Origin: Planctomycetota bacterium
GTDB lineage: Bacteria > Planctomycetota > UBA1135 > UBA2386
Assembly: GCA_016795295.1 (NCBI GenBank)
Contig: JAEUHP010000007.1
Coordinates: forward strand, 1-64,000
Direction: 5' to 3'
DNA: 64,000 nt
The notes below the pieces were generated by a model. That model made no database searches and had not been told where the DNA came from. It worked only from the letters and a program-made list of their open reading frames with translations. The first letter of the stretch is position 1. Each line of letters opens with the position of its first letter. A program made the translations under genes and the position numbers. Positions 1 through 64,000 of the stretch are shown here, piece after piece.

Positions 1-1
1 G

Positions 2-1681
2 CTGCACCTCCGCGACGGGGCCTTCGCCCTGCCCTGCGCGCCGTGGCGCACCGACCAGGTCACCGGCACGATCCTGGTGGCCAGCGACGGCACCCGCACC
101 CAGGTCGTGTGTGACGCCCTCCGGGGGCAGCTCGGCCACGGCGATCCAGCGACCGGCGCAGCGCCCTTCACGGTGCAGGGCCAGCTCGGGCCGGGCTCCG
201 CAACCACCTGCGATCTGGTGTTCACCGTCGACGGGTTGGCCCTCGACGCCCAACTCGGCGCGACGCTCGAAGCCGAGGCGATCCTGCCGGAAGGGCTGTG
301 GCAGCACCTGCGCCCCAGTGGCGCCATCGACTTCGTGTGCCGGCACGAACGCCACCCGGGCCGCGCCCCGCGCACCGCCCTCGATCTGCAGCTGGCCGAC
401 GCTGGCTCGGCGGCACCACTGCTACCGCGCCCACTGTCGCAACTGCGCGGTCGCGTGCTGGCCGCCGAAGGCGTCGTGTCGTTCGCGGAAGTGCGCGGAC
501 TGCTCGGCAGCGACCGCATCCAGTGCGAAGGCGGGCGGATCGAAGCCGGAACCGCGCAGGACCCCCGCACCTCGATCACCTGCACCGTGCGCGCGCCCGA
601 CGTACCGATCGACGCAGAGCTGGGCCGCCTGTTCCCCAGTCCCCTGGGCACCGCGATCGCGGCCCGCCGCCCCAGCGGCCGTGCCGCGATCGACGGACTG
701 CGGCTCGCGTTCCGCTTGCCGACGCAGGATGGCGACGGCAGAGCTTGGCCGATGTCCACCGAGGTGTCGGGCAGTCTGCGCCTGCGCGACGTCGGCGTCG
801 TGCTCGGCTCCGGGCCCGACGCCGTGGCGGTGCGCGAAATCAACGGCCTGGTGGAGATCGAGCCGAGCGCGATCACCGACACGGGCGGCGCCTTGCGGTG
901 CTCGATCCGCCGTGGTGCCATGCGCCTGTTCGGCCAACCCTTGGTCGCAGCAACCGCCAGCGCCACCGTCGATGCCGAGCAGATCGTGCTGCAAACCCTG
1001 ACGGCGAAGTTGCACGAAGGCGAGCTCTCGAACGGCACCCAGGGCGCGCCAGCGCTGCGCTACCTGTTGCCGGGATCCGAGCATGCCGAAGGTCGCTTGA
1101 GCGGCGACCTGCACTTCCGCAACATCGATCTGCTCGCGCTGCTCCGCGAGTGCGGCTGGCAGAAGCCCCCGTACAAGGGGCTGGTCAGCGGGCGGTGCGC
1201 CCTCGACCACTTGGACGGCAGTGATGTCGCCGGCGCGGCGGCCAGTGGCCAGCTCACGATCGACCGAGGGGATCTCGGCGAGGTGCCGCTGTTCACGGCG
1301 ATCTACTCGCAACTCCCTGCGCCCCAACGCCCCCGCTTCGACCGCTTGGCCGCGACCTTCCGGTTGCAAGCCGGGCGCCTGCAGCTCAACGACCTGCAAC
1401 TGCGCAGCAACCTGCTGGCCGCCAACGGCTCGGGCTCGCTCGACCTGGACGGCCAGCTGGACATTCGCCTGCAGCTCGACAACCTGCTGGGCCCATCGGC
1501 CGACCCCTTGCTGATGCCGCTGGTCGATTTGTTGACCCACGGCATCGTGCGCTTCCACCTCTACGGCCACCTGCGCCAACTGCAGACCGAACGGCGCTGG
1601 TTGAACGAAGGCGCACCACCACGCCGAGCCGCCCCGCCGATGCCACCCAACCGGAAGCCGCCGACCATCCTCGATTCCTGA
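2..1681 (+). CDS. AsmA-like envelope protein, 5' end outside window
   Basis: The reading frame is open to the window edge, so the start lies upstream; the GTG at 77 is only an internal candidate. About 559 residues are visible. The last 250 residues alternate short hydrophobic beta-type segments, and the end (FRLQAGRLQLNDLQLRSNLL, then LDLDGQLDIRLQLDNLLGP) resembles the C-terminal region of AsmA/TamB-like proteins, which span the periplasm and are linked to lipid transport or outer-membrane assembly. A Pro/Arg-rich tail of about 25 residues follows. The TGA overlaps the manC ATG by one base (TGATG), so the two are probably cotranslated. The family assignment rests on sequence character, not on a search. 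Confidence 0.6.
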   Translation: MHLRDGAFALPCAPWRTDQVTGTILVASDGTRTQVVCDALRGQLGHGDPATGAAPFTVQGQLGPGSATTCDLVFTVDGLALDAQLGATLEAEAILPEGLWQHLRPSGAIDFVCRHERHPGRAPRTALDLQLADAGSAAPLLPRPLSQLRGRVLAAEGVVSFAEVRGLLGSDRIQCEGGRIEAGTAQDPRTSITCTVRAPDVPIDAELGRLFPSPLGTAIAARRPSGRAAIDGLRLAFRLPTQDGDGRAWPMSTEVSGSLRLRDVGVVLGSGPDAVAVREINGLVEIEPSAITDTGGALRCSIRRGAMRLFGQPLVAATASATVDAEQIVLQTLTAKLHEGELSNGTQGAPALRYLLPGSEHAEGRLSGDLHFRNIDLLALLRECGWQKPPYKGLVSGRCALDHLDGSDVAGAAASGQLTIDRGDLGEVPLFTAIYSQLPAPQRPRFDRLAATFRLQAGRLQLNDLQLRSNLLAANGSGSLDLDGQLDIRLQLDNLLGPSADPLLMPLVDLLTHGIVRFHLYGHLRQLQTERRWLNEGAPPRRAAPPMPPNRKPPTILDS

Positions 1682-2805
1682 TGCCCAGCTCCGCCCCCAC
1701 TCTGCGCGCCGCGCGCCCAGGCCCGATCCACGCAGTGATCATGGCCGGTGGCTCCGGCACCCGCTTCTGGCCCGCCAGCCGACGGCGCCGTCCCAAGCAG
1801 TTCCTGCCACTGGCCGATGGTGTGCCCCTGCTGCAGGCAACCCTCGACCGCCTGCGCGGCGTCGCCCCCGAAGATCAGGTGTGGATCGTCACCAACCCGA
1901 CCCAGTTGCCGGGTCTGCGCCAGCTGCTGCCGAAGTTCCGCACCGACCGCATCCTGGTCGAACCCGAACCCCGCGACACGGCGCCATGCCTGGCGCTGGC
2001 GGTGGCGGCGATCGGCAACCACGACCCGACGGCGCGGCTCGTGTTTCTGCCCGCAGACCACCGCATCGCCCCGCTGGCGACCTTCCGCCGAGTGCTGCGT
2101 CGCGGCCTGCAACTCTGCCGCGACGACCGCAGCCTGGTGGTGTTCGGCATCCGCCCGAACCACCCGGCCACCGGCTTCGGCTACATCCAGCGCGGCGCCG
2201 CCTGCGATGCCGCCGCGCCCCCCGCACACACCGTACGCCGCTTCCGCGAGAAACCCGACCTTGCCACGGCCAAGCGCCTGCTCGCGCGCGGCGACCATCT
2301 GTGGAACAGCGGCATGCTGGCTGGATCCGTGGCGGCCCTGCGCGCGGCGATGGCGGAGCACTGCCCGCCGCTGCGCGAAGCCACCGAACGGCTCGCGACT
2401 GCACTGGCCAAGGCCTCGCCGCGGCTGCTGCAGCGCGCCTTCGCCAGTGCGCCGCGCACTTCGATCGACTACGCCGTGCTCGAGCATTGCCGAAACCTGG
2501 CAGTGGTCGAAGCGGCCCTCGATTGGGACGACGTCGGCAGCCTGCCGGCACTCGCGAGCCTCGGTGCCCGCGATCGCGACGGCAACGCTGCCGTGCTGCC
2601 CGCCGGTGCCGCCCTGCTGGCGCTGGCGAGCGAACGCAACCTGGTCTACGCCGAAGGCCCGCGCACCGTGGCGCTGTTCGGCGTGGCGGACCTGGTGGTG
2701 GTCGCCGTGGCCGACGCGGTGTTGGTGTGCCCGCGCGACCGGGCCCACGACCTGAAGCGGTTCGTCGACCACGTGCGCGCCAGCGGCCGGAGCGATCTGC
2801 TGTGA
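1681..2805 (+). CDS. manC: Mannose-1-phosphate guanylyltransferase
   Basis: Predicted to make GDP-mannose from mannose-1-phosphate and GTP, a precursor for surface glycans. The nucleotidyltransferase signature MAGGSGTRFWP is at residues 21-31, followed by the conserved PKQFLPL. Further family motifs are HPATGFGYIQRG, LWNSGML, SIDYAVLEH and DWDDVGS. At 374 residues it is the short form without the C-terminal phosphomannose isomerase domain of bifunctional ManC. The ATG at 1681 overlaps the upstream stop; an ATG at 1741 would remove the first beta strand and is less likely. The TGA at 2803-2805 overlaps the GTG of ruvX. Confidence 0.93.
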   Translation: MPSSAPTLRAARPGPIHAVIMAGGSGTRFWPASRRRRPKQFLPLADGVPLLQATLDRLRGVAPEDQVWIVTNPTQLPGLRQLLPKFRTDRILVEPEPRDTAPCLALAVAAIGNHDPTARLVFLPADHRIAPLATFRRVLRRGLQLCRDDRSLVVFGIRPNHPATGFGYIQRGAACDAAAPPAHTVRRFREKPDLATAKRLLARGDHLWNSGMLAGSVAALRAAMAEHCPPLREATERLATALAKASPRLLQRAFASAPRTSIDYAVLEHCRNLAVVEAALDWDDVGSLPALASLGARDRDGNAAVLPAGAALLALASERNLVYAEGPRTVALFGVADLVVVAVADAVLVCPRDRAHDLKRFVDHVRASGRSDLL

Positions 2806-3233
2806 ATGGTGCGGCACCCCGACGCATCCTGGCGGTCGACTACGGCGACGCCCGCACCGGCCTCGCCGCCACCGATTGGACCGGCACGATCCCGGTGCCG
2901 CTGCCGCGCCTCGAACAGCGTGACCAGGCCGCGCTGGTGGCGGCGATCGCCGAAGTGGTCCGCGAACGCGAGACCGAGGTGGTGGTGGTCGGCATGCCAC
3001 TCGGCAGCGATGGCACCGCGGGCCAACGCGCCCAGCGCACCGCCGCGTTCTGCCGTTTGCTGCAGGCGGCGCTGCCGATCCCCGTGGTCACTGCCGACGA
3101 GAGCTTCTCCACGGACGAAGCCCACGAACGGCTGAAGGCGGGCGGCTTGAAGGCCGCGCAGCGCAAACGCCTCGCCGACAGCACAGCGGCCCTGGTGGTG
3201 CTCGAACGCTACCGCGCCAAGCCCCGCCCCTGA
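2802..3233 (+). CDS. ruvX: Putative Holliday junction resolvase / pre-16S rRNA nuclease
   Basis: YqgF/RuvX family of the RNase H fold, a 143-residue protein of typical size. The N-terminal strand ILAVDYGDARTGLA carries the first catalytic Asp, VVVVGMPLGSDGT is the conserved middle strand, and DESFSTDEAHERL plus the final DSTAALVVLERY supply the remaining acidic residues. The family is essential in many bacteria and is linked to 16S rRNA 5' maturation. I chose the GTG at 2802 because it gives the GTGA overlap with manC and the correct N-terminus. The stop lies 28 nt from the 3' end of the convergent RNase P RNA. Confidence 0.92.
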   Translation: MNGAAPRRILAVDYGDARTGLAATDWTGTIPVPLPRLEQRDQAALVAAIAEVVRERETEVVVVGMPLGSDGTAGQRAQRTAAFCRLLQAALPIPVVTADESFSTDEAHERLKAGGLKAAQRKRLADSTAALVVLERYRAKPRP

Positions 3234-3261
3234 GCCCCCCGCCAGCAGCGGCAGAGAGGAA

Positions 3262-3627
3262 GTGCTTGGTCTTCGTAAGCCGGGTTCTGGTGCCGCCCGA
3301 ACGGGCGGTGACGGCCATTTCTCTAGGACCGTCCTCGCGGACGGCCGCCAACGACCTACCCGAGGATCGAGCGCGGGCCGCGCGATCCTCCTATTCGGTC
3401 TTCCTCCAGGTGGGGTTTGCCGCGCGGCGCAGTCGCCTGCGCCGGGGTGAGCTCTTACCTCACCGTTTCACCCTTGCCGTCGCCAGCGAGCTGGCCGTCC
3501 GGCGGTATGTTCTCTGTGGCACTGTCCCGGTCCTTGCGGACGGTGGGCGTTACCCACCACCTTGCCCTTGGGAGCCCGGACTTTCCTCCCGCGGCCGAAG
3601 CCGCCGGCGGCCGTCCGAAGACCAAGC
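3262..3627 (-). ncRNA. rnpB: RNase P RNA (class A)
   Basis: RNA component of RNase P, which cuts the 5' leader from tRNA precursors. Reading the minus strand, the 5' region has GAGGAAAGTCCGGGCT, the invariant P4/J2 signature, and the 3' end has CAGAACCCGGCTTACG. The terminal helix P1 is clear: GCTTGGTCTTCG (3627-3616) pairs with CGAAGACCAAGC (3275-3264). The length of about 366 nt fits bacterial class A. Ends are set from P1 and may be off by a few nucleotides. Confidence 0.95.
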
Positions 3628-3633
3628 CGGGGG

Positions 3634-3663
3634 ACGGTAGCATGGCGTCCAGCCCTAGGCCAA
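3634..3663 (-). promoter_or_regulatory. Probable rnpB promoter
   Basis: On the minus strand a TTGGCC box (3663-3658), an 18-nt spacer and TACCGT (3639-3634) lie so that transcription starting 7 nt after the -10 box would begin at 3627, the first base of helix P1. This agreement with an independently placed RNA end supports the site. The -10 resembles the one proposed for the first secretin gene (14925-14930). Confidence 0.5.
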
Positions 3664-3772
3664 TCCGCGCTGGTGAAAACACCTGCGATTCGCTCCGGCG
3701 CACACCGCGCTGCGCCACTGATCCGATTTTCCGGATCCCGTCCATGGGAAATCTGGAAATGCCGCCCCCCGC

Positions 3773-3800
3773 TTGCGCAGCGGGCGTAACGTGCTACGGT
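3773..3800 (+). promoter_or_regulatory. Possible promoter of the PEP-CTERM gene
   Basis: TTGCGC (3773-3778), a 16-nt spacer and TACGGT (3795-3800) lie 66 nt before the chosen start codon. The -10 core GCTACGGTC closely resembles GCTACCGTC before rnpB and before the gene at 15161. Found by eye only. Confidence 0.3.
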
Positions 3801-3865
3801 CGGAAAACTCGCCTGCGGCTTCGCCGCCCGACGCACACCTTCGCTTCGCAACCTCGCCGTCGCCT

Positions 3866-4219
3866 GTGCGACTCAAGCCCCAATTCCTTGCCAGCTGGCT
3901 AGCCGCCAGCTTCGTTCTGGCTCAGCCCGGCCTCGCTGCCGGCTCGGCCTGGGGTGCCCAGCATGCCCCCCAAAACCCCACTCCCGCGTCTGCGCCGCAG
4001 AGCGCGCAGGGTGGGCAGCAGGACCGAACTGGGGAGCGGGACCAACCTGCTGGGCCGCACCCGGTCGTGGGTGGCGAACAGGGTGACAGCGGGCGCTCCC
4101 TCGGCGGAGCGGGCGGCGGTGACAGTCTGCCAGTCCCGGAGCCGAGCACCCTGTTCTTGGTCGGCACCGGCCTGGTTGGTCTCGCGCTCACGGCTCGCCG
4201 ACGGAAGCGCCGGCCCTGA
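3866..4219 (+). CDS. PEP-CTERM sorting-domain mini-protein
   Basis: A 117-residue exported protein with no recognised enzyme domain. A signal peptide covers residues 1-30 (MRLKPQFLASWLAASFVLAQ, then PGLAAGSAWG). A low-complexity Gln/Gly/Pro middle follows. The C-terminus is a PEP-CTERM signal: VPEPSTLFLVGTGLVGLALT followed by the basic ARRRKRRP. PEP-CTERM proteins are processed by an exosortase and are usually tied to exopolysaccharide production; no exosortase is visible here. I chose GTG 3866 because it places the signal peptide at the N-terminus; ATG 3773 would add 31 residues before it. Confidence 0.75.
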   Translation: MRLKPQFLASWLAASFVLAQPGLAAGSAWGAQHAPQNPTPASAPQSAQGGQQDRTGERDQPAGPHPVVGGEQGDSGRSLGGAGGGDSLPVPEPSTLFLVGTGLVGLALTARRRKRRP

Positions 4220-4228
4220 AGCCGGCGC
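4207..4228 (+). terminator. Hairpin with the stop codon in its loop
   Basis: An 8-bp GC stem (GCGCCGGC 4207-4214 with GCCGGCGC 4221-4228) encloses a six-base loop that contains the TGA of the PEP-CTERM gene (4217-4219). No T-run follows, so it may be an mRNA 3'-end stabiliser or a weak terminator. Confidence 0.45.
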
Positions 4229-4358
4229 GGAGCAGGGCAGACTCGGGCCGCCGTGCCGGCAAAACGGCGTCCCGGCCAAGGGGCGTGCCGGCAGAAGGGG
4301 TGACCGTACCAGGGCGAGGCGCCAGAATATGCCCCAGCGAACTCTGCGGAATCGGCGC

Positions 4359-5096
4359 TCAGCCGAAACGCGGCTGGCGGCCGCGAACCTGCGTGGCCTT
4401 GGCGGCTACGGCACGCCACCAGGACCGACGCACCCGCAGCCCGGAACCGACTGCAATCCGAACGAAGCGCCACATGGCGCGCACCGGTAGCGGCACCTCG
4501 GCCGGCCACGAAGCCAGCAATCCGGCGAAGTCCTTGACCACCCAGCGCCGCCACCGCCAGCGCGGCTGCAGCACCCGTTCGACGTCGAGAAACACCGGCG
4601 GGGAGCCGCGGCGGGGCGCTTCGGCCACCACGTGCTGCCAGTAGAGATCGCGATAGACCAGCCCGGCGCCATGCAACCGCCGCAGTCTGGGCGCTACTTC
4701 GCGACACAGGTAGGCCACCAGCTCGGCCAGCCAACCCTCGCGGTGCGCGAGCAAGATCCAGGTGGCCAGGGAGCGGCCGGGCACACCGCGCATGACCAAG
4801 AGGCTGCGCCGGCCGCGGCCGAGCCAAGCCACCGGCTCGGGCGTCGACAAGCCAAGCATCGGCAGCAGGTGCAGCCACTGCCACTCGGCAGCCGCCGTGC
4901 GGCGCCCACCGACCCGCCACTTGGCGAACCACACCCGGCCGCCGTCCGCATGCATCACCGTGCGCCGGGTAGGCACGCAACGCACGGTGCGACCGACCGC
5001 TCCGCGCCACAGCGCGCGCACGGCCGCAGCCTCGGCAGGGGGCAGAGCACCGAGGTCGGCACGCCCTGGGTCTTGCGGCTTGTTGCCGACGTGCAT
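4359..5096 (-). CDS. WaaP-like lipopolysaccharide/sugar kinase
   Basis: A 245-residue protein of the Kdo/WaaP kinase-like fold, a family that phosphorylates LPS inner-core sugars. The catalytic region HGAGLVYRDLYWQHVV followed by VFLDVERV matches the family pattern (Asp of the catalytic loop, then a metal-binding Asp), with Tyr where many members have His. KDFAGLLAS follows, as in family members. The N-lobe has VWFAKW with a candidate ATP-binding Lys. It diverges from gdhA, with 54 bp between starts. The ATG at 5096 is the first good start; a GTG two codons upstream is possible. Substrate unknown. Confidence 0.65.
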   Translation of the reverse strand: MHVGNKPQDPGRADLGALPPAEAAAVRALWRGAVGRTVRCVPTRRTVMHADGGRVWFAKWRVGGRRTAAAEWQWLHLLPMLGLSTPEPVAWLGRGRRSLLVMRGVPGRSLATWILLAHREGWLAELVAYLCREVAPRLRRLHGAGLVYRDLYWQHVVAEAPRRGSPPVFLDVERVLQPRWRWRRWVVKDFAGLLASWPAEVPLPVRAMWRFVRIAVGSGLRVRRSWWRAVAAKATQVRGRQPRFG

Positions 5097-5150
5097 GACC
5101 ACGGTTACTTTCGCCGCCCCTCTCGCGCGCCGCAAGGCCCGCCCCTCGGC

Positions 5151-6413
5151 ATGAACCACCCACAGTCCAACGAAGAAAATCCGTTCCAAGCCATGGAGGC
5201 CCGGTTCGACCTGGCCGCCGCCCGCCTCGGCCTCGAGCCGAACGTGATCGCCGTTCTCCGCGCCTGCGAACGGGAGATCACCGTCAGCATCCCCGTGGTG
5301 ATGGACGACGGCTCGGTGCGGGTGTTCGAAGGCTACCGTGTGCAGCACTCGACCTCGCGGGGCCCCGCCAAGGGTGGTATCCGCTACGCGCCCAACGTCA
5401 ACCGCGACGAAGTGCGCGCGCTGGCCGCTTGGATGACCTGGAAGTGTGCCGTGGTCAACGTGCCGTTCGGCGGCGGCAAGGGTGGCGTGATCTGTGATCC
5501 GTTCAAGCTGTCCAAGGGCGAGCTGGAGCGCATCACGCGCCGCTACGTCTCGGGCATCATGGACATCCTGGGCCCGGACCGCGACGTGCCGGCCCCGGAC
5601 ATGAACACCGACGGACAGGTGATGGCGTGGCTCATGGACACGTATTCCATGCACCAACGCAGCTACATCCCAGCCATCGTCACCGGCAAACCCGTGAGCC
5701 TCGGCGGCTCGCTCGGGCGCGTCGAAGCCACGGGTCGCGGCGTGATGCTGGTGACCCGCGAGGCGCTGCGGCACCTGGGCATGAACCCGGCGCAGTGCAC
5801 GGCCGCCGTGCAGGGCGCCGGCAACGTCGGTTTGATCTCGGCGCTGCAACTGCAGAAGCTCGGCGTCAAGGTGGTCGCGATCAGCGACATCCACGGCGCC
5901 GTGCACAACCCGAAGGGGCTGGACCTCGAAGCCGTGCGGGCCCATCTGCAGAAACACCGTCGCCTGGACGGCTTCGACGGCGGCACGCGCATCGGCAATG
6001 CCGAGATCCTCGAGCTGCCCGTCGACATCCTGGTGCCCGCCGCGACGGAGAACGTCATCACCAGCAAGAACGCAGCCAACATCAAGGCCAAGATCATCAC
6101 GGAGGGCGCCAACGGTCCGTGCACGGCGGGTGCCGACACGATCCTCGACCAAAAGGGCATCTTCGTGATCCCGGACATCCTGGCCAACGCCGGCGGAGTC
6201 ACGGTCAGCTACTTCGAGTGGGTGCAGGACCGCATGGCCTTCTTCTGGACGCAGAAGGAGGTAGAGGACCGCATGGAGCACATCATGGTCGAGTCGTTCG
6301 CGGCCGTGGTCGACATGGCCAAGCGGTTCCAGGTCAGCAACCGTATCGCCGCCTACATGCTGGGTGTGAACCGCGTCGCCGAGACGACGCGCATGCGCGG
6401 CATCTACGCCTGA
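5151..6413 (+). CDS. gdhA: Glutamate dehydrogenase (Glu/Leu/Phe/Val family)
   Basis: Interconverts glutamate and 2-oxoglutarate plus ammonia using NAD(P)H, joining nitrogen and carbon metabolism in the cytoplasm. The 420 residues fit the hexameric GDH family. Conserved residues are visible: K74 in GPAKGGIRY, K98 in MTWKCA, catalytic K110 in PFGGGKGG, D150 in APDMNT, and the Rossmann motif QGAGNVG near residue 222. The window gives no clear clue to NAD versus NADP preference. It starts at ATG 5151; upstream sequence belongs to the divergent kinase gene. The stop opens a tandem-repeat block. Confidence 0.95.
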   Translation: MNHPQSNEENPFQAMEARFDLAAARLGLEPNVIAVLRACEREITVSIPVVMDDGSVRVFEGYRVQHSTSRGPAKGGIRYAPNVNRDEVRALAAWMTWKCAVVNVPFGGGKGGVICDPFKLSKGELERITRRYVSGIMDILGPDRDVPAPDMNTDGQVMAWLMDTYSMHQRSYIPAIVTGKPVSLGGSLGRVEATGRGVMLVTREALRHLGMNPAQCTAAVQGAGNVGLISALQLQKLGVKVVAISDIHGAVHNPKGLDLEAVRAHLQKHRRLDGFDGGTRIGNAEILELPVDILVPAATENVITSKNAANIKAKIITEGANGPCTAGADTILDQKGIFVIPDILANAGGVTVSYFEWVQDRMAFFWTQKEVEDRMEHIMVESFAAVVDMAKRFQVSNRIAAYMLGVNRVAETTRMRGIYA

Positions 6414-6500
6414 GCAGGGCAGTAGGCTTGGCAAGGCAGTAGGCTTCGCAAGGCAGTAGGCCTGGCAAGGCAGTAGGCCTGAGCAGGCCATTAGACCTGA
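6411..6500 (+). repeat. 17/18-bp tandem repeat starting at the gdhA stop codon
   Basis: Five imperfect units (6414-6430, 6431-6447, 6448-6464, 6465-6482, 6483-6500) share the core GCAAGGCAGTAGGCCTG. The first unit is preceded by CCTGA, the gdhA stop; the last two units also end in CCTGA, recreating TGA at 6480-6482 and 6498-6500, both in frame with the real stop. Each of the first four units also carries TAG. It fills the convergent gap between gdhA and queE; no terminator hairpin is obvious. Confidence 0.85.
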
Positions 6501-6561
6501 GCGAGCCAGCGGCCGCCGCGCCCGGATCGGCGGCGGTTCGGCCCGACTCGAGAGCTCGAAC

Positions 6562-7413
6562 TCAGGGCACTGCCAGCACCTTGTGCACTTGCGGCAGCAC
6601 GCGCAGGTCGAAACCCGCGCGGCCCGCAGTGGCGACGAAGCGCTCGAGCTCGGCACGTGCCACCGGGCGCTGCACCGCGCCGAACGGTGTGACCGGCTGC
6701 AACACCAGCAGAATCTTCTCGCGCAGCCCCTGCAAGTCGGCCAGCGCCTGCTCGAAGCTCGGATCGGTGACTCGATCGGTCAACACGATCTTCACGTCCA
6801 CGGTGGCGCCGCGCTGGACCGCGAGCTCGCAACAGCGCCGATGCAGGGCTCCGTAACCACCGGGAGGCATGGGGGCAGCCCCGGTAGGAGGCGCCCCGAG
6901 GGTTTCCGCCAGCTTGTAGTCGGCGCTCAGGTGGTCGACTTGCTCGACGCACTGCTGCAGCGCCGCAGGATCGATCGCCGCCGTCTCGAGGTGCAGGCGC
7001 ATGCCCTTGGCTCGCACCAGCCGACCCAATTCGCGCACGAAATCGGGAAACACCAGCGGCTCGCCGCCGGTGACGCTCACGCGACGCGTGCGGCTGCCGA
7101 GTTCCGCGGCCTGCGCCACCTCGAGCACCAGTTGGGCCGCGCGGTCGGCGGACACCGGGTTGGCCTCGTCGCGGCCACGCGCCGGCAGGCGCACCGGCAC
7201 GCGTTGGGGTGCTTGGTAACTGTTCGGCGTGTCACAGTAGAGACAGCGCAGTGGGCAGGTGGCGACCCGCAGGAAGGTCATCGGCACACCGACGAAACGA
7301 CCTTCGCCCTGGATCGAGTGGAAGATCTCGACCAGTGGTGCCCGCGGCACCGGCTTGCCCGCCGGCGCTCCCGTCTTGCTCTCCAGCTCGCGCAGTGCCC
7401 GCCGCAGATCCAT
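6562..7413 (-). CDS. queE: 7-carboxy-7-deazaguanine synthase (radical SAM)
   Basis: Radical-SAM enzyme that turns 6-carboxytetrahydropterin into 7-carboxy-7-deazaguanine, a step in the queuosine/7-deazapurine pathway. The 283 residues include FHSIQGEGRFVG (31-42) and the cluster motif C53-x3-C57-x2-C60 in CPLRCLYCDTPNSY. SVTGGEPL is the glycine-rich SAM motif, and SADYKL and VDVKIVLTD follow as in QueE. It starts at ATG 7413, directly after a 15-bp tandem repeat; no good Shine-Dalgarno is visible. It lies downstream of the aminotransferase and is probably cotranscribed with it. No other queuosine gene is in the window. Confidence 0.92.
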   Translation of the reverse strand: MDLRRALRELESKTGAPAGKPVPRAPLVEIFHSIQGEGRFVGVPMTFLRVATCPLRCLYCDTPNSYQAPQRVPVRLPARGRDEANPVSADRAAQLVLEVAQAAELGSRTRRVSVTGGEPLVFPDFVRELGRLVRAKGMRLHLETAAIDPAALQQCVEQVDHLSADYKLAETLGAPPTGAAPMPPGGYGALHRRCCELAVQRGATVDVKIVLTDRVTDPSFEQALADLQGLREKILLVLQPVTPFGAVQRPVARAELERFVATAGRAGFDLRVLPQVHKVLAVP

Positions 7414-7473
7414 GGTGCTCGAAGGAACGGTGCTCGAAGGAACGGGGCTCGAAGGAACGGTGCTCGAAGGAAC
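7414..7473 (-). repeat. Four 15-bp tandem repeats before queE
   Basis: Units at 7414-7428, 7429-7443, 7444-7458 and 7459-7473 have the plus-strand core GGTGCTCGAAGGAAC with one mismatch in the third. They fill the gap between the aminotransferase stop (7479) and the queE ATG (7413). Because the unit is 15 bp, it reads in frame with queE as Val-Pro-Ser-Ser-Thr. Confidence 0.9.
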
Positions 7474-7478
7474 GAACC

Positions 7479-8666
7479 CTAGGCGCGGAACGCTTCCGCC
7501 AACTCGGCGAGCACCGCGAGGCCGCGGTGCAAGGTCGCGTCGTCGGCTGCGAACGACAGGCGGAAATGGGTGTCCTGGGCCGAGAACGACTTGCCCGGCA
7601 CGATCAGCAGGTTCTTGGCCAAGGCGGCGTCCAAGAACCGCTTGCCGTCGACACGTTCGCCCTTGGCATCGCGCGGCAGCTCGGGGAACGCATAGAACGA
7701 GCCCTCCGGTGCGGCCAAGCCGTAGGCAGGATGCAACCGCGCCGCGATCAGGTCGCGTTTGTGCTGGTACTCCACGAACCGGGGCGACAGGTCGATGTGT
7801 GGCATCGCCTCGAGCAGCGCGTACTGGAACGGCGCCGGCGCGCAGACGAACGAAAACTGCTGCAGCGTCTTCATCGCGTCCAGCACTGCCAGCGGCCCCG
7901 TGGCATAACCCATGCGCCAGCCGGGAATGCCATAGGTCTTGCTGAAACCACCGAGCTGGATGCAGCGGTCGGCGTAGCGGACCGGCGACGCGTAGTCGTC
8001 CGCGTAGCAGAAGAAGTCGTAGATCTCGTCGCTGACCACGTAGGCGCCAGCGCGATTGGCCAACGCGCACAGACCTTCGATCTCCGCACGGGTCGCCACC
8101 GCACCGGTCGGATTGCTCGGCGAATTCACGAAGACGATCTTCGTGCGCGGCGTGATCTGCCGTTCCACCTCGGCGAGGTCGATGGCAAACCGCTTGCCGC
8201 TGGCGCGCGGGTAGGTGTCGTACGAGCGCACCACCGCACCACACAAGGTTGCGAGGTGCCGGTACATCATGAAGCCCGGATCCGGCAGCAGGATCTCGTC
8301 ACCGGGGTTCAGCAGGCACTGGAAGGCGAGCACCAGACCACCCGAGACGCCCGCGGTCAGCAGGCAGGTTTCTGGCCGGCTGCCGTGGCGCGCCGCCACT
8401 TGGTCGAGCACGAGCTGGTTGAGCTCGGGCAGTCCTTGCGTGACCGTGTAGCGGTTCTTGCCGTCGCGGATCGCGCGGCAGGCGGCCTCGACCAACTCCG
8501 GCGGCGGGTCGTAGTGCGGCTGCCCGATCGACAAGTTGATCGGGTCGCGCATCGTCGCCATCAACTCGAAGATGCGACGGATGCCGCTCGGCTCGATGCC
8601 AAGCACTCGGTCGCTCAAGCCGACCGTGGCGCCGACGCCCGGCGCGAGCTGCAGCGGAGTGCCCAC
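7479..8666 (-). CDS. PLP-dependent class I/II aminotransferase
   Basis: Fold-type I aminotransferase of 395 residues, close to aspartate/aromatic aminotransferases. The PLP lysine is K243 in GGFSKTYGIPGWRMGY; N185 in NSPSNPTG, D213 and Y216 in VSDEIYDFF and the C-terminal Arg in FRLSFA complete the usual set. YTVTQGLPEL and GVSGGLVLAF are the conserved N-terminal motifs. The amino donor cannot be read from the sequence. It follows the small basic protein by 17 bp and precedes queE, so the three probably form one transcript. Confidence 0.9.
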   Translation of the reverse strand: MGTPLQLAPGVGATVGLSDRVLGIEPSGIRRIFELMATMRDPINLSIGQPHYDPPPELVEAACRAIRDGKNRYTVTQGLPELNQLVLDQVAARHGSRPETCLLTAGVSGGLVLAFQCLLNPGDEILLPDPGFMMYRHLATLCGAVVRSYDTYPRASGKRFAIDLAEVERQITPRTKIVFVNSPSNPTGAVATRAEIEGLCALANRAGAYVVSDEIYDFFCYADDYASPVRYADRCIQLGGFSKTYGIPGWRMGYATGPLAVLDAMKTLQQFSFVCAPAPFQYALLEAMPHIDLSPRFVEYQHKRDLIAARLHPAYGLAAPEGSFYAFPELPRDAKGERVDGKRFLDAALAKNLLIVPGKSFSAQDTHFRLSFAADDATLHRGLAVLAELAEAFRA

Positions 8667-8683
8667 GCCGATGTCCGAGTCGG

Positions 8684-8944
8684 TTACTTCTTCGCAGCCG
8701 GCTTGGCGGCGGCGGCAGGGGCGGCAGCAGGCTTGGCACCGCCGGCAGCATCCGCCTTCGGCTCCTCAGCCTTCTTCTTGGCCTTGGCCTTGAACGAAGT
8801 GCGCACCTTGCGCAGACCTTCGACGCGATCCCCCTCCTGCCAACGCCCGGCCTTCTTGAGTGCGGCAAGGCGTTCGACTCGGGTCCAGACGTTGCGCTGG
8901 CCGCCCGAGGCGCCGGAGAGCTTCAAACTGCTGTGGATGGTCAT
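8684..8944 (-). CDS. PVC-type small basic signature protein with Ala/Lys tail
   Basis: An 86-residue protein whose first 50 residues (MTIHSSLKL, RNVWTRVERLAALKK, W-x-EGD, VEGLRKVR) match the short basic protein found across Planctomycetes, Verrucomicrobia and Chlamydiae, thought to bind nucleic acid or the ribosome. Family members are usually about 50-60 residues; this one adds a tail of about 35 residues made almost only of Lys, Ala, Glu and Pro. The start at 8944 gives the family N-terminus MTIH; longer versions add unrelated Pro/Arg-rich sequence. It is the strongest taxonomic marker in the window. Confidence 0.85.
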   Translation of the reverse strand: MTIHSSLKLSGASGGQRNVWTRVERLAALKKAGRWQEGDRVEGLRKVRTSFKAKAKKKAEEPKADAAGGAKPAAAPAAAAKPAAKK

Positions 8945-9030
8945 GGCTATCGATCGGGTCGGGCACGGGGCTCGCGGCGGCGGTCGCCGCAAGCGAGCCA
9001 AGCCCGGACGGAAGCTGGAACAGGAAAAGG

Positions 9031-9070
9031 CCGCCGCGAACCTCGCGCCGGCGAACCGCTCGCCGGCGAA
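9031..9070 (-). repeat. 15-bp tandem repeat in an intergenic gap
   Basis: Units ending GCGAA at 9040, 9055 and 9070 repeat with a 15-bp period (core CGCCGGCGAA on the plus strand). They lie between the membrane-protein gene ending at 9100 and the small basic protein starting at 8944. Confidence 0.6.
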
Positions 9071-9099
9071 AGCCCCACGACGGAAAAGGGGCGAGCAGG

Positions 9100-9771
9100 T
9101 TACTGGATCGGGATCCGGAATGGCCAGGGATTTCCGTCTTCCCACGGCGGCGTCTGCCGCAGCCGTGCGGCAAACTCGTCCGGCAACTCCCGCGGCAGCG
9201 CCTGCAGGCGGCGGCGCAGGCCTGCCAAGTCACTGGGACCCTTGACGTAAACCACTACGTTCCAAAGGCTTTGGGAGTCCTTGCGGAACTCGTAGGCACG
9301 CGCCGTGGAGAATCCCTGAGCCTGGAGGAACTCCACCAGGACGCGGGCCCGCGCCTTGGCGTCTTCCGCGGCAAGACCTTCGTAGGCAGACACCAGCAGG
9401 GCCTCGTTCGACAGCGGCTTGGCATCGAGATCGCCGATCGGCCCCACCTTCAAGGGGCCGCCACCCTCCGCCGGCCGCTTGGTTTCGAGCAGGCCAGCAG
9501 TCAGAAAGCCGGCCGTGAACCCGACCAGCAGCACGGCGAGAAACACCATGCCCGCACCACCACGCGCCTCGGCTGGGCGCGGCGACCAGCGTGAGGCAAA
9601 GCGGCCAAGCCCCAGGCGGGCGAGCAACGACGCGCCCCAACCCCGCCCACCGCCCAAACCCTGCCCGCCGCCGAAACCCAGCGCGGAGAGCCAGCCAGAG
9701 CCGGCACGACCACGGCCAGCAGCGCGGCCACGGGCCAACAACAACACCAAATCGTCTTTCTTGCGAGCCAC
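9100..9771 (-). CDS. Unknown single-pass membrane protein
   Basis: A 223-residue protein. A basic Gly/Arg-rich cytoplasmic stretch (about residues 1-72) is followed by one membrane segment, [20 protein letters not shown], and a soluble domain. The C-terminal domain ([13 protein letters not shown] to [18 protein letters not shown]) has the spacing of a SPOR-like alpha/beta fold, which would suit peptidoglycan binding, but I cannot confirm this. GTG 9771 was chosen because it gives the charged start [16 protein letters not shown]; longer starts add Cys/Ala-rich sequence. It lies upstream of the small basic protein in the same direction. Confidence 0.5.
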
Positions 9772-9920
9772 GGAACACCCCCTGCGCCGGACCAAGGCGC
9801 AGGACCAGACCAGACCGAACGCGCCGGCCGCAACCGGCTCGCGAGCGCCGACCAAGCGCTCGTGCCGCGCACCGTAACCAGGGCTTCGGCGGTGCGCAAC
9901 GCCTGCGCCAAGTCACTCCA

Positions 9921-12713
9921 TCAACGGCCGGCCAAGCCTTGCAGCGCGCGCAGAACGTTCGGTTTCGCATCTGCATCGGGCCGGGCCAGATAGGCGGCGG
10001 CGAAGGCCGCGGCCGCGGCCGTCTCGCCGCGGCGCGCCAGCGCGTCGGCCACCAGCCACACCTGCTGGCTGCGGTCCAGGCCATGCCGTTCCTGGCCGGC
10101 ACAGGCCTGCCGGCCGAGACGTTCGACCTCGTGCCAGTCGGGATTCTGGGTGCCGCGCAGGGTGGTGGCGAGCAGCCACGCCGCCCAATGCTGGTCGGGA
10201 TCGAGTTCGAGGCAGCGCCGGAAGTCCGCGATCGCGCCCTCGGCATCCCGGGCCTCGCGGCGCGCCAGGCCACGCGCCTCGAACACCCGCCACAACCGCT
10301 GCAGTTGCAGGCGCAACCCAGCTTGGTCGTAATCCGGCGGCGCCACGGCACGGCAGCGCACGAACGGCGCCACCGCCCCCTCGTCATCGGCGGCCAGCAC
10401 GCGCTGGATGCCCACCTGGAACAGGCAGTCCGCGAGTTGCTGCTGGGCTTCGGCGAACTCGGGCATGGCGCGGTGGGCCTGCTCGAAGTGCTCGATGGCC
10501 GTCGCGAGCTGGCCGCGATCGCGGCTCAGGCGGCCCAACACCACGTGCGCACGCGGCTCGTTCGGGTTGTAGGCGAGTGCCTGCTCGACCATGCGCTGCA
10601 CTTCGGCGGGTGGCGTGCGGCCGTCGGTGAGCCGCGCATAGGCCCGACCGACCATCAGATTCGACAACACCTTGGCGACATCGGCGTCGTTCGGCCGGAC
10701 CCGGCGGTACGCCTCCAAATTGTGGATCGCGTCGTCGAGGCGGCCCATGCCCGCCAGCGCGAAGGCCTGCTCCTGCAGCAACGCCGGATCGGGCACCCTG
10801 CGGAAGCCCTCACTGGCGTAGCGCGCCGCGTCCTCCCAGCATTCCCGCTCGCGCAGCAGCCGCGCGGCGCCGAGCCAGGCATCGAGACACCCCGGATCCG
10901 CCGCCTGCGCCAACTGGTAGTGGCGCACCGCCGGCAACACCCGCCCGCGAGCCTGGTCCCAACCCGCCTTGGCGACGTGCAACAAGGCATGGTGTGGCTG
11001 TTGCGCCAGCGCCTGCGCCAGCGCCGCGTCGGCGGCGGCAGCGCGCGGATCGGCAGCGTCGAGCGGCCCCTCGCGCCCAGCAGTCGCGGCTTCGAGATCG
11101 CGCAGGGCGGTGAACGCCACCACCTCAGGCTGCCCGGGGCATTCGGCGACCAGCACTTGGTAGAGCGCGTCGGCGGCGTCGCGCTGCCCGGCCAGTCGGA
11201 GCGGCTCGAACGCAGCGAGCCGCGCCTGGAGCAGCAGCCCCCGCGCCTCGGCCACGCGGTTCGGCGCCGACTCCTTCGCCAACTGCGCCTCGGCCGCCAC
11301 CACCGCCGCCCGCGCTTCGGCCGCAGCCGCCGGCCAGTCGGCGATCCGCAACGCCAACATCGTGAGCCGACGCCGGGCGTGGAACTCGTGGATCGGGTAG
11401 CGGGCACAACGGGCGGCCGCCTCGAGGTGCCGCCGCGCCTCCTCGAGCGGCACGCCGTTCGCCGACTGGGCGTCGACCAGGTTGAGCCGCGCCACGGCGT
11501 TGTCGGCGTCGACCGCGAGGCTCGCGGTCCACAGCTCTTCGCTGCTGGCGAAGACGGCGCTGCGCTGCATCGCCGCGCCGCCGAGCGGCACCAACAGCAA
11601 AGCCGTGGCGAGCAGGCCGTGGCGGCCGGCGAGGCGCTGCGCAGCGGCCACCACCGCGAGTGCGGCGAACGGCACGGCCAGGTACAGATATCGGTCGGCG
11701 GCGGCGATCGAAGACGCCGGATACGCCGTGTTGAACGGCAAGAGCGCCGCGACGAACCCCGTGCCGCCGAGGGCCACCCACCGCCAACGCGGCCGCCGCC
11801 ACGCCCAACCCAGGGCCAGCAGCGCGCCGAGTCCCGCAGCAACGATCGGCCAGCCCGCCGCGGCGAAGCGTTCGAGCGTCTGCACCTCGGGGTACAACAC
11901 GTTGAGCTGGCGCGGCCAGAACGCCGTGCCCAGGTAGTGCCAGAACGCCCCTGGCACCTGAGGCAGTCGCTCGGCGAACGAACCTGCTGCCAGGGTGCCC
12001 TCCGCCACGGCGATGGTCTGGTGGTGCCAAGCGATCGGCGCCGTGACCAACAGAGCCACTCCCGTCACCCACCAACGCGAGCCCGAGGGTCCGGTGGCGG
12101 CAGCCACCACGGCCGCCAGCAGCGGCTGCACCACGGCGGTGGGCTTGCTGTACATCGCCAGCGCCGCACAGACGGCAGCGCCGGTCAGCAGCCAGCCGTT
12201 CGCCCCGCGCTGCGCGCGCACCTGGATCTGCAGCAGCAACAGCACCCACAGGCCGCTGAGCAGATCCTTGCGCCCCGCCACCCAAACCGTCGACTCGGCG
12301 AGTGCCGGGTGCACGGCGAACAGCGCGCCCGCCAGGTGCGCAGCCGTGCCGCCGAACCCAAGACGCAACAGCAACCGCACCAGCACAGCGGCGACCGCGC
12401 CGTGCCAGAGCAAAGCCGAGAGATGCGGCCACAGCGGCCCACCGCCGCCGAGCCAGGCATCGAGCCAGAGCGACAGGTGCGCAACCGGCAGATAGGCGTT
12501 GGCCATCGGCTGGGTGAGCACGGCCCACGGCCCAGCCTGCAGCAGCGGCTGGTCGGGGCCGAAGTACAGGTTGTCGTCGAAGTTCAGGAACTGCGCGCGC
12601 AACGCCGTCGGCAGATGGACCAGAGCGACCAGCAGCCAAGCGCCGCACAGGGTCCAGAGCAGCCCTGGCACGCGCGGGGTGGACGCCACAGGAACGGGGG
12701 GCGAGGCGGACAT
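9921..12713 (-). CDS. TMTC-like polytopic membrane protein with TPR repeats
   Basis: A 930-residue protein. The first 400 residues hold about ten membrane helices with motifs resembling eukaryotic TMTC proteins and GT-C glycosyltransferases: [10 protein letters not shown] (acidic loop after helix 1) and [20 protein letters not shown]. The remaining 500 residues are TPR-type helical repeats (for example [20 protein letters not shown]). TMTC proteins O-mannosylate secreted proteins, so a lipid-sugar-dependent transferase is possible, and manC in this window could feed such a pathway. The ATG at 12713 begins just before helix 1. It is divergent from the cupin-like gene, 64 bp apart. Confidence 0.65.
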
Positions 12714-12777
12714 CGGGGGCCGCACAGCGTAGCAACGCTTGCTTGCAGTGGCAGCCGTCGGCGCTTTTGCTCCCGGC

Positions 12778-13902
12778 ATGTTCGCCGCCCGCCACCTCCC
12801 CCCCGACCAGCCGGCCCTGGTGCGGGCCCTGCGCGCGCGCGGCCGTTCCGTCCATGCGCTGCGCCGCCGCGGCGCCGATCTCGGCCACGCGGTGCCGGTG
12901 GCCCGGCAGCTGCCGAGCCCGGCCGCAGCCCAGCGGCGCTGGGCACGGGCCGAGCCGGTGTTCCTGCCCGGCATCCTGGGCCGCGGGCCGCAGCGGTTCG
13001 CGGCGCAGATCCAGAGCGCCCTGCGCATGTTCGACCGCTTGCGCGCCGGCGGTTCCCTGCTGGCCGAGTTCGAACGCCGGATCGGCCAGGACCCCGACCT
13101 GCGCTACAGCGGCAGCAGCCAAGACGGCCCGGACGACCGCGAGATCGAGCGTGTGTTCGTGGACGCTTGGCCGGGCGGCGAGCGGGCCGCAGCAGATCTC
13201 TGGGCGATGCTCGCGTGGCTGGCCACCGACCGCAGCGACCGCTCCCTGCGCATCCGCTTTTCGAACGGCGCCGACGGGCAAGAGCAATGGCTCGCGGCCA
13301 CCGACCAGACCGCGGGCTGGGTCGACCTCTACGCCGCGCGGGCGTTCCCCGAATGCGCCGTGATCCTGGCGTGCGCCCCCCTGCGCCGCCGACTGGCAGC
13401 TCTGCTCGGGCGCCCCTACCGACTCTCCGAACGCATCCTCTACAACAACACCCCAGACGGCGGCGCCGTGTTCCACCACGATGCCGAAACCGGACAGCTC
13501 GGGGTGGTGTTCAGCCAGCTCCAGGGCACCACCGGCTGGCTGGCGATCGGCAAGCGGCGGCTGGCCGCCTTGCTGCACCACTGCGGCCACCAGCGCTCGG
13601 TGCTGGCGGCGATGCGCGCGCTCGACGACCAGGACGAACGGCTGTGGCGGGTGCTCAACCGCGACGCCGGCTTCACCGCCGAGCTGGCGGCGCGCGGGGC
13701 CCTGTTCGTGCTCGAAGCGGGCGACAGCATCCTGCTGCCGTCCCACAGCCGCGACGACGTGGCGTGGCACTCGGTGGTCGGGCTCGGGCAACGCCCGAGC
13801 CTAGCCCACAGCTACGGCATCTTCGCGCGACGCCCCGACTACCCAGCCGCGGCCGACCCGGAGCTGGCCGCGACGCCCAGAACCCAGGCGCCACCGGCAT
13901 GA
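12778..13902 (+). CDS. Cupin/JmjC-like protein of unknown function
   Basis: A 374-residue cytoplasmic protein not recognised as a named family. The centre has [20 protein letters not shown], an HxD-type metal pair in a beta-rich setting, and near the end [11 protein letters not shown] then [10 protein letters not shown] would supply the distal His. This layout suggests a double-stranded beta-helix Fe(II) enzyme such as a hydroxylase, but the N-terminal 200 residues ([12 protein letters not shown], [13 protein letters not shown]) show no known motif. ATG 12778 was chosen; a start 13 codons upstream adds a hydrophobic stretch. It overlaps the uracil-DNA glycosylase by ATGA. Confidence 0.5.
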
Positions 13903-14855
13903 CGAACCTGCGTACCGCCCTGTGCCAGCACCTCGAGTTGGCCGCTGCGGCGTTCGGGGCCGACCTGCTGCTGCCACCCGGCCGAGCAGCCGCCCAGTCC
14001 GGGCCCCGGGAGCAGACCGTGGAAGTCGGCAGTCCTTCGGTTGCGAACCCACCGACGGACCGTCCGCGTGCGGATTTGGCCACCGAACAACCCAGTGCCG
14101 ACCTGGCCGAGGCGGGCGGAGAGCCGGCGAGCCAGCAGCCAGCGGGCCCAGCCAAGGCGGCTCCAGTTTCGGCAACGCCGCCGCCCGGGGGCCTGCCGAC
14201 GCCGAACCGCTCCCCTGCAGTCGCCCCCACCGCATTCCGCCAGGCCGAGCCCGCCCCCGAGGAGCGTGCCACCGACGCCGCGGCCGCGCTCGCCGCGCTG
14301 CGCACCGAAGCCCTGGCCTGCACCCGCTGCAAGCTGGCCCAAGGCCGCAACCACGTGGTGTTCGGGGAAGGCCCCCCCACGCCGCGCGTCGTGTTCTTGG
14401 GCGAAGCACCCGGCGCCCAGGAGGACCGCACCGGGCGGCCGTTCGTCGGCCAAGCCGGGCAACTGCTCGACAAGATCCTCGCCAACGCGATGGGTTTGCG
14501 GCGCGACGAAGTCTACATCGCCAACGTCAACAAGTGCCGCCCCCCGGAGAACCGCACCCCCGAGGCAGAGGAAGTGGCCGCATGCCTGCCGTTCCTGCGC
14601 CGCCAGATCGAGATCCTGCGCCCTGAGGTGATCGTCTGCCTCGGCCGGACGGCGGCGCAAAACCTGCTCAGCACCACCGAGTCCACCAGTGCCTTGCGCG
14701 GTCGAACCCTCGACTACCATGGGGTGCCGGTGGTGGTGACCTGGCACCCGGCCTATCTGCTGCGCGAGCCGGCGCGCAAACGTGAAACCTGGGACGACAT
14801 CAAGCGTGTGAATCGGCTGCTCGGGCGCCCCGAGGTGCCCCCGCCCATCGGGTGA
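13899..14855 (+). CDS. Family 4 uracil-DNA glycosylase
   Basis: Removes uracil from DNA in base-excision repair. The catalytic domain begins near residue 128 of 318. The four cluster cysteines are C141 and C144 (CTRC) and C213 and C229 (spaced by 16, as in family-4 enzymes). [20 protein letters not shown] is the uracil-binding/catalytic motif, and TWHPAYLLR the C-terminal motif. The first 125 residues are a Pro/Ala-rich, probably disordered linker after a short hydrophobic segment ([16 protein letters not shown]). ATG 13899 overlaps the previous stop (ATGA), so translation is coupled to the cupin-like gene. Confidence 0.92.
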
Positions 14856-14863
14856 GTCCACCC
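14850..14863 (+). other. Small hairpin around a stop codon
   Basis: GGGTG (14850-14854) pairs with CACCC (14859-14863); the TGA of the uracil-DNA glycosylase spans 14853-14855. A short stem with no T-run. Confidence 0.3.
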
Positions 14864-14901
14864 GCCGAACAGCGCGCTGCCAGGACCCTGCGATTGCGCG
14901 C

Positions 14902-14930
14902 TTGACCGCTTGCGAATCCATCGCTACCGT
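14902..14930 (+). promoter_or_regulatory. Probable promoter of the first secretin gene
   Basis: TTGACC (14902-14907), a 17-nt spacer and TACCGT (14925-14930) form a good sigma-70-type site. Transcription would start near 14937, leaving a leader of about 224 nt before the ATG at 15161. A block TTCCGTCCGCT at 14971-14981 recurs at the same distance from the -10 region of the second secretin gene. The gap 14856-15160 holds nothing else I recognise. Confidence 0.5.
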
Positions 14931-15160
14931 CCGCGGTCCCTGGCGTGCCGCCTTCCCACGGCGCGGCAGGTTCCGTCCGCTAACCCCTCCGAACGTCCCT
15001 TCGGCACTTTCTCTTTGGCGGCTCGCCCAACCGCGTCCTGTCGGCATGCAGCGACGAGGTCGGCGCGGCGCTGGCCAACCAGGTAGTGCAGTCGGGCAGC
15101 TCCGTCGTCCCTCCGGGCTCGCCCTCTCCTCTTGTTCGCCCTCACTGCAGGCATCCCAGC

Positions 15161-17794
15161 ATGATCACGGTTCAGACCCTGCGCTTGCGCGGCCTAGTTG
15201 CTTCGTCCTTGCTCGCCTTGGCCGCCTGTTCGGGCACGCCGAGTCAGCCCGACCAGTCCCCTGGCGAGGCCGCCGCTGGCCAGCCGATGGCTGGCCAACC
15301 CTCCCGGACTGCCGGCGGTTCGGGTAGCCAAGATCCCATCCCCGAGTCGCAGCGCCGCGGCGTCTTGCTGGCGCGCGCCCTGGAAAACGGCAAGCAGTTC
15401 CTCGCAGTGGGCCAGTATGAGCAGGCGCGGGGTGAAGCGCTGTTCGCCCTGGAACTCGACCCCAAGAGCAGCGAAGCGCGCGAGCTGCTGGCCAAGTGCC
15501 AAGCCGTGCTCGCCGACGCCCCGCTGACCAGCCCGCAGGGCCGGCTCGACCAAGCGGTGATGCTCGACAAGATCCGCGCCGAGCGGGAACGTTCGATCGT
15601 GGAGAACGATCTGCAGATGGGCCGCGCCAACCTGCAGCAGGGCAACTTCGGCCGCGCGGTCGACCACTTCGAACGCGCGGCGATCGCGCTGCGCTTCTCG
15701 CCCTACACGCAGCCCAACGACCCGAAGCGCAAGGAAGTCGAAGCGGAGCTGGCCAATGCGCGTGAAGCCAAGGCCAAGGCCGAAGCGGATCGCATCGACC
15801 GCGCCAAGAGCGCTTCCGAGGAAGAGCTGCGCCGGCTCGAGGCCGAGCAGCAAGTCGCCCGTTCGCTGCGCGTGGAGCGCATGCTCGAGCAGGCCAACCT
15901 GAGCTTCCAAGCCGGCCGCTACGAGGAATCGCTGAAGCTGGTCGACCAGGCCCTGCTCCTGGATCCGATCAACCCCACGGCGACCGCGCTGCGCGACCTC
16001 GCCGACCGGGCCCGCCACAACACCACGGTCGACAACGCCCGCGAGCGCTTCCGCATCGAGTGGAACAAGACGTTCTTGGAACTGCAGCACAGCAACCTGC
16101 CGCAGACCGAGACGGTGCAGTTCAACCCGGAGCGCTGGGCCCTCGTGTCGCAACGCGCGCCGGCCAGCTTCACCACGCCGAACGACCTCTACGCGCCCGA
16201 GAACCAGGCCGTCATCGAGGTGCTGGAGAGCACCGACCGCGCCTCGGAGCACCACTTCCCGCTCGGCACCACCCTGGCCGACTGGGCGGCGCACTACGCG
16301 CAGCGCACCAACATCACGTTCTTCATCGAAGAATCGGCGAAGGCGCTGCCCGTCGAGCAAACCACGCTCTCGGACTTCCACCTGCCGCGCAAGTCCGTGG
16401 CCGAGGCCCTGCGCAACATCCAGGCCCAGACCGGCGTCGCCTTCAAGGTCCGGGATGGCATGGTGCGTCTGGCTGCCAGCACCGGCACGCCGGATGGCCC
16501 CTACTTCGTGGACAAGATCCTCGTGCACGATCTGGTCAAGGGTTACCGGGACAAGCCAGGCCCCGTGCTGACGCTGCCGGTCCCCGGCGTCGACGTGCCG
16601 CTGTTCCCCGAGGGCGAAGAGAATCCCCCGCCGCCGGTCGTCGACGAGGCCAAGCTTCAGGATCTGCTCAAGGGCCTGATCGCGCAGGACAAGTGGGACG
16701 GCAACCCGTTCACCATGAACATCCAGGCGGGTGTGATGTTCGTGTATGCCAATGCCGACACGCACCGCCAGATCTCGCAGGTGGTCAACCAGCTGCGCAA
16801 GCACGTCGGCATCCAGGTGGACCTGGAGTCGCGCTTCCTGAAGGTCGAGGACAGCTTCCTCGAGGACGTCGGTGTCGACCTGCGCGGCCTCGGTGACCAG
16901 TCGGCCCAGGGCTTGGCCGGTCGCGGCTTGGAGAAGAACGGGCTGCGCCCGAATGCCGGCTTCGAGGACTTCGGCCCTCGGCAGCAGCAGAACGCCTCGG
17001 TCCCCGGGGTGGTCGGCACCGGCACTTCGCCGGGCTTGTTCTTCGACAACGGTCGCGACGGCGACTACATGGCCCGCATCGAGAACCTCTACAACGGCAC
17101 CCTGGGTGGCCGTCGCGACGGTCTCAGCAACGCCGGCGGTCTGGCGTTGCAGTATGCGTTCCTCGACGACACCGAAGTCGAGTTGGTGTTGCGCGCGGTG
17201 GCCAAGCAGGAGCGCAGCGAGACGATCGACGCGCCCCGCCTGTTGGTGTTCAACAACGTGCAGGCGTCGATGCACCACCTGCAGAACATCGCCTACATCC
17301 GCGACTTCGACGTCGAAATCGCGCAGAACGCAGCCGTCGCGAACCCGGTGGTCGGCGTGGTCCACGAGGGCGTCACGCTCGACGTCAAGCCGGTCGTGGA
17401 TGCCGACCTGCGTTTCATCACCATGGAGCTGCGGCCCACGGTGATGACGCTGCAACTGCCGATCCCGACCTTCACCACCACTCTGGGTGTCGGCCAGCCG
17501 ATCTCGATCCAGATTCCCGAGGTCAACCTGCAGAAGGTGCGCACCACGGTGACCCTGCCGGACGGCGGCACGATGATGCTGGGCGGCATGCGCTTGGTCG
17601 AGCGGCAGAACATGCGTTCGACCGTGCCGCTGATCGGCAACCTGCCCGGCCTGAGCTGGCTCTTCACCCGCAAGGGAACCTCGGTGCAGAACCGCAAGAT
17701 CCTGATCCTGATCAAGGCTCGGATCATCCTGATGAACGAGTGGGAGCCGACGACGGTGGTCGGTCAAGACGGCCGCATGGTCTCGGCCAAGTAG
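15161..17794 (+). CDS. TPR-secretin lipoprotein, paralogue 1
   Basis: An 877-residue predicted outer-membrane lipoprotein. The signal peptide ends in the lipobox LAAC (Cys 24). Residues 70-300 are TPR-like and coiled (QFLAVGQYEQARGEALFALE, SFQAGRYEESLKLVDQALLL). An STN/N0-type domain lies near 380-440. The C-terminal 250 residues match the secretin pore domain: APRLLVFNNVQASM, GVTLDVKPVVDADLRFITME, TTVTLPDGGTMMLGGMR, then VPLIGNLPGLSWLF in place of the canonical VPLLGDIPVLG-LF. Secretins form gated outer-membrane channels in type II and III secretion and type IV pili, but none of the other machine parts are here. It has its own promoter and terminator. Confidence 0.82.
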   Translation: MITVQTLRLRGLVASSLLALAACSGTPSQPDQSPGEAAAGQPMAGQPSRTAGGSGSQDPIPESQRRGVLLARALENGKQFLAVGQYEQARGEALFALELDPKSSEARELLAKCQAVLADAPLTSPQGRLDQAVMLDKIRAERERSIVENDLQMGRANLQQGNFGRAVDHFERAAIALRFSPYTQPNDPKRKEVEAELANAREAKAKAEADRIDRAKSASEEELRRLEAEQQVARSLRVERMLEQANLSFQAGRYEESLKLVDQALLLDPINPTATALRDLADRARHNTTVDNARERFRIEWNKTFLELQHSNLPQTETVQFNPERWALVSQRAPASFTTPNDLYAPENQAVIEVLESTDRASEHHFPLGTTLADWAAHYAQRTNITFFIEESAKALPVEQTTLSDFHLPRKSVAEALRNIQAQTGVAFKVRDGMVRLAASTGTPDGPYFVDKILVHDLVKGYRDKPGPVLTLPVPGVDVPLFPEGEENPPPPVVDEAKLQDLLKGLIAQDKWDGNPFTMNIQAGVMFVYANADTHRQISQVVNQLRKHVGIQVDLESRFLKVEDSFLEDVGVDLRGLGDQSAQGLAGRGLEKNGLRPNAGFEDFGPRQQQNASVPGVVGTGTSPGLFFDNGRDGDYMARIENLYNGTLGGRRDGLSNAGGLALQYAFLDDTEVELVLRAVAKQERSETIDAPRLLVFNNVQASMHHLQNIAYIRDFDVEIAQNAAVANPVVGVVHEGVTLDVKPVVDADLRFITMELRPTVMTLQLPIPTFTTTLGVGQPISIQIPEVNLQKVRTTVTLPDGGTMMLGGMRLVERQNMRSTVPLIGNLPGLSWLFTRKGTSVQNRKILILIKARIILMNEWEPTTVVGQDGRMVSAK

Positions 17795-17854
17795 TTCGCC
17801 CCTCTCGCACCCGGTTCCCGCAGACTAGTTCTCGCAAACTGGTTCTCACAAACT
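17792..17854 (+). repeat. 14-bp tandem repeat after a stop codon
   Basis: Three units at 17813-17826, 17827-17840 and 17841-17854 share the core GGTTCTCGCAAACT. The sequence at the gene end, AAGTAGTTCGC (stop 17792-17794), resembles the unit ACTAGTTCTCGC, so the array may have grown from the stop-codon region. Confidence 0.7.
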
Positions 17855-17876
17855 GGGGAATCCCCCAGAAACCGAT

Positions 17877-17920
17877 GACGGCCGCTTCTGCCTTCCGGCA
17901 GTGGCGGCCGTCGCTGTTTT
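17877..17920 (+). terminator. Rho-independent terminator
   Basis: A 9-bp stem, GACGGCCGC (17877-17885) with GCGGCCGTC (17904-17912), encloses an inner TGCC/GGCA pairing and is followed by GCTGTTTT (17913-17920). It separates the first secretin gene from the TPR-ExbBD operon. The rest of the gap 17795-18130 holds a tandem repeat and a promoter. Confidence 0.8.
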
Positions 17921-17969
17921 CCCCCTGTGCGGCCCAGGCGGCAGCACAGCGCGGAGTTGCTGATGGCTC

Positions 17970-17998
17970 TGGAACGAGTGAACCAAAGTGCCTAGCAT
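17970..17998 (+). promoter_or_regulatory. Probable promoter of the TPR-ExbBD operon
   Basis: TGGAAC (17970-17975), a 17-nt spacer and TAGCAT (17993-17998), followed by GC. The octamer TAGCATGC also forms the -10 region of rplM (minus strand, 48412-48405) and of the NRPS gene (minus strand, 38601-38594). The terminator just upstream supports a new transcript starting here. Confidence 0.45.
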
Positions 17999-18130
17999 GC
18001 GTTCCCCCCTGAGCTCAGGTTGCAAGCCCAGCAACCGGAGCCTCGCTACCGCGTGCCCAACCACCACCGCGACGACCGCGGCGGTGGCTCGGCTCGCCCC
18101 TTTGTCGCCGCGTACTTCGGAGCACATCCC

Positions 18131-20998
18131 GTGATCGCAAGCCGCGCCCAGCACCCGTTCGGTGCCAAGCCCGCTGTGTTGGTGTTCTCACTCGCCTGCC
18201 TCCTGCCCGCCGTCCGAGCCCAGGACAAGCTCGACCGCGAGCTGGACTTCGTGTTGGCCATGGCGCGCGACATGCGCTTCATCGAGCTGGCCAAGGAAGA
18301 GGCCGACCGGCTGGCCGCGGAGTTCCGCGACGCCGGCGACCAGGATCGCATCGCCCAAGCGAGCGTCGAGATCGCCTACCTGGGCGCCCGCGTGCGCCCC
18401 AACCGCGCGGTGCAGCGGCAGCTGTTCAAGGAGGCCCTGGACCGCAGCAAGGAGCTGGTCGATCGCTCCAGCAATCCGTCGGTCCAGCTCAAGGCGCGCA
18501 TGACCATGGCCGACGCCTCGGTCGACTTCGGCCAGTTCCTCACCGAGGATCTGGAAGTTGCCCGCGAGTCCGAGCCCGAGCGCGTGAAGGACATCGAGAC
18601 CGAAGCCGCCGGCGTGTTCCGCTCGGGCATCGAAGCCTGCGGCAAGGTGATGGAAGCCCTGCAGTCCCTGCGCAAGGACGAGCGGCAGAACACCAACTAC
18701 ATGCTGCAGTGGCTGCGCCGCGGCGTGCTCAAGCGCGAGAACGGCCGCGCCGTCAAGGCCGAACGCGAAGTGCTGGTCCAGCAAGCCATCAGCGACTTGT
18801 CGGATCTGGTGTTGGAAGTCGGCGAAGAGACCGCCATCGGCCTCAAGGGCCTCTACGAGATCGGCCAGTGCTACGAAGTGCTGGGCGACACCAAGCAGGC
18901 GCTGGACGGCTACAAGACCACGGTGACCCAGATCACGACGGCCATCGAGCAGGCCAGCGAGCTGGGCCTGTCCGGTGAGATGCAGGCCTTCCTGTTCGAG
19001 ATGATGCAGGAGATCACTGCGCGCACCGCCGAGATCATGGTGCGCACCGGGCACCCGGGCACAGCCGACCTGTTCACGGAGTTCCGCGCCGCCATCGCCA
19101 AGTTCGGCGACAAGGGCGACATCTTCGACGTGGTCGACGCACGCTTCGGCCACCAGGTGCTGCTGGCCGAATGCCGGTTCTTGGCCGAATCTGGCGACAG
19201 CAAGAAGGTCGCAGATGCCATGGCGATGGCCCAGCGCATCAACGATCGGCACCCGACCGACTTCACCGGCATGAAGGCCAAAGCCGTGCTGCGCGACATC
19301 CTGTCGCTGCAGCAGAGCTTGGTCTCCGGCAAGCTCTTGTTCGAAGTCGGCAAGGGTGAGCTGCAGAACAAGAACCACGAAGCAGCAGTCAAGAACCTGC
19401 GCAAGGCGATCGCCGTGCTGACCCCGGAGGAGCAGGCCTCGATCGCGCTCGACGCCTTCGACCAGCTCGGACGCGCGTTCGGCACCTCGGACCGTGGCCT
19501 GGAGGCCGTCATCGCCATGACCGAGGGCCTGAAGCGCTACGGCGGCACGGACCAGAACAAGGCCAGCAACGTGGCCGACGTGCTCGACGCAGCCGTCGCC
19601 CAGTTGCGGCGCACCACCAAGAACGACCCCGGTCTCGAGAGCCTGTTGCGCGAAGCCACCGACCAGATCGGCAAGTACGGGCTCAATTCTGGCGCGAAGC
19701 TGTTCTGGAAGGCCGGCAACGACCTGTTCAACCAGAAGAAGTTCCTCGAGGCGGTCGCCGAGTACCAGAAGATCAAGACCGACTTCCCGTTCTTCGAGCT
19801 GGCGCAGGTCAACATCGCCCGCGCTCAGCAGCAGGTTGGCAACTTCGCTGAGGCACGCAAAGCTCTGGCTGCGTTCCGCACCCTCGCCGAGACCAAGCTC
19901 GACCCGAAGGATCCGAAGGCCGCCTACCGCAGCCAGGCGCTGGCCAGCGCTGAGTTCGTCGACGCCCAGATCGCCTACGTGGAGGCGCGCGGCAGCGAGG
20001 AGTTCAAGCTCGCCAAGGACCCCAAGAAGTACCCCGCCGCCATCGAGAAGCTGCGCGCGTTCGTCACGAACTTCGAGAAGGATGGCGAGAACAACGTGCC
20101 ACAGGCGCTGGAATCGCTGGGCCGACTGCACTGCGACCTTGGCGAACTCGAGCAGGCCGAGACGATCTACATGCAGGTGAAGGCCAAGGAAGCCCCCCGC
20201 GCCTCCCGCTTGGCCACCGAGATCTTCCGCGAGTACCAGGCGCGCGCCAAGTCGCTGGGTGAAGAGCTCAACCAAGCCATCGCCAAGGACAAGGGCGAAG
20301 CGGCGATCGCCCAGGCCCAGAAGGGCCTCGACGAGGTGCGCAAGAAGCTCACCAACCTCGGCCTCGACTACATCAACAACTCGTCCGCGCCCCAGCTCGG
20401 CATCCTGGTCAACACCATGCTCGGCTTCGAGCACCTGAAGGACTGGAAGCGGGTCGAGGAGATCGCCAACAAGACCCTGCAGCTGTTCGGCCAGGACAAG
20501 GCCGAGGCCACCAAGCGCGTGATCGACCTGACGGTGCGACCCAAGGTCGGTGAGGCGCTGCTGCAGCAGAAGAAGTTCCAGCTCGCCTACGACATGCTGC
20601 TCGCGGCCGAACAGGAATCCGAGAAGGCCGGCACCAAGCTGTGGGAAGTCAAGCGCCAGATCGCGCGCGCGCTCGGCGGTTGGTTCGAGTTCGACAACGT
20701 CGGTCGCCCGGTCCGCGAACCCGGCCTCGACAAGCCGGTCGAAGCCTACCTCAAGCACTTCACCGAGTACCGCCAGTGGGCCGAGCGCCCGGATGTGAAG
20801 CAGTTCAGCCTGGATTGGTACCGCTTCCAGTGGGAGTGCTACTGGTTCGCCAAGCAAGCCGGCCAGAAGGACAGCAAGTACAAGGACACCGCCGCGAAGT
20901 TCTACAACCGGGCGCGGTCGACCGACGACTTCGCCACGCTGAAGAGCCACGGCGAAGAGGGCTTGCTGCTGTTCAAGTACTTCACCAACAACCGCTGA
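18131..20998 (+). CDS. Large exported TPR protein
   Basis: A 955-residue periplasmic protein made almost wholly of TPR-type helical hairpins. The signal peptide covers about residues 1-32 and ends PAVRAQ. Recognisable repeats include KGLYEIGQCYEVLGDTKQAL, ELQNKNHEAAVKNLRKAIAV and ALESLGRLHCDLGELEQAET. Lys/Glu content is high and there is no catalytic motif, so a scaffold or adaptor is likely. GTG 18131 starts the signal peptide; ATG 18020 would place 37 polar residues before it. It is first in an operon ending with ExbB- and ExbD-type proteins and lies between two secretins, suggesting a periplasmic link between the inner-membrane motor and the outer-membrane pore. Confidence 0.7.
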   Translation: MIASRAQHPFGAKPAVLVFSLACLLPAVRAQDKLDRELDFVLAMARDMRFIELAKEEADRLAAEFRDAGDQDRIAQASVEIAYLGARVRPNRAVQRQLFKEALDRSKELVDRSSNPSVQLKARMTMADASVDFGQFLTEDLEVARESEPERVKDIETEAAGVFRSGIEACGKVMEALQSLRKDERQNTNYMLQWLRRGVLKRENGRAVKAEREVLVQQAISDLSDLVLEVGEETAIGLKGLYEIGQCYEVLGDTKQALDGYKTTVTQITTAIEQASELGLSGEMQAFLFEMMQEITARTAEIMVRTGHPGTADLFTEFRAAIAKFGDKGDIFDVVDARFGHQVLLAECRFLAESGDSKKVADAMAMAQRINDRHPTDFTGMKAKAVLRDILSLQQSLVSGKLLFEVGKGELQNKNHEAAVKNLRKAIAVLTPEEQASIALDAFDQLGRAFGTSDRGLEAVIAMTEGLKRYGGTDQNKASNVADVLDAAVAQLRRTTKNDPGLESLLREATDQIGKYGLNSGAKLFWKAGNDLFNQKKFLEAVAEYQKIKTDFPFFELAQVNIARAQQQVGNFAEARKALAAFRTLAETKLDPKDPKAAYRSQALASAEFVDAQIAYVEARGSEEFKLAKDPKKYPAAIEKLRAFVTNFEKDGENNVPQALESLGRLHCDLGELEQAETIYMQVKAKEAPRASRLATEIFREYQARAKSLGEELNQAIAKDKGEAAIAQAQKGLDEVRKKLTNLGLDYINNSSAPQLGILVNTMLGFEHLKDWKRVEEIANKTLQLFGQDKAEATKRVIDLTVRPKVGEALLQQKKFQLAYDMLLAAEQESEKAGTKLWEVKRQIARALGGWFEFDNVGRPVREPGLDKPVEAYLKHFTEYRQWAERPDVKQFSLDWYRFQWECYWFAKQAGQKDSKYKDTAAKFYNRARSTDDFATLKSHGEEGLLLFKYFTNNR

Positions 20999-21081
20999 GG
21001 CCCATGGACCGCGATCCGCGCCGCGCCGCCGCGATTTCCGTGCCGTTCCGCTTGCCACGCCACACCACCCCACACCGCCGT

Positions 21082-22239
21082 ATGCGCCTCCCCACCCTGT
21101 TCGCCTGCACTGCGCTGCTCGCAGCTCCCGCCTTCGCCCAGAAGGGCGGCTCCGACAAAATCATCAAGAAGAACGGCGAAGCCCGCCCTGGCGTCGAAGT
21201 GATCGAGCTGAAGACCACGGGCGTGAAGTTCCGGAAGGAGAACCCGAAGGACAAGAGCAAGCCGATCGAAGAGGAGTTGCCGGCGCACCAGCTACTGGCC
21301 ATCGAGTGGGGCGACCTCCCTGACGCCTACATCTCAGCCCGCAGCGCCTTCGACCGCGGCGATGCCGCAGGCGCCGCGCAGCTGTTCGGCGAAGCCGAGC
21401 GGCAGGCCACCCGCCCGCTGCTCAAGGTCGACGCAGCGTTCTTCCAGATCAAGGCCGCTGTCGGCGCTGCCGGCACCGACCAGAACGCGGCTGCAACCGC
21501 AGCCGACAAGGCCGTGGCTTGGCTGACCGCCAACGCCAACCACTGGCGCACCCCCGAAGCCCTGCTGCTGGCGGGCCGCGCGCAGCGCCTCGCCGGCAAG
21601 TTCGCGGACGCAGCCACGACACTGAAGGATCTCGACAGCCGCGCCAGCAGCGAGCAGTTCGGCCCGGTGTGGAGTGCGCGCGCCAAGTTCGAAGCCGCCC
21701 AGGCACTGCTCGATTCCGGCAAACCGGCCGAAGCACGCATCGCCTTCCAGGCCGCCAGCAGCGCCGCCGACACTGCTCTGGCCGCGGCCGGGAGCAAGAG
21801 CCCCGACGCTCCGGAGCTCAACGGCATCAAGATCCAGGCCAAGGTCGGGGAAGGCGAGACCTACCTCGGCGAGAAACAATGGTCCAAGGCCGAGACCTTC
21901 TTCAACGGGCTCGCGCGCGGCGACCAAGCCGAGCTGGTGGCGGCCGGGCGTGCGGGCGAAGGGGAGGCCATCTTCCTCGCCGCGGCCGAACAGAAGAACC
22001 TCGACGGGATCCGACGCGCCCAGGTGGTTTTGGCCACGGCCAGCGTGTTCGACGCCCTGGGTGGCGAAGCCGCGGCCAAAGCCAACTTCTACCTCGGCAA
22101 GTGCGTTCAGATGCTCGGCGCCGACCGCGAAGGCGACGGCTGGAAAGCCCGAGCGACGAATTACTTCCAGATCGTGGTCTCGAGCTACCCCACCTCGCGC
22201 TGGGCCGGCAACGCGCGCACCGAACTCGCGGCCAAGTGA
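21082..22239 (+). CDS. Exported TPR-like protein
   Basis: A 385-residue exported protein. The signal peptide MRLPTLFACTALLAAPAFA is followed by a short beta-rich segment (KIIKKNGEARPGVEVIELKT) and then alanine-rich TPR-like repeats (SARSAFDRGDAAGAAQLFGE, RAQRLAGKFADAATTLKDLD, TNYFQIVVSSYPTSRWAGNA). The last repeat resembles the YfiO/YbgF type of periplasmic TPR, and YbgF (CpoB) works with the Tol-Pal system, which fits the ExbB/ExbD genes just downstream. It lies 83 nt after the large TPR gene and 213 nt before the ExbB-type gene. Confidence 0.65.
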   Translation: MRLPTLFACTALLAAPAFAQKGGSDKIIKKNGEARPGVEVIELKTTGVKFRKENPKDKSKPIEEELPAHQLLAIEWGDLPDAYISARSAFDRGDAAGAAQLFGEAERQATRPLLKVDAAFFQIKAAVGAAGTDQNAAATAADKAVAWLTANANHWRTPEALLLAGRAQRLAGKFADAATTLKDLDSRASSEQFGPVWSARAKFEAAQALLDSGKPAEARIAFQAASSAADTALAAAGSKSPDAPELNGIKIQAKVGEGETYLGEKQWSKAETFFNGLARGDQAELVAAGRAGEGEAIFLAAAEQKNLDGIRRAQVVLATASVFDALGGEAAAKANFYLGKCVQMLGADREGDGWKARATNYFQIVVSSYPTSRWAGNARTELAAK

Positions 22240-22452
22240 CCGAGCCGGGGTGCTCGCGGCCCCACAACTGCAGAACCACCCTGATTGCGCCGCAACTTTC
22301 TGCACCCGGTACTTTCCAGCCATCCAGCTCTTCTGCAAACTGCCGAACCCTACCCCCGCGCGCTCGCCGTGGCCCTCTGCGACGAGTGCGCACCCATCTC
22401 CCCCTCTCCTCTCTTCACCCCAGACCCGAGTCGTCCCAGGAGTCCTAGCTCC

Positions 22453-23172
22453 ATGTTGTCCACGCAAGTGCCCTTCGTCCGCCTGATCGCCGTCGCCGCT
22501 CCCCTGCTGCTGGCTGGTTCCGCTCTCGCCCAGGAACCCACCGAACAGCGCAGCGCCATCGCCGACGTGTTCGCCTACGAAAATGCCGGCCTGGTCGGCT
22601 ACTTGATCATCGTCCTGTCGATCGTCGCGCTGGCGCTGATCATCGAGAACATGATGTCGATCAAGCGCGAGAAGCTCGCGCCGCCGGACCTGATCGACGA
22701 GCTCGAAGCGCTGTTCGACGGCCAGCAGTTCCAGGACGCCGTGGAACTGTGCGAGCAGGACAAGAACTACCTGACCAACGTGGTGGGAGCTGGCCTGTCG
22801 AAGCTCGGCCACTCGTTCGAGACCATGCAGACCTCGCTGCGCGAGATGCAGACCGAGGAGTCGGTCAAGCTGTTCCAGAAGATCGGTTGGCTGTCGCTGA
22901 TCTCGGCCATCGCGCCGATGATGGGCCTGTTCGGCACGGTGACGGGCATGTTCGTCACGTTCGGCAACATCGCGGCGTCGGGTGGCTCGCCCAACCCGGC
23001 ACAGCTGGCCGGCGGTATCAAGATGGCACTCATCACCACGATCTTCGGCCTGACGGTCGCGATCCCGGTCGGCGTCGCGTTCTACGCGCTGCGCAACCGC
23101 GTCATCAAGACCTCGACCGAGATCAACGCGATCACCGAAGACCTGTTCGAGCGCTTCCGGGGCAAGAGCTGA
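22453..23172 (+). CDS. MotA/TolQ/ExbB-type proton channel protein
   Basis: A 239-residue inner-membrane protein. A hydrophobic N-terminus (LIAVAAPLLLAGSALAQ) may be a signal peptide or an extra helix, then come three helices typical of TolQ/ExbB: GLVGYLIIVLSIVALALIIE, GWLSLISAIAPMMGLFGTVT and MALITTIFGLTVAIPVGVAF. The motif APMMGLFGTVTGM with the loop between helices 2 and 3 is the family signature. With ExbD/TolR partners these proteins turn proton flow into motion that energises outer-membrane or periplasmic machines. ATG 22453 puts the hydrophobic segment at the start. Confidence 0.9.
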   Translation: MLSTQVPFVRLIAVAAPLLLAGSALAQEPTEQRSAIADVFAYENAGLVGYLIIVLSIVALALIIENMMSIKREKLAPPDLIDELEALFDGQQFQDAVELCEQDKNYLTNVVGAGLSKLGHSFETMQTSLREMQTEESVKLFQKIGWLSLISAIAPMMGLFGTVTGMFVTFGNIAASGGSPNPAQLAGGIKMALITTIFGLTVAIPVGVAFYALRNRVIKTSTEINAITEDLFERFRGKS

Positions 23173-23265
23173 GCTCGCGGGCCGGCACCGGCGCAGGCCG
23201 CTGGCCATCAGCCCGCGGCAGGCGCCAACCCTTCCCCTCCCACCCCCACACCCCGGAGCCAGACC

Positions 23266-23811
23266 ATGAATAACACCAAGCTGGTCCAGCAGAACGTCGA
23301 CATGGACATGACGCCCATGATCGACTGTGTGTTCCTGCTGATGATCTTCTTCGTGCTGGTCATCGACTTGAGCCAGAAGAGCCTCGAAGACCTGATCCTG
23401 CCGCGCGCAGTGTTCATCGAACCCGACGACAAGCCGCCGGACAGCCGCCCGATCATCAACGTGCTGCAGAACGGCAGTGTCGTCTACAACAAGGAGGTCT
23501 TCTACGACCCCTCGAAGCACGGCACCAACTACGCCCCGATCAAGGAGCTGCTGCTCACGATCCGCAAGAAGGGGCTGCTCGACAAAACGCTGCACCTGAA
23601 GGCCGAGACCGTCGGCGGCGGTGCCACCGTCAACCTGATCGACGACCCGATCCTGTTGCGCGCCGACAAGTGGACCGAGTGGAACTACATCGGCGAGGTC
23701 ATGAAGCAGTGCAGCCAGCCTGATGTGGCGTTCTGGAAGGTCGAGTTGGCCATGTCCGAGCAGGACAAGGAAACCAAAGAGAAGAACCCCCGACTCAAAG
23801 GTGGCCAGTGA
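23266..23811 (+). CDS. ExbD/TolR-type protein 1
   Basis: A 181-residue single-pass protein. The membrane segment IDCVFLLMIFFVLVIDL begins with the family signature MDMTPMID, whose last Asp is the likely proton-carrying residue. The periplasmic part (residues 40-181) is larger than a minimal ExbD domain (about 100 residues), with the expected LHLKAE strand and a charged tail ending KEKNPRLKGGQ. Its TGA overlaps the GTG of the second ExbD-type gene by 4 nt, so the two are translationally coupled and may form a heteromer. Confidence 0.88.
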   Translation: MNNTKLVQQNVDMDMTPMIDCVFLLMIFFVLVIDLSQKSLEDLILPRAVFIEPDDKPPDSRPIINVLQNGSVVYNKEVFYDPSKHGTNYAPIKELLLTIRKKGLLDKTLHLKAETVGGGATVNLIDDPILLRADKWTEWNYIGEVMKQCSQPDVAFWKVELAMSEQDKETKEKNPRLKGGQ

Positions 23812-24371
23812 GCGCAATCGAAGACGCCCAGGAAGAGGTCAAGCCGGACATGACGCCGATGATCGACGTCGTGTTCCTGATGATCATTTTCTTCATCTGC
23901 ATCGACTTCAAGGTGCTGGAGTCCAAGCTCCCTGCCTACCTGCCGAAGGACAAAGGTAGCCAGAACACCAAGGTGGAACCGCAGGAACAGTTGTCGATCA
24001 AGATCTACGTCGACAACAAGGGAACGCCGACCTATCCGGACGGCGCCAACGCGAATTCGATCAATCCGAACACGAACCGCCCCTACCGCTTCGTGCTCAA
24101 GGACCACCGCATCCGTTGGGAGGTCGGTCCCAAGCCGATCGCCGACCTGAAGGCGGTCAAGGACGAGCTGACGAAGATCGCGCTGGATCCGGCCAGCCAA
24201 GTCAAGGACGAGACCGCACCCGGTGGCAAGAAGCTGATGAGCTGCGTGATCGAAGCCTACCCGGGCACGTTCTACGACGACGTGGCCAAGACGGCGGACG
24301 CGGCCAACGACGCGGGCTTCAAGGAAATCAACTTCGGCGGCGGGTTGGGCCCGGCGCCCGGCAAGAAGTAG
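23808..24371 (+). CDS. ExbD/TolR-type protein 2
   Basis: A 187-residue paralogue of the preceding protein. KPDMTPMIDVVFLMIIFFIC holds the signature Asp at the start of the single membrane helix. The periplasmic domain has strands EQLSIKIYVDNKG, RFVLKDHRIRWEV and SCVIEAYPG, and ends in FKEINFGGGLGPAPGKK as in other ExbD proteins. The GTG start at 23808 overlaps the previous stop. Two different ExbD-type proteins with one ExbB-type protein occur in gliding and polymer-uptake systems of other bacteria; the partner of this set is not known. Confidence 0.88.
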   Translation: MSAIEDAQEEVKPDMTPMIDVVFLMIIFFICIDFKVLESKLPAYLPKDKGSQNTKVEPQEQLSIKIYVDNKGTPTYPDGANANSINPNTNRPYRFVLKDHRIRWEVGPKPIADLKAVKDELTKIALDPASQVKDETAPGGKKLMSCVIEAYPGTFYDDVAKTADAANDAGFKEINFGGGLGPAPGKK

Positions 24372-24460
24372 CCCCTGCGAAAAGGCGCGGGCTCGAAGGC
24401 CCTCGACAACTCCCGCCCGGGACCTCCACAGAGGCCCGGGCGGAGTCGTTTGCGCAGGGG
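24372..24460 (+). terminator. Nested hairpin closing the ExbBD operon
   Basis: An outer stem (CCCCTGCG 24372-24379 with CGCAGGGG 24453-24460) begins directly after the TAG and encloses a strong inner stem (CCGCCCGGG 24413-24421 with CCCGGGCGG 24435-24443). CGTTTTGCG follows. It is probably a terminator or 3'-end stabiliser. Confidence 0.55.
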
Positions 24461-24697
24461 CGTTTTGCGTCCCGAACCAGGTGGGCCCCTCGCTGCGCCC
24501 CAGAAGCTCCGCCTGGCGTGCCGACGGCTCGACAAGCCGCCGATGCAGAGCATCTGCCCCCCCGAGTCAGGGCAGACTCAGCGCGGAGACGTGGCGCCAC
24601 CCGAACGGCGAGACACCCCGACGCCCGCGCAACCGTGCTCGGTCCGCGCAAACCGCCCAGCGCAGCACGAGAATCCGACTTCACCGCGAAAATGGGC

Positions 24698-24946
24698 TGG
24701 CGCGTCCGGGTGGGCAAGGCTAGCTTCCGGCCTCCCCTGGCCGCTCTCCGCAACCCGGAACGGCCTTCCGTCCGCTCTCGGTCTGTCGACAAGTCCCTCT
24801 CGACCGCTGCCCGCGTGCATGGCGCCCTCCGTGCCCTGCAGAGTCCACTGCAGAATCGCGTGCTGCGTTCGCTTGTCGGTTGGCTGAGAGACGGAGGCTG
24901 CTTTCGCCGCCTCCGCGTGATCCCTGAATGCACCGAGCGTGACCCG
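24698..24946 (+). promoter_or_regulatory. Probable promoter and leader of the second secretin gene
   Basis: GCTAGCTTCCG at 24719-24729 aligns with GCTACCGTCCG (14923-14933) at the -10 region of the first secretin gene, and TTCCGTCCGCT lies 47-48 nt further on in both (24766-24776 and 14971-14981). The -10 would be TAGCTT (24721-24726); the -35 (TGGCGC, 24698-24703) is weak. A hairpin CGGAGGC/GCCTCCG (24892-24898, 24909-24915) sits 31 nt before the ATG. I see nothing recognisable in 24461-24697. Confidence 0.4.
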
Positions 24947-27547
24947 ATGGCTCTCGAAAACTCGCGCCTTCTCGCTGCCTCACTGACCGCTGCGATCCTC
25001 GGCACTTCCTGCTCCACTCCGAGCGATTCCTCCAACGCCAACCCCCAGGCGGACCGCACTGGTGCCAACGCGGCCGACGCGCCGTCTGCCGAGAACGGCA
25101 CGGGACAGCGTCAGGATCCCCAATCCGGTGAGCAGCGGCTCGGCGAAGAACGCCGTCAGGCGCTGGTGGCCGCGTACCTGGAGCGCGCGGAATCGATGCG
25201 CGCCAATGGCCAGTTGCTCGCCGCCAAGAGCGAGTTGCTGAAGGCGCAGAATCTGGCACCGGCCAACGAACAAGTGTTCCGCCTGCTGTCGGCCGTGCAG
25301 GCCGAGCTGGGCGAACCGACCGGTCGCGTGACCACCTTCGCCGACGAGCAGCTGCGCCTGCAGAAGATCGGCGAAGAGCGTGCGCGCGCCGACGTTGCGA
25401 CGCGCCTACAGCGGGCCGACGGACTGGTCGCCGAGAAGAACTACACCGGCGCCATCGAAGAGCTGCGGCTGGCAGCTCTGACGGTCGAACTGAAGGACCA
25501 GGTCGACTGGATGGGCAAGCGCGAAGAGGTCGCCGCCAAGAAGGCTGCCGCGGAGCAGCTGCTGGCCGACCAGCAACGCGCGGAGCAAGCCGCAGAGAAC
25601 AAGCGCCTCGCCGAGCGCCTGCGGGAAGAGTACCAGGCCGCTGAGCGGCACCGCCGCGTGCAAGTGGACACCCTGCTGCTCGAGTCCCAGCACGCGTTCG
25701 TCAACCGTCGCTTCGCCTACGCGCAGGAGTGCGCCCGCCGGGCGCTCGAGATCGATCCGAACAGCACCGTGGCGGCGGAGATGATCAGCGCCTCGGTCAA
25801 GGCTTCGCGCGAGAGCTCCACCGACGCCTACTACCTCGAGCGCGCCAAGGCCATCCGCAACATGCTGGAGGCGGACGAGGACCTGAAGGTCCCGCAGACC
25901 GAAGTCCTCGAGCTGAACATGACGACCTGGAAGAAGGCCTTGGATCGCGCTGGCAAGAACCGGCGCACCGAGGAAGTCTCTCCGGCCGACCAGCACCTGC
26001 TCGACAAGATCAAGACGGTGTCGGTGAGCAAGCTGACCTACACGGAGGAGAACGGCGCGTTCCTCGACGTGATCAACAACCTCAAGCTCAGCACCGGCGA
26101 GCAGATCCTCGTCACCCCGGAAGCCCGCAAGATCATCGAGGAAGAGAGCCTGAAGGTGCAGATCGAAGTCCGGGGGCAGATGACCCTCCACGACTTCTTG
26201 AACTTCCTGTGCCAAACCTCGACCAAGCTCGCCTGGACGGTTCGCAACGGTGTGATCCTGATCGGCGACAAGTCGCAGGCGTCCGGGACCTTGAGCACGG
26301 AGATCTATCCGGTCAAGGACTTGGTGATGAAGCACAAGCAGTTCTTGGCGCCGCGTATCCGTGACATCCCGGGCGAGTCGAACAACAACACGGAAGACTC
26401 CCCGCGCTTTGGCAGCGAAGCGGAAGACCCGATCGTGTTCGTCGAACTCGACGCCCTGAAGAAGCACGTCGAAGACGCCACGGACCCGAAGTACTGGGCC
26501 GATGCCGAAGCCAACGGCGGCTGCGTCATCACCACCGAAGAGAGCGGCTTCCTGGTCGTCAAGGCCAGCCCCGAGCTGCAGAAGCAGGTGCAGCAGATCC
26601 TCGCTGACATGCGCCGGTTCGCCACGCCGGTGGTCACCATCGACTCCAAGTTCTTGACCATCTCGCGCAACTACCTGCAGGAAGTCGGCATCGACTTCCG
26701 CGGTTTGGGCGGTGCTGGCAACAAGGGCGATGCCGTGTCGCTGGACGACGTGACCAACGGCCTGCAGAACAACGCCTCGCGCGGCCTCGACAACAGCGGC
26801 ACCGGGGACCCGGCTGCCAATCCCATGGCTGGCGCGTTCTTCAACGACGGCGGCGACGGTGACGTGCGCGCCCGCACCGAGAACTTCTTCACTTCCGACC
26901 TGAGCCGCGTGCTCTCGCCAACCGGCGGCTTCACGGGCGCCTGGACCCTGATCGGCGACACGCAGCTGAACATGATCCTGCGCGCGGTCGAGAAGCAGCA
27001 GGACGTGGAAGTGGTGAACAGCCAGATCCTCTCGGTCACCAACAACCAGCGCGGCCACGTGGCGGTCATCAACCAGACCACCTACATCCGCGACTTCGAC
27101 GTGGAAGTGGCCCAGGCCGCCTTCATCGCCGACCCGAAGATCGACATCATTCAGGATGGCATCGTGCTGGAGGTCGAGCCGACCATCCAACACGACCGCA
27201 AGTACATCATCCTGAACCTGAATCCGACGGTTTCGGAACTGACCCGGCCGATCCCGACGTTCACGACGTCCCTGGCCGGTTCGACGCTGCCGGTGACGCT
27301 GCAGCTGCCGCGCCTCTTGGTGACGAACTTCACCACCACGGTGACGGTGCCGGACGGCGGATCGGTGCTGCTCGGTGGCCTGCGCCAAACGCTCAACAAG
27401 GAGCGGCGCGCGGAGGTTCCGGTGCTGTCTCGCCTGCCGATCCTGTCGTTCTTCTTCAAGCAGGAAGGTTCGGCAGACGAGAACCGCAACCTGATGGTCC
27501 TGGTGCGCGCCCAGATCACCGACGTGATCGAGAAGCTGGGCAAGTGA
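24947..27547 (+). CDS. TPR-secretin protein, paralogue 2
   Basis: An 866-residue paralogue of the product of 15161-17794 with the same order: signal peptide (LLAASLTAAILGTSC, a poor lipobox), Ser/Gln/Asn-rich spacer, TPR/coiled region (residues 60-260), N0/STN-type domain near 355-445 (LHDFLNFLCQTSTKLAWTVR), and a C-terminal secretin domain (NSQILSVTNNQRGHVAVINQ, GIVLEVEPTIQHDRKYIILN, TVTVPDGGSVLLGGLRQ, VPVLSRLPILSFFFKQ). Both share the unusual VGxDxRGLG motif before the pore domain. It has its own promoter and terminator, so its dose may be set apart from the motor genes. Confidence 0.82.
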   Translation: MALENSRLLAASLTAAILGTSCSTPSDSSNANPQADRTGANAADAPSAENGTGQRQDPQSGEQRLGEERRQALVAAYLERAESMRANGQLLAAKSELLKAQNLAPANEQVFRLLSAVQAELGEPTGRVTTFADEQLRLQKIGEERARADVATRLQRADGLVAEKNYTGAIEELRLAALTVELKDQVDWMGKREEVAAKKAAAEQLLADQQRAEQAAENKRLAERLREEYQAAERHRRVQVDTLLLESQHAFVNRRFAYAQECARRALEIDPNSTVAAEMISASVKASRESSTDAYYLERAKAIRNMLEADEDLKVPQTEVLELNMTTWKKALDRAGKNRRTEEVSPADQHLLDKIKTVSVSKLTYTEENGAFLDVINNLKLSTGEQILVTPEARKIIEEESLKVQIEVRGQMTLHDFLNFLCQTSTKLAWTVRNGVILIGDKSQASGTLSTEIYPVKDLVMKHKQFLAPRIRDIPGESNNNTEDSPRFGSEAEDPIVFVELDALKKHVEDATDPKYWADAEANGGCVITTEESGFLVVKASPELQKQVQQILADMRRFATPVVTIDSKFLTISRNYLQEVGIDFRGLGGAGNKGDAVSLDDVTNGLQNNASRGLDNSGTGDPAANPMAGAFFNDGGDGDVRARTENFFTSDLSRVLSPTGGFTGAWTLIGDTQLNMILRAVEKQQDVEVVNSQILSVTNNQRGHVAVINQTTYIRDFDVEVAQAAFIADPKIDIIQDGIVLEVEPTIQHDRKYIILNLNPTVSELTRPIPTFTTSLAGSTLPVTLQLPRLLVTNFTTTVTVPDGGSVLLGGLRQTLNKERRAEVPVLSRLPILSFFFKQEGSADENRNLMVLVRAQITDVIEKLGK

Positions 27548-27581
27548 GCTCGCTCTGAAGTGAGCGTGTTGCGGAAGTGAG
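27542..27581 (+). repeat. Stop-codon-anchored short repeat
   Basis: AAGTGAGC occurs at 27542, 27558 and 27575 (spacings 16 and 17). The first copy contains the true stop TGA (27545-27547), so the stop is recreated twice downstream in other frames. Confidence 0.6.
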
Positions 27582-27582
27582 C

Positions 27583-27620
27583 GCCGGCCGCTCCCTACGG
27601 GGGGCGGCCGGCTGCGTTTC
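27583..27620 (+). terminator. Terminator-like hairpin after the second secretin gene
   Basis: GCCGGCCGC (27583-27591) pairs with GCGGCCGGC (27604-27612), followed by the weak T-tract TGCGTTTCC. The rest of the gap to 27840 (about 220 bp) shows nothing I can identify beyond a presumed promoter for the HAD gene. Confidence 0.6.
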
Positions 27621-27840
27621 CGCCCCTGCACGCACTGGCCCGACGCGGAAAGTGGCCGGTCCGAAGCGGCCCTTCTCCCGCCCCAAGCGGCCGGCTGGAA
27701 TGGCTGCTGGCGGGCAAGCCACGGCGTGGTCGACCACCGTCTGACCGGCGCCTTGGCAAGCCACGCCGGCCAACCCCAGCGCAGGTTCGCCAGCCTGGGA
27801 CTCGACGACGAGCCTTCGACCAAGGAGCATCTCGCCCGCG

Positions 27841-28563
27841 ATGACCAGGCCCCTGGACGCGATCTTCTTCGACATCGACGACACCTTGTTCTCGACCACG
27901 GTGTTCGCGGACAAAGCGCGCCGCAGCGCCGTGGATGCGATGATCCGGGCCGGGCTGCGCGCCGAGCGCCACGAAGCGATGCGAGAACTCGACGACGTGA
28001 TCGCCGAGTTCTCGAGCAACTACAGCGGGCACTTCGACAAAGTCCTGGACCGGCTGGGGCCGGAATCGACCGAAGGCCACAACCGAGCCGTGATCGTCGC
28101 CGCCGGCGTGGTGGCCTACCACGCCACCAAGTGGCGCGAACTCAAGGTCTACGACGACGTCTACGAAGTGCTGAAGTGGCTGTCACACACCAACCTGGTG
28201 CGCGGCGTGATCTCGGCTGGCATCACCATCAAGCAGGCCGAGAAGCTGGTACGCCTCGAGGTGCTCGAGTTCCTGACTCCGTCGGCGATCTTCTTCACCG
28301 ACCAGGTCGGCTTCAGCAAACCCAACCCCAAGCTCTACCGGCGCGTTCTGCACCGGCTCAAGCTGTCGGCAGACCGCTGCCTCTACGTCGGCGACAACCC
28401 GACCCACGACATCGATCCCTGCAACCGCGAAGGCTGGGCCACCGCACGCATTCGCCGCAGCGGTCGTCATGCGCACGAAGAAGGCGCGACCACCCCCAGT
28501 TACGAAATCCGCGACTTCCTGGACCTGCGCCGCATTCTGCAGGACGAGTTCGGCGTGCGCTGA
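27841..28563 (+). CDS. HAD-superfamily hydrolase
   Basis: A 240-residue haloacid-dehalogenase-type phosphatase. Motif I is FFDIDDTLF with nucleophile D11 and general acid D13; motif II is around VISAGIT; motif III is the Lys in GFSKPNPKLY; motif IV is YVGDNPTHDIDP. The C1 cap between residues 20 and 110 is helical. Closest in style to YjjG/phosphoglycolate-phosphatase-like enzymes (TIGR02253-type layout); substrate unknown. It is convergent with the glycosyltransferase gene, with 60 bp between stops. Confidence 0.88.
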   Translation: MTRPLDAIFFDIDDTLFSTTVFADKARRSAVDAMIRAGLRAERHEAMRELDDVIAEFSSNYSGHFDKVLDRLGPESTEGHNRAVIVAAGVVAYHATKWRELKVYDDVYEVLKWLSHTNLVRGVISAGITIKQAEKLVRLEVLEFLTPSAIFFTDQVGFSKPNPKLYRRVLHRLKLSADRCLYVGDNPTHDIDPCNREGWATARIRRSGRHAHEEGATTPSYEIRDFLDLRRILQDEFGVR

Positions 28564-28623
28564 CCCGCGCCGGCGCGTCGACTCCAGCGCTCTGGCCCAC
28601 CCGCCCCCGAGTCCCGGCGGACC

Positions 28624-29973
28624 TCAGCGGCGTTCGCCCACGGGCAGCCGTGCGAACGCGCCCTCCCGCTGCAAGCGCAGCACCACGGCCCGGTGGCGAT
28701 CGGGGATCGCACCGCGCACAGGCCCAGCAGCGGCACGGCGAACGGCCGCAGCCGCGTAGACACCTTCGAGTTCCGCCACGTGTTGGTCGAGGTCCGGCGG
28801 CAGCGCCGGCAGCCGGGCCCGCAGCGTGCCCCACAGCCCCGGCTCGTCGACGAAGCGCCGCAGCGCCGCGGCGAGCGACTCTGCCGATCCGGGATCGACC
28901 ACCAGCCCGCCGCCAGCGGCCCTGGCGCCGAGCGCGCCGCGCGCGGACACGACACAGGGCAGGCCCAGCTCGAAGCACTCGTCGAGCACGATGCCGAAGG
29001 TCTCGAGGCAAGTGCTCGGGAACACCCCAACCGCCGGCTGCAGCCGGTGCAGCGCCTCGGTTTCGAACCGGCCGTGGAACACCACCGGCAGGCCCGCGGC
29101 GGCCGCGCGCAACTGGGCTTCGAAGGCCGTGGTGGCGAAACCACCGAGCACATGCAACTCGACCAACCGCCGCAGCGGTTGCTGGCACAGCCGGCGGAAG
29201 GCTTCGACCAACACCCGCACCCCCTTGTGCTCCGCCACGCCGCCCCAGAACGCGAACCGCAGCACCCCGTCCACCGCCGGCTCCGGCACCGGACCGCGCC
29301 CCGCAAAGCGCCGGCGGTAGCCCAACGGCAGCACCTGGAACGCCGCGCGCGGCACCCCCAGAGTGCTGGCAATCAGCTCCGCCGTGGCCGCAACCCCGAC
29401 CAACAATGCGTCGGCCATCGTCAGTTCGGCCCGATTCTGCGCCGCGAACAGCTCGATGCCGGCGTCGAGCTCGGCGGCCGTTTCGTGGCCGTAGCGCGGC
29501 ACACAGTCGCGGCAGGACGCGGGACCGAGGGGCCGCAGGCACACTTCGCCGTCTGGCCGCAGGCGGAAGGCCCGCGGGCAGGACGCATAGTAGTCGTGCA
29601 ATGTGACCACGGCTGGGATGCCCTGGCGCTGCACGATCTCGACCAAGTTCGTGGTCAACCGCAACCACTGGTGCACGTGCACCACCTTGGGACGATGCCG
29701 CAGCAGGAACGCCTCGAGCTGGGCCTCGACGCCGGGGTGCCACGCCTTGCTGTAGAGATCGAAGAACAGGTCGTCGCGGTGCAGGCGGTACACCGGCACC
29801 GGCCCGAGCGACAAGGTCTCGAGGCCGACTTCGGGCCACGGCTGGTGGCTGCCCGTCAGCACCGCGACGTCATGGCCCAGCGCGTGTTGCGCGCCGATCA
29901 GATCCTGCACGTAACTCTCGACCCCACCGCGCGTCTCGGGAGCCATCTGGTGGCACAGATGCAGCACGTCCAT
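28624..29973 (-). CDS. GT4-family glycosyltransferase
   Basis: A 449-residue GT-B glycosyltransferase, predicted to be cytoplasmic and to use a nucleotide sugar to extend a lipid-linked or surface glycan. The N-terminal domain begins HLCHQMAPETRGGVESYVQD, typical of GT4. The donor-binding domain has FWGGVAEHKGVRVLVEAF and the EX7E motif in STCLETFGIVLDE. HDYYASCPRAFRLRPDG and a CRDC pair form an insert seen in a GT4 subgroup. It is the last gene of the proposed acyl-glycan cluster, 3 nt after the deacetylase. Confidence 0.9.
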   Translation of the reverse strand: MDVLHLCHQMAPETRGGVESYVQDLIGAQHALGHDVAVLTGSHQPWPEVGLETLSLGPVPVYRLHRDDLFFDLYSKAWHPGVEAQLEAFLLRHRPKVVHVHQWLRLTTNLVEIVQRQGIPAVVTLHDYYASCPRAFRLRPDGEVCLRPLGPASCRDCVPRYGHETAAELDAGIELFAAQNRAELTMADALLVGVAATAELIASTLGVPRAAFQVLPLGYRRRFAGRGPVPEPAVDGVLRFAFWGGVAEHKGVRVLVEAFRRLCQQPLRRLVELHVLGGFATTAFEAQLRAAAAGLPVVFHGRFETEALHRLQPAVGVFPSTCLETFGIVLDECFELGLPCVVSARGALGARAAGGGLVVDPGSAESLAAALRRFVDEPGLWGTLRARLPALPPDLDQHVAELEGVYAAAAVRRAAAGPVRGAIPDRHRAVVLRLQREGAFARLPVGERR

Positions 29974-29976
29974 GGC

Positions 29977-30765
29977 CTAGCTCCGGTAGCGCTGCGCGCG
30001 CTGCTGGTCGAGTTCACCCCGGACCGCCAGGTACTGTTCGACGTGGACCACGTAGGCCTCCATCTCCGCCGTGAGCCGCAAAGCCAGGTCCTGCGCGTGC
30101 GCCCGCAACACTTCTTGCCACGACCGTGCGTCGCGCACCCACGAATGAGGATGGATCAAGGTGTGCAGGCGGGGGTGGTGGAACTTGGTGCACACGCAGC
30201 CTTCGCGCCAGTGGAAGCCGCTGTCGCCGAAGTACGGAATGTCGCGCACCAGCGCTGGCTGGTAGGCACACGGGTGGTCGGGACTGATGTCGGCGAGCAC
30301 CGGGCCGGCCGCCGGCTGGTGCTGCGCGATCGTATGGGTTCGGAAGCCCACCAACGCCTCGAACGTGCGCAAGTCCGCACGCGTGCCCGCCACCGGGTCC
30401 GTGCCGCGCTCGAGGAAGAAGCCGGGTTCGTAGTGCAGGCCCACTTCGTGCCCCAGCGCCGCCACCTGGCGCACCGAATCGAGCACCGCGCCGTCCATCA
30501 GGTTGTAGAACGGCGCATGCAGGCGGTAGTAGTAGGTCGTGTGCACGCCGAGTTCGTGCTCGAGCTGCGCCATGCGCAGCGCACTCCACGGCGTGATGTC
30601 GACATCGTGCCGGATCAGCAGGAAGTCGCGCTCCGGCAGCCCTCGCGCCACGTCCCGCACCAGCGGCAGCCAGTAGCGCTGCTTCGCCACTTCGAGCAGA
30701 TGCCGGTAGTGCGGCAAGCTGTAGGCACAGCGCGGCTCCGGTGGCAAGTCGGCTCCGTCGTTCAC
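29977..30765 (-). CDS. HDVD-type polysaccharide deacetylase-like protein
   Basis: A 262-residue protein of the NodB-like fold, in the subgroup with RHDVD rather than TFDDG. LLIRHDVDITPWSAL (from residue 49) holds the catalytic/metal Asp pair D54 and D56, and LGHEVGLHYEPGF supplies the two metal His residues. Family members remove N- or O-acetyl groups from sugars; the subgroup is common in surface-glycan clusters. Expected product: a sugar with a free amine. The GTG start at 30765 overlaps the stop of the upstream lipoyl/beta-helix gene (GTGA), so the two are coupled. Confidence 0.75.
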   Translation of the reverse strand: MNDGADLPPEPRCAYSLPHYRHLLEVAKQRYWLPLVRDVARGLPERDFLLIRHDVDITPWSALRMAQLEHELGVHTTYYYRLHAPFYNLMDGAVLDSVRQVAALGHEVGLHYEPGFFLERGTDPVAGTRADLRTFEALVGFRTHTIAQHQPAAGPVLADISPDHPCAYQPALVRDIPYFGDSGFHWREGCVCTKFHHPRLHTLIHPHSWVRDARSWQEVLRAHAQDLALRLTAEMEAYVVHVEQYLAVRGELDQQRAQRYRS

Positions 30766-32390
30766 AGCCACCCCCCGCGGTAGGCCCAGCTGCGCGGGTG
30801 CAGCCGGCAGCCGCGTTTGCGCAGGAACTCGCGGAATGCCGCCGCCAGCGGCCCGAGCGGCCCGCGCACGCGCGGCGGCGCAAGCCCGATCGCCGTGACC
30901 GTGTCGGGCACGGCCAGGAACTCCGCATCGGGGAACTGCACGGCCACCAGCACCGTCTCGGTGGCCCGCGGCCCGTCGGGCACCGGGGCCACCGCGGCAC
31001 AACGCAGCACGTGCCGGCCGGTGGCAGCGTCCACCTGCACACCCGTGGCACCGCAGTGGCTCGCCATCGTGACGCGGTGGCCGCGCAGTTCGAGCTGCCG
31101 GGCGAACTCGACCACCAGACCACTCGCGCGTTCCGCCACCTGTTCGGGGCTGAGCTGCGGCGCCGCCGCCTTGAGGTCCACCGCGGGCACGCCGCCGAAC
31201 AGCCGCCCAGGCGGCACCGAGGTGACGACCGAGGAACCCGACAAGACCACCGCACCGGCCCCCACTTCGACCCCGGGGAACAACACGGCGCCGATGCCGA
31301 TCTGCGCCCCGTCGCCGAGGCGCACGGCGGCGAACCGGCTGGGGTACCCCAGCAGCGTGTTCGGGCCGAACGAGTGGGTCATGACACACGCGCTCCGCGA
31401 CACCACCACCTCGTCGCCGATCTGCAGCGTGCGGCACGGGTTCAGGTGCACGTGCTCACCGACGAAACCGTGGCTGCCGACCCGCAATTCGGCCTCCGGA
31501 TCCATCGCGCCGCCGCCGCCGACCTCCACGTCGTCGGCGAAGAACGCATTGTCGCCGCAGTCGATGCGCCGGCTGCGCACCCGGCAACGGGCACCGAAGT
31601 GCAGCAGTTCGCCGGCGTGCAGGGACGCAGCTTCGACCACGGTTCCGGCACCGAAGTAGGCACCGGCGCCGAGCACCAGCCGTTCGCACAGCAGCACAGC
31701 ACCCACCCCCAGCGTCGTGTCGCCGCCCACCAGCGCGCCGTGCCGGCGGTACAGCTGCAGCTTGAGTTCACTGCCGAGCTGCGCAAACCCCGGATCTCGG
31801 CGGATCGCCGCCAGGAACTCCGGGGCCACGGTACCGTCGGCCAAGGGCGTCGCGGGCGCCGCGGGCGCCACCACCTGCGCTGCCTCGACGTCCACCACCC
31901 GCACCATGCCCCCGGGCCCCGTGCCGCGCACCGAACCGAGGTCGATCTGCAATTCGATGGCCCGCCGGCGCGCTGCGGGAGCCACCGGTGCCGGAACGGT
32001 GGGTGGCACCGCCTGGGCAGGGCCCACCTGCCCGTCGAGGGTCAGGCTCGCCACCGTTCGCGACGCCACCGCCGGCGGCGCCGGAGCAGGGCCCGCAGCC
32101 TGGGCAGATCCCCCACCGAGAGCCGCCACCACCGCATCGTCGCACGCTTCGCCAGCCGCGCCGAGCACACCGATCGCCGCCTGCAGGGGCACGCGCGTGC
32201 CGTTGGCGCACAACTGCCGCAGCAGCACCCCATCGGCCGCGGCCTCCACGTCGAACGCGGCTTTCAGGGTCTCGACCGTGGCGATGGTCTGCCCCGCGCG
32301 CACGCGTTCGCCGACCGCGACCCGCCATTCCACGAACAACACGTCCTCTTCGGCCGTGCCCAGATACGGCAACTGCTGCAGGATCGCCAT
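30762..32390 (-). CDS. Lipoyl + E3-binding + left-handed beta-helix acyltransferase fusion
   Basis: A 542-residue protein that looks like a 2-oxoacid dehydrogenase E2 whose catalytic domain has been replaced. Residues 1-78 are a lipoyl domain with the lipoylation site K43 in VETLKAAFDVEA. After a Pro/Ala linker, residues 136-170 are an E3-binding domain (APAARRRAIELQIDLGSVRG, TGPGGMVRVVDVEA). Residues 215-400 are a left-handed beta-helix with many hexapeptide turns (LGDGAQIGIGAVLFPGVEVG, GAGAVVLSGSSVV) and a candidate catalytic His, H339 in MTHSFGPN. The HxxxDG motif of normal E2 proteins is absent. Residues 400-542 are unrecognised. It starts right after the E1 stop. Role inferred: acyl transfer from lipoamide to a sugar or aminoacyl acceptor. 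Confidence 0.85.
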   Translation of the reverse strand: MAILQQLPYLGTAEEDVLFVEWRVAVGERVRAGQTIATVETLKAAFDVEAAADGVLLRQLCANGTRVPLQAAIGVLGAAGEACDDAVVAALGGGSAQAAGPAPAPPAVASRTVASLTLDGQVGPAQAVPPTVPAPVAPAARRRAIELQIDLGSVRGTGPGGMVRVVDVEAAQVVAPAAPATPLADGTVAPEFLAAIRRDPGFAQLGSELKLQLYRRHGALVGGDTTLGVGAVLLCERLVLGAGAYFGAGTVVEAASLHAGELLHFGARCRVRSRRIDCGDNAFFADDVEVGGGGAMDPEAELRVGSHGFVGEHVHLNPCRTLQIGDEVVVSRSACVMTHSFGPNTLLGYPSRFAAVRLGDGAQIGIGAVLFPGVEVGAGAVVLSGSSVVTSVPPGRLFGGVPAVDLKAAAPQLSPEQVAERASGLVVEFARQLELRGHRVTMASHCGATGVQVDAATGRHVLRCAAVAPVPDGPRATETVLVAVQFPDAEFLAVPDTVTAIGLAPPRVRGPLGPLAAAFREFLRKRGCRLHPRSWAYRGGWL

Positions 32391-32391
32391 C

Positions 32392-34392
32392 TCAGTACTC
32401 CCGGACCAACGCCCGCGCCATGGCCGCCACGGCCGCCGCGTCGGGCATCACCAGTTCCTCCAACTGCGGCGACGACGGCATCGGCGTGTGCGCCGCAGCC
32501 ACCTTGCAGAGGGGTGCGTGCAACCAGCCGAACACCACCGGCAGCAGCGCGCCGATCCACGCATCGCCAACGCCGCCCACGGCCGACCCTTCGTGCACGA
32601 CCACGCCGCGGCCGGTGGTGCGCAGCACTTCGGCACAGGTTTCGACGTCCAAGGGGGCCAACGATCGCAGATCGACGATCCCGGCGTCGATGCCTTCGCC
32701 AGCCAGCATCGCCGCGGCAGCCTGGCACAGCGGCAAGCACTGCCCATAGGTGAACAGGGTCACGTCGCGCCCGTCTCGGTCGATGCGCGCGCGGCCGAAC
32801 GGCACCAGGTGGTCGGCCGCGGGCATCACGCCACGCGCCGGATAGAGCAACTTCGGCTCCAGGAACAGCACTGGGGCCGCGGTGCGCAGCGCGGTGCGCA
32901 ACAGCCCCACCGCGTCGGCCAGATTGGCCGGGCAGACCACCTGCAGCCCCGGCACGTGCAGGAACCAGGCCTCGAGACTCTGGCTGTGCGTGGCGCCGTA
33001 GCCGTGCCGGCGGCCGATCGGCATGCGCACCGTCAGCGGCACCTGCACCTGGCCCGCGTACATGTAGCGCAGCTTCGCCGCGTGGTTGACCAGCGCGTCC
33101 ATGCAGCAGGTGACGAAGTCGCCGAACATCAGCTCGACCACCGGATGCAGGCCGCCCATCGCCGCGCCGACCGCGAGTCCGGTGAAGCCGTTCTCGCTGA
33201 TCGGCGTCTCGCGCACGCGTGCCGGCCCGAACTGCTGCAGGAGGCCGCGCGTCACCCCGAACGCGCCGCCGTAGGCACCGAGGTCTTCGCCGAGCAGCAG
33301 CACGCGTGGGTCGCGTTCGAGTTCGCCGCGCAAGGTCTCGCGCAGCGCTTCGGTCACGGTGGTGCTGCTACCGGCAGCGATCCGGCACGGCGCGGGCCCC
33401 GGTTCGGCCGCTGGCAGGTCGAGGTCCGCGAGCGCCACGGCGCGATCCCCGGGCGGCGCCGCCAAGGCAAACCGCACCGCCGCGGCGATCTCGGCCTCCA
33501 CTTCTTGCGCCACTGCAGCCACCGCCGCGGGTGCCAGCTCCGCCGCAGCCTGCCACAGCAGCAACGGATCGCGCTGCCGCCAGGCCGCATCGTCCGCTGC
33601 ATCCCGGTAGACGCACGGATCGCTCTTGCTGTGGCCGAAGTGCCGCCAAGTCGTGCATTCGAGCAGCGCCGGCCCTTCGCCCGCACGCGCCCGCGCCAGC
33701 AGCGGCGCCGCCGCCGCCAGCACCGCGCCGAGCTGGTTGCCGTCGCAGCGCGCCGTCGCCATGCCCCGGTAGCGGCTCGCCCATTCGGTGTAGTCGGCGC
33801 ACGCAGAATGCGCCGCCACCGGCGTCGACATGGCGAAGCCGTTGTTCTCCAACACGAACACCACCGGCAGTCGCCACAGCGCCGCCAGGTTGAGACTCTC
33901 GTGGAACGCCCCCGTGGCGGCAGCGCCGTCGCCCAGATACGCCACCACCACGCGGCCGGTGCCGCGCAACTGTTGCGCGAGCGCGAGCCCCGCCGCGATC
34001 GGCAGGCCCCCGCCCGTGATGCCATTGCTGCCGAAGTGCCCGATCTCGGGCACCGCGGTGTGCTGGCTGCCGCCCTTGCCGCGGCAGTAACCGGCAGCGC
34101 GCCCGGCGAACTCCGCCAGCGTGCGATCCGCTGCCGCCCCTTTGGCCAGCAGGTGGCCGTGGCCGCGGTGGGTGCTGGTCACCAGATCGTCTGGTTCGAG
34201 CAGCGCCGAAACCCCCACCGGCACCGCCTCCTGACCCGCGCACAGATGTGTGGTGCCGCCGATCGCCCCGCTGCCGACCAGCCGGTGCAGTTCCTGCTCG
34301 AAGCGGCGGATGCGCAGCATGCTGCGGTAGAGCTGCAACGGTTGCAGCTGCGGCGTCTGGCTGGCGGCCGCGTTGGCGGGACACGGGTGCAT
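32392..34392 (-). CDS. Fused alpha-beta E1 of a 2-oxoacid dehydrogenase-like complex
   Basis: A 666-residue thiamine-diphosphate enzyme with both E1 subunits in one chain. The alpha half (1-330) has THLCAGQEAVPVG, STHRGHGHLLAKG and the cofactor motif from GDG (154-156) to NN (183-184). The beta half (345-666) has LLLGEDLGAYGGAFGVTRGL, ETPISENGFTGLAVGAAMGG and HSQSLEAWFLHVPGL. It would decarboxylate a 2-oxoacid and pass the acyl group to a lipoyl domain, most likely the one in the next gene. ATG 34392 was chosen; an upstream start at 34506 adds 38 residues with no family match. No E3 is encoded nearby. Confidence 0.88.
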   Translation of the reverse strand: MHPCPANAAASQTPQLQPLQLYRSMLRIRRFEQELHRLVGSGAIGGTTHLCAGQEAVPVGVSALLEPDDLVTSTHRGHGHLLAKGAAADRTLAEFAGRAAGYCRGKGGSQHTAVPEIGHFGSNGITGGGLPIAAGLALAQQLRGTGRVVVAYLGDGAAATGAFHESLNLAALWRLPVVFVLENNGFAMSTPVAAHSACADYTEWASRYRGMATARCDGNQLGAVLAAAAPLLARARAGEGPALLECTTWRHFGHSKSDPCVYRDAADDAAWRQRDPLLLWQAAAELAPAAVAAVAQEVEAEIAAAVRFALAAPPGDRAVALADLDLPAAEPGPAPCRIAAGSSTTVTEALRETLRGELERDPRVLLLGEDLGAYGGAFGVTRGLLQQFGPARVRETPISENGFTGLAVGAAMGGLHPVVELMFGDFVTCCMDALVNHAAKLRYMYAGQVQVPLTVRMPIGRRHGYGATHSQSLEAWFLHVPGLQVVCPANLADAVGLLRTALRTAAPVLFLEPKLLYPARGVMPAADHLVPFGRARIDRDGRDVTLFTYGQCLPLCQAAAAMLAGEGIDAGIVDLRSLAPLDVETCAEVLRTTGRGVVVHEGSAVGGVGDAWIGALLPVVFGWLHAPLCKVAAAHTPMPSSPQLEELVMPDAAAVAAMARALVREY

Positions 34393-34527
34393 CGGCGTTG
34401 GGCGGGACAGAGCCCACCGGGGATCGCCCAAGGCTACGCCGGGTCTGAAGCCGTCACGGGACGCACAAGTGCGTAACGGCCCCGGGCCGAAGTCGCAGGC
34501 GAACACGCCGCAACCACGGCTCCACCG

Positions 34528-37500
34528 TCATCCCTGCGTTGCCATCGGCTGCACCGGCGCACCCGTGTAACGGCGCCCCGCCAACAGCACTTCCTGCTTC
34601 ATGACCACGCTGTGCGGCGTGACTTCCGCACCAGCCCCGATCGACGCCCCGTACAACACCACCGAAGCGTGCCCGAGCGTCGCGCCAGCACCGACCCGCA
34701 CCGGCGCGATCTTCAGCACGCGGTCCTCGAACGTGTGCGCCTGGAACATCGTGTCCACCGTGGCGCCATCGCCGAACTCCAGCATGTCCGGGTCCACCAC
34801 GTGCGCGAAGCCGGGCCCGAGCACCACTCCACGCCCCAATCGCATGCCCATGGCGCGCAGACACCAAGCGAGCCACGGCGTGCCGCCGAACGGTGCCAGC
34901 ACCGGCCGCGCCAAGAAGCCCCACAGCACGTACAAGAAGTCCCAGCGGCTGCACCAGCACGACCACAGCCCGTGCTGGCCGGAGCGCACGCGTCCGAGCA
35001 GCAGCCACTTCGCCGCACACACGAAGAGCACCGCCGCAGCCCCGGTCGCCACCGAGGCCAACACGGCACGGAAGAGCCAGCCCACACTCGCCTCAGGCGC
35101 CCCGGCGACCTGCCACCAGCACCCCAGCAGGGCCGCAGCGGCGAACGGCAGCGCGCAGCGCAGCAGTTCCCACACCGCTCGGTTGGTGCGCTGCAACCAG
35201 CCCGGCGCCACGGTCAGGCGCGCGTCGACGGCGACCACTTCGCGCTGCGGCAACGGGAACGGTGGCAAACCGAACCACGCCGAACCCGCCGGCATGCGCG
35301 TCCCGTCGGCCACCGTGCACACCCCGAGCAGCAGATCGTCTGGCAACACCGTGCCGGCCGGCACCACCACGTGGTTGCCGAGGAAAGTCCGCTCGCCGAG
35401 CTGCACCGGGCCGATGCGCAGCGCTCCGGCGCGCAGCACCGGCTCGCCGAGGTAGATGCCGTCGGCCAGGAAGCAGGTGCCGCCGAGGGTCAGGTGCTCC
35501 GGGAGCGTGCCGGTGATGGTGCTGATCTCGGCGGCACGGCCGATGCGCGCGCCGGCGAGGCGCAGGAACCACGGCCAGAACAGCGTGCCGGACAGCCAGA
35601 CGCCCGCGGCTTCGAGTTCGTGGCTGCGGTGTTCGAACAGCACATGGGCCACGCTGCGCACCGCGTGCCAGCCCGTGGCCACCCGCGGCGACCAGCGCAA
35701 CCAACAGGCCGCGCCGAGCACGCGCAGCGGCACCCAGCCGAGCAACGCCAAGGCCAAGGCCCCCACTGGCAACGGGCCAGCGAACTCGCCGAGCACCGCG
35801 CCGAACAGGGCCACTTGGCCCGTCGTCGCCGCCAGCAGCGCCACCAAGGCCAACACGGCGAGGCCCGCGCCGGCGGCACTGGCAGCCCGCAGCGCCAACA
35901 CCAGCAGCGTGTGGGCGAGCGCCGGCAACGCGGCCGCAACCCCACCCGCCAACGCTGGCGGCGCGTCGGCGTCGGCAAGGCAGCGCGCCGCCGGCACGCC
36001 GTCCCACACCTCGCCCGCCGGCACCGCCACACCCCGCGGCGGAATCGCATGCGGTCGCAGCCGCGCCCCGGCCCCGAGCGAACTGCCGCCCTGCAGACCA
36101 CTGCGCACCTCCAGCACGGCCCGCGGGCCGAGTTGCACCGGCGCATGCACCAGCAGGCCATCGCGCAACTCGACGAGCCCGAGCGCCGCATCGCGGCCGA
36201 CCACGGCCCCGTCGCCCACTTCGAGCAGCGCCCAGGCGCCGCGGCGCAGTTCCACGCCGCGCGCGAAGTGCACGCCTCGGCCGATCCGCGCACCGAGCCA
36301 GCGCAGTGCAGCGTTCTGCAGCGCAGTGCCCTGCAGCAGGTCCCACGGCACCCAGCGCGCCAGCCGTTCGACGCACCAGTGGCGCAGGTAGGGCAGGCTG
36401 TGCACGGGCACCGCACCCGGTTGCACCCGGCCCACCAGCAGCCAGGCGCCGAAACGCACCGCGGCCAGCGCCGGAAGCGTCCAGGCAAGGCGTACGAGCC
36501 AGGCGGCGACCGGCACCACCACCCAGGCCGACCAGCCAAACGGCGACAGGGCTGCCACGCACGGTTGCCACGGCCACACGGCCAGCAGCCACAAGGCGCC
36601 GGCCAGTTCGGCGGCGAGCCACGCAGCCTGCAGGCAGGCGACGAGGCGCGGGCGCGGGCGGGCCGCCACCGTGGCCGGTTCGCGTTGCCGAGGCTCGGCC
36701 TGGCCAGAGCCAGCCGCGGCGAACCGGGCCAGCGCACGCGCGGTGCGCTGTTCGTAGACCGCACGCACAGTGATCGCCGCGGTGGCGGGCTGGGCGCGCA
36801 GGCGGGACACCAGCGCGGCGGCGCGCAGCGAGTTGCCGCCGAGCGCGAAAAAATCGTCGTCCGGCCCCGCCTTGGTGCCGAGCTCGGTGCCGACGGCGGC
36901 AGTGATCACCGCCAGCAAGTCCCCTGCGGCGTCGTTGGTGCCCCAAGACGCAGCGCCCGCGCGCGCCGCGGCGGTGGCAGGTTCGACCATGGTTCCGGCA
37001 GCAGGTCCGGCAGCGGCCGCCAGCGCGGGCAAGCCAGCGAGCACCGCCCGCCGGTCGAGTTTGCCACCCACCGTGGTCGGCAATGCGTCGACCACCCACC
37101 AGCGCTCCGGCACGCAGTGTGGCGGCAGCAGGCTGCGCAGGGCCAAAGCGAGTGCCGGTGTCGCCAGCGCGGCTTCGGGGTGTGCCGGCACCACACACGC
37201 CACCAGTTGGTCGCCTTGCAGCACACACGCCGCCTGCCGTACCCCGGGCAACAGGGTGATCTGCGCTTCGATCTCGGCGAGCTCGACGCGGTGGCCGCGC
37301 ACCTTGACCTGGGCATCCAGGCGGCCGTGGTAATAGAGCGCGCCATCCGGAGCGCGGTGCACGGCATCGCCCGTGCGGTAGATGCGGCCGAACTGCGGAT
37401 GCGCGACGAACTTGACCGCGGTCGCTTCCGGCGCCCCGAGGTAACCACGTGCCAGCACGGCACCGCCGATGCACAGTTCGCCGCGTTCGCCATCGGCCAC

Positions 37501-38562
37501 CGGCTCCAGCGCCTCGTCCAGCACGTGCGCCACGGCCCCCGGCACCGGATGGCCGATCGCCACCGGCACACCAGGGCGCACTTCGGCGCGCAGCACGGTG
37601 ACCGTGCACTCGGTCGGGCCATAGCCGTTGACGCAGCGGCGGCCCCGGGCAAAGGCATCGGCGAGGTCCTGGGGCAGCGCCTCGCCACCGGCATAGACCA
37701 GCCGCAGGGCCGGCAGTTCGCGCCACGGCTCGCGGCACGCCATCGCGCGCAACTGGGTCGGTGGCGGACACAGCACGGTGATGCGTTCGCGCCGCAGCCA
37801 TGCCGGCAGGTCGGGGCCGAGCCTGGCCGTGTCGTGGTCGAGCGGCACCACGGTGGCGCCCGCGGCGAGTGCCAGCCACACTTCTTCGACCGATGAATCG
37901 TACGCTGGGGACGAACCCTGGGCGACGCGGTCGCCGGGGCCGAGGCCGAACTCGAGCAGGTCGTGCGCAACCAGGTTGGCGATGGTGCGGTGCTCGATCG
38001 CCACGGCCTTGGGCCGGCCGGTGGTGCCCGAGGTGAACACCAGATACGCGAGGTGTTCGGGCAGGATGGCGTTTGCACCGCGCGCGTTCGGCAGCGGCAA
38101 GGCGGCCGGGGCTGGCACCGCGACCGCCGCCGCGAGCAGCGCACCCACGTCGTAGGCCGGCAGGTCCGGCCGCAGTACGCGGAGGCGCCGGCAGCCGGCG
38201 GCATCGGTCAGCACCGCCCGCGCCGCGGCTTCGTCGAGCAAGGTCGCAAGGTGCGCATCGGGGTGGCTCGGCTCGAGGCCGGTGTAGGCCGCGCCGGCCG
38301 AGAGCACGCCGAGCTGCGCGGCATAGAGCTCGGGCCCACCCCGCGACAGGCACAGCGCCACCACCGCGTCGGCTCCCGCATGGGGCGCCACCCGCTCGGC
38401 GACCGCAGCGGCCATGGCCGCCAGGGCGCGGTAACTCAGGATCGTGCGGGGCTGCGCACCGCTCGGCGGCACGTCGAGCGCGCACTCGTTCGGCCAGCGC
38501 TGCACCGCGCGCCAGAAGAACTCATGCAGCAACGAAGGGTGGCGCGGCTCGGGCGAGGGCAT
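34528..38562 (-). CDS. Pls/PosA-type single-module NRPS with membrane beta-helix tail
   Basis: A 1344-residue protein. Residues 1-500 are an adenylation domain: core A3 LVFTSGTTGRPKA (174-186), A4 AYDSSVEEVW with the Asp that usually binds an alpha-amino group, A5 NGYGPTECTV, A7 YRTGD, A10 TVGGKLDRR. A carrier domain follows (DDDFFALGGNSLRAA, Ser for phosphopantetheine). There is no normal condensation or thioesterase domain; instead about 700 residues hold membrane helices and at least three hexapeptide beta-helix segments (GARIGRGVHFARGVELRRG, GARIGRAAEISTITG, LGHASVVLYGASIGAG), the layout of the terminal region of polylysine-synthetase-like (Pls/PosA) proteins. It probably joins an amino acid to itself or to a membrane acceptor. 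First gene of the cluster. Confidence 0.85.
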   Translation of the reverse strand: MPSPEPRHPSLLHEFFWRAVQRWPNECALDVPPSGAQPRTILSYRALAAMAAAVAERVAPHAGADAVVALCLSRGGPELYAAQLGVLSAGAAYTGLEPSHPDAHLATLLDEAAARAVLTDAAGCRRLRVLRPDLPAYDVGALLAAAVAVPAPAALPLPNARGANAILPEHLAYLVFTSGTTGRPKAVAIEHRTIANLVAHDLLEFGLGPGDRVAQGSSPAYDSSVEEVWLALAAGATVVPLDHDTARLGPDLPAWLRRERITVLCPPPTQLRAMACREPWRELPALRLVYAGGEALPQDLADAFARGRRCVNGYGPTECTVTVLRAEVRPGVPVAIGHPVPGAVAHVLDEALEPVADGERGELCIGGAVLARGYLGAPEATAVKFVAHPQFGRIYRTGDAVHRAPDGALYYHGRLDAQVKVRGHRVELAEIEAQITLLPGVRQAACVLQGDQLVACVVPAHPEAALATPALALALRSLLPPHCVPERWWVVDALPTTVGGKLDRRAVLAGLPALAAAAGPAAGTMVEPATAAARAGAASWGTNDAAGDLLAVITAAVGTELGTKAGPDDDFFALGGNSLRAAALVSRLRAQPATAAITVRAVYEQRTARALARFAAAGSGQAEPRQREPATVAARPRPRLVACLQAAWLAAELAGALWLLAVWPWQPCVAALSPFGWSAWVVVPVAAWLVRLAWTLPALAAVRFGAWLLVGRVQPGAVPVHSLPYLRHWCVERLARWVPWDLLQGTALQNAALRWLGARIGRGVHFARGVELRRGAWALLEVGDGAVVGRDAALGLVELRDGLLVHAPVQLGPRAVLEVRSGLQGGSSLGAGARLRPHAIPPRGVAVPAGEVWDGVPAARCLADADAPPALAGGVAAALPALAHTLLVLALRAASAAGAGLAVLALVALLAATTGQVALFGAVLGEFAGPLPVGALALALLGWVPLRVLGAACWLRWSPRVATGWHAVRSVAHVLFEHRSHELEAAGVWLSGTLFWPWFLRLAGARIGRAAEISTITGTLPEHLTLGGTCFLADGIYLGEPVLRAGALRIGPVQLGERTFLGNHVVVPAGTVLPDDLLLGVCTVADGTRMPAGSAWFGLPPFPLPQREVVAVDARLTVAPGWLQRTNRAVWELLRCALPFAAAALLGCWWQVAGAPEASVGWLFRAVLASVATGAAAVLFVCAAKWLLLGRVRSGQHGLWSCWCSRWDFLYVLWGFLARPVLAPFGGTPWLAWCLRAMGMRLGRGVVLGPGFAHVVDPDMLEFGDGATVDTMFQAHTFEDRVLKIAPVRVGAGATLGHASVVLYGASIGAGAEVTPHSVVMKQEVLLAGRRYTGAPVQPMATQG

Positions 38563-38595
38563 GGCGAACGCCCAGCCGACCCGGCGGGCGCGCGC

Positions 38596-38624
38596 ATGCT
38601 ACGCCGCCACCCGCACGCTGTCGC
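38596..38624 (-). promoter_or_regulatory. Possible promoter of the NRPS cluster
   Basis: On the minus strand GCGACA (38624-38619), a 17-nt spacer and TAGCAT (38601-38596), followed by GC. The TAGCATGC octamer matches the -10 regions before rplM and before the gene at 18131. Transcription would start about 28 nt before the ATG. Confidence 0.4.
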
Positions 38625-38694
38625 CGGCGCACTGCCGGTCACCCATACGCGACCTGCCGCACCACCCTGCGGTGGCGGGCAGGCCAGCAGCGCC

Positions 38695-39522
38695 TCAGCG
38701 GCGCACCAGGCCCTGGGTCTGCGGCGCGGCACCCTCGGCCGGCACCGCGGCGAACAGCTCCTCGATCTCGCGCAGCACGTTGCGCTCGTCGACCGCCACC
38801 GCCACCGGATCTTCGGCGACCATGTCGTTCTCGAGCATGCGCTGCGCCACGTCGAGCCGCTTCTTGACCGTGGCGATCACTTCCTTGGCCTGGCTCAGCG
38901 CGGTGCTGTCCAGATCGAACCGCTGGCTGTTGGCCGCGAGCGCCTCGACCTGCTGCTGCTGGGTCTTGAGCGCCCGCACCTGGTCTTCGAGCGCCTCGCG
39001 TTCGTTGCGCACGGCGACCAAGCGCTGCTTGGCGGCGTCGACCGCCTTGGCTTGGCGATCGATGAGCGCCCGCTTGGCCTTCAGGATCGCCTGGTTGTTG
39101 ACGAACGAGTCCTTGGTGCGCTGCAGATCGACCTGCACGCGCCGGCGCGTGCCGAGATCGACCGCGAGCTGCGCTTCGGCGGGGCCGTCGCTGGTCAAGA
39201 GACGCGCGCCGACCTTCAGCTTCTTCTCTTCGCCGTCGACGACCCGCTCCAGCTGCACCACCGAGGCCTGCAGCCGTTCGAGTTCGACTTCGGCGTTGGC
39301 CAAGTCGCGCTTGCACGAATCGATCTGCGGGTCGATCTGCCGGATCAGGCCCTCGGCGCGCTTCAGCTCCAGCTCGACCGGGATCTGGCCGACCACGGTC
39401 TCGCGCACCGACGAGAACATCGTGCGGGCGTAACTCGGGAACGCGGTGCCGAAGCAGAGGAAGCCAGCCCCACCGAGCACCGCTCCGGAGAGGATCACCA
39501 TCTTCAGGGTCTTGCCGAACAT
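38695..39522 (-). CDS. Membrane-anchored coiled-coil protein
   Basis: A 275-residue protein with an N-terminal membrane helix (MVILSGAVLGGAGFLCFGTA) and then a long charged coiled coil from about residue 40 to 245 (VELELKRAEGLIRQIDPQID, RTKDSFVNNQAILKAKRALI, IATVKKRLDVAQRMLENDMV). No enzyme motif. Proteins of this shape often act as envelope spacers or scaffolds. ATG 39522 gives the short N-terminus before the helix. It is 133 nt upstream of the NRPS gene and 190 nt downstream of the zinc-finger gene, so it may be separately transcribed. Confidence 0.6.
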   Translation of the reverse strand: MFGKTLKMVILSGAVLGGAGFLCFGTAFPSYARTMFSSVRETVVGQIPVELELKRAEGLIRQIDPQIDSCKRDLANAEVELERLQASVVQLERVVDGEEKKLKVGARLLTSDGPAEAQLAVDLGTRRRVQVDLQRTKDSFVNNQAILKAKRALIDRQAKAVDAAKQRLVAVRNEREALEDQVRALKTQQQQVEALAANSQRFDLDSTALSQAKEVIATVKKRLDVAQRMLENDMVAEDPVAVAVDERNVLREIEELFAAVPAEGAAPQTQGLVRR

Positions 39523-39711
39523 TGTCGTTTCCGTTGGGTAGGGATCGGCGCCGGAATCGGCGCCACCCCCACCACTGCGCAGCACCCTCGCGACTATTTT
39601 GCGAGTGCCCCCGGAACGCTCGCAGTTCGCCGCGCCGAGCCCCTTGCAAGACCCCCGCCAAAACCCCTGCCAGACGCCTGCTAGGCCCTGCCAGGACCGT
39701 GCCCGGGGCCG

Positions 39712-40011
39712 TCAGACGCGCTTGCGCCGCAGCTCGGTTGCCGTGGAACGCAACAGCCGGTCGCGCAAGTCTTCCAAAACCGGTTGTTTCGCCCGATCTT
39801 CCTCGGCCCGCTGCGCCTCGACCACTGCATTGCAGTAGGGGCACTGGCTCTCGCGCAGGTGGAACGCCACGAACTCCGCGGCACCGCCAGCCATGCCGCC
39901 ACTGGTGAAACTGCGCAGCAGGTCCGGGTGCGGGCACGAGATGCGTTCTTCCCGCCACACCGAAGCCACGGTGAACACCAAGTGCGGATCGACTTCGTCG
40001 GGACTGGCCAT
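39712..40011 (-). CDS. Small zinc-finger, anti-sigma-like protein
   Basis: A 99-residue soluble protein. C26 (ISCPHPDLL) and H51-x5-C57-x2-C60 (HLRESQCPYC) could bind zinc in the manner of the ZAS domain of anti-sigma factors. The C-terminal third is a charged helix. Its start is 2 nt after the stop of the sigma-factor gene, the usual order for a sigma/anti-sigma pair. It lacks a membrane helix, so it would be a soluble regulator. Function inferred mainly from position and cysteine pattern. Confidence 0.5.
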   Translation of the reverse strand: MASPDEVDPHLVFTVASVWREERISCPHPDLLRSFTSGGMAGGAAEFVAFHLRESQCPYCNAVVEAQRAEEDRAKQPVLEDLRDRLLRSTATELRRKRV

Positions 40012-40013
40012 GG

Positions 40014-40667
40014 TCACCTCGCCCCCGGCCGCCACAGGCCCAGGAACAGCGAATGGTTCGGGTCGTGCTGGCGCGCGAGGCCGCGCAACCGTTCGACCGC
40101 GCGGAACTTGATGCCGGCGACCGCCTTCTCGTCGGCGATGCCAAACCGCTGCGCCGCGTCCTTGTTGCGGCCACCCAGCACGAACAGGTATTCGAGCACC
40201 ATCAGCTTCTGGAACTCGCCAGCACTCCACAGCTCGCCGACCAGATCGCGCAGGATGTTGGCCAGCACCTGGTGCTGCCGGCCGCCGTCCTCACGCACCA
40301 CCGCCTGCTCCTTGGGCGCCGGCGCCGCCTCGTTCGGCAGGTTGTCCAGCCAGAGCTGGCTCTGGTCGCCGTCCGCGTTGGCCACCCCCGGCAGCAACGC
40401 CGGCTTGTGGCGCCGGTAATGGTCGATGACTCGGTTGCGCGCGATGCCGAACAGGAACTGTTCGAGTGAGTACTGCGGATCGAAGGAGGCGATGCCGCGC
40501 ACCGCACCCAGAAACACGTCCTGGGTCAGATCCTCGGCGGTCTGGTGGTCGCCGACGTAACGGCGCGCGTAGAAGTAGAGGCGCCGGAAGTAGTCCTCCT
40601 GCAGCGCCGCCCACGCGGCGTCGTCCATCGCCTGCAGGCGGCCAATGTCGTAGCGAGGCTGGGCCAT
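40014..40667 (-). CDS. ECF-type RNA polymerase sigma factor
   Basis: A 217-residue sigma-70-family protein. Region 2 is clear: RRLYFYARRYVGDHQTAEDL then TQDVFLGAVRG, and FLFGIARNRVIDHYRRHKPA for -10 recognition. Region 4 is about residues 150-210 (LVLEYLFVLGGRNKDAAQRF, ERLRGLAR), with an unusual region-4 helix. A linker of about 45 residues separates them. It sits between a protein-kinase gene and a zinc-finger gene; planctomycete genomes often pair ECF sigmas with Ser/Thr kinases, suggesting phosphorylation control. The ATG at 40667 is 41 nt after the kinase stop. Confidence 0.88.
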   Translation of the reverse strand: MAQPRYDIGRLQAMDDAAWAALQEDYFRRLYFYARRYVGDHQTAEDLTQDVFLGAVRGIASFDPQYSLEQFLFGIARNRVIDHYRRHKPALLPGVANADGDQSQLWLDNLPNEAAPAPKEQAVVREDGGRQHQVLANILRDLVGELWSAGEFQKLMVLEYLFVLGGRNKDAAQRFGIADEKAVAGIKFRAVERLRGLARQHDPNHSLFLGLWRPGAR

Positions 40668-40708
40668 CGTCGGCACCAGGATAGCCGCTGCCGTGCCGAT
40701 GGCCACGC

Positions 40709-42013
40709 CTACGGCGCGAACAGGTGCAGCGCCGTGACCACCGCCAGCAGCAACACCGCGGCGACCAGCAACAAACCGATCAACTGCGCAGTGAGGCCGA
40801 GGATGCGGAACGGCAGGCGCAACAGCCAGACCACGGACCGCCCGAACACCGTGCCGAACGCACGGATCGGCAGCAACAGCACGAAGATCACGGCATCGAA
40901 CAGGGCGAACACCGCCCGCACCGCGATCCCGAGGGCCCCCCGGCGGACAGGTGCCTGCTGCCAGGGCACGCCGAACCGCGATGCGTCCGGCGGCGGCGGG
41001 GGTGGCACGGGGGCCGCGGCGGGCGGTGCCCCCCAGGCATCCGCCGCGGTTCGGGCTGGCTCTGCAGCAGGGACCGCTGCAGCGCCGCCCCACCCCGAAC
41101 CTGGCGCCGACCGAAGCCCTGCATGCGGCGGCAGCCGCAGGCTCTCGCCGAGCGCCGCCGGCGCCGCCAAGGCGTGCAGCAGTTCGGCGACCGACTGGAA
41201 GCGCTCCTCCGGGCGTTTCGCCAAGCACCGCGCGAGCACCACGCGATCCTGGGCGGCCGCATGCGCCGGGAAGGGCACCTCGGCCACTTCGTGCTTCTTC
41301 AGCACTTCCCACTCCGAATCGCCGCGGAACGGCACTTCGCCGTAGAGGCATTCGAACAGCACCACGCCGAGCGAGTAGACGTCGCTGCGCGCATCGCCGC
41401 GCCGCTGCAGCATCTCGGGCGCCATGTAGTAGGGCGTGCCGCGGCCGAAACTGAGCGAATTGCGCGAGGCGGACACCAGCTTGCTGAGGCCGTAGTCGCC
41501 GACCCGCGCCACGTCGCCCTTCAAGAAGATGTTCGCCGGCTTCAAGTCGAAGTGCACCAGCGAGTGGTCGTGCAACGCCTGCACCCCACGCGCCGCTTGC
41601 ACGAAGATGCGCAGCGCCTCGTCGCGCGACAGCCGCCCCTGCTGCAGACGCTTCTGCAGCGTGCCATCGCCGGCGTAACTCATCACCAGGTACGGGATGC
41701 CGTCGACCTGGCCCTTGTCTTCGATCGACACCAGGTTGGGATGGTCGATCTGCGCGAAGAACTGCACGGTGTCGAGTTCGCGCGCCACCGCGTCGCGCAC
41801 GGTGTCGTCGTCGACCTTCAGGAACTTGATCGCATAGTCCTTGCCGATCGACTCCTTGCGCGCCTTGAACACCAGCCCGAACATGCCGCCACCGAGCTTG
41901 TTCTGGATCTCGAAGCCCGGCACGTAGCCAGGCTTGCGGTAGCTGGCATAGAACGCCTCCCAGTCGACGCGCGGGGCGTCGGCAGCGGAGCGGTCGATGC
42001 GGGGAGCCTCCAT
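40709..42013 (-). CDS. Ser/Thr protein kinase with C-terminal membrane helices
   Basis: A 434-residue protein kinase of the Hanks type. The P-loop is GGGMFG (41-46), the ATP Lys K63 (AIKFLK), the helix-C Glu E79, the catalytic loop H154-F-D156 in HFDLKPAN (Phe instead of Arg of HRD), D173-Y-G instead of DFG, and APE at 198-200. The catalytic residues are present, so it is probably active; loss of the HRD Arg suggests no activation-loop phosphorylation control. A Pro/Ala linker leads to two hydrophobic segments at about 360-434. ATG 42013 was chosen because GAGG lies 6 nt upstream. Confidence 0.88.
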   Translation of the reverse strand: MEAPRIDRSAADAPRVDWEAFYASYRKPGYVPGFEIQNKLGGGMFGLVFKARKESIGKDYAIKFLKVDDDTVRDAVARELDTVQFFAQIDHPNLVSIEDKGQVDGIPYLVMSYAGDGTLQKRLQQGRLSRDEALRIFVQAARGVQALHDHSLVHFDLKPANIFLKGDVARVGDYGLSKLVSASRNSLSFGRGTPYYMAPEMLQRRGDARSDVYSLGVVLFECLYGEVPFRGDSEWEVLKKHEVAEVPFPAHAAAQDRVVLARCLAKRPEERFQSVAELLHALAAPAALGESLRLPPHAGLRSAPGSGWGGAAAVPAAEPARTAADAWGAPPAAAPVPPPPPPDASRFGVPWQQAPVRRGALGIAVRAVFALFDAVIFVLLLPIRAFGTVFGRSVVWLLRLPFRILGLTAQLIGLLLVAAVLLLAVVTALHLFAP

Positions 42014-42029
42014 GGCGAGCCTCGGCATG

Positions 42030-42656
42030 TTAGCGGAGGAACAGGAACGCCGGCAGCGCACTGCCGAGCAGGAAACCGAGCAGCCGCAGCCGTCCGGTGG
42101 CATACCCGCGGGTGAGCCGGTCGAACCAGCCGACGCCCAGCGCCAGCAGCGCCCAGCCGACCACGGTGACCCCGAACCGGCGCAGGGTGGAGCGTTCCAG
42201 CGCGCGTTGGCACGAACGCAGGTCGCGTTCGAGCCGCTGCGCGAGCTGCGGGTCCTCGGCCACCCACAGCGTGGTCTGCCACGAGCTGCCGAACTCGTGT
42301 TGCCGTTCCCGATCTTCCCGGTCGACGACCAGGCACAGTGGTTCGAGCGGCAGATCGCGCACGAACGTGCGCACCCGCTCGCGGGCCACGAATTCGGGCA
42401 GCCAGAACGGCCGTTCGGCGACGAAGGTCGCCTCGGCGCGCTGCTGCCAGCGGTCCCGGACCTGCTGGGTCGCGCGCTGCCGGGCGGAGTCGTAAGCGGC
42501 AACCGGGGTCAATTCCGCCGCGCCGCATACCGCAGAAGCCGCCGTCCCGCCGCCACCGCCCAAGGCTGCAACCACGGCCGGACGAACAGCCGGAGCTGCA
42601 CAGGCGAGCTCCTGGGGGGCGGCAGTCAGACTCAGCGCGAGCAGCAGTTCGAGCAT
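42030..42656 (-). CDS. Exported or membrane protein of unknown function
   Basis: A 208-residue protein with a short signal-like start (MLELLLALSLTAAPQELACA), a soluble middle (residues 40-160) rich in Arg and Glu, and two C-terminal hydrophobic helices (VVGWALLALGVGWF, LLGFLLGSALPAFLFL). I recognise no family. Its stop is 17 nt before the kinase start, so it is cotranscribed with the kinase and might be its envelope partner or sensor. Confidence 0.5.
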   Translation of the reverse strand: MLELLLALSLTAAPQELACAAPAVRPAVVAALGGGGGTAASAVCGAAELTPVAAYDSARQRATQQVRDRWQQRAEATFVAERPFWLPEFVARERVRTFVRDLPLEPLCLVVDREDRERQHEFGSSWQTTLWVAEDPQLAQRLERDLRSCQRALERSTLRRFGVTVVGWALLALGVGWFDRLTRGYATGRLRLLGFLLGSALPAFLFLR

Positions 42657-42745
42657 GGGCGAGGCTCCGTTCGGGAAACCACCCCTACGCACGGCCCGGC
42701 CCATATTCGCAAGACGCCGATTCTGGCCGCGCCGCCATGCCGCCG

Positions 42746-42763
42746 CCGGCTCAGCTCAGCCGG
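42746..42763 (-). other. Hairpin with stop codon in its loop
   Basis: CCGGC and GCCGG (42746-42750, 42759-42763) flank an eight-base loop holding the TGA of the FHA-like gene (42758-42756) and a second TGA in another frame. Confidence 0.3.
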
Positions 42764-45434
42764 AGGACCAGGGCAGCAGCACGAAGCTGATGCCGCCCGC
42801 GACCACCAACTGGCCGGCGGCCACCGGGTGGTCGCCGCGGAACGGCACGCCGTCGAGGGTGCCGGAGTCGGCCACCACCCGCATCTGGCCGCTGGGATTG
42901 GCATAGACCTCGACTTCGCCGGTGGCGCTGCCGACGCGCACGTGCACGTCGGCACCGGGGCCGAGCACGATCCGACCGTCGCGACCGCGGTCCTTCAGCA
43001 GCAAGAGCCGGTCGGTGCCCCCCACCTGGAAGCCCCCGGACAGGCGCAGCGCCGCGGTCAGCGACCGCCGGCACGGCTGCTCGTAGGTGAGGCCCAGAGC
43101 CGGCCCGAGTTGCACTCGGTCGCCAGGGGCCAAGCGGTGCTCCGACACCGCCTGGCCAGCCACCCGCAGTTCGCCCTCCTCGGCGACGATGCGATCCTGC
43201 ATGCCGCCGTGGAACGACATGCTGCGGCGCAGGCTGGCGTGGCGCCCGGCGAGGTTGGCGAGCACCGGCAGGTCTGCGGTGCGCTTGTGCACGTTGCCGA
43301 TGGTCACGGTCTCGCCGCGCAGCACCAGGTGCTCGCCGCCTTCGTCGACGCGCAGCAGGAACGCACCTTCGAGACCCTGGGCGCGGGCGAGGTCCTTCTT
43401 CATGTCGTAGATGCGGGTGCGCAGCAGTGGCGAAGTCGGCGGCAGGTCGGCCAAAGCACCCTGAGCCGAGCGGAAATCCGCCGCCTTGGCGAGCACGGCC
43501 GCCCGCTGCAGCGCCGCGGCCTCGCGGTCGGCCGCATCGAGCTGCTGGCGCAAGGCGCGCACCGGCTCCAGGTCGCGGGCTTTGGCCTCGGCGGCCTCGA
43601 GCTGGGTGGTTGCGGTCTGCAGGTCGCGAACGGCGAGCGCCGCGGCGGCAGCACTGGCGCAAGCGGCGGCAGCGGTGCGCTGGGACTGCACCGCCGCGGC
43701 CAAGCGCGCGGCCGCGGCTGGAAACTCGGCGCCCAGCGCAGTGCCGAGGCGCAGGATGCCGAGCGCCCACTCGGCCGTGCCGAGCGTGCCGGCGGCAAGC
43801 GCCTGCGCCCCCACCCGTTCGGCGCGGTCGAGCTGGTCGGCGAGCCGCGCCTCGAGACGGGCCGGGCTGGCCAGTTGCTCGCGGACCGCGAACAGGGCAG
43901 CGAGCCGTTCGGCGAGACCGGGCAGATCCTGGCGCTGCCACAAGGGCTCCAGGCTCGCGCAGACTTCCAGCGCCTCGAGTTCGGCGATGACAGCGGCCAA
44001 CAGCGCCGGCAACTCGGGGTGGTCGACCTGGACCTTGGCGAGTTCTTCCAAGCGCAGACGGCAATGCCGCACGCCTTCGCTGCCCGAAGTGGCGCGCCCC
44101 GCCAACGCCGCACGCACTTCGTCGATGCCACGCCCGACCACTTCGAGCCGCGCGCGCACGTCGGTGAGCAGCTGCTGCGCCTCGGCGGCGAGCCGCCCCT
44201 GGCCAGCATGGGCCCCGCCGGCGACCACCGCCGCCAGCGCCGCGGCCTCGCGCAGTCGCCCGGCGCGCGCCGCGGCCCGCGCGGCGGCCAGCTGCTGGTC
44301 CTGAGCGCGCAGGCCCTGGTCGACCAGATCGAACTCGGCTCGGGCACCGGCATGCAAGGGCGCCACGGCCAGCACTTGGGCCAGCAGGTCGCGTGCTTGC
44401 TCCAGTTGGCCCTGCTGCAGGCGCTCCCGCGCGGCCTGGATCTGGTCCTCGTGTGCCCGTTCCGCGGCCAGGGCGGCTTCGAGCTGCTCGGCGAGCGCGT
44501 GGGCGGGCAACGCCACGGCGGCGCGATGCAGGGCGGCAATGGCATCGGCCTTGGTGGCCGGCCAACCCGCGCCTTGGTGGGCGAGCAGCGCATCGACCAA
44601 CTCCTGCGCACGCGCCGCCAGTGGCAGATCGGCGACCTGCGCCGCACGCGCCGCAGCCAGGGCGCTCGGCAGGTCTGGAGCGCGCTGCAGGGCTCGTTCG
44701 ATGGCGGCGGCGAGCCGCTGCTGCAGCGGCAGCAACGCGCTGGCCGCAGCCTCGGGCGCCTGCCGGCGCGCCGCGCGCAGGGCCGCGACCGCCCCCTCGA
44801 GATCACTCTGCTCGAGCCGCCGGTCGAGCGTTTCGGCCGCCGCCGCGGCCAGCCCGGCGGCCAACGGGGGACCACAGGACGCCGCCAAGGCCGCCCCCCG
44901 ATCGAGGTCCCGAGCGCGTTGGAAATGCTCCGCGGCTGCATCGAGCCGCCCCGCCTGCAGCGCGGCAGCGGCCGCCTGCAATTGCGCCGCCGCTTCGGCC
45001 GCGCGGGCCGCCAACTGCGCGGCGAACCGTTCCCGTTCTGCCGGCGGCAAGGCCGGCAGTCCGGCGCGCACAGCCGCGGTGTCCCCCGCGTCGAGCAGGG
45101 CCCGCAACCCGTGGGCCGCCACCTGTTGGTCCTTGCGCGCGGCCGCCGCCGCCGCCACCGCGGCCGTGACCTCGGCGGCGAGCTGCTCGGCCGCGGCATC
45201 CACAACGCCATGCCGGCGCAGCCGTTCGAGGTCCCGCTGTGCCAGGTCCAACGCGCCCGCTGCCAGGTGTTGTGCCGCGCGTTCCCGCAGGGCACGCGCC
45301 ACCACAGCGCGCAGCGCCACCGCCCGGCGGTCGTCCTGGATCAGCGGATCCTGGGCGAGCTGCAGGGCATCCTCGTAGCGCTGCTCGCGCAGGGCCGCAC
45401 GCGCTCGGGCGAATCGCAAGAAGCGGTCGAACAT
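42756..45434 (-). CDS. Long alpha-helical protein with FHA-like C-terminal domain
   Basis: An 892-residue protein. Residues 1-650 are very alanine-, arginine- and glutamine-rich helical repeats with a TPR-like rhythm (RFARARAALREQRYEDALQL, ERLQQGQLEQARDLLAQVLA). Residues 680-892 are beta-rich: LRGETVTIGNVHKRTADLPV, NLAGRHASLRRSMSFHGG and LAPGDRVQLGPALGLTY look like a diverged forkhead-associated domain (Gly-Asn, then Arg-His-Ala-Ser), followed by a second similar beta unit (GRIVLGPGADVHVRVGS). FHA domains bind phosphothreonine, so this may read the output of the nearby kinase. The stop lies in a small hairpin. Confidence 0.55.
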   Translation of the reverse strand: MFDRFLRFARARAALREQRYEDALQLAQDPLIQDDRRAVALRAVVARALRERAAQHLAAGALDLAQRDLERLRRHGVVDAAAEQLAAEVTAAVAAAAAARKDQQVAAHGLRALLDAGDTAAVRAGLPALPPAERERFAAQLAARAAEAAAQLQAAAAALQAGRLDAAAEHFQRARDLDRGAALAASCGPPLAAGLAAAAAETLDRRLEQSDLEGAVAALRAARRQAPEAAASALLPLQQRLAAAIERALQRAPDLPSALAAARAAQVADLPLAARAQELVDALLAHQGAGWPATKADAIAALHRAAVALPAHALAEQLEAALAAERAHEDQIQAARERLQQGQLEQARDLLAQVLAVAPLHAGARAEFDLVDQGLRAQDQQLAAARAAARAGRLREAAALAAVVAGGAHAGQGRLAAEAQQLLTDVRARLEVVGRGIDEVRAALAGRATSGSEGVRHCRLRLEELAKVQVDHPELPALLAAVIAELEALEVCASLEPLWQRQDLPGLAERLAALFAVREQLASPARLEARLADQLDRAERVGAQALAAGTLGTAEWALGILRLGTALGAEFPAAAARLAAAVQSQRTAAAACASAAAAALAVRDLQTATTQLEAAEAKARDLEPVRALRQQLDAADREAAALQRAAVLAKAADFRSAQGALADLPPTSPLLRTRIYDMKKDLARAQGLEGAFLLRVDEGGEHLVLRGETVTIGNVHKRTADLPVLANLAGRHASLRRSMSFHGGMQDRIVAEEGELRVAGQAVSEHRLAPGDRVQLGPALGLTYEQPCRRSLTAALRLSGGFQVGGTDRLLLLKDRGRDGRIVLGPGADVHVRVGSATGEVEVYANPSGQMRVVADSGTLDGVPFRGDHPVAAGQLVVAGGISFVLLPWSSG

Positions 45435-45492
45435 GGCTCAGGAGCCGGCCACCATGGCAGGCTGCGAGTCTGCCATGCGCACGGCCGCCGGA

Positions 45493-46497
45493 CTATTGCC
45501 AGGAGGTGCCGAGTCCGCCGTCGCCGCCGTTCGCGGCCGCCGCCCGGAGGCACGCCTCGGCCACCATCAAAAACGACTTCTGGTCGGGAATCTGGCTCGA
45601 TGGAGCCACCGCAAGACCTGCTCGACACACGACTTCTGGACGCTTGGGCAGCCGCTCACCGAGCGCCGCGAGCATGCGCTTGGCCAACACCACGGCGCCA
45701 TCCGCGCCCGTGCCGGGCAGCAGGAACAAGAACGTGGTCGGCGCGAAGCGGGCCAGCACGTCGATGTCGCGGCACTCGTTCAAGAACACGCCAGCCGCGG
45801 CGGCCAGCAGCGGCTGCTGTTCGGCCGCGGGCAGCTTGGCCACGCCAGCGCCGAGGTCGAGCAGCAACAGCCCGAGCGGCTGGTGGAACCGCCGCGAGCG
45901 CTTCCACTCTTCGTCGAGTTTCAGCGTGGCGTAGGCTCCGTCGTAGAGGCCGGTTTCGGGGTCCTGCAGGCGCGTCGCCAGCGAGTCCTCGCGCTGGAGC
46001 TGCAGCAGCCGCGACACGGCGCTGGCGCCGCGTTCGTGCTGCGCCGCCGCGGCCTCGAGCCGCGCCAGGAGGGCATCGAGGGCCGGGCGCTTGGCCGTGG
46101 CACGGTTGGCCGCGGCCTCGAGCTCGCCGAGGTCGAGGCGCGCCCCGGCGGCGGCTGCGGCGCGGTGGCCCAACACCCCGTCGGCCAGGCAGAAGCGGGC
46201 CAGCTGGCCGCCGATCCGATCGCCGGACTCGACCACCACGAACACCTGCACGCCCTTCTGCTCCTTGAGCCCGCGCACCGCCGCGAAGGCGTGGCCACCG
46301 GGCCAGCCGGAGCAGGCATCCCCACCGGCCAAGCTGTCGACCACCACCAGGTCCCCGGCGGCAACCGCTTTGGCCCCCCCCGACACCGGCGCGCAGCCGA
46401 ACGCCGCCGCCAAGGCGTCGCGCACGGCGGCCCGTGCCCCGAGCCAATGCCAACGCCCCACCACCAGTCCGTCCTTGGTCTCGCCGTCTTTGCTCAT
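45493..46497 (-). CDS. Degenerate GGDEF-domain protein
   Basis: A 334-residue cytoplasmic protein. Residues 1-145 resemble a receiver-like alpha/beta domain (DLVVVDSLAG, VQVFVVVESGDR). Residues 185-330 follow the diguanylate cyclase fold: DPETGLYDGAYATLKLDEEW, PLGLLLLDLG, IDVLARFAPTTFLFLLPGTG. The active-site GGDEF is replaced by APTTF, so it should not make cyclic di-GMP and may act as a scaffold or binding protein. The ATG at 46497 is 2 nt after the yebC stop, so the two are cotranslated. Confidence 0.65.
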   Translation of the reverse strand: MSKDGETKDGLVVGRWHWLGARAAVRDALAAAFGCAPVSGGAKAVAAGDLVVVDSLAGGDACSGWPGGHAFAAVRGLKEQKGVQVFVVVESGDRIGGQLARFCLADGVLGHRAAAAAGARLDLGELEAAANRATAKRPALDALLARLEAAAAQHERGASAVSRLLQLQREDSLATRLQDPETGLYDGAYATLKLDEEWKRSRRFHQPLGLLLLDLGAGVAKLPAAEQQPLLAAAAGVFLNECRDIDVLARFAPTTFLFLLPGTGADGAVVLAKRMLAALGERLPKRPEVVCRAGLAVAPSSQIPDQKSFLMVAEACLRAAAANGGDGGLGTSWQ

Positions 46498-46499
46498 GG

Positions 46500-47258
46500 T
46501 CACGCCTCCAGTTGTTCCGCCACTGCCGCAGAGAATGCCTCGTTGCTGGCCACGGCCTGCACGTCGTCGTGGTCCTCCAGCGCATCGAGCAGCTTGGCCA
46601 CGCGCTGGGCCACGCCCAGGTCGGCGACCGCAACGCGCTGGGTCGGCACCAGGGCCAGCTCCGCCGCGCGCAGCGGCACGCCGAACCGCAGCAGGCCCTG
46701 CTGCACGGCCGCAAACCCGGGCCGACCGCACAGAATGGTGCGCAGCTCGCCGTCCACCACCACATCGTCGGCGCCCACTTCGAGCGCGATCTCCAGCAGG
46801 CGCTCGTCGTTCGGCGCCGCCTCGCCCGCCGCCACCACGAAGCGGCCGCGCCGCTCGAACATCCAGCCGACCGCACCGGTGGCGGCCAGGTTGCCGCCAT
46901 ACTTGTCGAACAGGCCGCGCACGTCCGCGGCCGTGCGATGGCGGTTGTCGGTCAAGATGTCGAGCATCACCGCAACCCCGCCCGGGCCATAGCCTTCGTA
47001 AACGATCTCTTCGTAGTCGCCGAGCACGCCTGCGCCGGTGCCCTTGTTGATGGCCCGCTCGATGGCGTCCTTGGACATGCTGAGCACCCGCGCCTTCTCG
47101 ACCGCGAGGCGCAGCTTGGCATTGCCATCGAGGCTGCCGCCGCCTTGCCGCGCCGCCACCGTGATGCTGCGCGAGAGCTTGGCGAACGCCACCGCGCGCT
47201 TCTTGTCGACGCGGTCCTTGCGAAACTGGATGTTCGCCGAATGAGAGTGGCCAGCCAT
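46500..47258 (-). CDS. yebC: YebC/PmpR-family regulator or translation factor
   Basis: A 252-residue member of the TACO1/YebC family. The start MAGHSHSANIQFRKDRVDKK is diagnostic (usually MAGHSKWANIKHRK), followed by GGSLDGNAKLRLAVEKAR, YEGYGPGGVAVMLDILTDNR and HRTAADVRGLFDKYGGNLA. Family members bind DNA or the ribosome; YebC-type proteins have been linked to translation of proline stretches, which fits a proteome with many Pro-rich linkers, though that link is my inference. Downstream of rpsI by 62 nt and possibly in the same transcript. Confidence 0.93.
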   Translation of the reverse strand: MAGHSHSANIQFRKDRVDKKRAVAFAKLSRSITVAARQGGGSLDGNAKLRLAVEKARVLSMSKDAIERAINKGTGAGVLGDYEEIVYEGYGPGGVAVMLDILTDNRHRTAADVRGLFDKYGGNLAATGAVGWMFERRGRFVVAAGEAAPNDERLLEIALEVGADDVVVDGELRTILCGRPGFAAVQQGLLRFGVPLRAAELALVPTQRVAVADLGVAQRVAKLLDALEDHDDVQAVASNEAFSAAVAEQLEA

Positions 47259-47320
47259 GCGCGGTGCTCGCGGTCGCCGCGGCCCCCAGGCGGCGGCGCG
47301 CAGCCGCCCGCCAGCCCCAC

Positions 47321-47719
47321 TCAGCGCTTGCTGAACTGGGTCGAACGGCGCGCCTTGTGGCGACCGTACTTCTTGCGCTCGACCTCGCGCGAATCGCGCG
47401 TCAACAGACCGTGCTCACGCAGGATCTTGTCGAAGTTGGCGTTCTCCTTGAGCAGCGCACGGGCGATGCCGAGGCTGACCGCGCCAGACTGGCCGTTGAC
47501 CCCACCACCGATCACGTTCACCGCGATGTCGTAGTTGTTGCGGGTCTCGGTCACCACCAGCGGCTGCAGCGCCTGACGGCGGTTGTCTTCGGTGCAGAAG
47601 AACTGCTCGAAGTCCTTGCCGTTGACGACGAACTTGCCGGTGCCGGCTTTGATGCGAACGCGGGCCGAGGCCGTCTTGCGGCGACCGGTGCCCCAGATGT
47701 AAGGATTGTTGACTGCCAC
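47321..47719 (-). CDS. rpsI: Ribosomal protein uS9
   Basis: A small-subunit ribosomal protein of 132 residues. WGTGRRKTASARVRI at the N-terminus, VNVIGGGVNGQSGAVSLGIA in the middle and the basic tail RDSREVERKKYGRHKARRST then QFSKR are diagnostic; the final Lys-Arg reaches toward P-site tRNA in known ribosomes. It is paired with rplM as in most bacteria. The gap to rplM is unusually long (173 nt, 47720-47892) and holds one modest hairpin (47834-47839 with 47848-47853) but no recognised gene. Confidence 0.97.
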   Translation of the reverse strand: MAVNNPYIWGTGRRKTASARVRIKAGTGKFVVNGKDFEQFFCTEDNRRQALQPLVVTETRNNYDIAVNVIGGGVNGQSGAVSLGIARALLKENANFDKILREHGLLTRDSREVERKKYGRHKARRSTQFSKR

Positions 47720-47892
47720 GGAGATCTCGGAGTTGGGCTGCCCGCCGGGGACACCGGCCGGGCTCGGCTACTGGTTGTGGTGCAGGTTACAGGCTCTGGG
47801 GGTGCTGGGTCACGCGTTGCGTCGGGAGACTTTCGCCGGCAGAACTTCCGGCGGCAAACGCATCCCGCGGCGCGACGCGCACGCCAGCACGA

Positions 47893-48351
47893 TCACTTCG
47901 CCGTCCGACTGGCCGGCTTTTGGGTGGCCGGCTTTTGTGCTTGGTGCGGGTGCGAAGCGCCGCGATAGACCTTCAGGCGGCTCCACATGCGGCGCGCCAG
48001 CAGGTTCTTCGGCAGCATGCGGCGCACGGCCAAACGGATCAGCTCGTCGGGGGCGTGCTTCAGGTAATCGGCCAGGGTGACATGGCGCAGACCACCCGGG
48101 AACCCGGTGTAGTAGGTGTACTCGCGGGTCTCGGCCTTGCCCCCGGTGACCTTGACCTTGTCGGCGTTGATCACGATCACACCCTCGCCGACCAGGAGGT
48201 GCGGGGTGTAGTCAGGGCGGTGCTTGCCCATCAGCAGGGTGGCGATCTCGGTGGCCATGCGGCCGAGCGTGCGGCCGCTGGCGTCGACGACATGCCAGGT
48301 GTTCATGGCGCCTTGCCGAGTGGCTTCGGTCGCGAAGGTGGTCTTGGTCAT
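47893..48351 (-). CDS. rplM: Ribosomal protein uL13
   Basis: A large-subunit ribosomal protein of 152 residues. WHVVDASGRTLGRMATEIAT, KVKVTGGKAETREYTYYTGF and AVRRMLPKNLLARRM are family signatures. The N-terminus has about 15 residues before the usual start, and the C-terminus ends in a short in-frame duplication (QKPAT-QKPAS, 15-bp repeat) that bacterial L13 proteins usually lack. A strong promoter lies 56 nt upstream. First gene of the rplM-rpsI unit. Confidence 0.96.
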   Translation of the reverse strand: MTKTTFATEATRQGAMNTWHVVDASGRTLGRMATEIATLLMGKHRPDYTPHLLVGEGVIVINADKVKVTGGKAETREYTYYTGFPGGLRHVTLADYLKHAPDELIRLAVRRMLPKNLLARRMWSRLKVYRGASHPHQAQKPATQKPASRTAK

Positions 48352-48406
48352 GGAATGCCCGCTGGAGGGGGGCTGCGTTGGCAGCCTGCCCGGAATAGGG
48401 CCGAGC

Positions 48407-48434
48407 ATGCTAGCGAGCTGGCGAACGGTGTCAA
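48407..48434 (-). promoter_or_regulatory. Strong sigma-70-type promoter of rplM-rpsI
   Basis: On the minus strand a perfect TTGACA (48434-48429), a 16-nt spacer and TAGCAT (48412-48407). Transcription would start near 48400, giving a leader of about 50 nt. It lies in the divergent gap between rplM and the sigma-factor gene at 48551. Confidence 0.75.
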
Positions 48435-48550
48435 CCGGCGAAATCGCCACGAACTGCCTCCCCCTTGGGCCGGGGCGCGCTGAAGCACGCAGCCAAGGGC
48501 TGGCCCCCCCAGCCGCGGTGCCCTAACCTGCGCGGCGCAGTCCCACGCCG

Positions 48551-49084
48551 ATGCCCGAGCACCCGACCAACCCCGACCTCGCCGAAATCCTGGCGGCGCA
48601 CGAGGGCAGGGCCCGGCGGATCGCGCGGCGGCTCCTGGGCTGCGACCACCTCGGCGCCGACGCGGTGCAGGAGGCGTTGCTGGCGCTCTGCCTGCAGCCA
48701 CCCGCTGGCGAACCCGTGGCAGCGTTCCTGGGTGCCGTGGTCAACCGCTGTCGGATGCTGCGCCGGGGGCTACGGCGGCGGGCGCACCACGAGCACCACG
48801 CCTCGTCGCACTGCCGCCTGCACGCCGGCTGCGACAACCCACTGCACCACGCCTACGCCCACGAACTCGGTGAACGGCTCGATGCGGCCCTCTCCGCACT
48901 GCCCGCAGAGCAGCGGGTCAGCTTCGAGCTGTGCGCCCGCGAGGGCCTGGACTACGCCGCCGCCGCCGCGCGCCTTGGCTGGCCGATCGGCACGGTGCGT
49001 TCGCGCCTGCACCGCGCGCGTGCGCACCTGCAGGACACGCTGCTCGAGCGCGCGGCGGACGACCGCACCCGCGCACCGACCTAG
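48551..49084 (+). CDS. Sigma-70-family (ECF-like) sigma factor
   Basis: A 177-residue sigma factor. Region 2 is short (RIARRLLGCDHLGADAVQEA, VNRCRMLRRGLRRRAHHEH) and region 4 is clear: ALSALPAEQRVSFELCAREG then LDYAAAAARLGWPIGTVRSR and LHRARAHLQ. A His/Cys-rich patch (HHEHHASSHCRLHAGC) lies between the regions and could bind a metal. No anti-sigma partner is adjacent. Promoter not identified; the ATG at 48551 fits the start of the helical region. Confidence 0.8.
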   Translation: MPEHPTNPDLAEILAAHEGRARRIARRLLGCDHLGADAVQEALLALCLQPPAGEPVAAFLGAVVNRCRMLRRGLRRRAHHEHHASSHCRLHAGCDNPLHHAYAHELGERLDAALSALPAEQRVSFELCAREGLDYAAAAARLGWPIGTVRSRLHRARAHLQDTLLERAADDRTRAPT

Positions 49085-49155
49085 GCGCCCCGCCCGCGCA
49101 GAGGCGCAAGGCGGCCAACGCATCCGAACCCCCGCGCGCCGCGAACCCGTTCGGC

Positions 49156-49527
49156 GTGGCCCACCCCATCCCGCCGCAGAAACCCTGCGCCACCTGCGGC
49201 CGGACCATGGTCTGGCGAGCCCGTTGGGCCGCGAACTGGGACACGGTCCGCTACTGCAGCGCGGGATGCCGGCGCGGCCTCGGCGCCACCGACGCAGCCC
49301 TGGAGGCAGCCATGCTGGCCCTGCTCGAAGCTAGGCCCGCCGCCAGTTCGATCTGCCCCGCCGAAGCGGCCCGCGCCGTGGCCGACGCATGGCGGCCGCT
49401 GATGGAGCGCGCTCGCATGGCGGCCCGGCGCCTCTGGGCGGCAGGCCGCGTCGAGATCACGCAGGGCGGCCGGGTGGTCGACCCGAGCACCGCCAAAGGG
49501 CCGATCCGGGTCCGGCGCCGGCGATAG
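49156..49527 (+). CDS. DUF2256 + DUF3253 fusion protein
   Basis: A 123-residue protein joining two small domains. Residues 8-38 have the zinc-binding pattern PCATCGRTMVWRARW then WDTVRYCSAGCRR (C-x2-C and C-x3-C), as in DUF2256. Residues 45-123 are winged-helix-like and match DUF3253: ICPAEAARAVADAWRPLMER, ARRLWAAGRVEITQGGRVVD, STAKGPIRVRRRR. The role is unknown; the C-terminal part suggests nucleic-acid binding. GTG 49156 puts the first Cys near the N-terminus; an ATG at 48931 would overlap the sigma-factor gene by 150 nt and is unlikely. Confidence 0.8.
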   Translation: MAHPIPPQKPCATCGRTMVWRARWAANWDTVRYCSAGCRRGLGATDAALEAAMLALLEARPAASSICPAEAARAVADAWRPLMERARMAARRLWAAGRVEITQGGRVVDPSTAKGPIRVRRRR

Positions 49528-49573
49528 ACAGCAGCTGGGCGCAAGGCGCGGTCCACAGAGTGCCGGCGCGGTG

Positions 49574-50731
49574 TCACCCCCGGCGCCAGCGCGCCACCCC
49601 GAACGCTGCCCAGCGCAACAGCGCCACCAGCCCTTCGCCGGCCAGGAGCGCCGCCGCCGGGGCCGCCGGCAGCCGATCCAGAGCGGTCGGCGCAAACCCA
49701 GCGAACAAGAGCCCGAGCACCGCGTAGACCAGCACCACCAGATCCACCGTGATCCGCCCCGTGCGACCGAGCAGCAGACCGGCCCGCCACGCCCACGACC
49801 CGAGCCCGCAGCCGACCAAGAGCCACCACCCCACCGCCGCATCGCCCGCCGCCGCGAACAGCCCCACGGCCCCGGGCAAGGCCCCGAACGGCGCCCCCTC
49901 GGCACTGCCCTGCCCACCCGCCGCCAGCACGGCCGCAGCGAGCAGCGGCACGAGCAGCGACAGCGCGGTCCACGGCAGCAGCCGCCCGTTGCCGGCGTGG
50001 ATCGGCAGCCGCAACCAACCGCGCCGTCGCACCAGCGGCACGGCGCGGGCGAACAGCCAGACCGCTCCCAGCGCCAGCACCGCCCCCGGCCACAGCAGCA
50101 ACACCGGCCGCACCGGGCAGGCGGCGACCGCGAGCGCGAGCGCGAGGGCACTGGCCGCCACCGCGGCCCCGAGGGCCACGCCGCGGCCCCAGCGCGCGGC
50201 TTGGCCGGGCCACGGCGGGCGCCGCGCCGCATGGGCCAGTTCGGCGCCGAACAACACCGCGAACAGACCGAACAGCACCGCGGGCGTCTCGGCGCGCAGC
50301 CAGTGCCCAGCCAACGCCACGGGCGGCAGTCCGGCGAGGCACAGGCAACTCGCCAGCGCCTGGAGCTGGGACCGACCGCGGCGCACCACGGCGTAGAGCA
50401 GCCCACTGATCGCCACCAGCGCCGCAACCTGCACGCGGCGCGCCGCGGCGACCAGTTCGGTGAGCTGCGGCGCGGCTTCGGGCAACGCGGCATGGCCACT
50501 CGGTGCGGTGGCCAGCGCGAACGCGCGTGCGACGGCGCCGGCGACTGGACCGTGCGCCGCCGCAGCGGCGGGATCGAGTGCCTCGGCCAGCAACTGCCGT
50601 TCGCCGGCCGTGGGCGGCGCCGCGAGTTCGAGTCCAGCCAGCAGGCCCGGCAACGCCACGACCAGCAGCGTCACCGCCGCGGCGGCAGCGCGCGGGACGG
50701 CTCGGGACCGCGGCGGTCGGAGCCGCATCAC
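49574..50731 (-). CDS. Polytopic membrane protein of unknown function
   Basis: A 385-residue protein with about nine hydrophobic segments (AAAAAVTLLVVALPGLLAGL near the start, VAALVAISGLLYAVV, AVLFGLFAVLFGAELA, VALGAAVAASALALALAVAA, PVLLLWPGAVLALGAVWLF, TALSLLVPLLAAAVLAA, VVLVYAVLGLLFAGF). No charged motif points to a transporter or enzyme family I know. Adjacent start codons at 50731 and 50728 are equally possible. It lies downstream of ridA, with stop-anchored repeats between them. Confidence 0.6.
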   Translation of the reverse strand: MMRLRPPRSRAVPRAAAAAVTLLVVALPGLLAGLELAAPPTAGERQLLAEALDPAAAAAHGPVAGAVARAFALATAPSGHAALPEAAPQLTELVAAARRVQVAALVAISGLLYAVVRRGRSQLQALASCLCLAGLPPVALAGHWLRAETPAVLFGLFAVLFGAELAHAARRPPWPGQAARWGRGVALGAAVAASALALALAVAACPVRPVLLLWPGAVLALGAVWLFARAVPLVRRRGWLRLPIHAGNGRLLPWTALSLLVPLLAAAVLAAGGQGSAEGAPFGALPGAVGLFAAAGDAAVGWWLLVGCGLGSWAWRAGLLLGRTGRITVDLVVLVYAVLGLLFAGFAPTALDRLPAAPAAALLAGEGLVALLRWAAFGVARWRRG

Positions 50732-50754
50732 GGCCGGTGCCCGGGACAGGGCCC

Positions 50755-50796
50755 GCTCACGGCCTGCGGCCTGCTCACGGCCTGCAGCCCGTCACG
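50755..50796 (-). repeat. 17/18-bp repeat anchored on the ridA stop codon
   Basis: On the minus strand CGTGA occurs at the true stop (TGA 50794-50792) and again with TGA at 50777-50775 and 50759-50757, spacings 17 and 18. The sequence between is similar each time (CGGGCTGCAGGC, GCAGGCCGCAGGC). The extra TGAs lie in different frames from the true stop. Confidence 0.7.
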
Positions 50797-51175
50797 ACAG
50801 GGCCGCGATGCAGTCGATCTCGACCAGACCGCCCTTCGGCAGTTCCTTGACCGCCACCGTGGCGCGCGCCGGCTTGTGGGCGCCGAAGTGCCGACCGTAG
50901 ACTTCGTTGACTGCGGCGAAGTCCTGCATCGAAGCGAGGAAGATCGTGGTGCGGGCCACCTGGGCCAACGAGGCACCACCCGCGGCCAGCACCGCGGCCA
51001 GGTTCTTCATCACCTGCTCGGCCTGCTCGGCGGCGGTGGCGCCGACCATCTGCCCCGACTTCGGGTCGAGAGCGATCTGGCCGGAGCAGAACAGAAGGTG
51101 GCCGACCTTGATGGCCTGGCTGTAGGGACCGATTGCGGCGGGCGCCGCGGCGGATTGCACGGGTTCGAGTTTCAT
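50792..51175 (-). CDS. ridA: RidA-family enamine/imine deaminase
   Basis: A 127-residue member of the YjgF/YER057c/UK114 family, which hydrolyses reactive enamines and imines released by PLP enzymes such as threonine dehydratase. Signatures: AIGPYSQAIKVGHLLFCSGQ, ALDPKSGQMVG, EQVMKNLAAVLAAGG and the C-terminal RATVAVKELPKGGLVEID, where the Arg binds the substrate carboxylate. Full length for the family. Its neighbours coaD (8 nt upstream) and the membrane protein are functionally unrelated. Confidence 0.94.
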   Translation of the reverse strand: MKLEPVQSAAAPAAIGPYSQAIKVGHLLFCSGQIALDPKSGQMVGATAAEQAEQVMKNLAAVLAAGGASLAQVARTTIFLASMQDFAAVNEVYGRHFGAHKPARATVAVKELPKGGLVEIDCIAALS

Positions 51176-51183
51176 GGGCGGAC

Positions 51184-51666
51184 TCAGCTGGGCCGCAGCC
51201 GTTCGCGCAACCGGCGCTCGACCACGGGCGGCACGAAGCTAGCGGCATCGCCGCCGTTGCGCACGATCTCCCGGATCAACGACGACGACACGTAGGAGTA
51301 CTGCACGCTCGGCATCACGAACACGGTCTCGATGCCGGGCGCCAGGTGGCGGTTGGTGAGGGCGAGCTGGTACTCGTATTCGAAGTCCGAGACGGTGCGC
51401 ACGCCGCGCAGGATCGCGCCAATGCCCTGCTGCCGGCAGTAGTCGACGACCAGGCCGCGGAAGGTGGCGACTTCGAGCCGCGGGTCGGCGGGCAGCGCAG
51501 CGCGCAGCAGTTCCACGCGCTCCTCCACGGTGAAGGTCGGCGCCTTGCTGCTGTTGATCGCCACGGCGACGGTGAGCCGTTCGAACAGCGGCAGGGCGCG
51601 CTCGACCAGATCCAGGTGGCCCTTGGTGACCGGGTCGAAGCTGCCGGGGTACAGCGCAAAAACCAT
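51184..51666 (-). CDS. coaD: Phosphopantetheine adenylyltransferase
   Basis: Catalyses the penultimate step of coenzyme A synthesis, joining 4'-phosphopantetheine and ATP to give dephospho-CoA. The 160-residue protein has the nucleotidyltransferase motif YPGSFDPVTKGHLD near the start, INSSKAPTFTVEERVELL, ILRGVRTVSDFEYEYQLALT and the C-terminal SYVSSSLIREIVRNGG (ISSTxxR-like). Full length. The ATG at 51666 is the only start compatible with the conserved N-terminus. Divergent from comEC, 44 bp apart. Confidence 0.97.
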   Translation of the reverse strand: MVFALYPGSFDPVTKGHLDLVERALPLFERLTVAVAINSSKAPTFTVEERVELLRAALPADPRLEVATFRGLVVDYCRQQGIGAILRGVRTVSDFEYEYQLALTNRHLAPGIETVFVMPSVQYSYVSSSLIREIVRNGGDAASFVPPVVERRLRERLRPS

Positions 51667-51710
51667 GCTTCGAGTGTAACCGCCGGCAAGTTCGAGGCAC
51701 GTAGGCAGGC

Positions 51711-53888
51711 GTGGAACCCCGTCTGCCCTGGTCCCTGTTCGCCGGCCTCTTCTGGGCCCTGCCGGTGGCCTGCCTCGTGCCCCACAGCCTGCCGGCGGCA
51801 GCCCTGTGGACCGCGTTCGCCACCCTGGCGGCGGTCTGCAGCCGATGGCCGTTCCGGCGCGGCGGCCTGTGCGCCTTGCCGGTGCTGTTGGCGAGCCTGT
51901 CGCCGCCGACCGCACCACGCACCTGGCCGCGGCCCGGGCCGGTCCGCATCGCCGGCACGGTCACCGAAGTGCAACACGCGCCGGCCCGCGGCGAGACCCT
52001 GGTGCGGCTCGCGGGCGGACGCACGCCGCTGGTGCTGCGGGTGCCCGGCCGGCGCGAACTGCTGCCGGGTGATCGGGTGGCGGCCGTGGCCCACCTCGCC
52101 AGGCCCGTGGCCCCCGACCTCGAACCAACCCTGCACGTGCCGCATGGAGGGCTGCGCGCCGAGCCCGGGCCACCGTCGCTGCGTCGGCTGTGGGCGTGGC
52201 TGCACCACGGGCTGACCCGGCACTTGCTGCAACTCGTGCCCGGCGACGGTGGCGTGTTGCTGGCGACCCTGGCCCTCGGCCGGCAGACCCAAGCACCTGC
52301 CGAACTGGCCGCGAGCCATCGCGCCACCGGCTTGTCCCATCTGCTGGCGGTGAGCGGCGCCCACGCGGCCATGCTGGGGCTGTTGCTCGGCCTGCCGCAG
52401 CGGCCGCGGCAGCGCATCGGTCGCCACCCCCTGCACCTGGGCATGGCGCTGTGCGTCCTGTGCGCCTACGCCGCGATCACCGGCGGCGAACCACCGGTGC
52501 TGCGCAGCGCCGTCGCCGCGTGCTTGGCGGGCGCCGCCACGTTCGGCCGCCGCCGGCTCGGGCTCGGCACCGCCTTGGCCGCACCGGCGCTGCTGACCTT
52601 GCTCGCGGCGCCGGAGGCGCTGGCCACGCCGTCGTTCTGGCTCAGTTACACGGCTGTGTTCGGGCTGATGCTGTCGCGCCCGGTCGGCACCGGGTGGACC
52701 GGCCAGTGGCTCTGGTCGCCGCTCGCGGCATCGGCCTGGGCGACCCTGATCACCGCACCGCTGACGCTGTTCTGGTTCGGCCAACTGGCCCCGTGGACCG
52801 TGGTGCTGACCCCGCTGCTGGCGCCCCTGGTGGCGCTGCTGCTGCTCGGCAGCCTGCTCGGTGCCACCCTCGCCTGGCTCGCCCCGACCCTGGCGCAGCC
52901 GTTCGGCTGGCTGCTGCCCACCTTGGCCGAACTCTACGTCGGCGGCGTGCAGTGGGCGGACCGGCTGCCCGGCACACCGATCCACGCCCCCGCGGCCCCC
53001 CCCGCCTGGTTGCTCGCGGTGGCGCTGGTGTGCGGTGTGGCCGCCCTCGAACGCTGGCGCCACCGCGGCGGCGTCGCCGCCTGCGCCAGCCTGCTGGCCC
53101 TGCCGTACTTCCTGCCACTCGACCCGCGGGCCGCGGCGCACTTGACCTTGTTCGCCGTCGGCCATGGCCAGGCCGGGCTCTACCGCAGCGGCGAGGGCCA
53201 CCAGGTGGCGATCGACTGCGGCAGCCTGCACCAACCCGCCCGCGCCACCCGCCTCTTGGTGCAGGCGCTGCGCCACCGCAGGCTGGACGTGTTGGTCGTC
53301 ACGCACGGCGACCTGGACCACCACAACGGCGTGCCGGCCCTGCTGGCCCAGGTGCCGATCGCACGCGCGATCCTGCCGGCCCACCTCGACGGCAGCGCGC
53401 TGCACGCCGAACTGCTGGCCGCGGGCACCGCGATCACCTGGCTGCAGCCGGGGCAACAGGCCACGCCCGTGCCAGGGCTGCTGGTGGTGGCGCCCCCGCT
53501 GCCGGTGGCGCTGGGCCGCAACGACCACAGCCTGTGGCTCTTGGTCGAACGGCGCGGCACCCGCGCCCTGCTCTGCGGCGACGCCCAAGAGCTCGGCATC
53601 GCCGCGGCCCTGGCTGCGGGCATCGCCGCGCCAGCCGACGTGCTGGTGCTGCCGCACCACGGCCGCTTCGCGCCGAACGTGCCCCAGCTGCTGGCCGCAG
53701 TGCGGCCACGCGCCTGCTTCGCTTCGGCGCCGAGCGCCGATGGCGACACGGCGGCAGGGCGCACCGCCCGACGCACCGGCGCGCAGCTGTGGGCCACTGG
53801 CCAGCACGGCGAGCTCACGCTCGAGTTCGACCCGACACCGCGGGTGCACAGCGGCTGCGGAACCCTGCCGCTGCCCGACCCACCCTGA
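51711..53888 (+). CDS. comEC: ComEC/Rec2 DNA-uptake channel protein
   Basis: A 725-residue inner-membrane protein that takes single-stranded DNA into the cytoplasm during natural transformation. An N-terminal OB-fold-like domain (RIAGTVTEVQHAPARGETLV) is followed by the competence domain with many helices (GLSHLLAVSGAHAAMLGLLL is the family signature) and a C-terminal beta-lactamase-like domain: LTLFAVGHGQAGLYRSGEGH, VVTHGDLDHHNG, LLCGDAQ, LVLPHHGR. The metal-site motif reads HGDLDHHNG, close to HxDxDH, so nuclease activity is plausible. GTG 51711 is the best start. No other competence genes are in the window. Confidence 0.92.
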   Translation: MEPRLPWSLFAGLFWALPVACLVPHSLPAAALWTAFATLAAVCSRWPFRRGGLCALPVLLASLSPPTAPRTWPRPGPVRIAGTVTEVQHAPARGETLVRLAGGRTPLVLRVPGRRELLPGDRVAAVAHLARPVAPDLEPTLHVPHGGLRAEPGPPSLRRLWAWLHHGLTRHLLQLVPGDGGVLLATLALGRQTQAPAELAASHRATGLSHLLAVSGAHAAMLGLLLGLPQRPRQRIGRHPLHLGMALCVLCAYAAITGGEPPVLRSAVAACLAGAATFGRRRLGLGTALAAPALLTLLAAPEALATPSFWLSYTAVFGLMLSRPVGTGWTGQWLWSPLAASAWATLITAPLTLFWFGQLAPWTVVLTPLLAPLVALLLLGSLLGATLAWLAPTLAQPFGWLLPTLAELYVGGVQWADRLPGTPIHAPAAPPAWLLAVALVCGVAALERWRHRGGVAACASLLALPYFLPLDPRAAAHLTLFAVGHGQAGLYRSGEGHQVAIDCGSLHQPARATRLLVQALRHRRLDVLVVTHGDLDHHNGVPALLAQVPIARAILPAHLDGSALHAELLAAGTAITWLQPGQQATPVPGLLVVAPPLPVALGRNDHSLWLLVERRGTRALLCGDAQELGIAAALAAGIAAPADVLVLPHHGRFAPNVPQLLAAVRPRACFASAPSADGDTAAGRTARRTGAQLWATGQHGELTLEFDPTPRVHSGCGTLPLPDPP

Positions 53889-53940
53889 CCCAGCTCGGCG
53901 TGGCCCCAGCGCGGTTCTCCAGCGCGGTTACCCAGCTCCC
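53886..53940 (+). repeat. Imperfect repeat following the comEC stop
   Basis: The core CCCAGCGCGGTT recurs after the TGA: CCCAGCTCGGCG, CCCAGCGCGGTT, CCAGCGCGGTTA and CCCAGCTCC, with spacing of about 13-16 nt. It begins directly at the stop codon. Confidence 0.5.
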
Positions 53941-53947
53941 TCTGCTC

Positions 53948-55024
53948 TCAGCCCTTGGCCTTGGGTGCCTCGGGCACCGCGGGAGCCGCCGGGACCGGTG
54001 GCGCGACCTTCTCCAGCTTGGTGATCCGGCCGAGGGAGTTCCAGTCCATCACGTAGAGGTTGCCCGCCGCATCCGCACACACCGAGTGCGGCGACAAGAA
54101 CTGCCCCGCGCGCCACTGCGCTCGCGGCACGCCGTTCTGCGCGCGCAGCTTCGGGTCTTCGTTGTCGCCGAGCTGCAGCACCACTTGGTCGTCGGCCGAG
54201 AGGATCGAGATGCGCCCAGCCAAGTCGGCGACCACCAACCCACCGTCGCCGAGCGGCCAGACGTTGCACGGCCGGCGCAGGTCCTTCGCCATTTGCCGCA
54301 CGAACACCCCCTCCATGGTGAACCACTGCAGGCGGTGGTTCTCGCGGTCGCAGACCAGCAGCAGTGGTTCCTTGCCGCGCCCATCGAGCCACAGGCCGTG
54401 CGGCGTCTGGAACTTGCCCGGTTCGGTGCCCGGGCCGCCGAACGACTTCAGGTAGCGGCGTTCGGCATCGTAGACGTGCACCCACGACCGCCCGTAGCCG
54501 TCGGCGACGAAGATCCGGCCGTCGGGCGCCACGGCCACCGCGGTGGGGTTGAACTGGTCTTCCCGCTCGTAGATGCCCGAGGCCTCCGGCCAACCCAGGG
54601 TCCACAACACGGCCCCTTCCAGGGTGGTCTTCACGACCTCGTGGCGGCGCGTGTGCGCGAGGTAGAGCACTTCCTTGCCACCATCGACCCGGTGGCACAT
54701 GCCGTGCAGGCCGCCGCGGAACTCAGCGCCCCACGTGCGCAGCAAGGTCCCGTCCCGGCCGTAGACCACCACGGCGTGCTCGGTGTCGGTGTTCGCCAGC
54801 AGATTGCCCTGCTGGTCCACAACCATGCACCCGTGGGTGTTGCCCAGGTCCTTGCCGCCGGGCCCACGGCACCAATCGTCGACCCACCGGTAGGTGTGGG
54901 CGCCGCTGCCGAGCAGCACCGGCTTGGCCGGTGCTGGTGGGGTGACCGGGGCCGCTGGAGCGGCCGGGGTCGGTTGCTGGGTTTGCGGCAGACAGACGAG
55001 GACAGCCAAAGCAGCAGCGAGCAT
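53948..55024 (-). CDS. Exported NHL-type beta-propeller protein
   Basis: A 358-residue exported protein. The signal peptide is short (MLAAALAVLVCLPQTQ), followed by a Pro/Ala linker and a six-bladed propeller of NHL-like repeats: NTHGCMVVDQQGNLLANTD, FNPTAVAVAPDGRIFVADGY, FQTPHGLWLDGRGKEPLLLV, FLSPHSVCADAAGNLYVMDW. A C-terminal Pro/Ala tail ends in KAKG. Similar propellers bind ligands or act as lyases on peptides, but no catalytic residues are evident. It starts 70 nt from the stop of the TDGT-repeat gene and in the same direction. Confidence 0.75.
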   Translation of the reverse strand: MLAAALAVLVCLPQTQQPTPAAPAAPVTPPAPAKPVLLGSGAHTYRWVDDWCRGPGGKDLGNTHGCMVVDQQGNLLANTDTEHAVVVYGRDGTLLRTWGAEFRGGLHGMCHRVDGGKEVLYLAHTRRHEVVKTTLEGAVLWTLGWPEASGIYEREDQFNPTAVAVAPDGRIFVADGYGRSWVHVYDAERRYLKSFGGPGTEPGKFQTPHGLWLDGRGKEPLLLVCDRENHRLQWFTMEGVFVRQMAKDLRRPCNVWPLGDGGLVVADLAGRISILSADDQVVLQLGDNEDPKLRAQNGVPRAQWRAGQFLSPHSVCADAAGNLYVMDWNSLGRITKLEKVAPPVPAAPAVPEAPKAKG

Positions 55025-55094
55025 GGGAACCTCCGGGTGGTTGGTTTCTACCCGGGCAGCCGGCCCACCGCACGCCGCAAGACCAACCTCAGGC

Positions 55095-57977
55095 CTACCG
55101 GCCGAACGTGCACCAGATGCCATCCGTGGCCGAGAAGCCACGCGGCGCCAGCGCGTCGAGGGCGAAACCCTGCACCGCGAGCTGCACCCCCTGGGCCCAG
55201 CTGCCGGACGGCACCGGCAAGCCGAAGCTCGCCGAGCCGGCGAACGTGCTGGTAGTGGCGGTCAATGCCTGGCTGCCGCCGAGCCGCAGTTCGCAGCCGG
55301 CCAACAGGGTGAGTCCAGGGGCCGTGGCCACGCCCAGCGCCACCGGCACCACACTCGGCGCGCCAGCCAGAGTGAAGCCGAAGGTTGCGTCCCCGAGGCG
55401 CGGTGCACCGCGGGCGGTGAGAATCGGCGCCGCCCCACGGCCAGCGCAACCAAAGCCAACGCTCTGCAGAGCGGCAGCCCCGGTCACCGGCACCGGCACC
55501 GACCACAGTTCGCGCCCGTGCACGCCATCGTCCGCCAGCATCAGAATGCGTGCGCCGGCGATGCCCAGGAGCTGTGGATTGGAGTTGCCCGAGCCCGGGT
55601 GGATGTCGGCGAGCAGGAACGTGCCAGCGCTGGTGCCATCGGTGACGTAGGGCTCATTGCCCACCGCTTCATCGCCCGCTGCCACCAACACCAGATCGCC
55701 AGCACCGAGCGGGACCGCCTGGTCGACACCATCGAACCGGCCTGGAGCAAAATCCCGCACCAGGGTGAACTGGCCCAGGGCTCGATCCAGCTGCCACAGT
55801 TCGCGGCCGGTGGCCGGGGTGCTGGCGACCAGGAAGATCTCTCGGTCCGTCACCACCAAAGGACTCGGGCGCGAGTTGAACGGAGTCTCGACACTGGCCA
55901 AGGCCGGCAACACCCCAAGGCGCTGGGTGCCAGCCCGAGTGCCGTCGCTGGCGTAGAGTTCGCTGCCGACCAGCAGATAGACCGTACCGGCGCGCACCAC
56001 GCTGTTGGCGGGCCAGATCTGCTGGCCCGGGGAAACCAGCAGGGACACCGTCCCGGCAACCGTGCCATCGGTGGCCCAGAGACCGCCGGGGGCGACCACC
56101 AGCCCGAGCCCGTTCCCCTGGTGCAGCACGCGGTTGACCGACACCGGCATCAGGGACTGCGGCGGTGCCACACCGTCACTGCCATAGACCTCGTCGTAGC
56201 CCAGCAGCACCAGCCGGTTCGCCGCAAAGGCGAAGTTGGAGAAGGGGAGCACCGACGAACCAGGCGGCACCACACGCACCGTGCTGGCTTGGGTGCCGTC
56301 GCTCCGGTGGAGAGCGCCTTGGGTGAGGAACCAGACTTCGCGATCGCGGACCCTGCAGGCCACTTCCGAACTGGCGGGTGTGGGAGTCAGCAAGGGCTGG
56401 GTGCCGGCCAGCGTGCCATCGCTGACCGCGGCGCGATTGCGACTGACGAAGGCGAACCGATCGCCGTAACGGGCGATGGCGCCATTGGGCGAGGCGAACT
56501 CGCTCGCAGCGCCTGGGGTGAGTTCGAGCCACTGGGTGCCGGCCGTGGTGCCGTCCGTGCTCACCAGTTCGTTGCCGCTGCCGAGCCGCGACGCCGAAAA
56601 CAGCAAGCGCTCCCCGGCCACGGCCACCGTGTTTGGCCCTGTGAGCAGCAAGCCGCTGTTCGCCACGGCCAGATCGATGGGTTGCGGCGCGGCGCCGTTG
56701 GCCGGAGCGACCCAGAGTTCGTCGCCGAGTGAGTCGATGCCGGTGAACAACACGCCCCCCGCGAACGGCAGGAAGCCGCTGATCGGCGACACTGCGGCGA
56801 AGCCGCTCGGGGCGTCATTCGGGATGGGCCCGACGTCCGTCCTCTGATGCCCTGGATCGATCCGCAGCAAGCGGCGCCCGGTTGGCAGCAGCACACGCAA
56901 CCACAGCGCCTGGGGCGTGGCTTGCAGGTGCTCGGGGTGCGAACCCGCTTGGCCGGGCATCAGGTCGGCGACCTGGGCGGTGCCCGCGGCCGTGCCATCG
57001 GTCGACCACAATTCGTAGCCCGCCGCAGACGCGGCACGGAAGTAGAAGCGGCCGCCGAACTCGATCAGGTTGCGCACGTCGGCGCACGGCAGTGCGAACC
57101 GTTGCGTGCCAGCCTGGGTCAGGTCGCTCTCGAACAGGCCGCCGTCGTAGTCGAACAGCAGCCGGCCCTGGCGTTCGAACAGTCGTTCGCTGGCAAGGGT
57201 CACGATCGACGGCAGCAGTGCATGCCGCGTGATCGAGATCCCGTCGGTCGAAGACACCGAACCAGCGCGGGTGATGGCTCGCTCGATGAAGAAGATCCGG
57301 CCGTTCCAGGCCAGGAAACCACCCGGCCGTGCGTTCGACTGCAGGACGCCGATTCGTTGCGAACCCAGAACCGTGCCATCCGTCCGCCACAATTCGAAGG
57401 TCGAGTTCGAGCCAGGGATCAGGCACGACCCATACGCCACCCCGCCCACCAGCAACCCCAATTGGAAACTCAACATGCCCGGCAGCGGCACGGTGCCACC
57501 GGCGGTCAGATCACTGCCGTAGAGCTGCTCCATCGAGTCGAGCAGGACCCGCCCAGTGCCCAGATCCACCACCGAACGCAGCGTCTGCGGGATGCCCAGC
57601 GCAGGCACTTCCAGGGTGCCGGACACGGTGCCGTCGGTGCGGTACAGCCGCGTGGTAGTCGACACGGTGGTCGAGAACAGAGCCCCGCCTGGAATGCGAC
57701 CGAGCATGGTCGGCGAGGAACTGGCAGCGCCGCGCACTAGGTCCCGCAAGCGGAACGTCCCGGCAGCCGTGCCATCGGTTCGCCACGGTTCCCGCCCGGC
57801 ATCGGGGGTGGTGGCAGCGAATACCACGCAGCTGCCGATGTCGACGAGCCCGCGCGGGCCCGACGAAACCACGGCAGCCCCGGTGGCCAGATCGGCGACC
57901 AGTTGCTGGGCGGGCAAGAACGTGAAGCTGGAGGAGAGAACCACACCTGCCGAGAGCAGGCTGCGCATGACGGACAT
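55095..57977 (-). CDS. Large exported TDGT-repeat propeller protein
   Basis: A 960-residue secreted protein. After a signal peptide (MRSLLSAGVVLSSSFTFLPA), about 15 repeats carry the ELWxTDGTxAGT motif (REPWRTDGTAAGT, YELWSTDGTAAGT, GNELVSTDGTTAGT, NEPYVTDGTSAGT), each one beta-propeller blade of about 50 residues. The last 120 residues form a separate domain: GFGCAGRGAAPILTARGAP, a middle Cys (LLAGCELRLGG), and QGVQLAVQGFALDALAPRGF ending WCTFGR. That domain resembles C-terminal domains of other planctomycete surface proteins. Role inferred: surface or attachment protein. ATG 57977; 57968 is an alternative. Confidence 0.75.
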   Translation of the reverse strand: MSVMRSLLSAGVVLSSSFTFLPAQQLVADLATGAAVVSSGPRGLVDIGSCVVFAATTPDAGREPWRTDGTAAGTFRLRDLVRGAASSSPTMLGRIPGGALFSTTVSTTTRLYRTDGTVSGTLEVPALGIPQTLRSVVDLGTGRVLLDSMEQLYGSDLTAGGTVPLPGMLSFQLGLLVGGVAYGSCLIPGSNSTFELWRTDGTVLGSQRIGVLQSNARPGGFLAWNGRIFFIERAITRAGSVSSTDGISITRHALLPSIVTLASERLFERQGRLLFDYDGGLFESDLTQAGTQRFALPCADVRNLIEFGGRFYFRAASAAGYELWSTDGTAAGTAQVADLMPGQAGSHPEHLQATPQALWLRVLLPTGRRLLRIDPGHQRTDVGPIPNDAPSGFAAVSPISGFLPFAGGVLFTGIDSLGDELWVAPANGAAPQPIDLAVANSGLLLTGPNTVAVAGERLLFSASRLGSGNELVSTDGTTAGTQWLELTPGAASEFASPNGAIARYGDRFAFVSRNRAAVSDGTLAGTQPLLTPTPASSEVACRVRDREVWFLTQGALHRSDGTQASTVRVVPPGSSVLPFSNFAFAANRLVLLGYDEVYGSDGVAPPQSLMPVSVNRVLHQGNGLGLVVAPGGLWATDGTVAGTVSLLVSPGQQIWPANSVVRAGTVYLLVGSELYASDGTRAGTQRLGVLPALASVETPFNSRPSPLVVTDREIFLVASTPATGRELWQLDRALGQFTLVRDFAPGRFDGVDQAVPLGAGDLVLVAAGDEAVGNEPYVTDGTSAGTFLLADIHPGSGNSNPQLLGIAGARILMLADDGVHGRELWSVPVPVTGAAALQSVGFGCAGRGAAPILTARGAPRLGDATFGFTLAGAPSVVPVALGVATAPGLTLLAGCELRLGGSQALTATTSTFAGSASFGLPVPSGSWAQGVQLAVQGFALDALAPRGFSATDGIWCTFGR

Positions 57978-58034
57978 GTTCGGCTCCGCGTGTAACCGCT
58001 GGATGGGCGGACGGAGCGTGGGAGAGGCGTCCGG

Positions 58035-58062
58035 ACCATAGCCGCCCACCGGCCCGCAGTAA
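58035..58062 (-). promoter_or_regulatory. Possible promoter of the TDGT-repeat gene
   Basis: On the minus strand TTACTG (58062-58057), a 16-nt spacer and TATGGT (58040-58035). It lies about 60 nt before the ATG, in the divergent gap 57978-58197, which otherwise shows nothing recognisable. Confidence 0.35.
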
Positions 58063-58197
58063 CACCCCAAACCGGACCCAGGGGATGCTGCTGCGACCAA
58101 ACTGGTGCAGGTCGCCACCCACCGGGCCCATGCCGCCGCCACTACGCTGCCGGCTTCCCAGTCGCCCTCAAGCCTCAGTCGCCCCCAAGCCCACGGA

Positions 58198-59076
58198 ATG
58201 GCCATGCACCGAGCTCGCTCGTGGTTCGTGACTGCCGCCCTCGCATCGGCCCTGGCATCGGCCCTGCCGAGCCAAGGCCCCGGCGGTGGCCGCAATCGTC
58301 GCCCGGAAGAGATCACCAACCGCACCGGCGCGTTCTTCGCCGACGTCGCCGGCCCGGCGGTGGATGGCGACAAGGTCGCCGAACTCGCCACCGTCGAACT
58401 GGTGCGCAACGCCACAGCCGCCAACCAGCCGAGTGTGCTCTACCTGGTCGATCTCGGCGACGACCAGGAAGTGCGCGACGGCTTCGACCAAGTGTTGTTC
58501 GGCGGCGACGAACTCGGCATCGAACTGCGCGCCTTCCACGCTGGCCGCATCGACCTGGGCAAGATCCCGGCCCTGAAGGCCAGATACGCCAAGCAAGCAC
58601 CGCTGTTCGTGGTGTTCGACGACAAGGGCAAGGCCAGCGAACTGTCGATGTCCGGCTACAAGCCGCAGCCGAGCGCGCTCGGCAAGCTGCTGGAGAAGCA
58701 GGCAGGCACCACGGTGAAGCCGTCCTTGTCGACGTTCGCCAAGAGCTACGGCGATCTGGTGCGCGACCTCGAACAGATCCTGCAGAAGAAGCGCCAGGTG
58801 CAGCAGAAGCAGGCGCGGGCCGGCAACGACGCGGGCAAAAAGCTCGATGCGGACCGGGAGCTCAAGGCCGTGGCGGCCGAAGAGCAGAAGTTGCTCGACA
58901 AGGAGCGTGAACTGCTCGGCAAGGTACGGTTGCCCGACCGTCCCGCCGGGGCGCAACGGCTCGGCGCGCCGAACTGGGGTGGTCCCGGTGGCGGTGGTCC
59001 TGGGGGCACTGGCCGCGGCGGCACCGGCCAAGGCAACGGCAACGGCGGCGGCGCCTCCGGGCGCAGCGGCGGCTGA
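58198..59076 (+). CDS. Exported coiled-coil protein with glycine-rich tail
   Basis: A 292-residue exported protein. The signal peptide covers about residues 1-26 (FVTAALASALASALPS). Residues 30-170 form a thioredoxin-like alpha/beta domain without a CxxC pair (PSVLYLVDLGDDQEVRDGFD, KQAPLFVVFDDKGKASELSM). Residues 185-250 are a Lys/Gln/Glu coiled coil (QILQKKRQVQQKQARAG, EEQKLLDKERELLGKVRL), and the last 40 residues are almost pure Gly/Ser/Asn. It is convergent with a lipoprotein that may also have a thioredoxin-like domain. ATG 58198; a second ATG is at 58204. Confidence 0.6.
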   Translation: MAMHRARSWFVTAALASALASALPSQGPGGGRNRRPEEITNRTGAFFADVAGPAVDGDKVAELATVELVRNATAANQPSVLYLVDLGDDQEVRDGFDQVLFGGDELGIELRAFHAGRIDLGKIPALKARYAKQAPLFVVFDDKGKASELSMSGYKPQPSALGKLLEKQAGTTVKPSLSTFAKSYGDLVRDLEQILQKKRQVQQKQARAGNDAGKKLDADRELKAVAAEEQKLLDKERELLGKVRLPDRPAGAQRLGAPNWGGPGGGGPGGTGRGGTGQGNGNGGGASGRSGG

Positions 59077-59097
59077 GGCCCGGGCACCGACCGGGCC
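59077..59097 (+). terminator. Hairpin directly after a stop codon
   Basis: GGCCCGG (59077-59083) pairs with CCGGGCC (59091-59097) around a seven-base loop, starting the base after the TGA (59074-59076). No T-run follows. It separates convergent genes. Confidence 0.5.
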
Positions 59098-59135
59098 GAA
59101 GCCCGGTCGCGCCCCGCGTGCCGCGCGCCCCAACT

Positions 59136-60074
59136 TCAGTGCGTGTGGCCGTGCTGCGGGTCGCGTAGGTGGGACAGTGTGTGTGCCGCCCCCGCCTCGA
59201 ACGTGGTGCCGGTGCCTTCGGCGGCCAGTGCTTCGAGCAGCGGCACCGCCCGTCGATCGTCGCCCTGCTCGTGCAGCGCCTTGCCGAGGTAGAGCAACGC
59301 GCGCTGCCGGTCGGGGAACTGCCCGCCTTGCTGCAGTGCGCGCTCGAACGCGGCCACCGCCTCGGCATGCCGCCGCTGCTTGAACCGCACATAGCCCTCG
59401 GTCACCAGAGTTGCGGGAGTCACCGGAGCCCCCTGCAACCAGCGCTGCGCCGCCACCACGTTGCCGTCGAGTGCGTGCAGCCGCGCCAGCAAGTGGCGCG
59501 CCGCCAGCTCACCGGCCAGCGCCGCGTCGAGCAGCAGCGGCTCGCTCTGCCGCCGGCAGCCCAGTTCGAGCAAGAGGCCCCCCAGCGCCAACGACTCCTG
59601 CGCACTGGCGCCCGGCGCGGCGGCGGCGGCACGCGCGGTCGCGAGCGCAGCACGGCTCGCGGCGCAGCGGCGCAGCAACGCCGCGAGTTCCGGCGGATCC
59701 TGGGGCCCCGGCCGCACGGCATAGACCTGCCCCTCGGCATCGAGCACGGCGATGCCCATGCCCTCGCTGCCGCCGAGCCACTCGCCGTAGAGCCGGCGGT
59801 GCGCGACACCGTCGGCGACCACCGCCGCGAAGCCGCCGGCCGCGAGCGCCTGGCCGACCACCGGCTCTTGCAGCGAACGCTCCATGCGGTCGCTGGCCTC
59901 ACGGCCGCGCAAGGCGAAGTAGACCACCAGATCCTGCCGGTGCGCGCGCGCCGCCGCGAGTGCCGACCGCAGGTCGGCCTGCCACTCGGGCGCCGCGGCA
60001 CAGCCGCTGGCGAGCAGCGCCAGGGCCACCGCGGCAGCACGGCGCCCGCCCGCTGCGCGGCCAGACCCCCTCAC
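59136..60074 (-). CDS. Lipoprotein with thioredoxin-like and TPR domains
   Basis: A 312-residue predicted lipoprotein with lipobox LLASGC. Residues 30-120 look like a thioredoxin fold lacking the CxxC pair (RQDLVVYFALRGREASDRME, GMGIAVLDAEGQVYAVRPG). Residues 130-310 are TPR-like (LVTEGYVRFKQRRHAEAVAA, ALLYLGKALHEQGDDRRAVP), ending in a His-rich tail DPQHGHTH that could bind metal. The GTG at 60074 overlaps the M49 peptidase stop (GTGA); a start at 60089 would add five residues. Third gene of a coupled peptidase unit. Confidence 0.65.
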   Translation of the reverse strand: MRGSGRAAGGRRAAAVALALLASGCAAAPEWQADLRSALAAARAHRQDLVVYFALRGREASDRMERSLQEPVVGQALAAGGFAAVVADGVAHRRLYGEWLGGSEGMGIAVLDAEGQVYAVRPGPQDPPELAALLRRCAASRAALATARAAAAAPGASAQESLALGGLLLELGCRRQSEPLLLDAALAGELAARHLLARLHALDGNVVAAQRWLQGAPVTPATLVTEGYVRFKQRRHAEAVAAFERALQQGGQFPDRQRALLYLGKALHEQGDDRRAVPLLEALAAEGTGTTFEAGAAHTLSHLRDPQHGHTH

Positions 60075-62128
60075 CGCCGCCCGCTCCAACGCAGCATCTG
60101 CGCCGCCAGGTCGTTGGGATACTCGACCACCACGTCGACCACCTTGCCGCCGGCCCCGCGCACGAGCCGCAACTCCGGCTGCACGAAGCCGGTCACCGAC
60201 GGCAGGCCGAGCCCTTCGAGGCGCTGCAGGACCTCCTGGTGCAGCTGCGGATCGACCTTGGTGCCGTAGGTCTCGACCAGGGCCTTGCCACCGGCGAAAT
60301 CCCCTTCGGCCTTGATGCGCATCACTTCCGCCAGCAAGCGCCCACAGCCGGCGCGGAACGCCTCGGCGCTGGTGACCACGTAGTAGGTCTTGCCCTCGCG
60401 CCGTTCGACCTGCACGCCGCCGTCGTTGGCCAACAGCCAGTGCACGACCAGCTGCCGATTGCGCATGTGGTCCTCTTCGAGGCGGCCGCCCTTCGGCACG
60501 CGGCGCAACTGCACCAAGGCGTTGCGCGCGTAGGACTCGTACTTGGCCAGCACCGCGTCGGCGTCGGGCACCAGGCCCAGCTCGCGCAGTTTCGCGTCCG
60601 CGAGCCAGTACAAGCCCACCAGGTCGGCGCGCGCCTCTTCGAGGGTGCTGTAGTAGAGCCCGAGCCGTTGCGCCGGATTCTCGATCTCGGGCGCCACCTG
60701 GCCCGAGGCGTGCCCGACCACTTCGTGCAGGTTGGTGTGCACGTCGTCCATCGCCGCGGCGTGGCGGCGCGCTCGCTCGGCCTCTGCGGCGCTGGCGGCG
60801 AACTCGCCGACACTGCCGACGCCACTGGTGTGGTTGTAGGCGGCGACCACGTTGGCGAGATTCACCGACTTGCTGCCGTACTGCTGGCGCACGTCGGCTT
60901 CGTTGGGCAAGTTGATGCCGACCGGAGTGATCGGCCCACTGTCACCGGTCTCGGTGACCACTTCGATGGCCCGGGCGGCGATGCCGACCACGTTCGGCTT
61001 CTTCCAGCGTTCGTCCCACGGCATGCGCGCTTCGAACCAACCCGCTTCGGCGGCCAACGCGGCGATGCTCCGGGTCTTCTCGGCATCGCGGTAGCTGACG
61101 ATGCCCTCCCACGAGCCCTTGATGCCCCTAGGATCCAGGTAGACCTCGACGAAACCGAGCGTGAAGTCGACCACCGAATCGCGGTCCTGCACCCAGGCGA
61201 TGTTGAACTCGCGCCAATCGCGCAAGTCCCCGGTCTGGTGGTAGCGGATCAAGCGGCGCAACGCTTCCTGGGTCGGCAACGGCGCATAGGGCAGGGCCGC
61301 GCGCAGGTGCTCGTTGATCTTGGCCAGCGGCTCGGCATAGCGGCCCGGCGGGACCACGCGGCCGTCGCCACAGCGGTACACCTGCTCGACCAGTTTGCCG
61401 TCCTGCTTGACCAGCCGGGAGTTGAGCCCGTGGCGTTCGACGAACCCCGCCAGATCGGCACTGGCGACGCCGACGTAGAGGTTGTTGCAGCTCGCGCGCA
61501 GGGGGTCGTTGCCGTCCTCGGTGCTCTTGTCGGTGACGGACCGGAACGTCGCCGGATCGGTGAGCACCGCGAACACCTCGCGCAGGTCGTGCAGCGGCGC
61601 CAATTCGCGCAGCGACAACCGGTGCCCGGCCGCCTCGGCTTTGGCACAGGCGGCCGCGAACTGCTCCCAGGTGAGGCCCAGCAGCTGCTTCTGCGTCGAG
61701 TGGTAGTCGTGGATGCCCGAATGCACCCAGAACAACTTGGTGTAGCGCTCGACCTCGGCGGCCACCGCCGGCTCGAGCTGGTCTTTGACCAGGTAGAGCG
61801 ACTCGAGCACCCAGCGCAGCGGCAGGTTGTAGGCGAACCGCTGGTCCAGGTAGATGTCGCGGCCGGCTGTGGCCGCCTGCACGAGGTGGTAGGCGAGCAG
61901 CTTGTCGCGCAGCGACAGCGCGGCGAACCCGTCGGCGTGCAGCTGCACCACCGCGGTGTGGCCGATGCGTTCGAGTTCGTGGCGACGCTCGCCGATGGTC
62001 ACGTCGTCGAGGGTCACGACCGCCCCCTCGGCCTCGGGCGCAGCCGGGCTCGGCGCAGCACCACAGGCGGCGAGCCAGAGGCAGTACAGGCTCGCAGCAG
62101 TGCGCGGCGGGAAGTTCTTCAGGTTCAT
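60071..62128 (-). CDS. M49-family (dipeptidyl-peptidase III-like) lipoprotein
   Basis: A 685-residue zinc peptidase. The zinc motif H468-E-V-V-G-H473 in NLHEVVGHASGQ and the second motif E497-E-A-R-A-D in STLEEARADLVGLYWL match the M49 pair HExxGH and EExRAE/D. DPP III removes dipeptides from peptide N-termini. The N-terminus MNLKNFPPRTAASLYCLWLA then ACG indicates a lipoprotein (Cys 22), so it acts outside the cytoplasm, unlike eukaryotic DPP III. Its ATG overlaps the S9 peptidase stop (ATGA) and its stop overlaps the next gene, so all three are coupled. Confidence 0.85.
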   Translation of the reverse strand: MNLKNFPPRTAASLYCLWLAACGAAPSPAAPEAEGAVVTLDDVTIGERRHELERIGHTAVVQLHADGFAALSLRDKLLAYHLVQAATAGRDIYLDQRFAYNLPLRWVLESLYLVKDQLEPAVAAEVERYTKLFWVHSGIHDYHSTQKQLLGLTWEQFAAACAKAEAAGHRLSLRELAPLHDLREVFAVLTDPATFRSVTDKSTEDGNDPLRASCNNLYVGVASADLAGFVERHGLNSRLVKQDGKLVEQVYRCGDGRVVPPGRYAEPLAKINEHLRAALPYAPLPTQEALRRLIRYHQTGDLRDWREFNIAWVQDRDSVVDFTLGFVEVYLDPRGIKGSWEGIVSYRDAEKTRSIAALAAEAGWFEARMPWDERWKKPNVVGIAARAIEVVTETGDSGPITPVGINLPNEADVRQQYGSKSVNLANVVAAYNHTSGVGSVGEFAASAAEAERARRHAAAMDDVHTNLHEVVGHASGQVAPEIENPAQRLGLYYSTLEEARADLVGLYWLADAKLRELGLVPDADAVLAKYESYARNALVQLRRVPKGGRLEEDHMRNRQLVVHWLLANDGGVQVERREGKTYYVVTSAEAFRAGCGRLLAEVMRIKAEGDFAGGKALVETYGTKVDPQLHQEVLQRLEGLGLPSVTGFVQPELRLVRGAGGKVVDVVVEYPNDLAAQMLRWSGRR

Positions 62129-64000
62129 TTGTCGGATCCTCGGGAGCTGGGGTCGGCGGCGGGCCGGCAGAATCGATCGAGCCAAGCGAAGTACTCGCGT
62201 TGCCACAGCACGCCGTTCTGCGGCTGCAGCACCCAGTGGCCCTCGTCGGGGAAGGTGAGCAGGCGACTCGGCACACCCTGCAACTGGGCCGCCGTGAACG
62301 CTTGCAGGCCCTGGTCGTACGGCACGCGGTAGTCGCGTTCGCCGTGGATCACCAGCAGCGGCGTGCGCCAGTTCGCCACGTACCGATGTGGCGAGAAGCG
62401 CCGGTAGAGCTCGCCGACCTCGGGCGACTTCCAGAACGGCCCACCGAGATCCCAATCGACGAACCAGAGTTCTTCGGTCGCGAGATACATGCTCTCGAGG
62501 TTGAACACCCCACAGTGCGCGATCATCGCGGCGAAGCGGTCGCCGGCGTTGCCCATCAGCCAATACACGGAATAGCCGCCGAACGACGCCCCGACCGCAG
62601 CACAGTGCTGGCGGTCGATGTACGGCCGCGCCTGCATGGCATCGGTGACCGCGAGCAGATCGCGCATCGCCTGGCCACCCCAGTCGCGCGAGATCTGGTC
62701 GTTCCAGGCCTGGCCGAAGCCGGGCAGGCCGCGCCGGTTCACCGCCGCGACCACGTAACCGCGCGCCGCCATCAAGTGGAAGTTCCAGCGCAGCGAGAAG
62801 CCCTGCCCCACCATCGACTGCGGACCGCCCTGGCAGAAGAGGATCATCGGGTAGCGGCGCGCAGGATCGAAGCCGGGCGGCTTCACCACGAAGGCGTGGA
62901 TGCGCTGGCCGTCGCTGGCCGGAAACCACTCGGCTTCGACGCTCGGCAGGGCCAGCTCGGCGAACGCGCGGCCGTTGTGGTCGGTGAGCGGTGCGATGGC
63001 CCCGGTGGCCACGTCGATGCGCACCACCTCGGCCGGACGCTCCATGCTGGTGCGCAGCGCGTAGACGGTCGCCCCGTCCGGGGCGACCTGCAGGCCCGAC
63101 AAGGCGTGCCGGCCTTGGGTGACCGCGTGCGCCCGCGGTTTGGTCAGCGGCGTGCGGTAGAGCTGGGTGGTGCCTTCGGTCTCGACGGTGAAGAACAGAC
63201 TCTGGCTGTCGGCGGTCCAGCGCAGTTCGTGCACCGAAGCGTCGAAGTCCGGCAGCAGCTCGCGATTCACGCCCGAACGGCGCTCGTGCAACATCAGCCG
63301 CAGCCGGTCGGCTTCGAAGCCGGCCCGCGCCATGCTGACGAACGCGATCCACTGGCCGTCGGGCGAATAGACGGGATCCTGGTCGTAGCCGGGCAGCTCG
63401 GGGGTCAGGTTGCGCGCCGTGCCACCGCCGACCGGCACGGCCCACAAACTGCTGTCGGTGCTGACCGCGCGGTTCGGCACCCGCGCCGCCGTGTAGCAGA
63501 GCTCCTGGCCGTCGGGCGACCAAGCCATCTGCTCCACACCGCCGAACGGCGGCAGCGGTGTGTCGACCGCTTCCCCCGCCAGCAAGTCGCGCGGCCCGCC
63601 GCCACCGGTGAACGGCTGCACGAACAGGTGGCTGTAGCTGCCATCGCGCCAGTGGTCCCAGTGCCGCACCATCAAGGCGTCGTAGGCTCGGGCCTTGGCC
63701 AGCGGCAGGTCGGGGTGGCGCGCCGCCAGCCCCGGCTCGACGGCCACGTCCTGGGTGTAACTGAAATGGGTGCCCCGCGGCGACCACCGCACGTTCGCCG
63801 CCCCGCCCGCCACGGGAATCGACACCTTCGGGCCATCCCCCACCGGCCAGACGGTGAGCCCGTCCGGGGTCACCACCGCCACTTGGTCCCCGGTCGGCAG
63901 CCAGGCCGGGGCACTGCCGGGGCCGAGTTCGCGGGGTTCGGCACCCGCAGTGCCGAGGTCGAGCAGCCACACCGTGGCGGCACTGCGATTCTGCGCCAAG
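62125..64000 (-). CDS. S9-family prolyl oligopeptidase-type peptidase, 5' end outside window
   Basis: About 625 residues are visible; the frame is open to the window edge, so the N-terminus (probably a signal peptide) is missing. The N-terminal part is a beta-propeller of WD40-like TolB-type blades (WSPRGTHFSYTQDV, MAWSPDGQELCYTAARVPN, PVYSPDGQWIAFVSMARAG). The C-terminal alpha/beta-hydrolase has the nucleophile Ser in GASFGGYSVYWL, the Asp in IHGERDYRVPYDQG and the His in FPDEGHWVLQPQN. It cleaves short peptides, often after proline. Coupled to the M49 peptidase by ATGA, suggesting a shared role in peptide breakdown. Confidence 0.9.
   Translation of the reverse strand, partial: LAQNRSAATVWLLDLGTAGAEPRELGPGSAPAWLPTGDQVAVVTPDGLTVWPVGDGPKVSIPVAGGAANVRWSPRGTHFSYTQDVAVEPGLAARHPDLPLAKARAYDALMVRHWDHWRDGSYSHLFVQPFTGGGGPRDLLAGEAVDTPLPPFGGVEQMAWSPDGQELCYTAARVPNRAVSTDSSLWAVPVGGGTARNLTPELPGYDQDPVYSPDGQWIAFVSMARAGFEADRLRLMLHERRSGVNRELLPDFDASVHELRWTADSQSLFFTVETEGTTQLYRTPLTKPRAHAVTQGRHALSGLQVAPDGATVYALRTSMERPAEVVRIDVATGAIAPLTDHNGRAFAELALPSVEAEWFPASDGQRIHAFVVKPPGFDPARRYPMILFCQGGPQSMVGQGFSLRWNFHLMAARGYVVAAVNRRGLPGFGQAWNDQISRDWGGQAMRDLLAVTDAMQARPYIDRQHCAAVGASFGGYSVYWLMGNAGDRFAAMIAHCGVFNLESMYLATEELWFVDWDLGGPFWKSPEVGELYRRFSPHRYVANWRTPLLVIHGERDYRVPYDQGLQAFTAAQLQGVPSRLLTFPDEGHWVLQPQNGVLWQREYFAWLDRFCRPAADPSSRGSDK

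Follow-up and report, generated by a model that had tools for sequence, protein, structure and literature searches.

A planctomycete single-module NRPS from a sister clade of the Pls/PosA synthetases, with a likely preference for a large cationic amino acid

Introduction

What does a nonribosomal peptide synthetase (NRPS) with a single adenylation (A) and peptidyl carrier (PCP) module make when the module is followed by a membrane-associated tail? Characterised Pls/PosA enzymes are few, and they define an antimicrobial polymer family. The window, a 64,000-nucleotide stretch of a Planctomycetota genome, contains such a gene (P0001, 34528..38562, reverse strand), which encodes a protein of 1344 aa from an ATG start with an A-PCP-Pls-like tail order. 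Here we ask to which family this enzyme belongs, which amino acid it activates, and whether its tail builds a polymer or hands the amino acid to another acceptor.

Results

An intact A-PCP module without condensation or thioesterase domains

The A domain spans residues 16-501 (37060..38517, reverse strand), as delimited by Pfam, NCBIfam and the specificity-code residues, and the PCP spans residues 553-614 by Pfam (36721..36906, reverse strand). The Pfam scan assigned AMP-binding to residues 16-375, AMP-binding_C to 430-501 and PP-binding to 553-614, and placed hexapeptide repeats near the C-terminus. Every core motif is present in the A domain, which scored 352 bits against the NCBIfam AA-adenyl-dom profile (cut-off 317), and the PCP keeps its phosphopantetheine serine within FFALGGNSL. 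Neither the Pfam nor the NCBIfam scan detected a condensation or thioesterase family, so the single A-PCP module lacking both domains, which the initial annotation had proposed, was borne out. The open reading frame shows the same codon-position GC pattern as the real genes of this genome and keeps 195 of the 203 positions whose conservation in its clade is 97% or higher. By these sequence measures it is a real gene, neither a chance reading frame nor a wreck.

The tail is predicted to fold as a Pls/PosA-like triple beta-helix domain

The tail occupies residues 641-1344 (34531..36642, reverse strand) and matches TIGR02353 (NRPS_term_dom, Pls/PosA) over profile positions 39-695 of 695 (E 2e-98, 330 bits). 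An AlphaFold2 model, calculated from an alignment of 66 tails (that of the window and 65 from homologue loci in genome contigs), reached a mean pLDDT of 90.4 and a pTM of 0.92. In the model, three successive units are predicted, each with long helices, shorter helices and a left-handed beta-helix, which together give a six-helix, triple beta-helix domain. From the secondary structure of the model, the first repeat covers residues 641-875 (35938..36642), and the second and third, placed by model and alignment, cover residues 881-1110 (35233..35922) and 1122-1340 (34543..35199), all on the reverse strand. The model agrees with that described for the PosA tail, in which six bent helices lie beneath three left-handed beta-helices (PMC10522769).

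Foldseek matched the tail model mostly to hexapeptide acyltransferases, with serine, galactoside and maltose acetyltransferases as the best hits; the weaker hits included gamma-class carbonic anhydrases. When the tail profile was searched against the PDB, it likewise returned hexapeptide-type proteins exclusively, and neither the sequence profile nor the fold search found a solved structure of the tail itself there. A transporter reading of the tail was rejected since neither the model nor the Foldseek matches gave a transporter-like fold. The structural comparison suggested earlier thus yielded a beta-helix model instead of an unrelated transporter, and the Pls-like membrane and beta-helix tail is upheld by both profile and model. 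Of the tail residues with at least 97% conservation in the clade, 26 also occur in four canonical Pls/PosA-type tails; these include D1034 and N1063 in the second repeat, where G1062 is also common to canonical Pls-type tails, and R1206, Q1274 and H1276 in the third.

A widespread sister clade of Pls/PosA

The score of the tail falls below the curated equivalog cut-off of TIGR02353 (330 versus 423.1 bits). Eight further tails of the same clade scored 349-387 bits, all under the cut-off, whereas two canonical Pls-type tails scored 612 and 677 bits, above it. In a FastTree tree, in which the outgroup branches are long and the exact root is unsure, the clade separates from four plasmid-borne canonical Pls/PosA-type proteins. 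Because the clade tails miss the cut-off, the canonical tails pass it and the tree separates the two, we place the window NRPS, by sequence, in a clade that is sister to Pls/PosA, as a homologue and not as a Pls/PosA equivalog. The label "Pls-type NRPS" given to it before therefore holds for the homologous architecture and tail and does not hold for equivalence.

The same pattern of likeness and difference is seen against the individual enzymes. PosA, the delta-poly-L-ornithine synthetase of Acinetobacter baumannii, shares the A-PCP-tail order, the lack of condensation and thioesterase domains and the modelled arrangement of three beta-helices over six membrane helices (PMC10522769), while its code and substrate are different and the window tail stays under the cut-off of the family. 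Pls, the epsilon-poly-L-lysine synthetase of Streptomyces, shares the architecture and key tail residues; an annotated Pls differs in its code (DAESIGTVVK versus DSECYGGVTK in the window), in its tail score (677 versus 330 bits) and in an adjoining M1 peptidase gene, which has no equivalent by the window NRPS.

Most genomes in the window's family hold a full-length or nearly full-length orthologue of about 45-54% identity, and a scan of genome contigs gave 80 homologues with organism names. Their hosts include Planctomycetota, Sphingomonadales, Verrucomicrobiota, Acidobacteriota, Armatimonadota, Chloroflexota, a myxococcal MAG, a Bdellovibrionales MAG and the Actinomycetota Amycolatopsis, Lentzea, Kutzneria and Actinocrispum; Novosphingobium, Amycolatopsis and Lentzea are among the cultured genera. 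The clade is widespread (at least eight phyla) and almost unstudied, and the family-level mechanism of its NRPS is well supported. The Bdellovibrionales homologue (L144) branches at the base of the clade and is 38% identical to the window protein in the tail, and the window NRPS itself sits on a long end branch (0.81). A member on a Streptomyces plasmid is annotated merely as "amino acid adenylation domain-containing protein"; downstream of this NRPS lie four hypothetical proteins of similar size (about 460 aa; L146:16129-22248).

The specificity code points to a large cationic amino acid

With code positions 278, 299 and 301 anchored on the GGEA motif, the ten code residues are D222, S223, E226, C265, Y290, G292, G313, V321, T322 and K501, which read DSECYGGVTK. 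The code is identical in 85 aligned homologues, and the remaining complete codes of the clade are mostly near variants. Asp222, the A4 Asp, and Glu226 occupy code positions 1 and 3 and are the retained counterparts of Asp217 and Glu221, both essential in PosA (PMC10522769); Glu226 corresponds to the PosA residue that binds the side-chain cation. An aryl-acid adenylating enzyme is excluded by Asp222 at code position 1, where aryl-acid codes have no Asp. The extraction and comparison of the specificity residues thus gave no aryl-acid code, and the claim of an amino-acid-type A domain was confirmed. The further claim, that the kept A4 Asp makes an alpha-amino acid the likely substrate, stood in part: the Asp is there and argues against an aryl acid, but it is no proof of an alpha-amino acid on its own, because the epsilon-poly-beta-lysine synthetase code DGESISVVNK also has Asp at position 1 (PMC10522769), which leaves room for a beta-amino acid.

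Among the codes quoted in PMC10522769, DSECYGGVTK equals that of the uncharacterised Bdello_A and that of no characterised diamino-acid polymerase. Bdello_A (OFZ39577.1), a CHPA synthetase of Bdellovibrionales, is the sole member of the clade singled out in that study, where the assay covered the A domain only: L-arginine was activated modestly, the four diamino acids tested were not preferred, and the authors suspected a larger analogue (PMC10522769). Bdello_A belongs to another phylum, and its order is represented in our clade by L144. From the shared code, the substrate is likely to be a cationic amino acid of greater size than lysine, either arginine or another large one.

Genetic partners of the NRPS in relatives

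A small SET-domain protein is encoded upstream of the NRPS on the same strand in 32 homologue loci across several phyla; for 30 of the 32 the distance to the aligned NRPS start is 0-144 bases (for example L081:7668-8129 and L035:2106-2609, directly upstream; set L066-L146). At least 700 bases of upstream sequence were available in 70 loci. Pfam confirmed the SET domain in one representative. Within the family and order of the window, 14 of 19 other NRPS loci have the SET gene, and in 13 of the 19 an HGSNAT_cat/DUF418 membrane acyltransferase is fused at the NRPS C-terminus or directly downstream (L037:13559-14671, L044:4271-5335 and 11 further same-family loci). The two sets of loci in which partners were counted overlap, with some genomes in both.

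Neither partner is present at the window locus, and a search of the window genome (assembly 91% complete) found no SET homologue elsewhere. Since the sister sequences in the tree have the SET gene, loss is the simplest reading. In most clade genomes without an upstream SET gene, none was found elsewhere either, and no close relative of SET turned up in several Novosphingobium genomes or in the one from Bdellovibrionales. The SET protein is thus a frequent, though dispensable, partner of the clade NRPS, and our literature search found nothing on a SET protein paired with such an NRPS.

The adjacent E1/lipoyl operon is a separate unit

On the same strand, 135 bases past the NRPS stop if the E1 ATG is used, begins a separate conserved operon. 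It encodes a 2-oxoacid dehydrogenase-type E1 alpha-beta fusion (32392..34392), a protein in which a lipoyl and an E3-binding domain are joined to a hexapeptide (LbH) acyltransferase (P0002, 30762..32390), a conserved 262-aa protein of unknown family (29977..30765) that follows P0002 in 13 of 13 relatives, and a GT4-type glycosyltransferase (P0004, 28624..29973), which recurs in the P0002 operon of two other genomes. P0002 lacks the 2-oxoacid_dh catalytic domain and has the hexapeptide acyltransferase where the E2 catalytic domain is expected; two ordinary E2 domains are present elsewhere in the genome. Its lipoyl lysine motif ETLKA is invariant, as is the His of the acyltransferase motif HxNPCR...MTHxF, and the E3-binding domain is missing in one relative (L065). 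A single-sequence AlphaFold2 model of P0002 had a pLDDT of 34, too low to be of use. P0002 may pass acyl groups from the lipoyl group directly to an acceptor without CoA, and no paper on such a fusion was found in our literature search.

Of 61 relatives, 14 hold full or nearly full copies of P0002, as does one other family of the phylum; most of these copies are accompanied by the E1 fusion and the 262-aa protein. The three genes lie together in most P0002 genomes; in two the E1 gene lies a few kilobases off, and in the stretches read from three it was not seen. A promoter and terminator scan of the NRPS-E1 gap gave no match and was uninformative. In the stretches read, the 19 other NRPS loci of the family and order all lacked the operon, and the 13 other operon copies all lacked the NRPS. 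A single conserved pathway of NRPS and operon was therefore rejected, the adjacency being seen in the window only. Because the two are not adjacent in the other loci read, the glycan or lipid acceptor that the initial annotation had read from this setting found no comparative support.

Discussion

From these results, we think it fairly probable that the protein is a membrane-anchored single-module NRPS that makes a short homopolymer. Its A domain would activate L-arginine or a similar cationic amino acid with more bulk than lysine and load it onto the PCP, and the tail would catalyse repeated amide-bond formation at the membrane. The domain order, the absence of condensation and thioesterase domains, the full-length tail match, the three-repeat model, the shared tail residues, the code match and the kept Asp and Glu all speak for this reading. 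Against it stand the tail score below the TIGR02353 cut-off, the modest arginine activity of Bdello_A, a code match that is not a substrate assay, and a window copy that lies on a long branch without the SET neighbour of its sister sequences. If the substrate is arginine, its guanidine is a poor nucleophile, so alpha-peptide bonds or transfer to another acceptor would be expected rather than isopeptide bonds of the polylysine type.

That chemistry also bears on a different possibility, which we regard as doubtful though worth weighing, namely that the tail takes a single amino acid, or a few, off the PCP and attaches them to an acceptor that is not a peptide (a glycan, lipid or sugar amine), and makes no homopolymer. 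An arginine-like substrate is poorly suited to isopeptide polymerisation, the tail is built of acyltransferase-type beta-helices, and many planctomycete orthologues carry a fused HGSNAT/DUF418 membrane acyltransferase. HGSNAT-type acyltransferases act on sugar amines in heparan degradation. The window gene also adjoins the operon with the GT4 glycosyltransferase, but this operon lies beside the NRPS in no other genome examined, neither an acceptor nor a gene for making one is conserved beside the NRPS, and polymers are what the characterised relatives produce (PMC10522769). A conventional cationic homopoly(amino acid) synthetase with lysine, ornithine, diaminobutyrate or diaminopropionate as its substrate would have the same architecture and the same Asp222 and Glu226. 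We consider this unlikely, as the code is unlike that of the annotated Streptomyces Pls and equals that of Bdello_A, with its lack of preference for the four diamino acids, and as the tail falls in a separate clade. Finally, the long end branch and the missing SET neighbour and homologue could be signs that the gene is decaying and no longer functions in this genome; with 1344 open codons, the core motifs, carrier serine and nearly all clade-conserved positions kept, and a strong codon-position signal, this is very improbable.

A more speculative substrate is also conceivable. The clade might make a polymer or conjugate of N-methylated lysine, with the upstream SET protein methylating either free lysine or lysine already bound to the carrier or built into the polymer, and with an enlarged pocket (Ser223, Tyr290 and Gly313, together with Glu226) accepting the methylated side chain. 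We give this idea little credence at present; if true, it would add a class to the known bacterial polycations and give a SET methyltransferase a role outside proteins, and the window genome would have to obtain the amino acid in another way. The one nearly invariant pocket of the sister clade is unlike that of any characterised polymerase, and its SET methyltransferase and membrane acyltransferase partners are concrete starting points in the search for a new polymer or conjugate, also in the cultured genera.

Elsewhere in the window, we noticed a bacterial class A RNase P RNA (3261-3626, reverse strand) and two secretin-domain proteins on the forward strand (15086-17794 and 24116-27547), with MotA/ExbB and ExbD-like genes between them.
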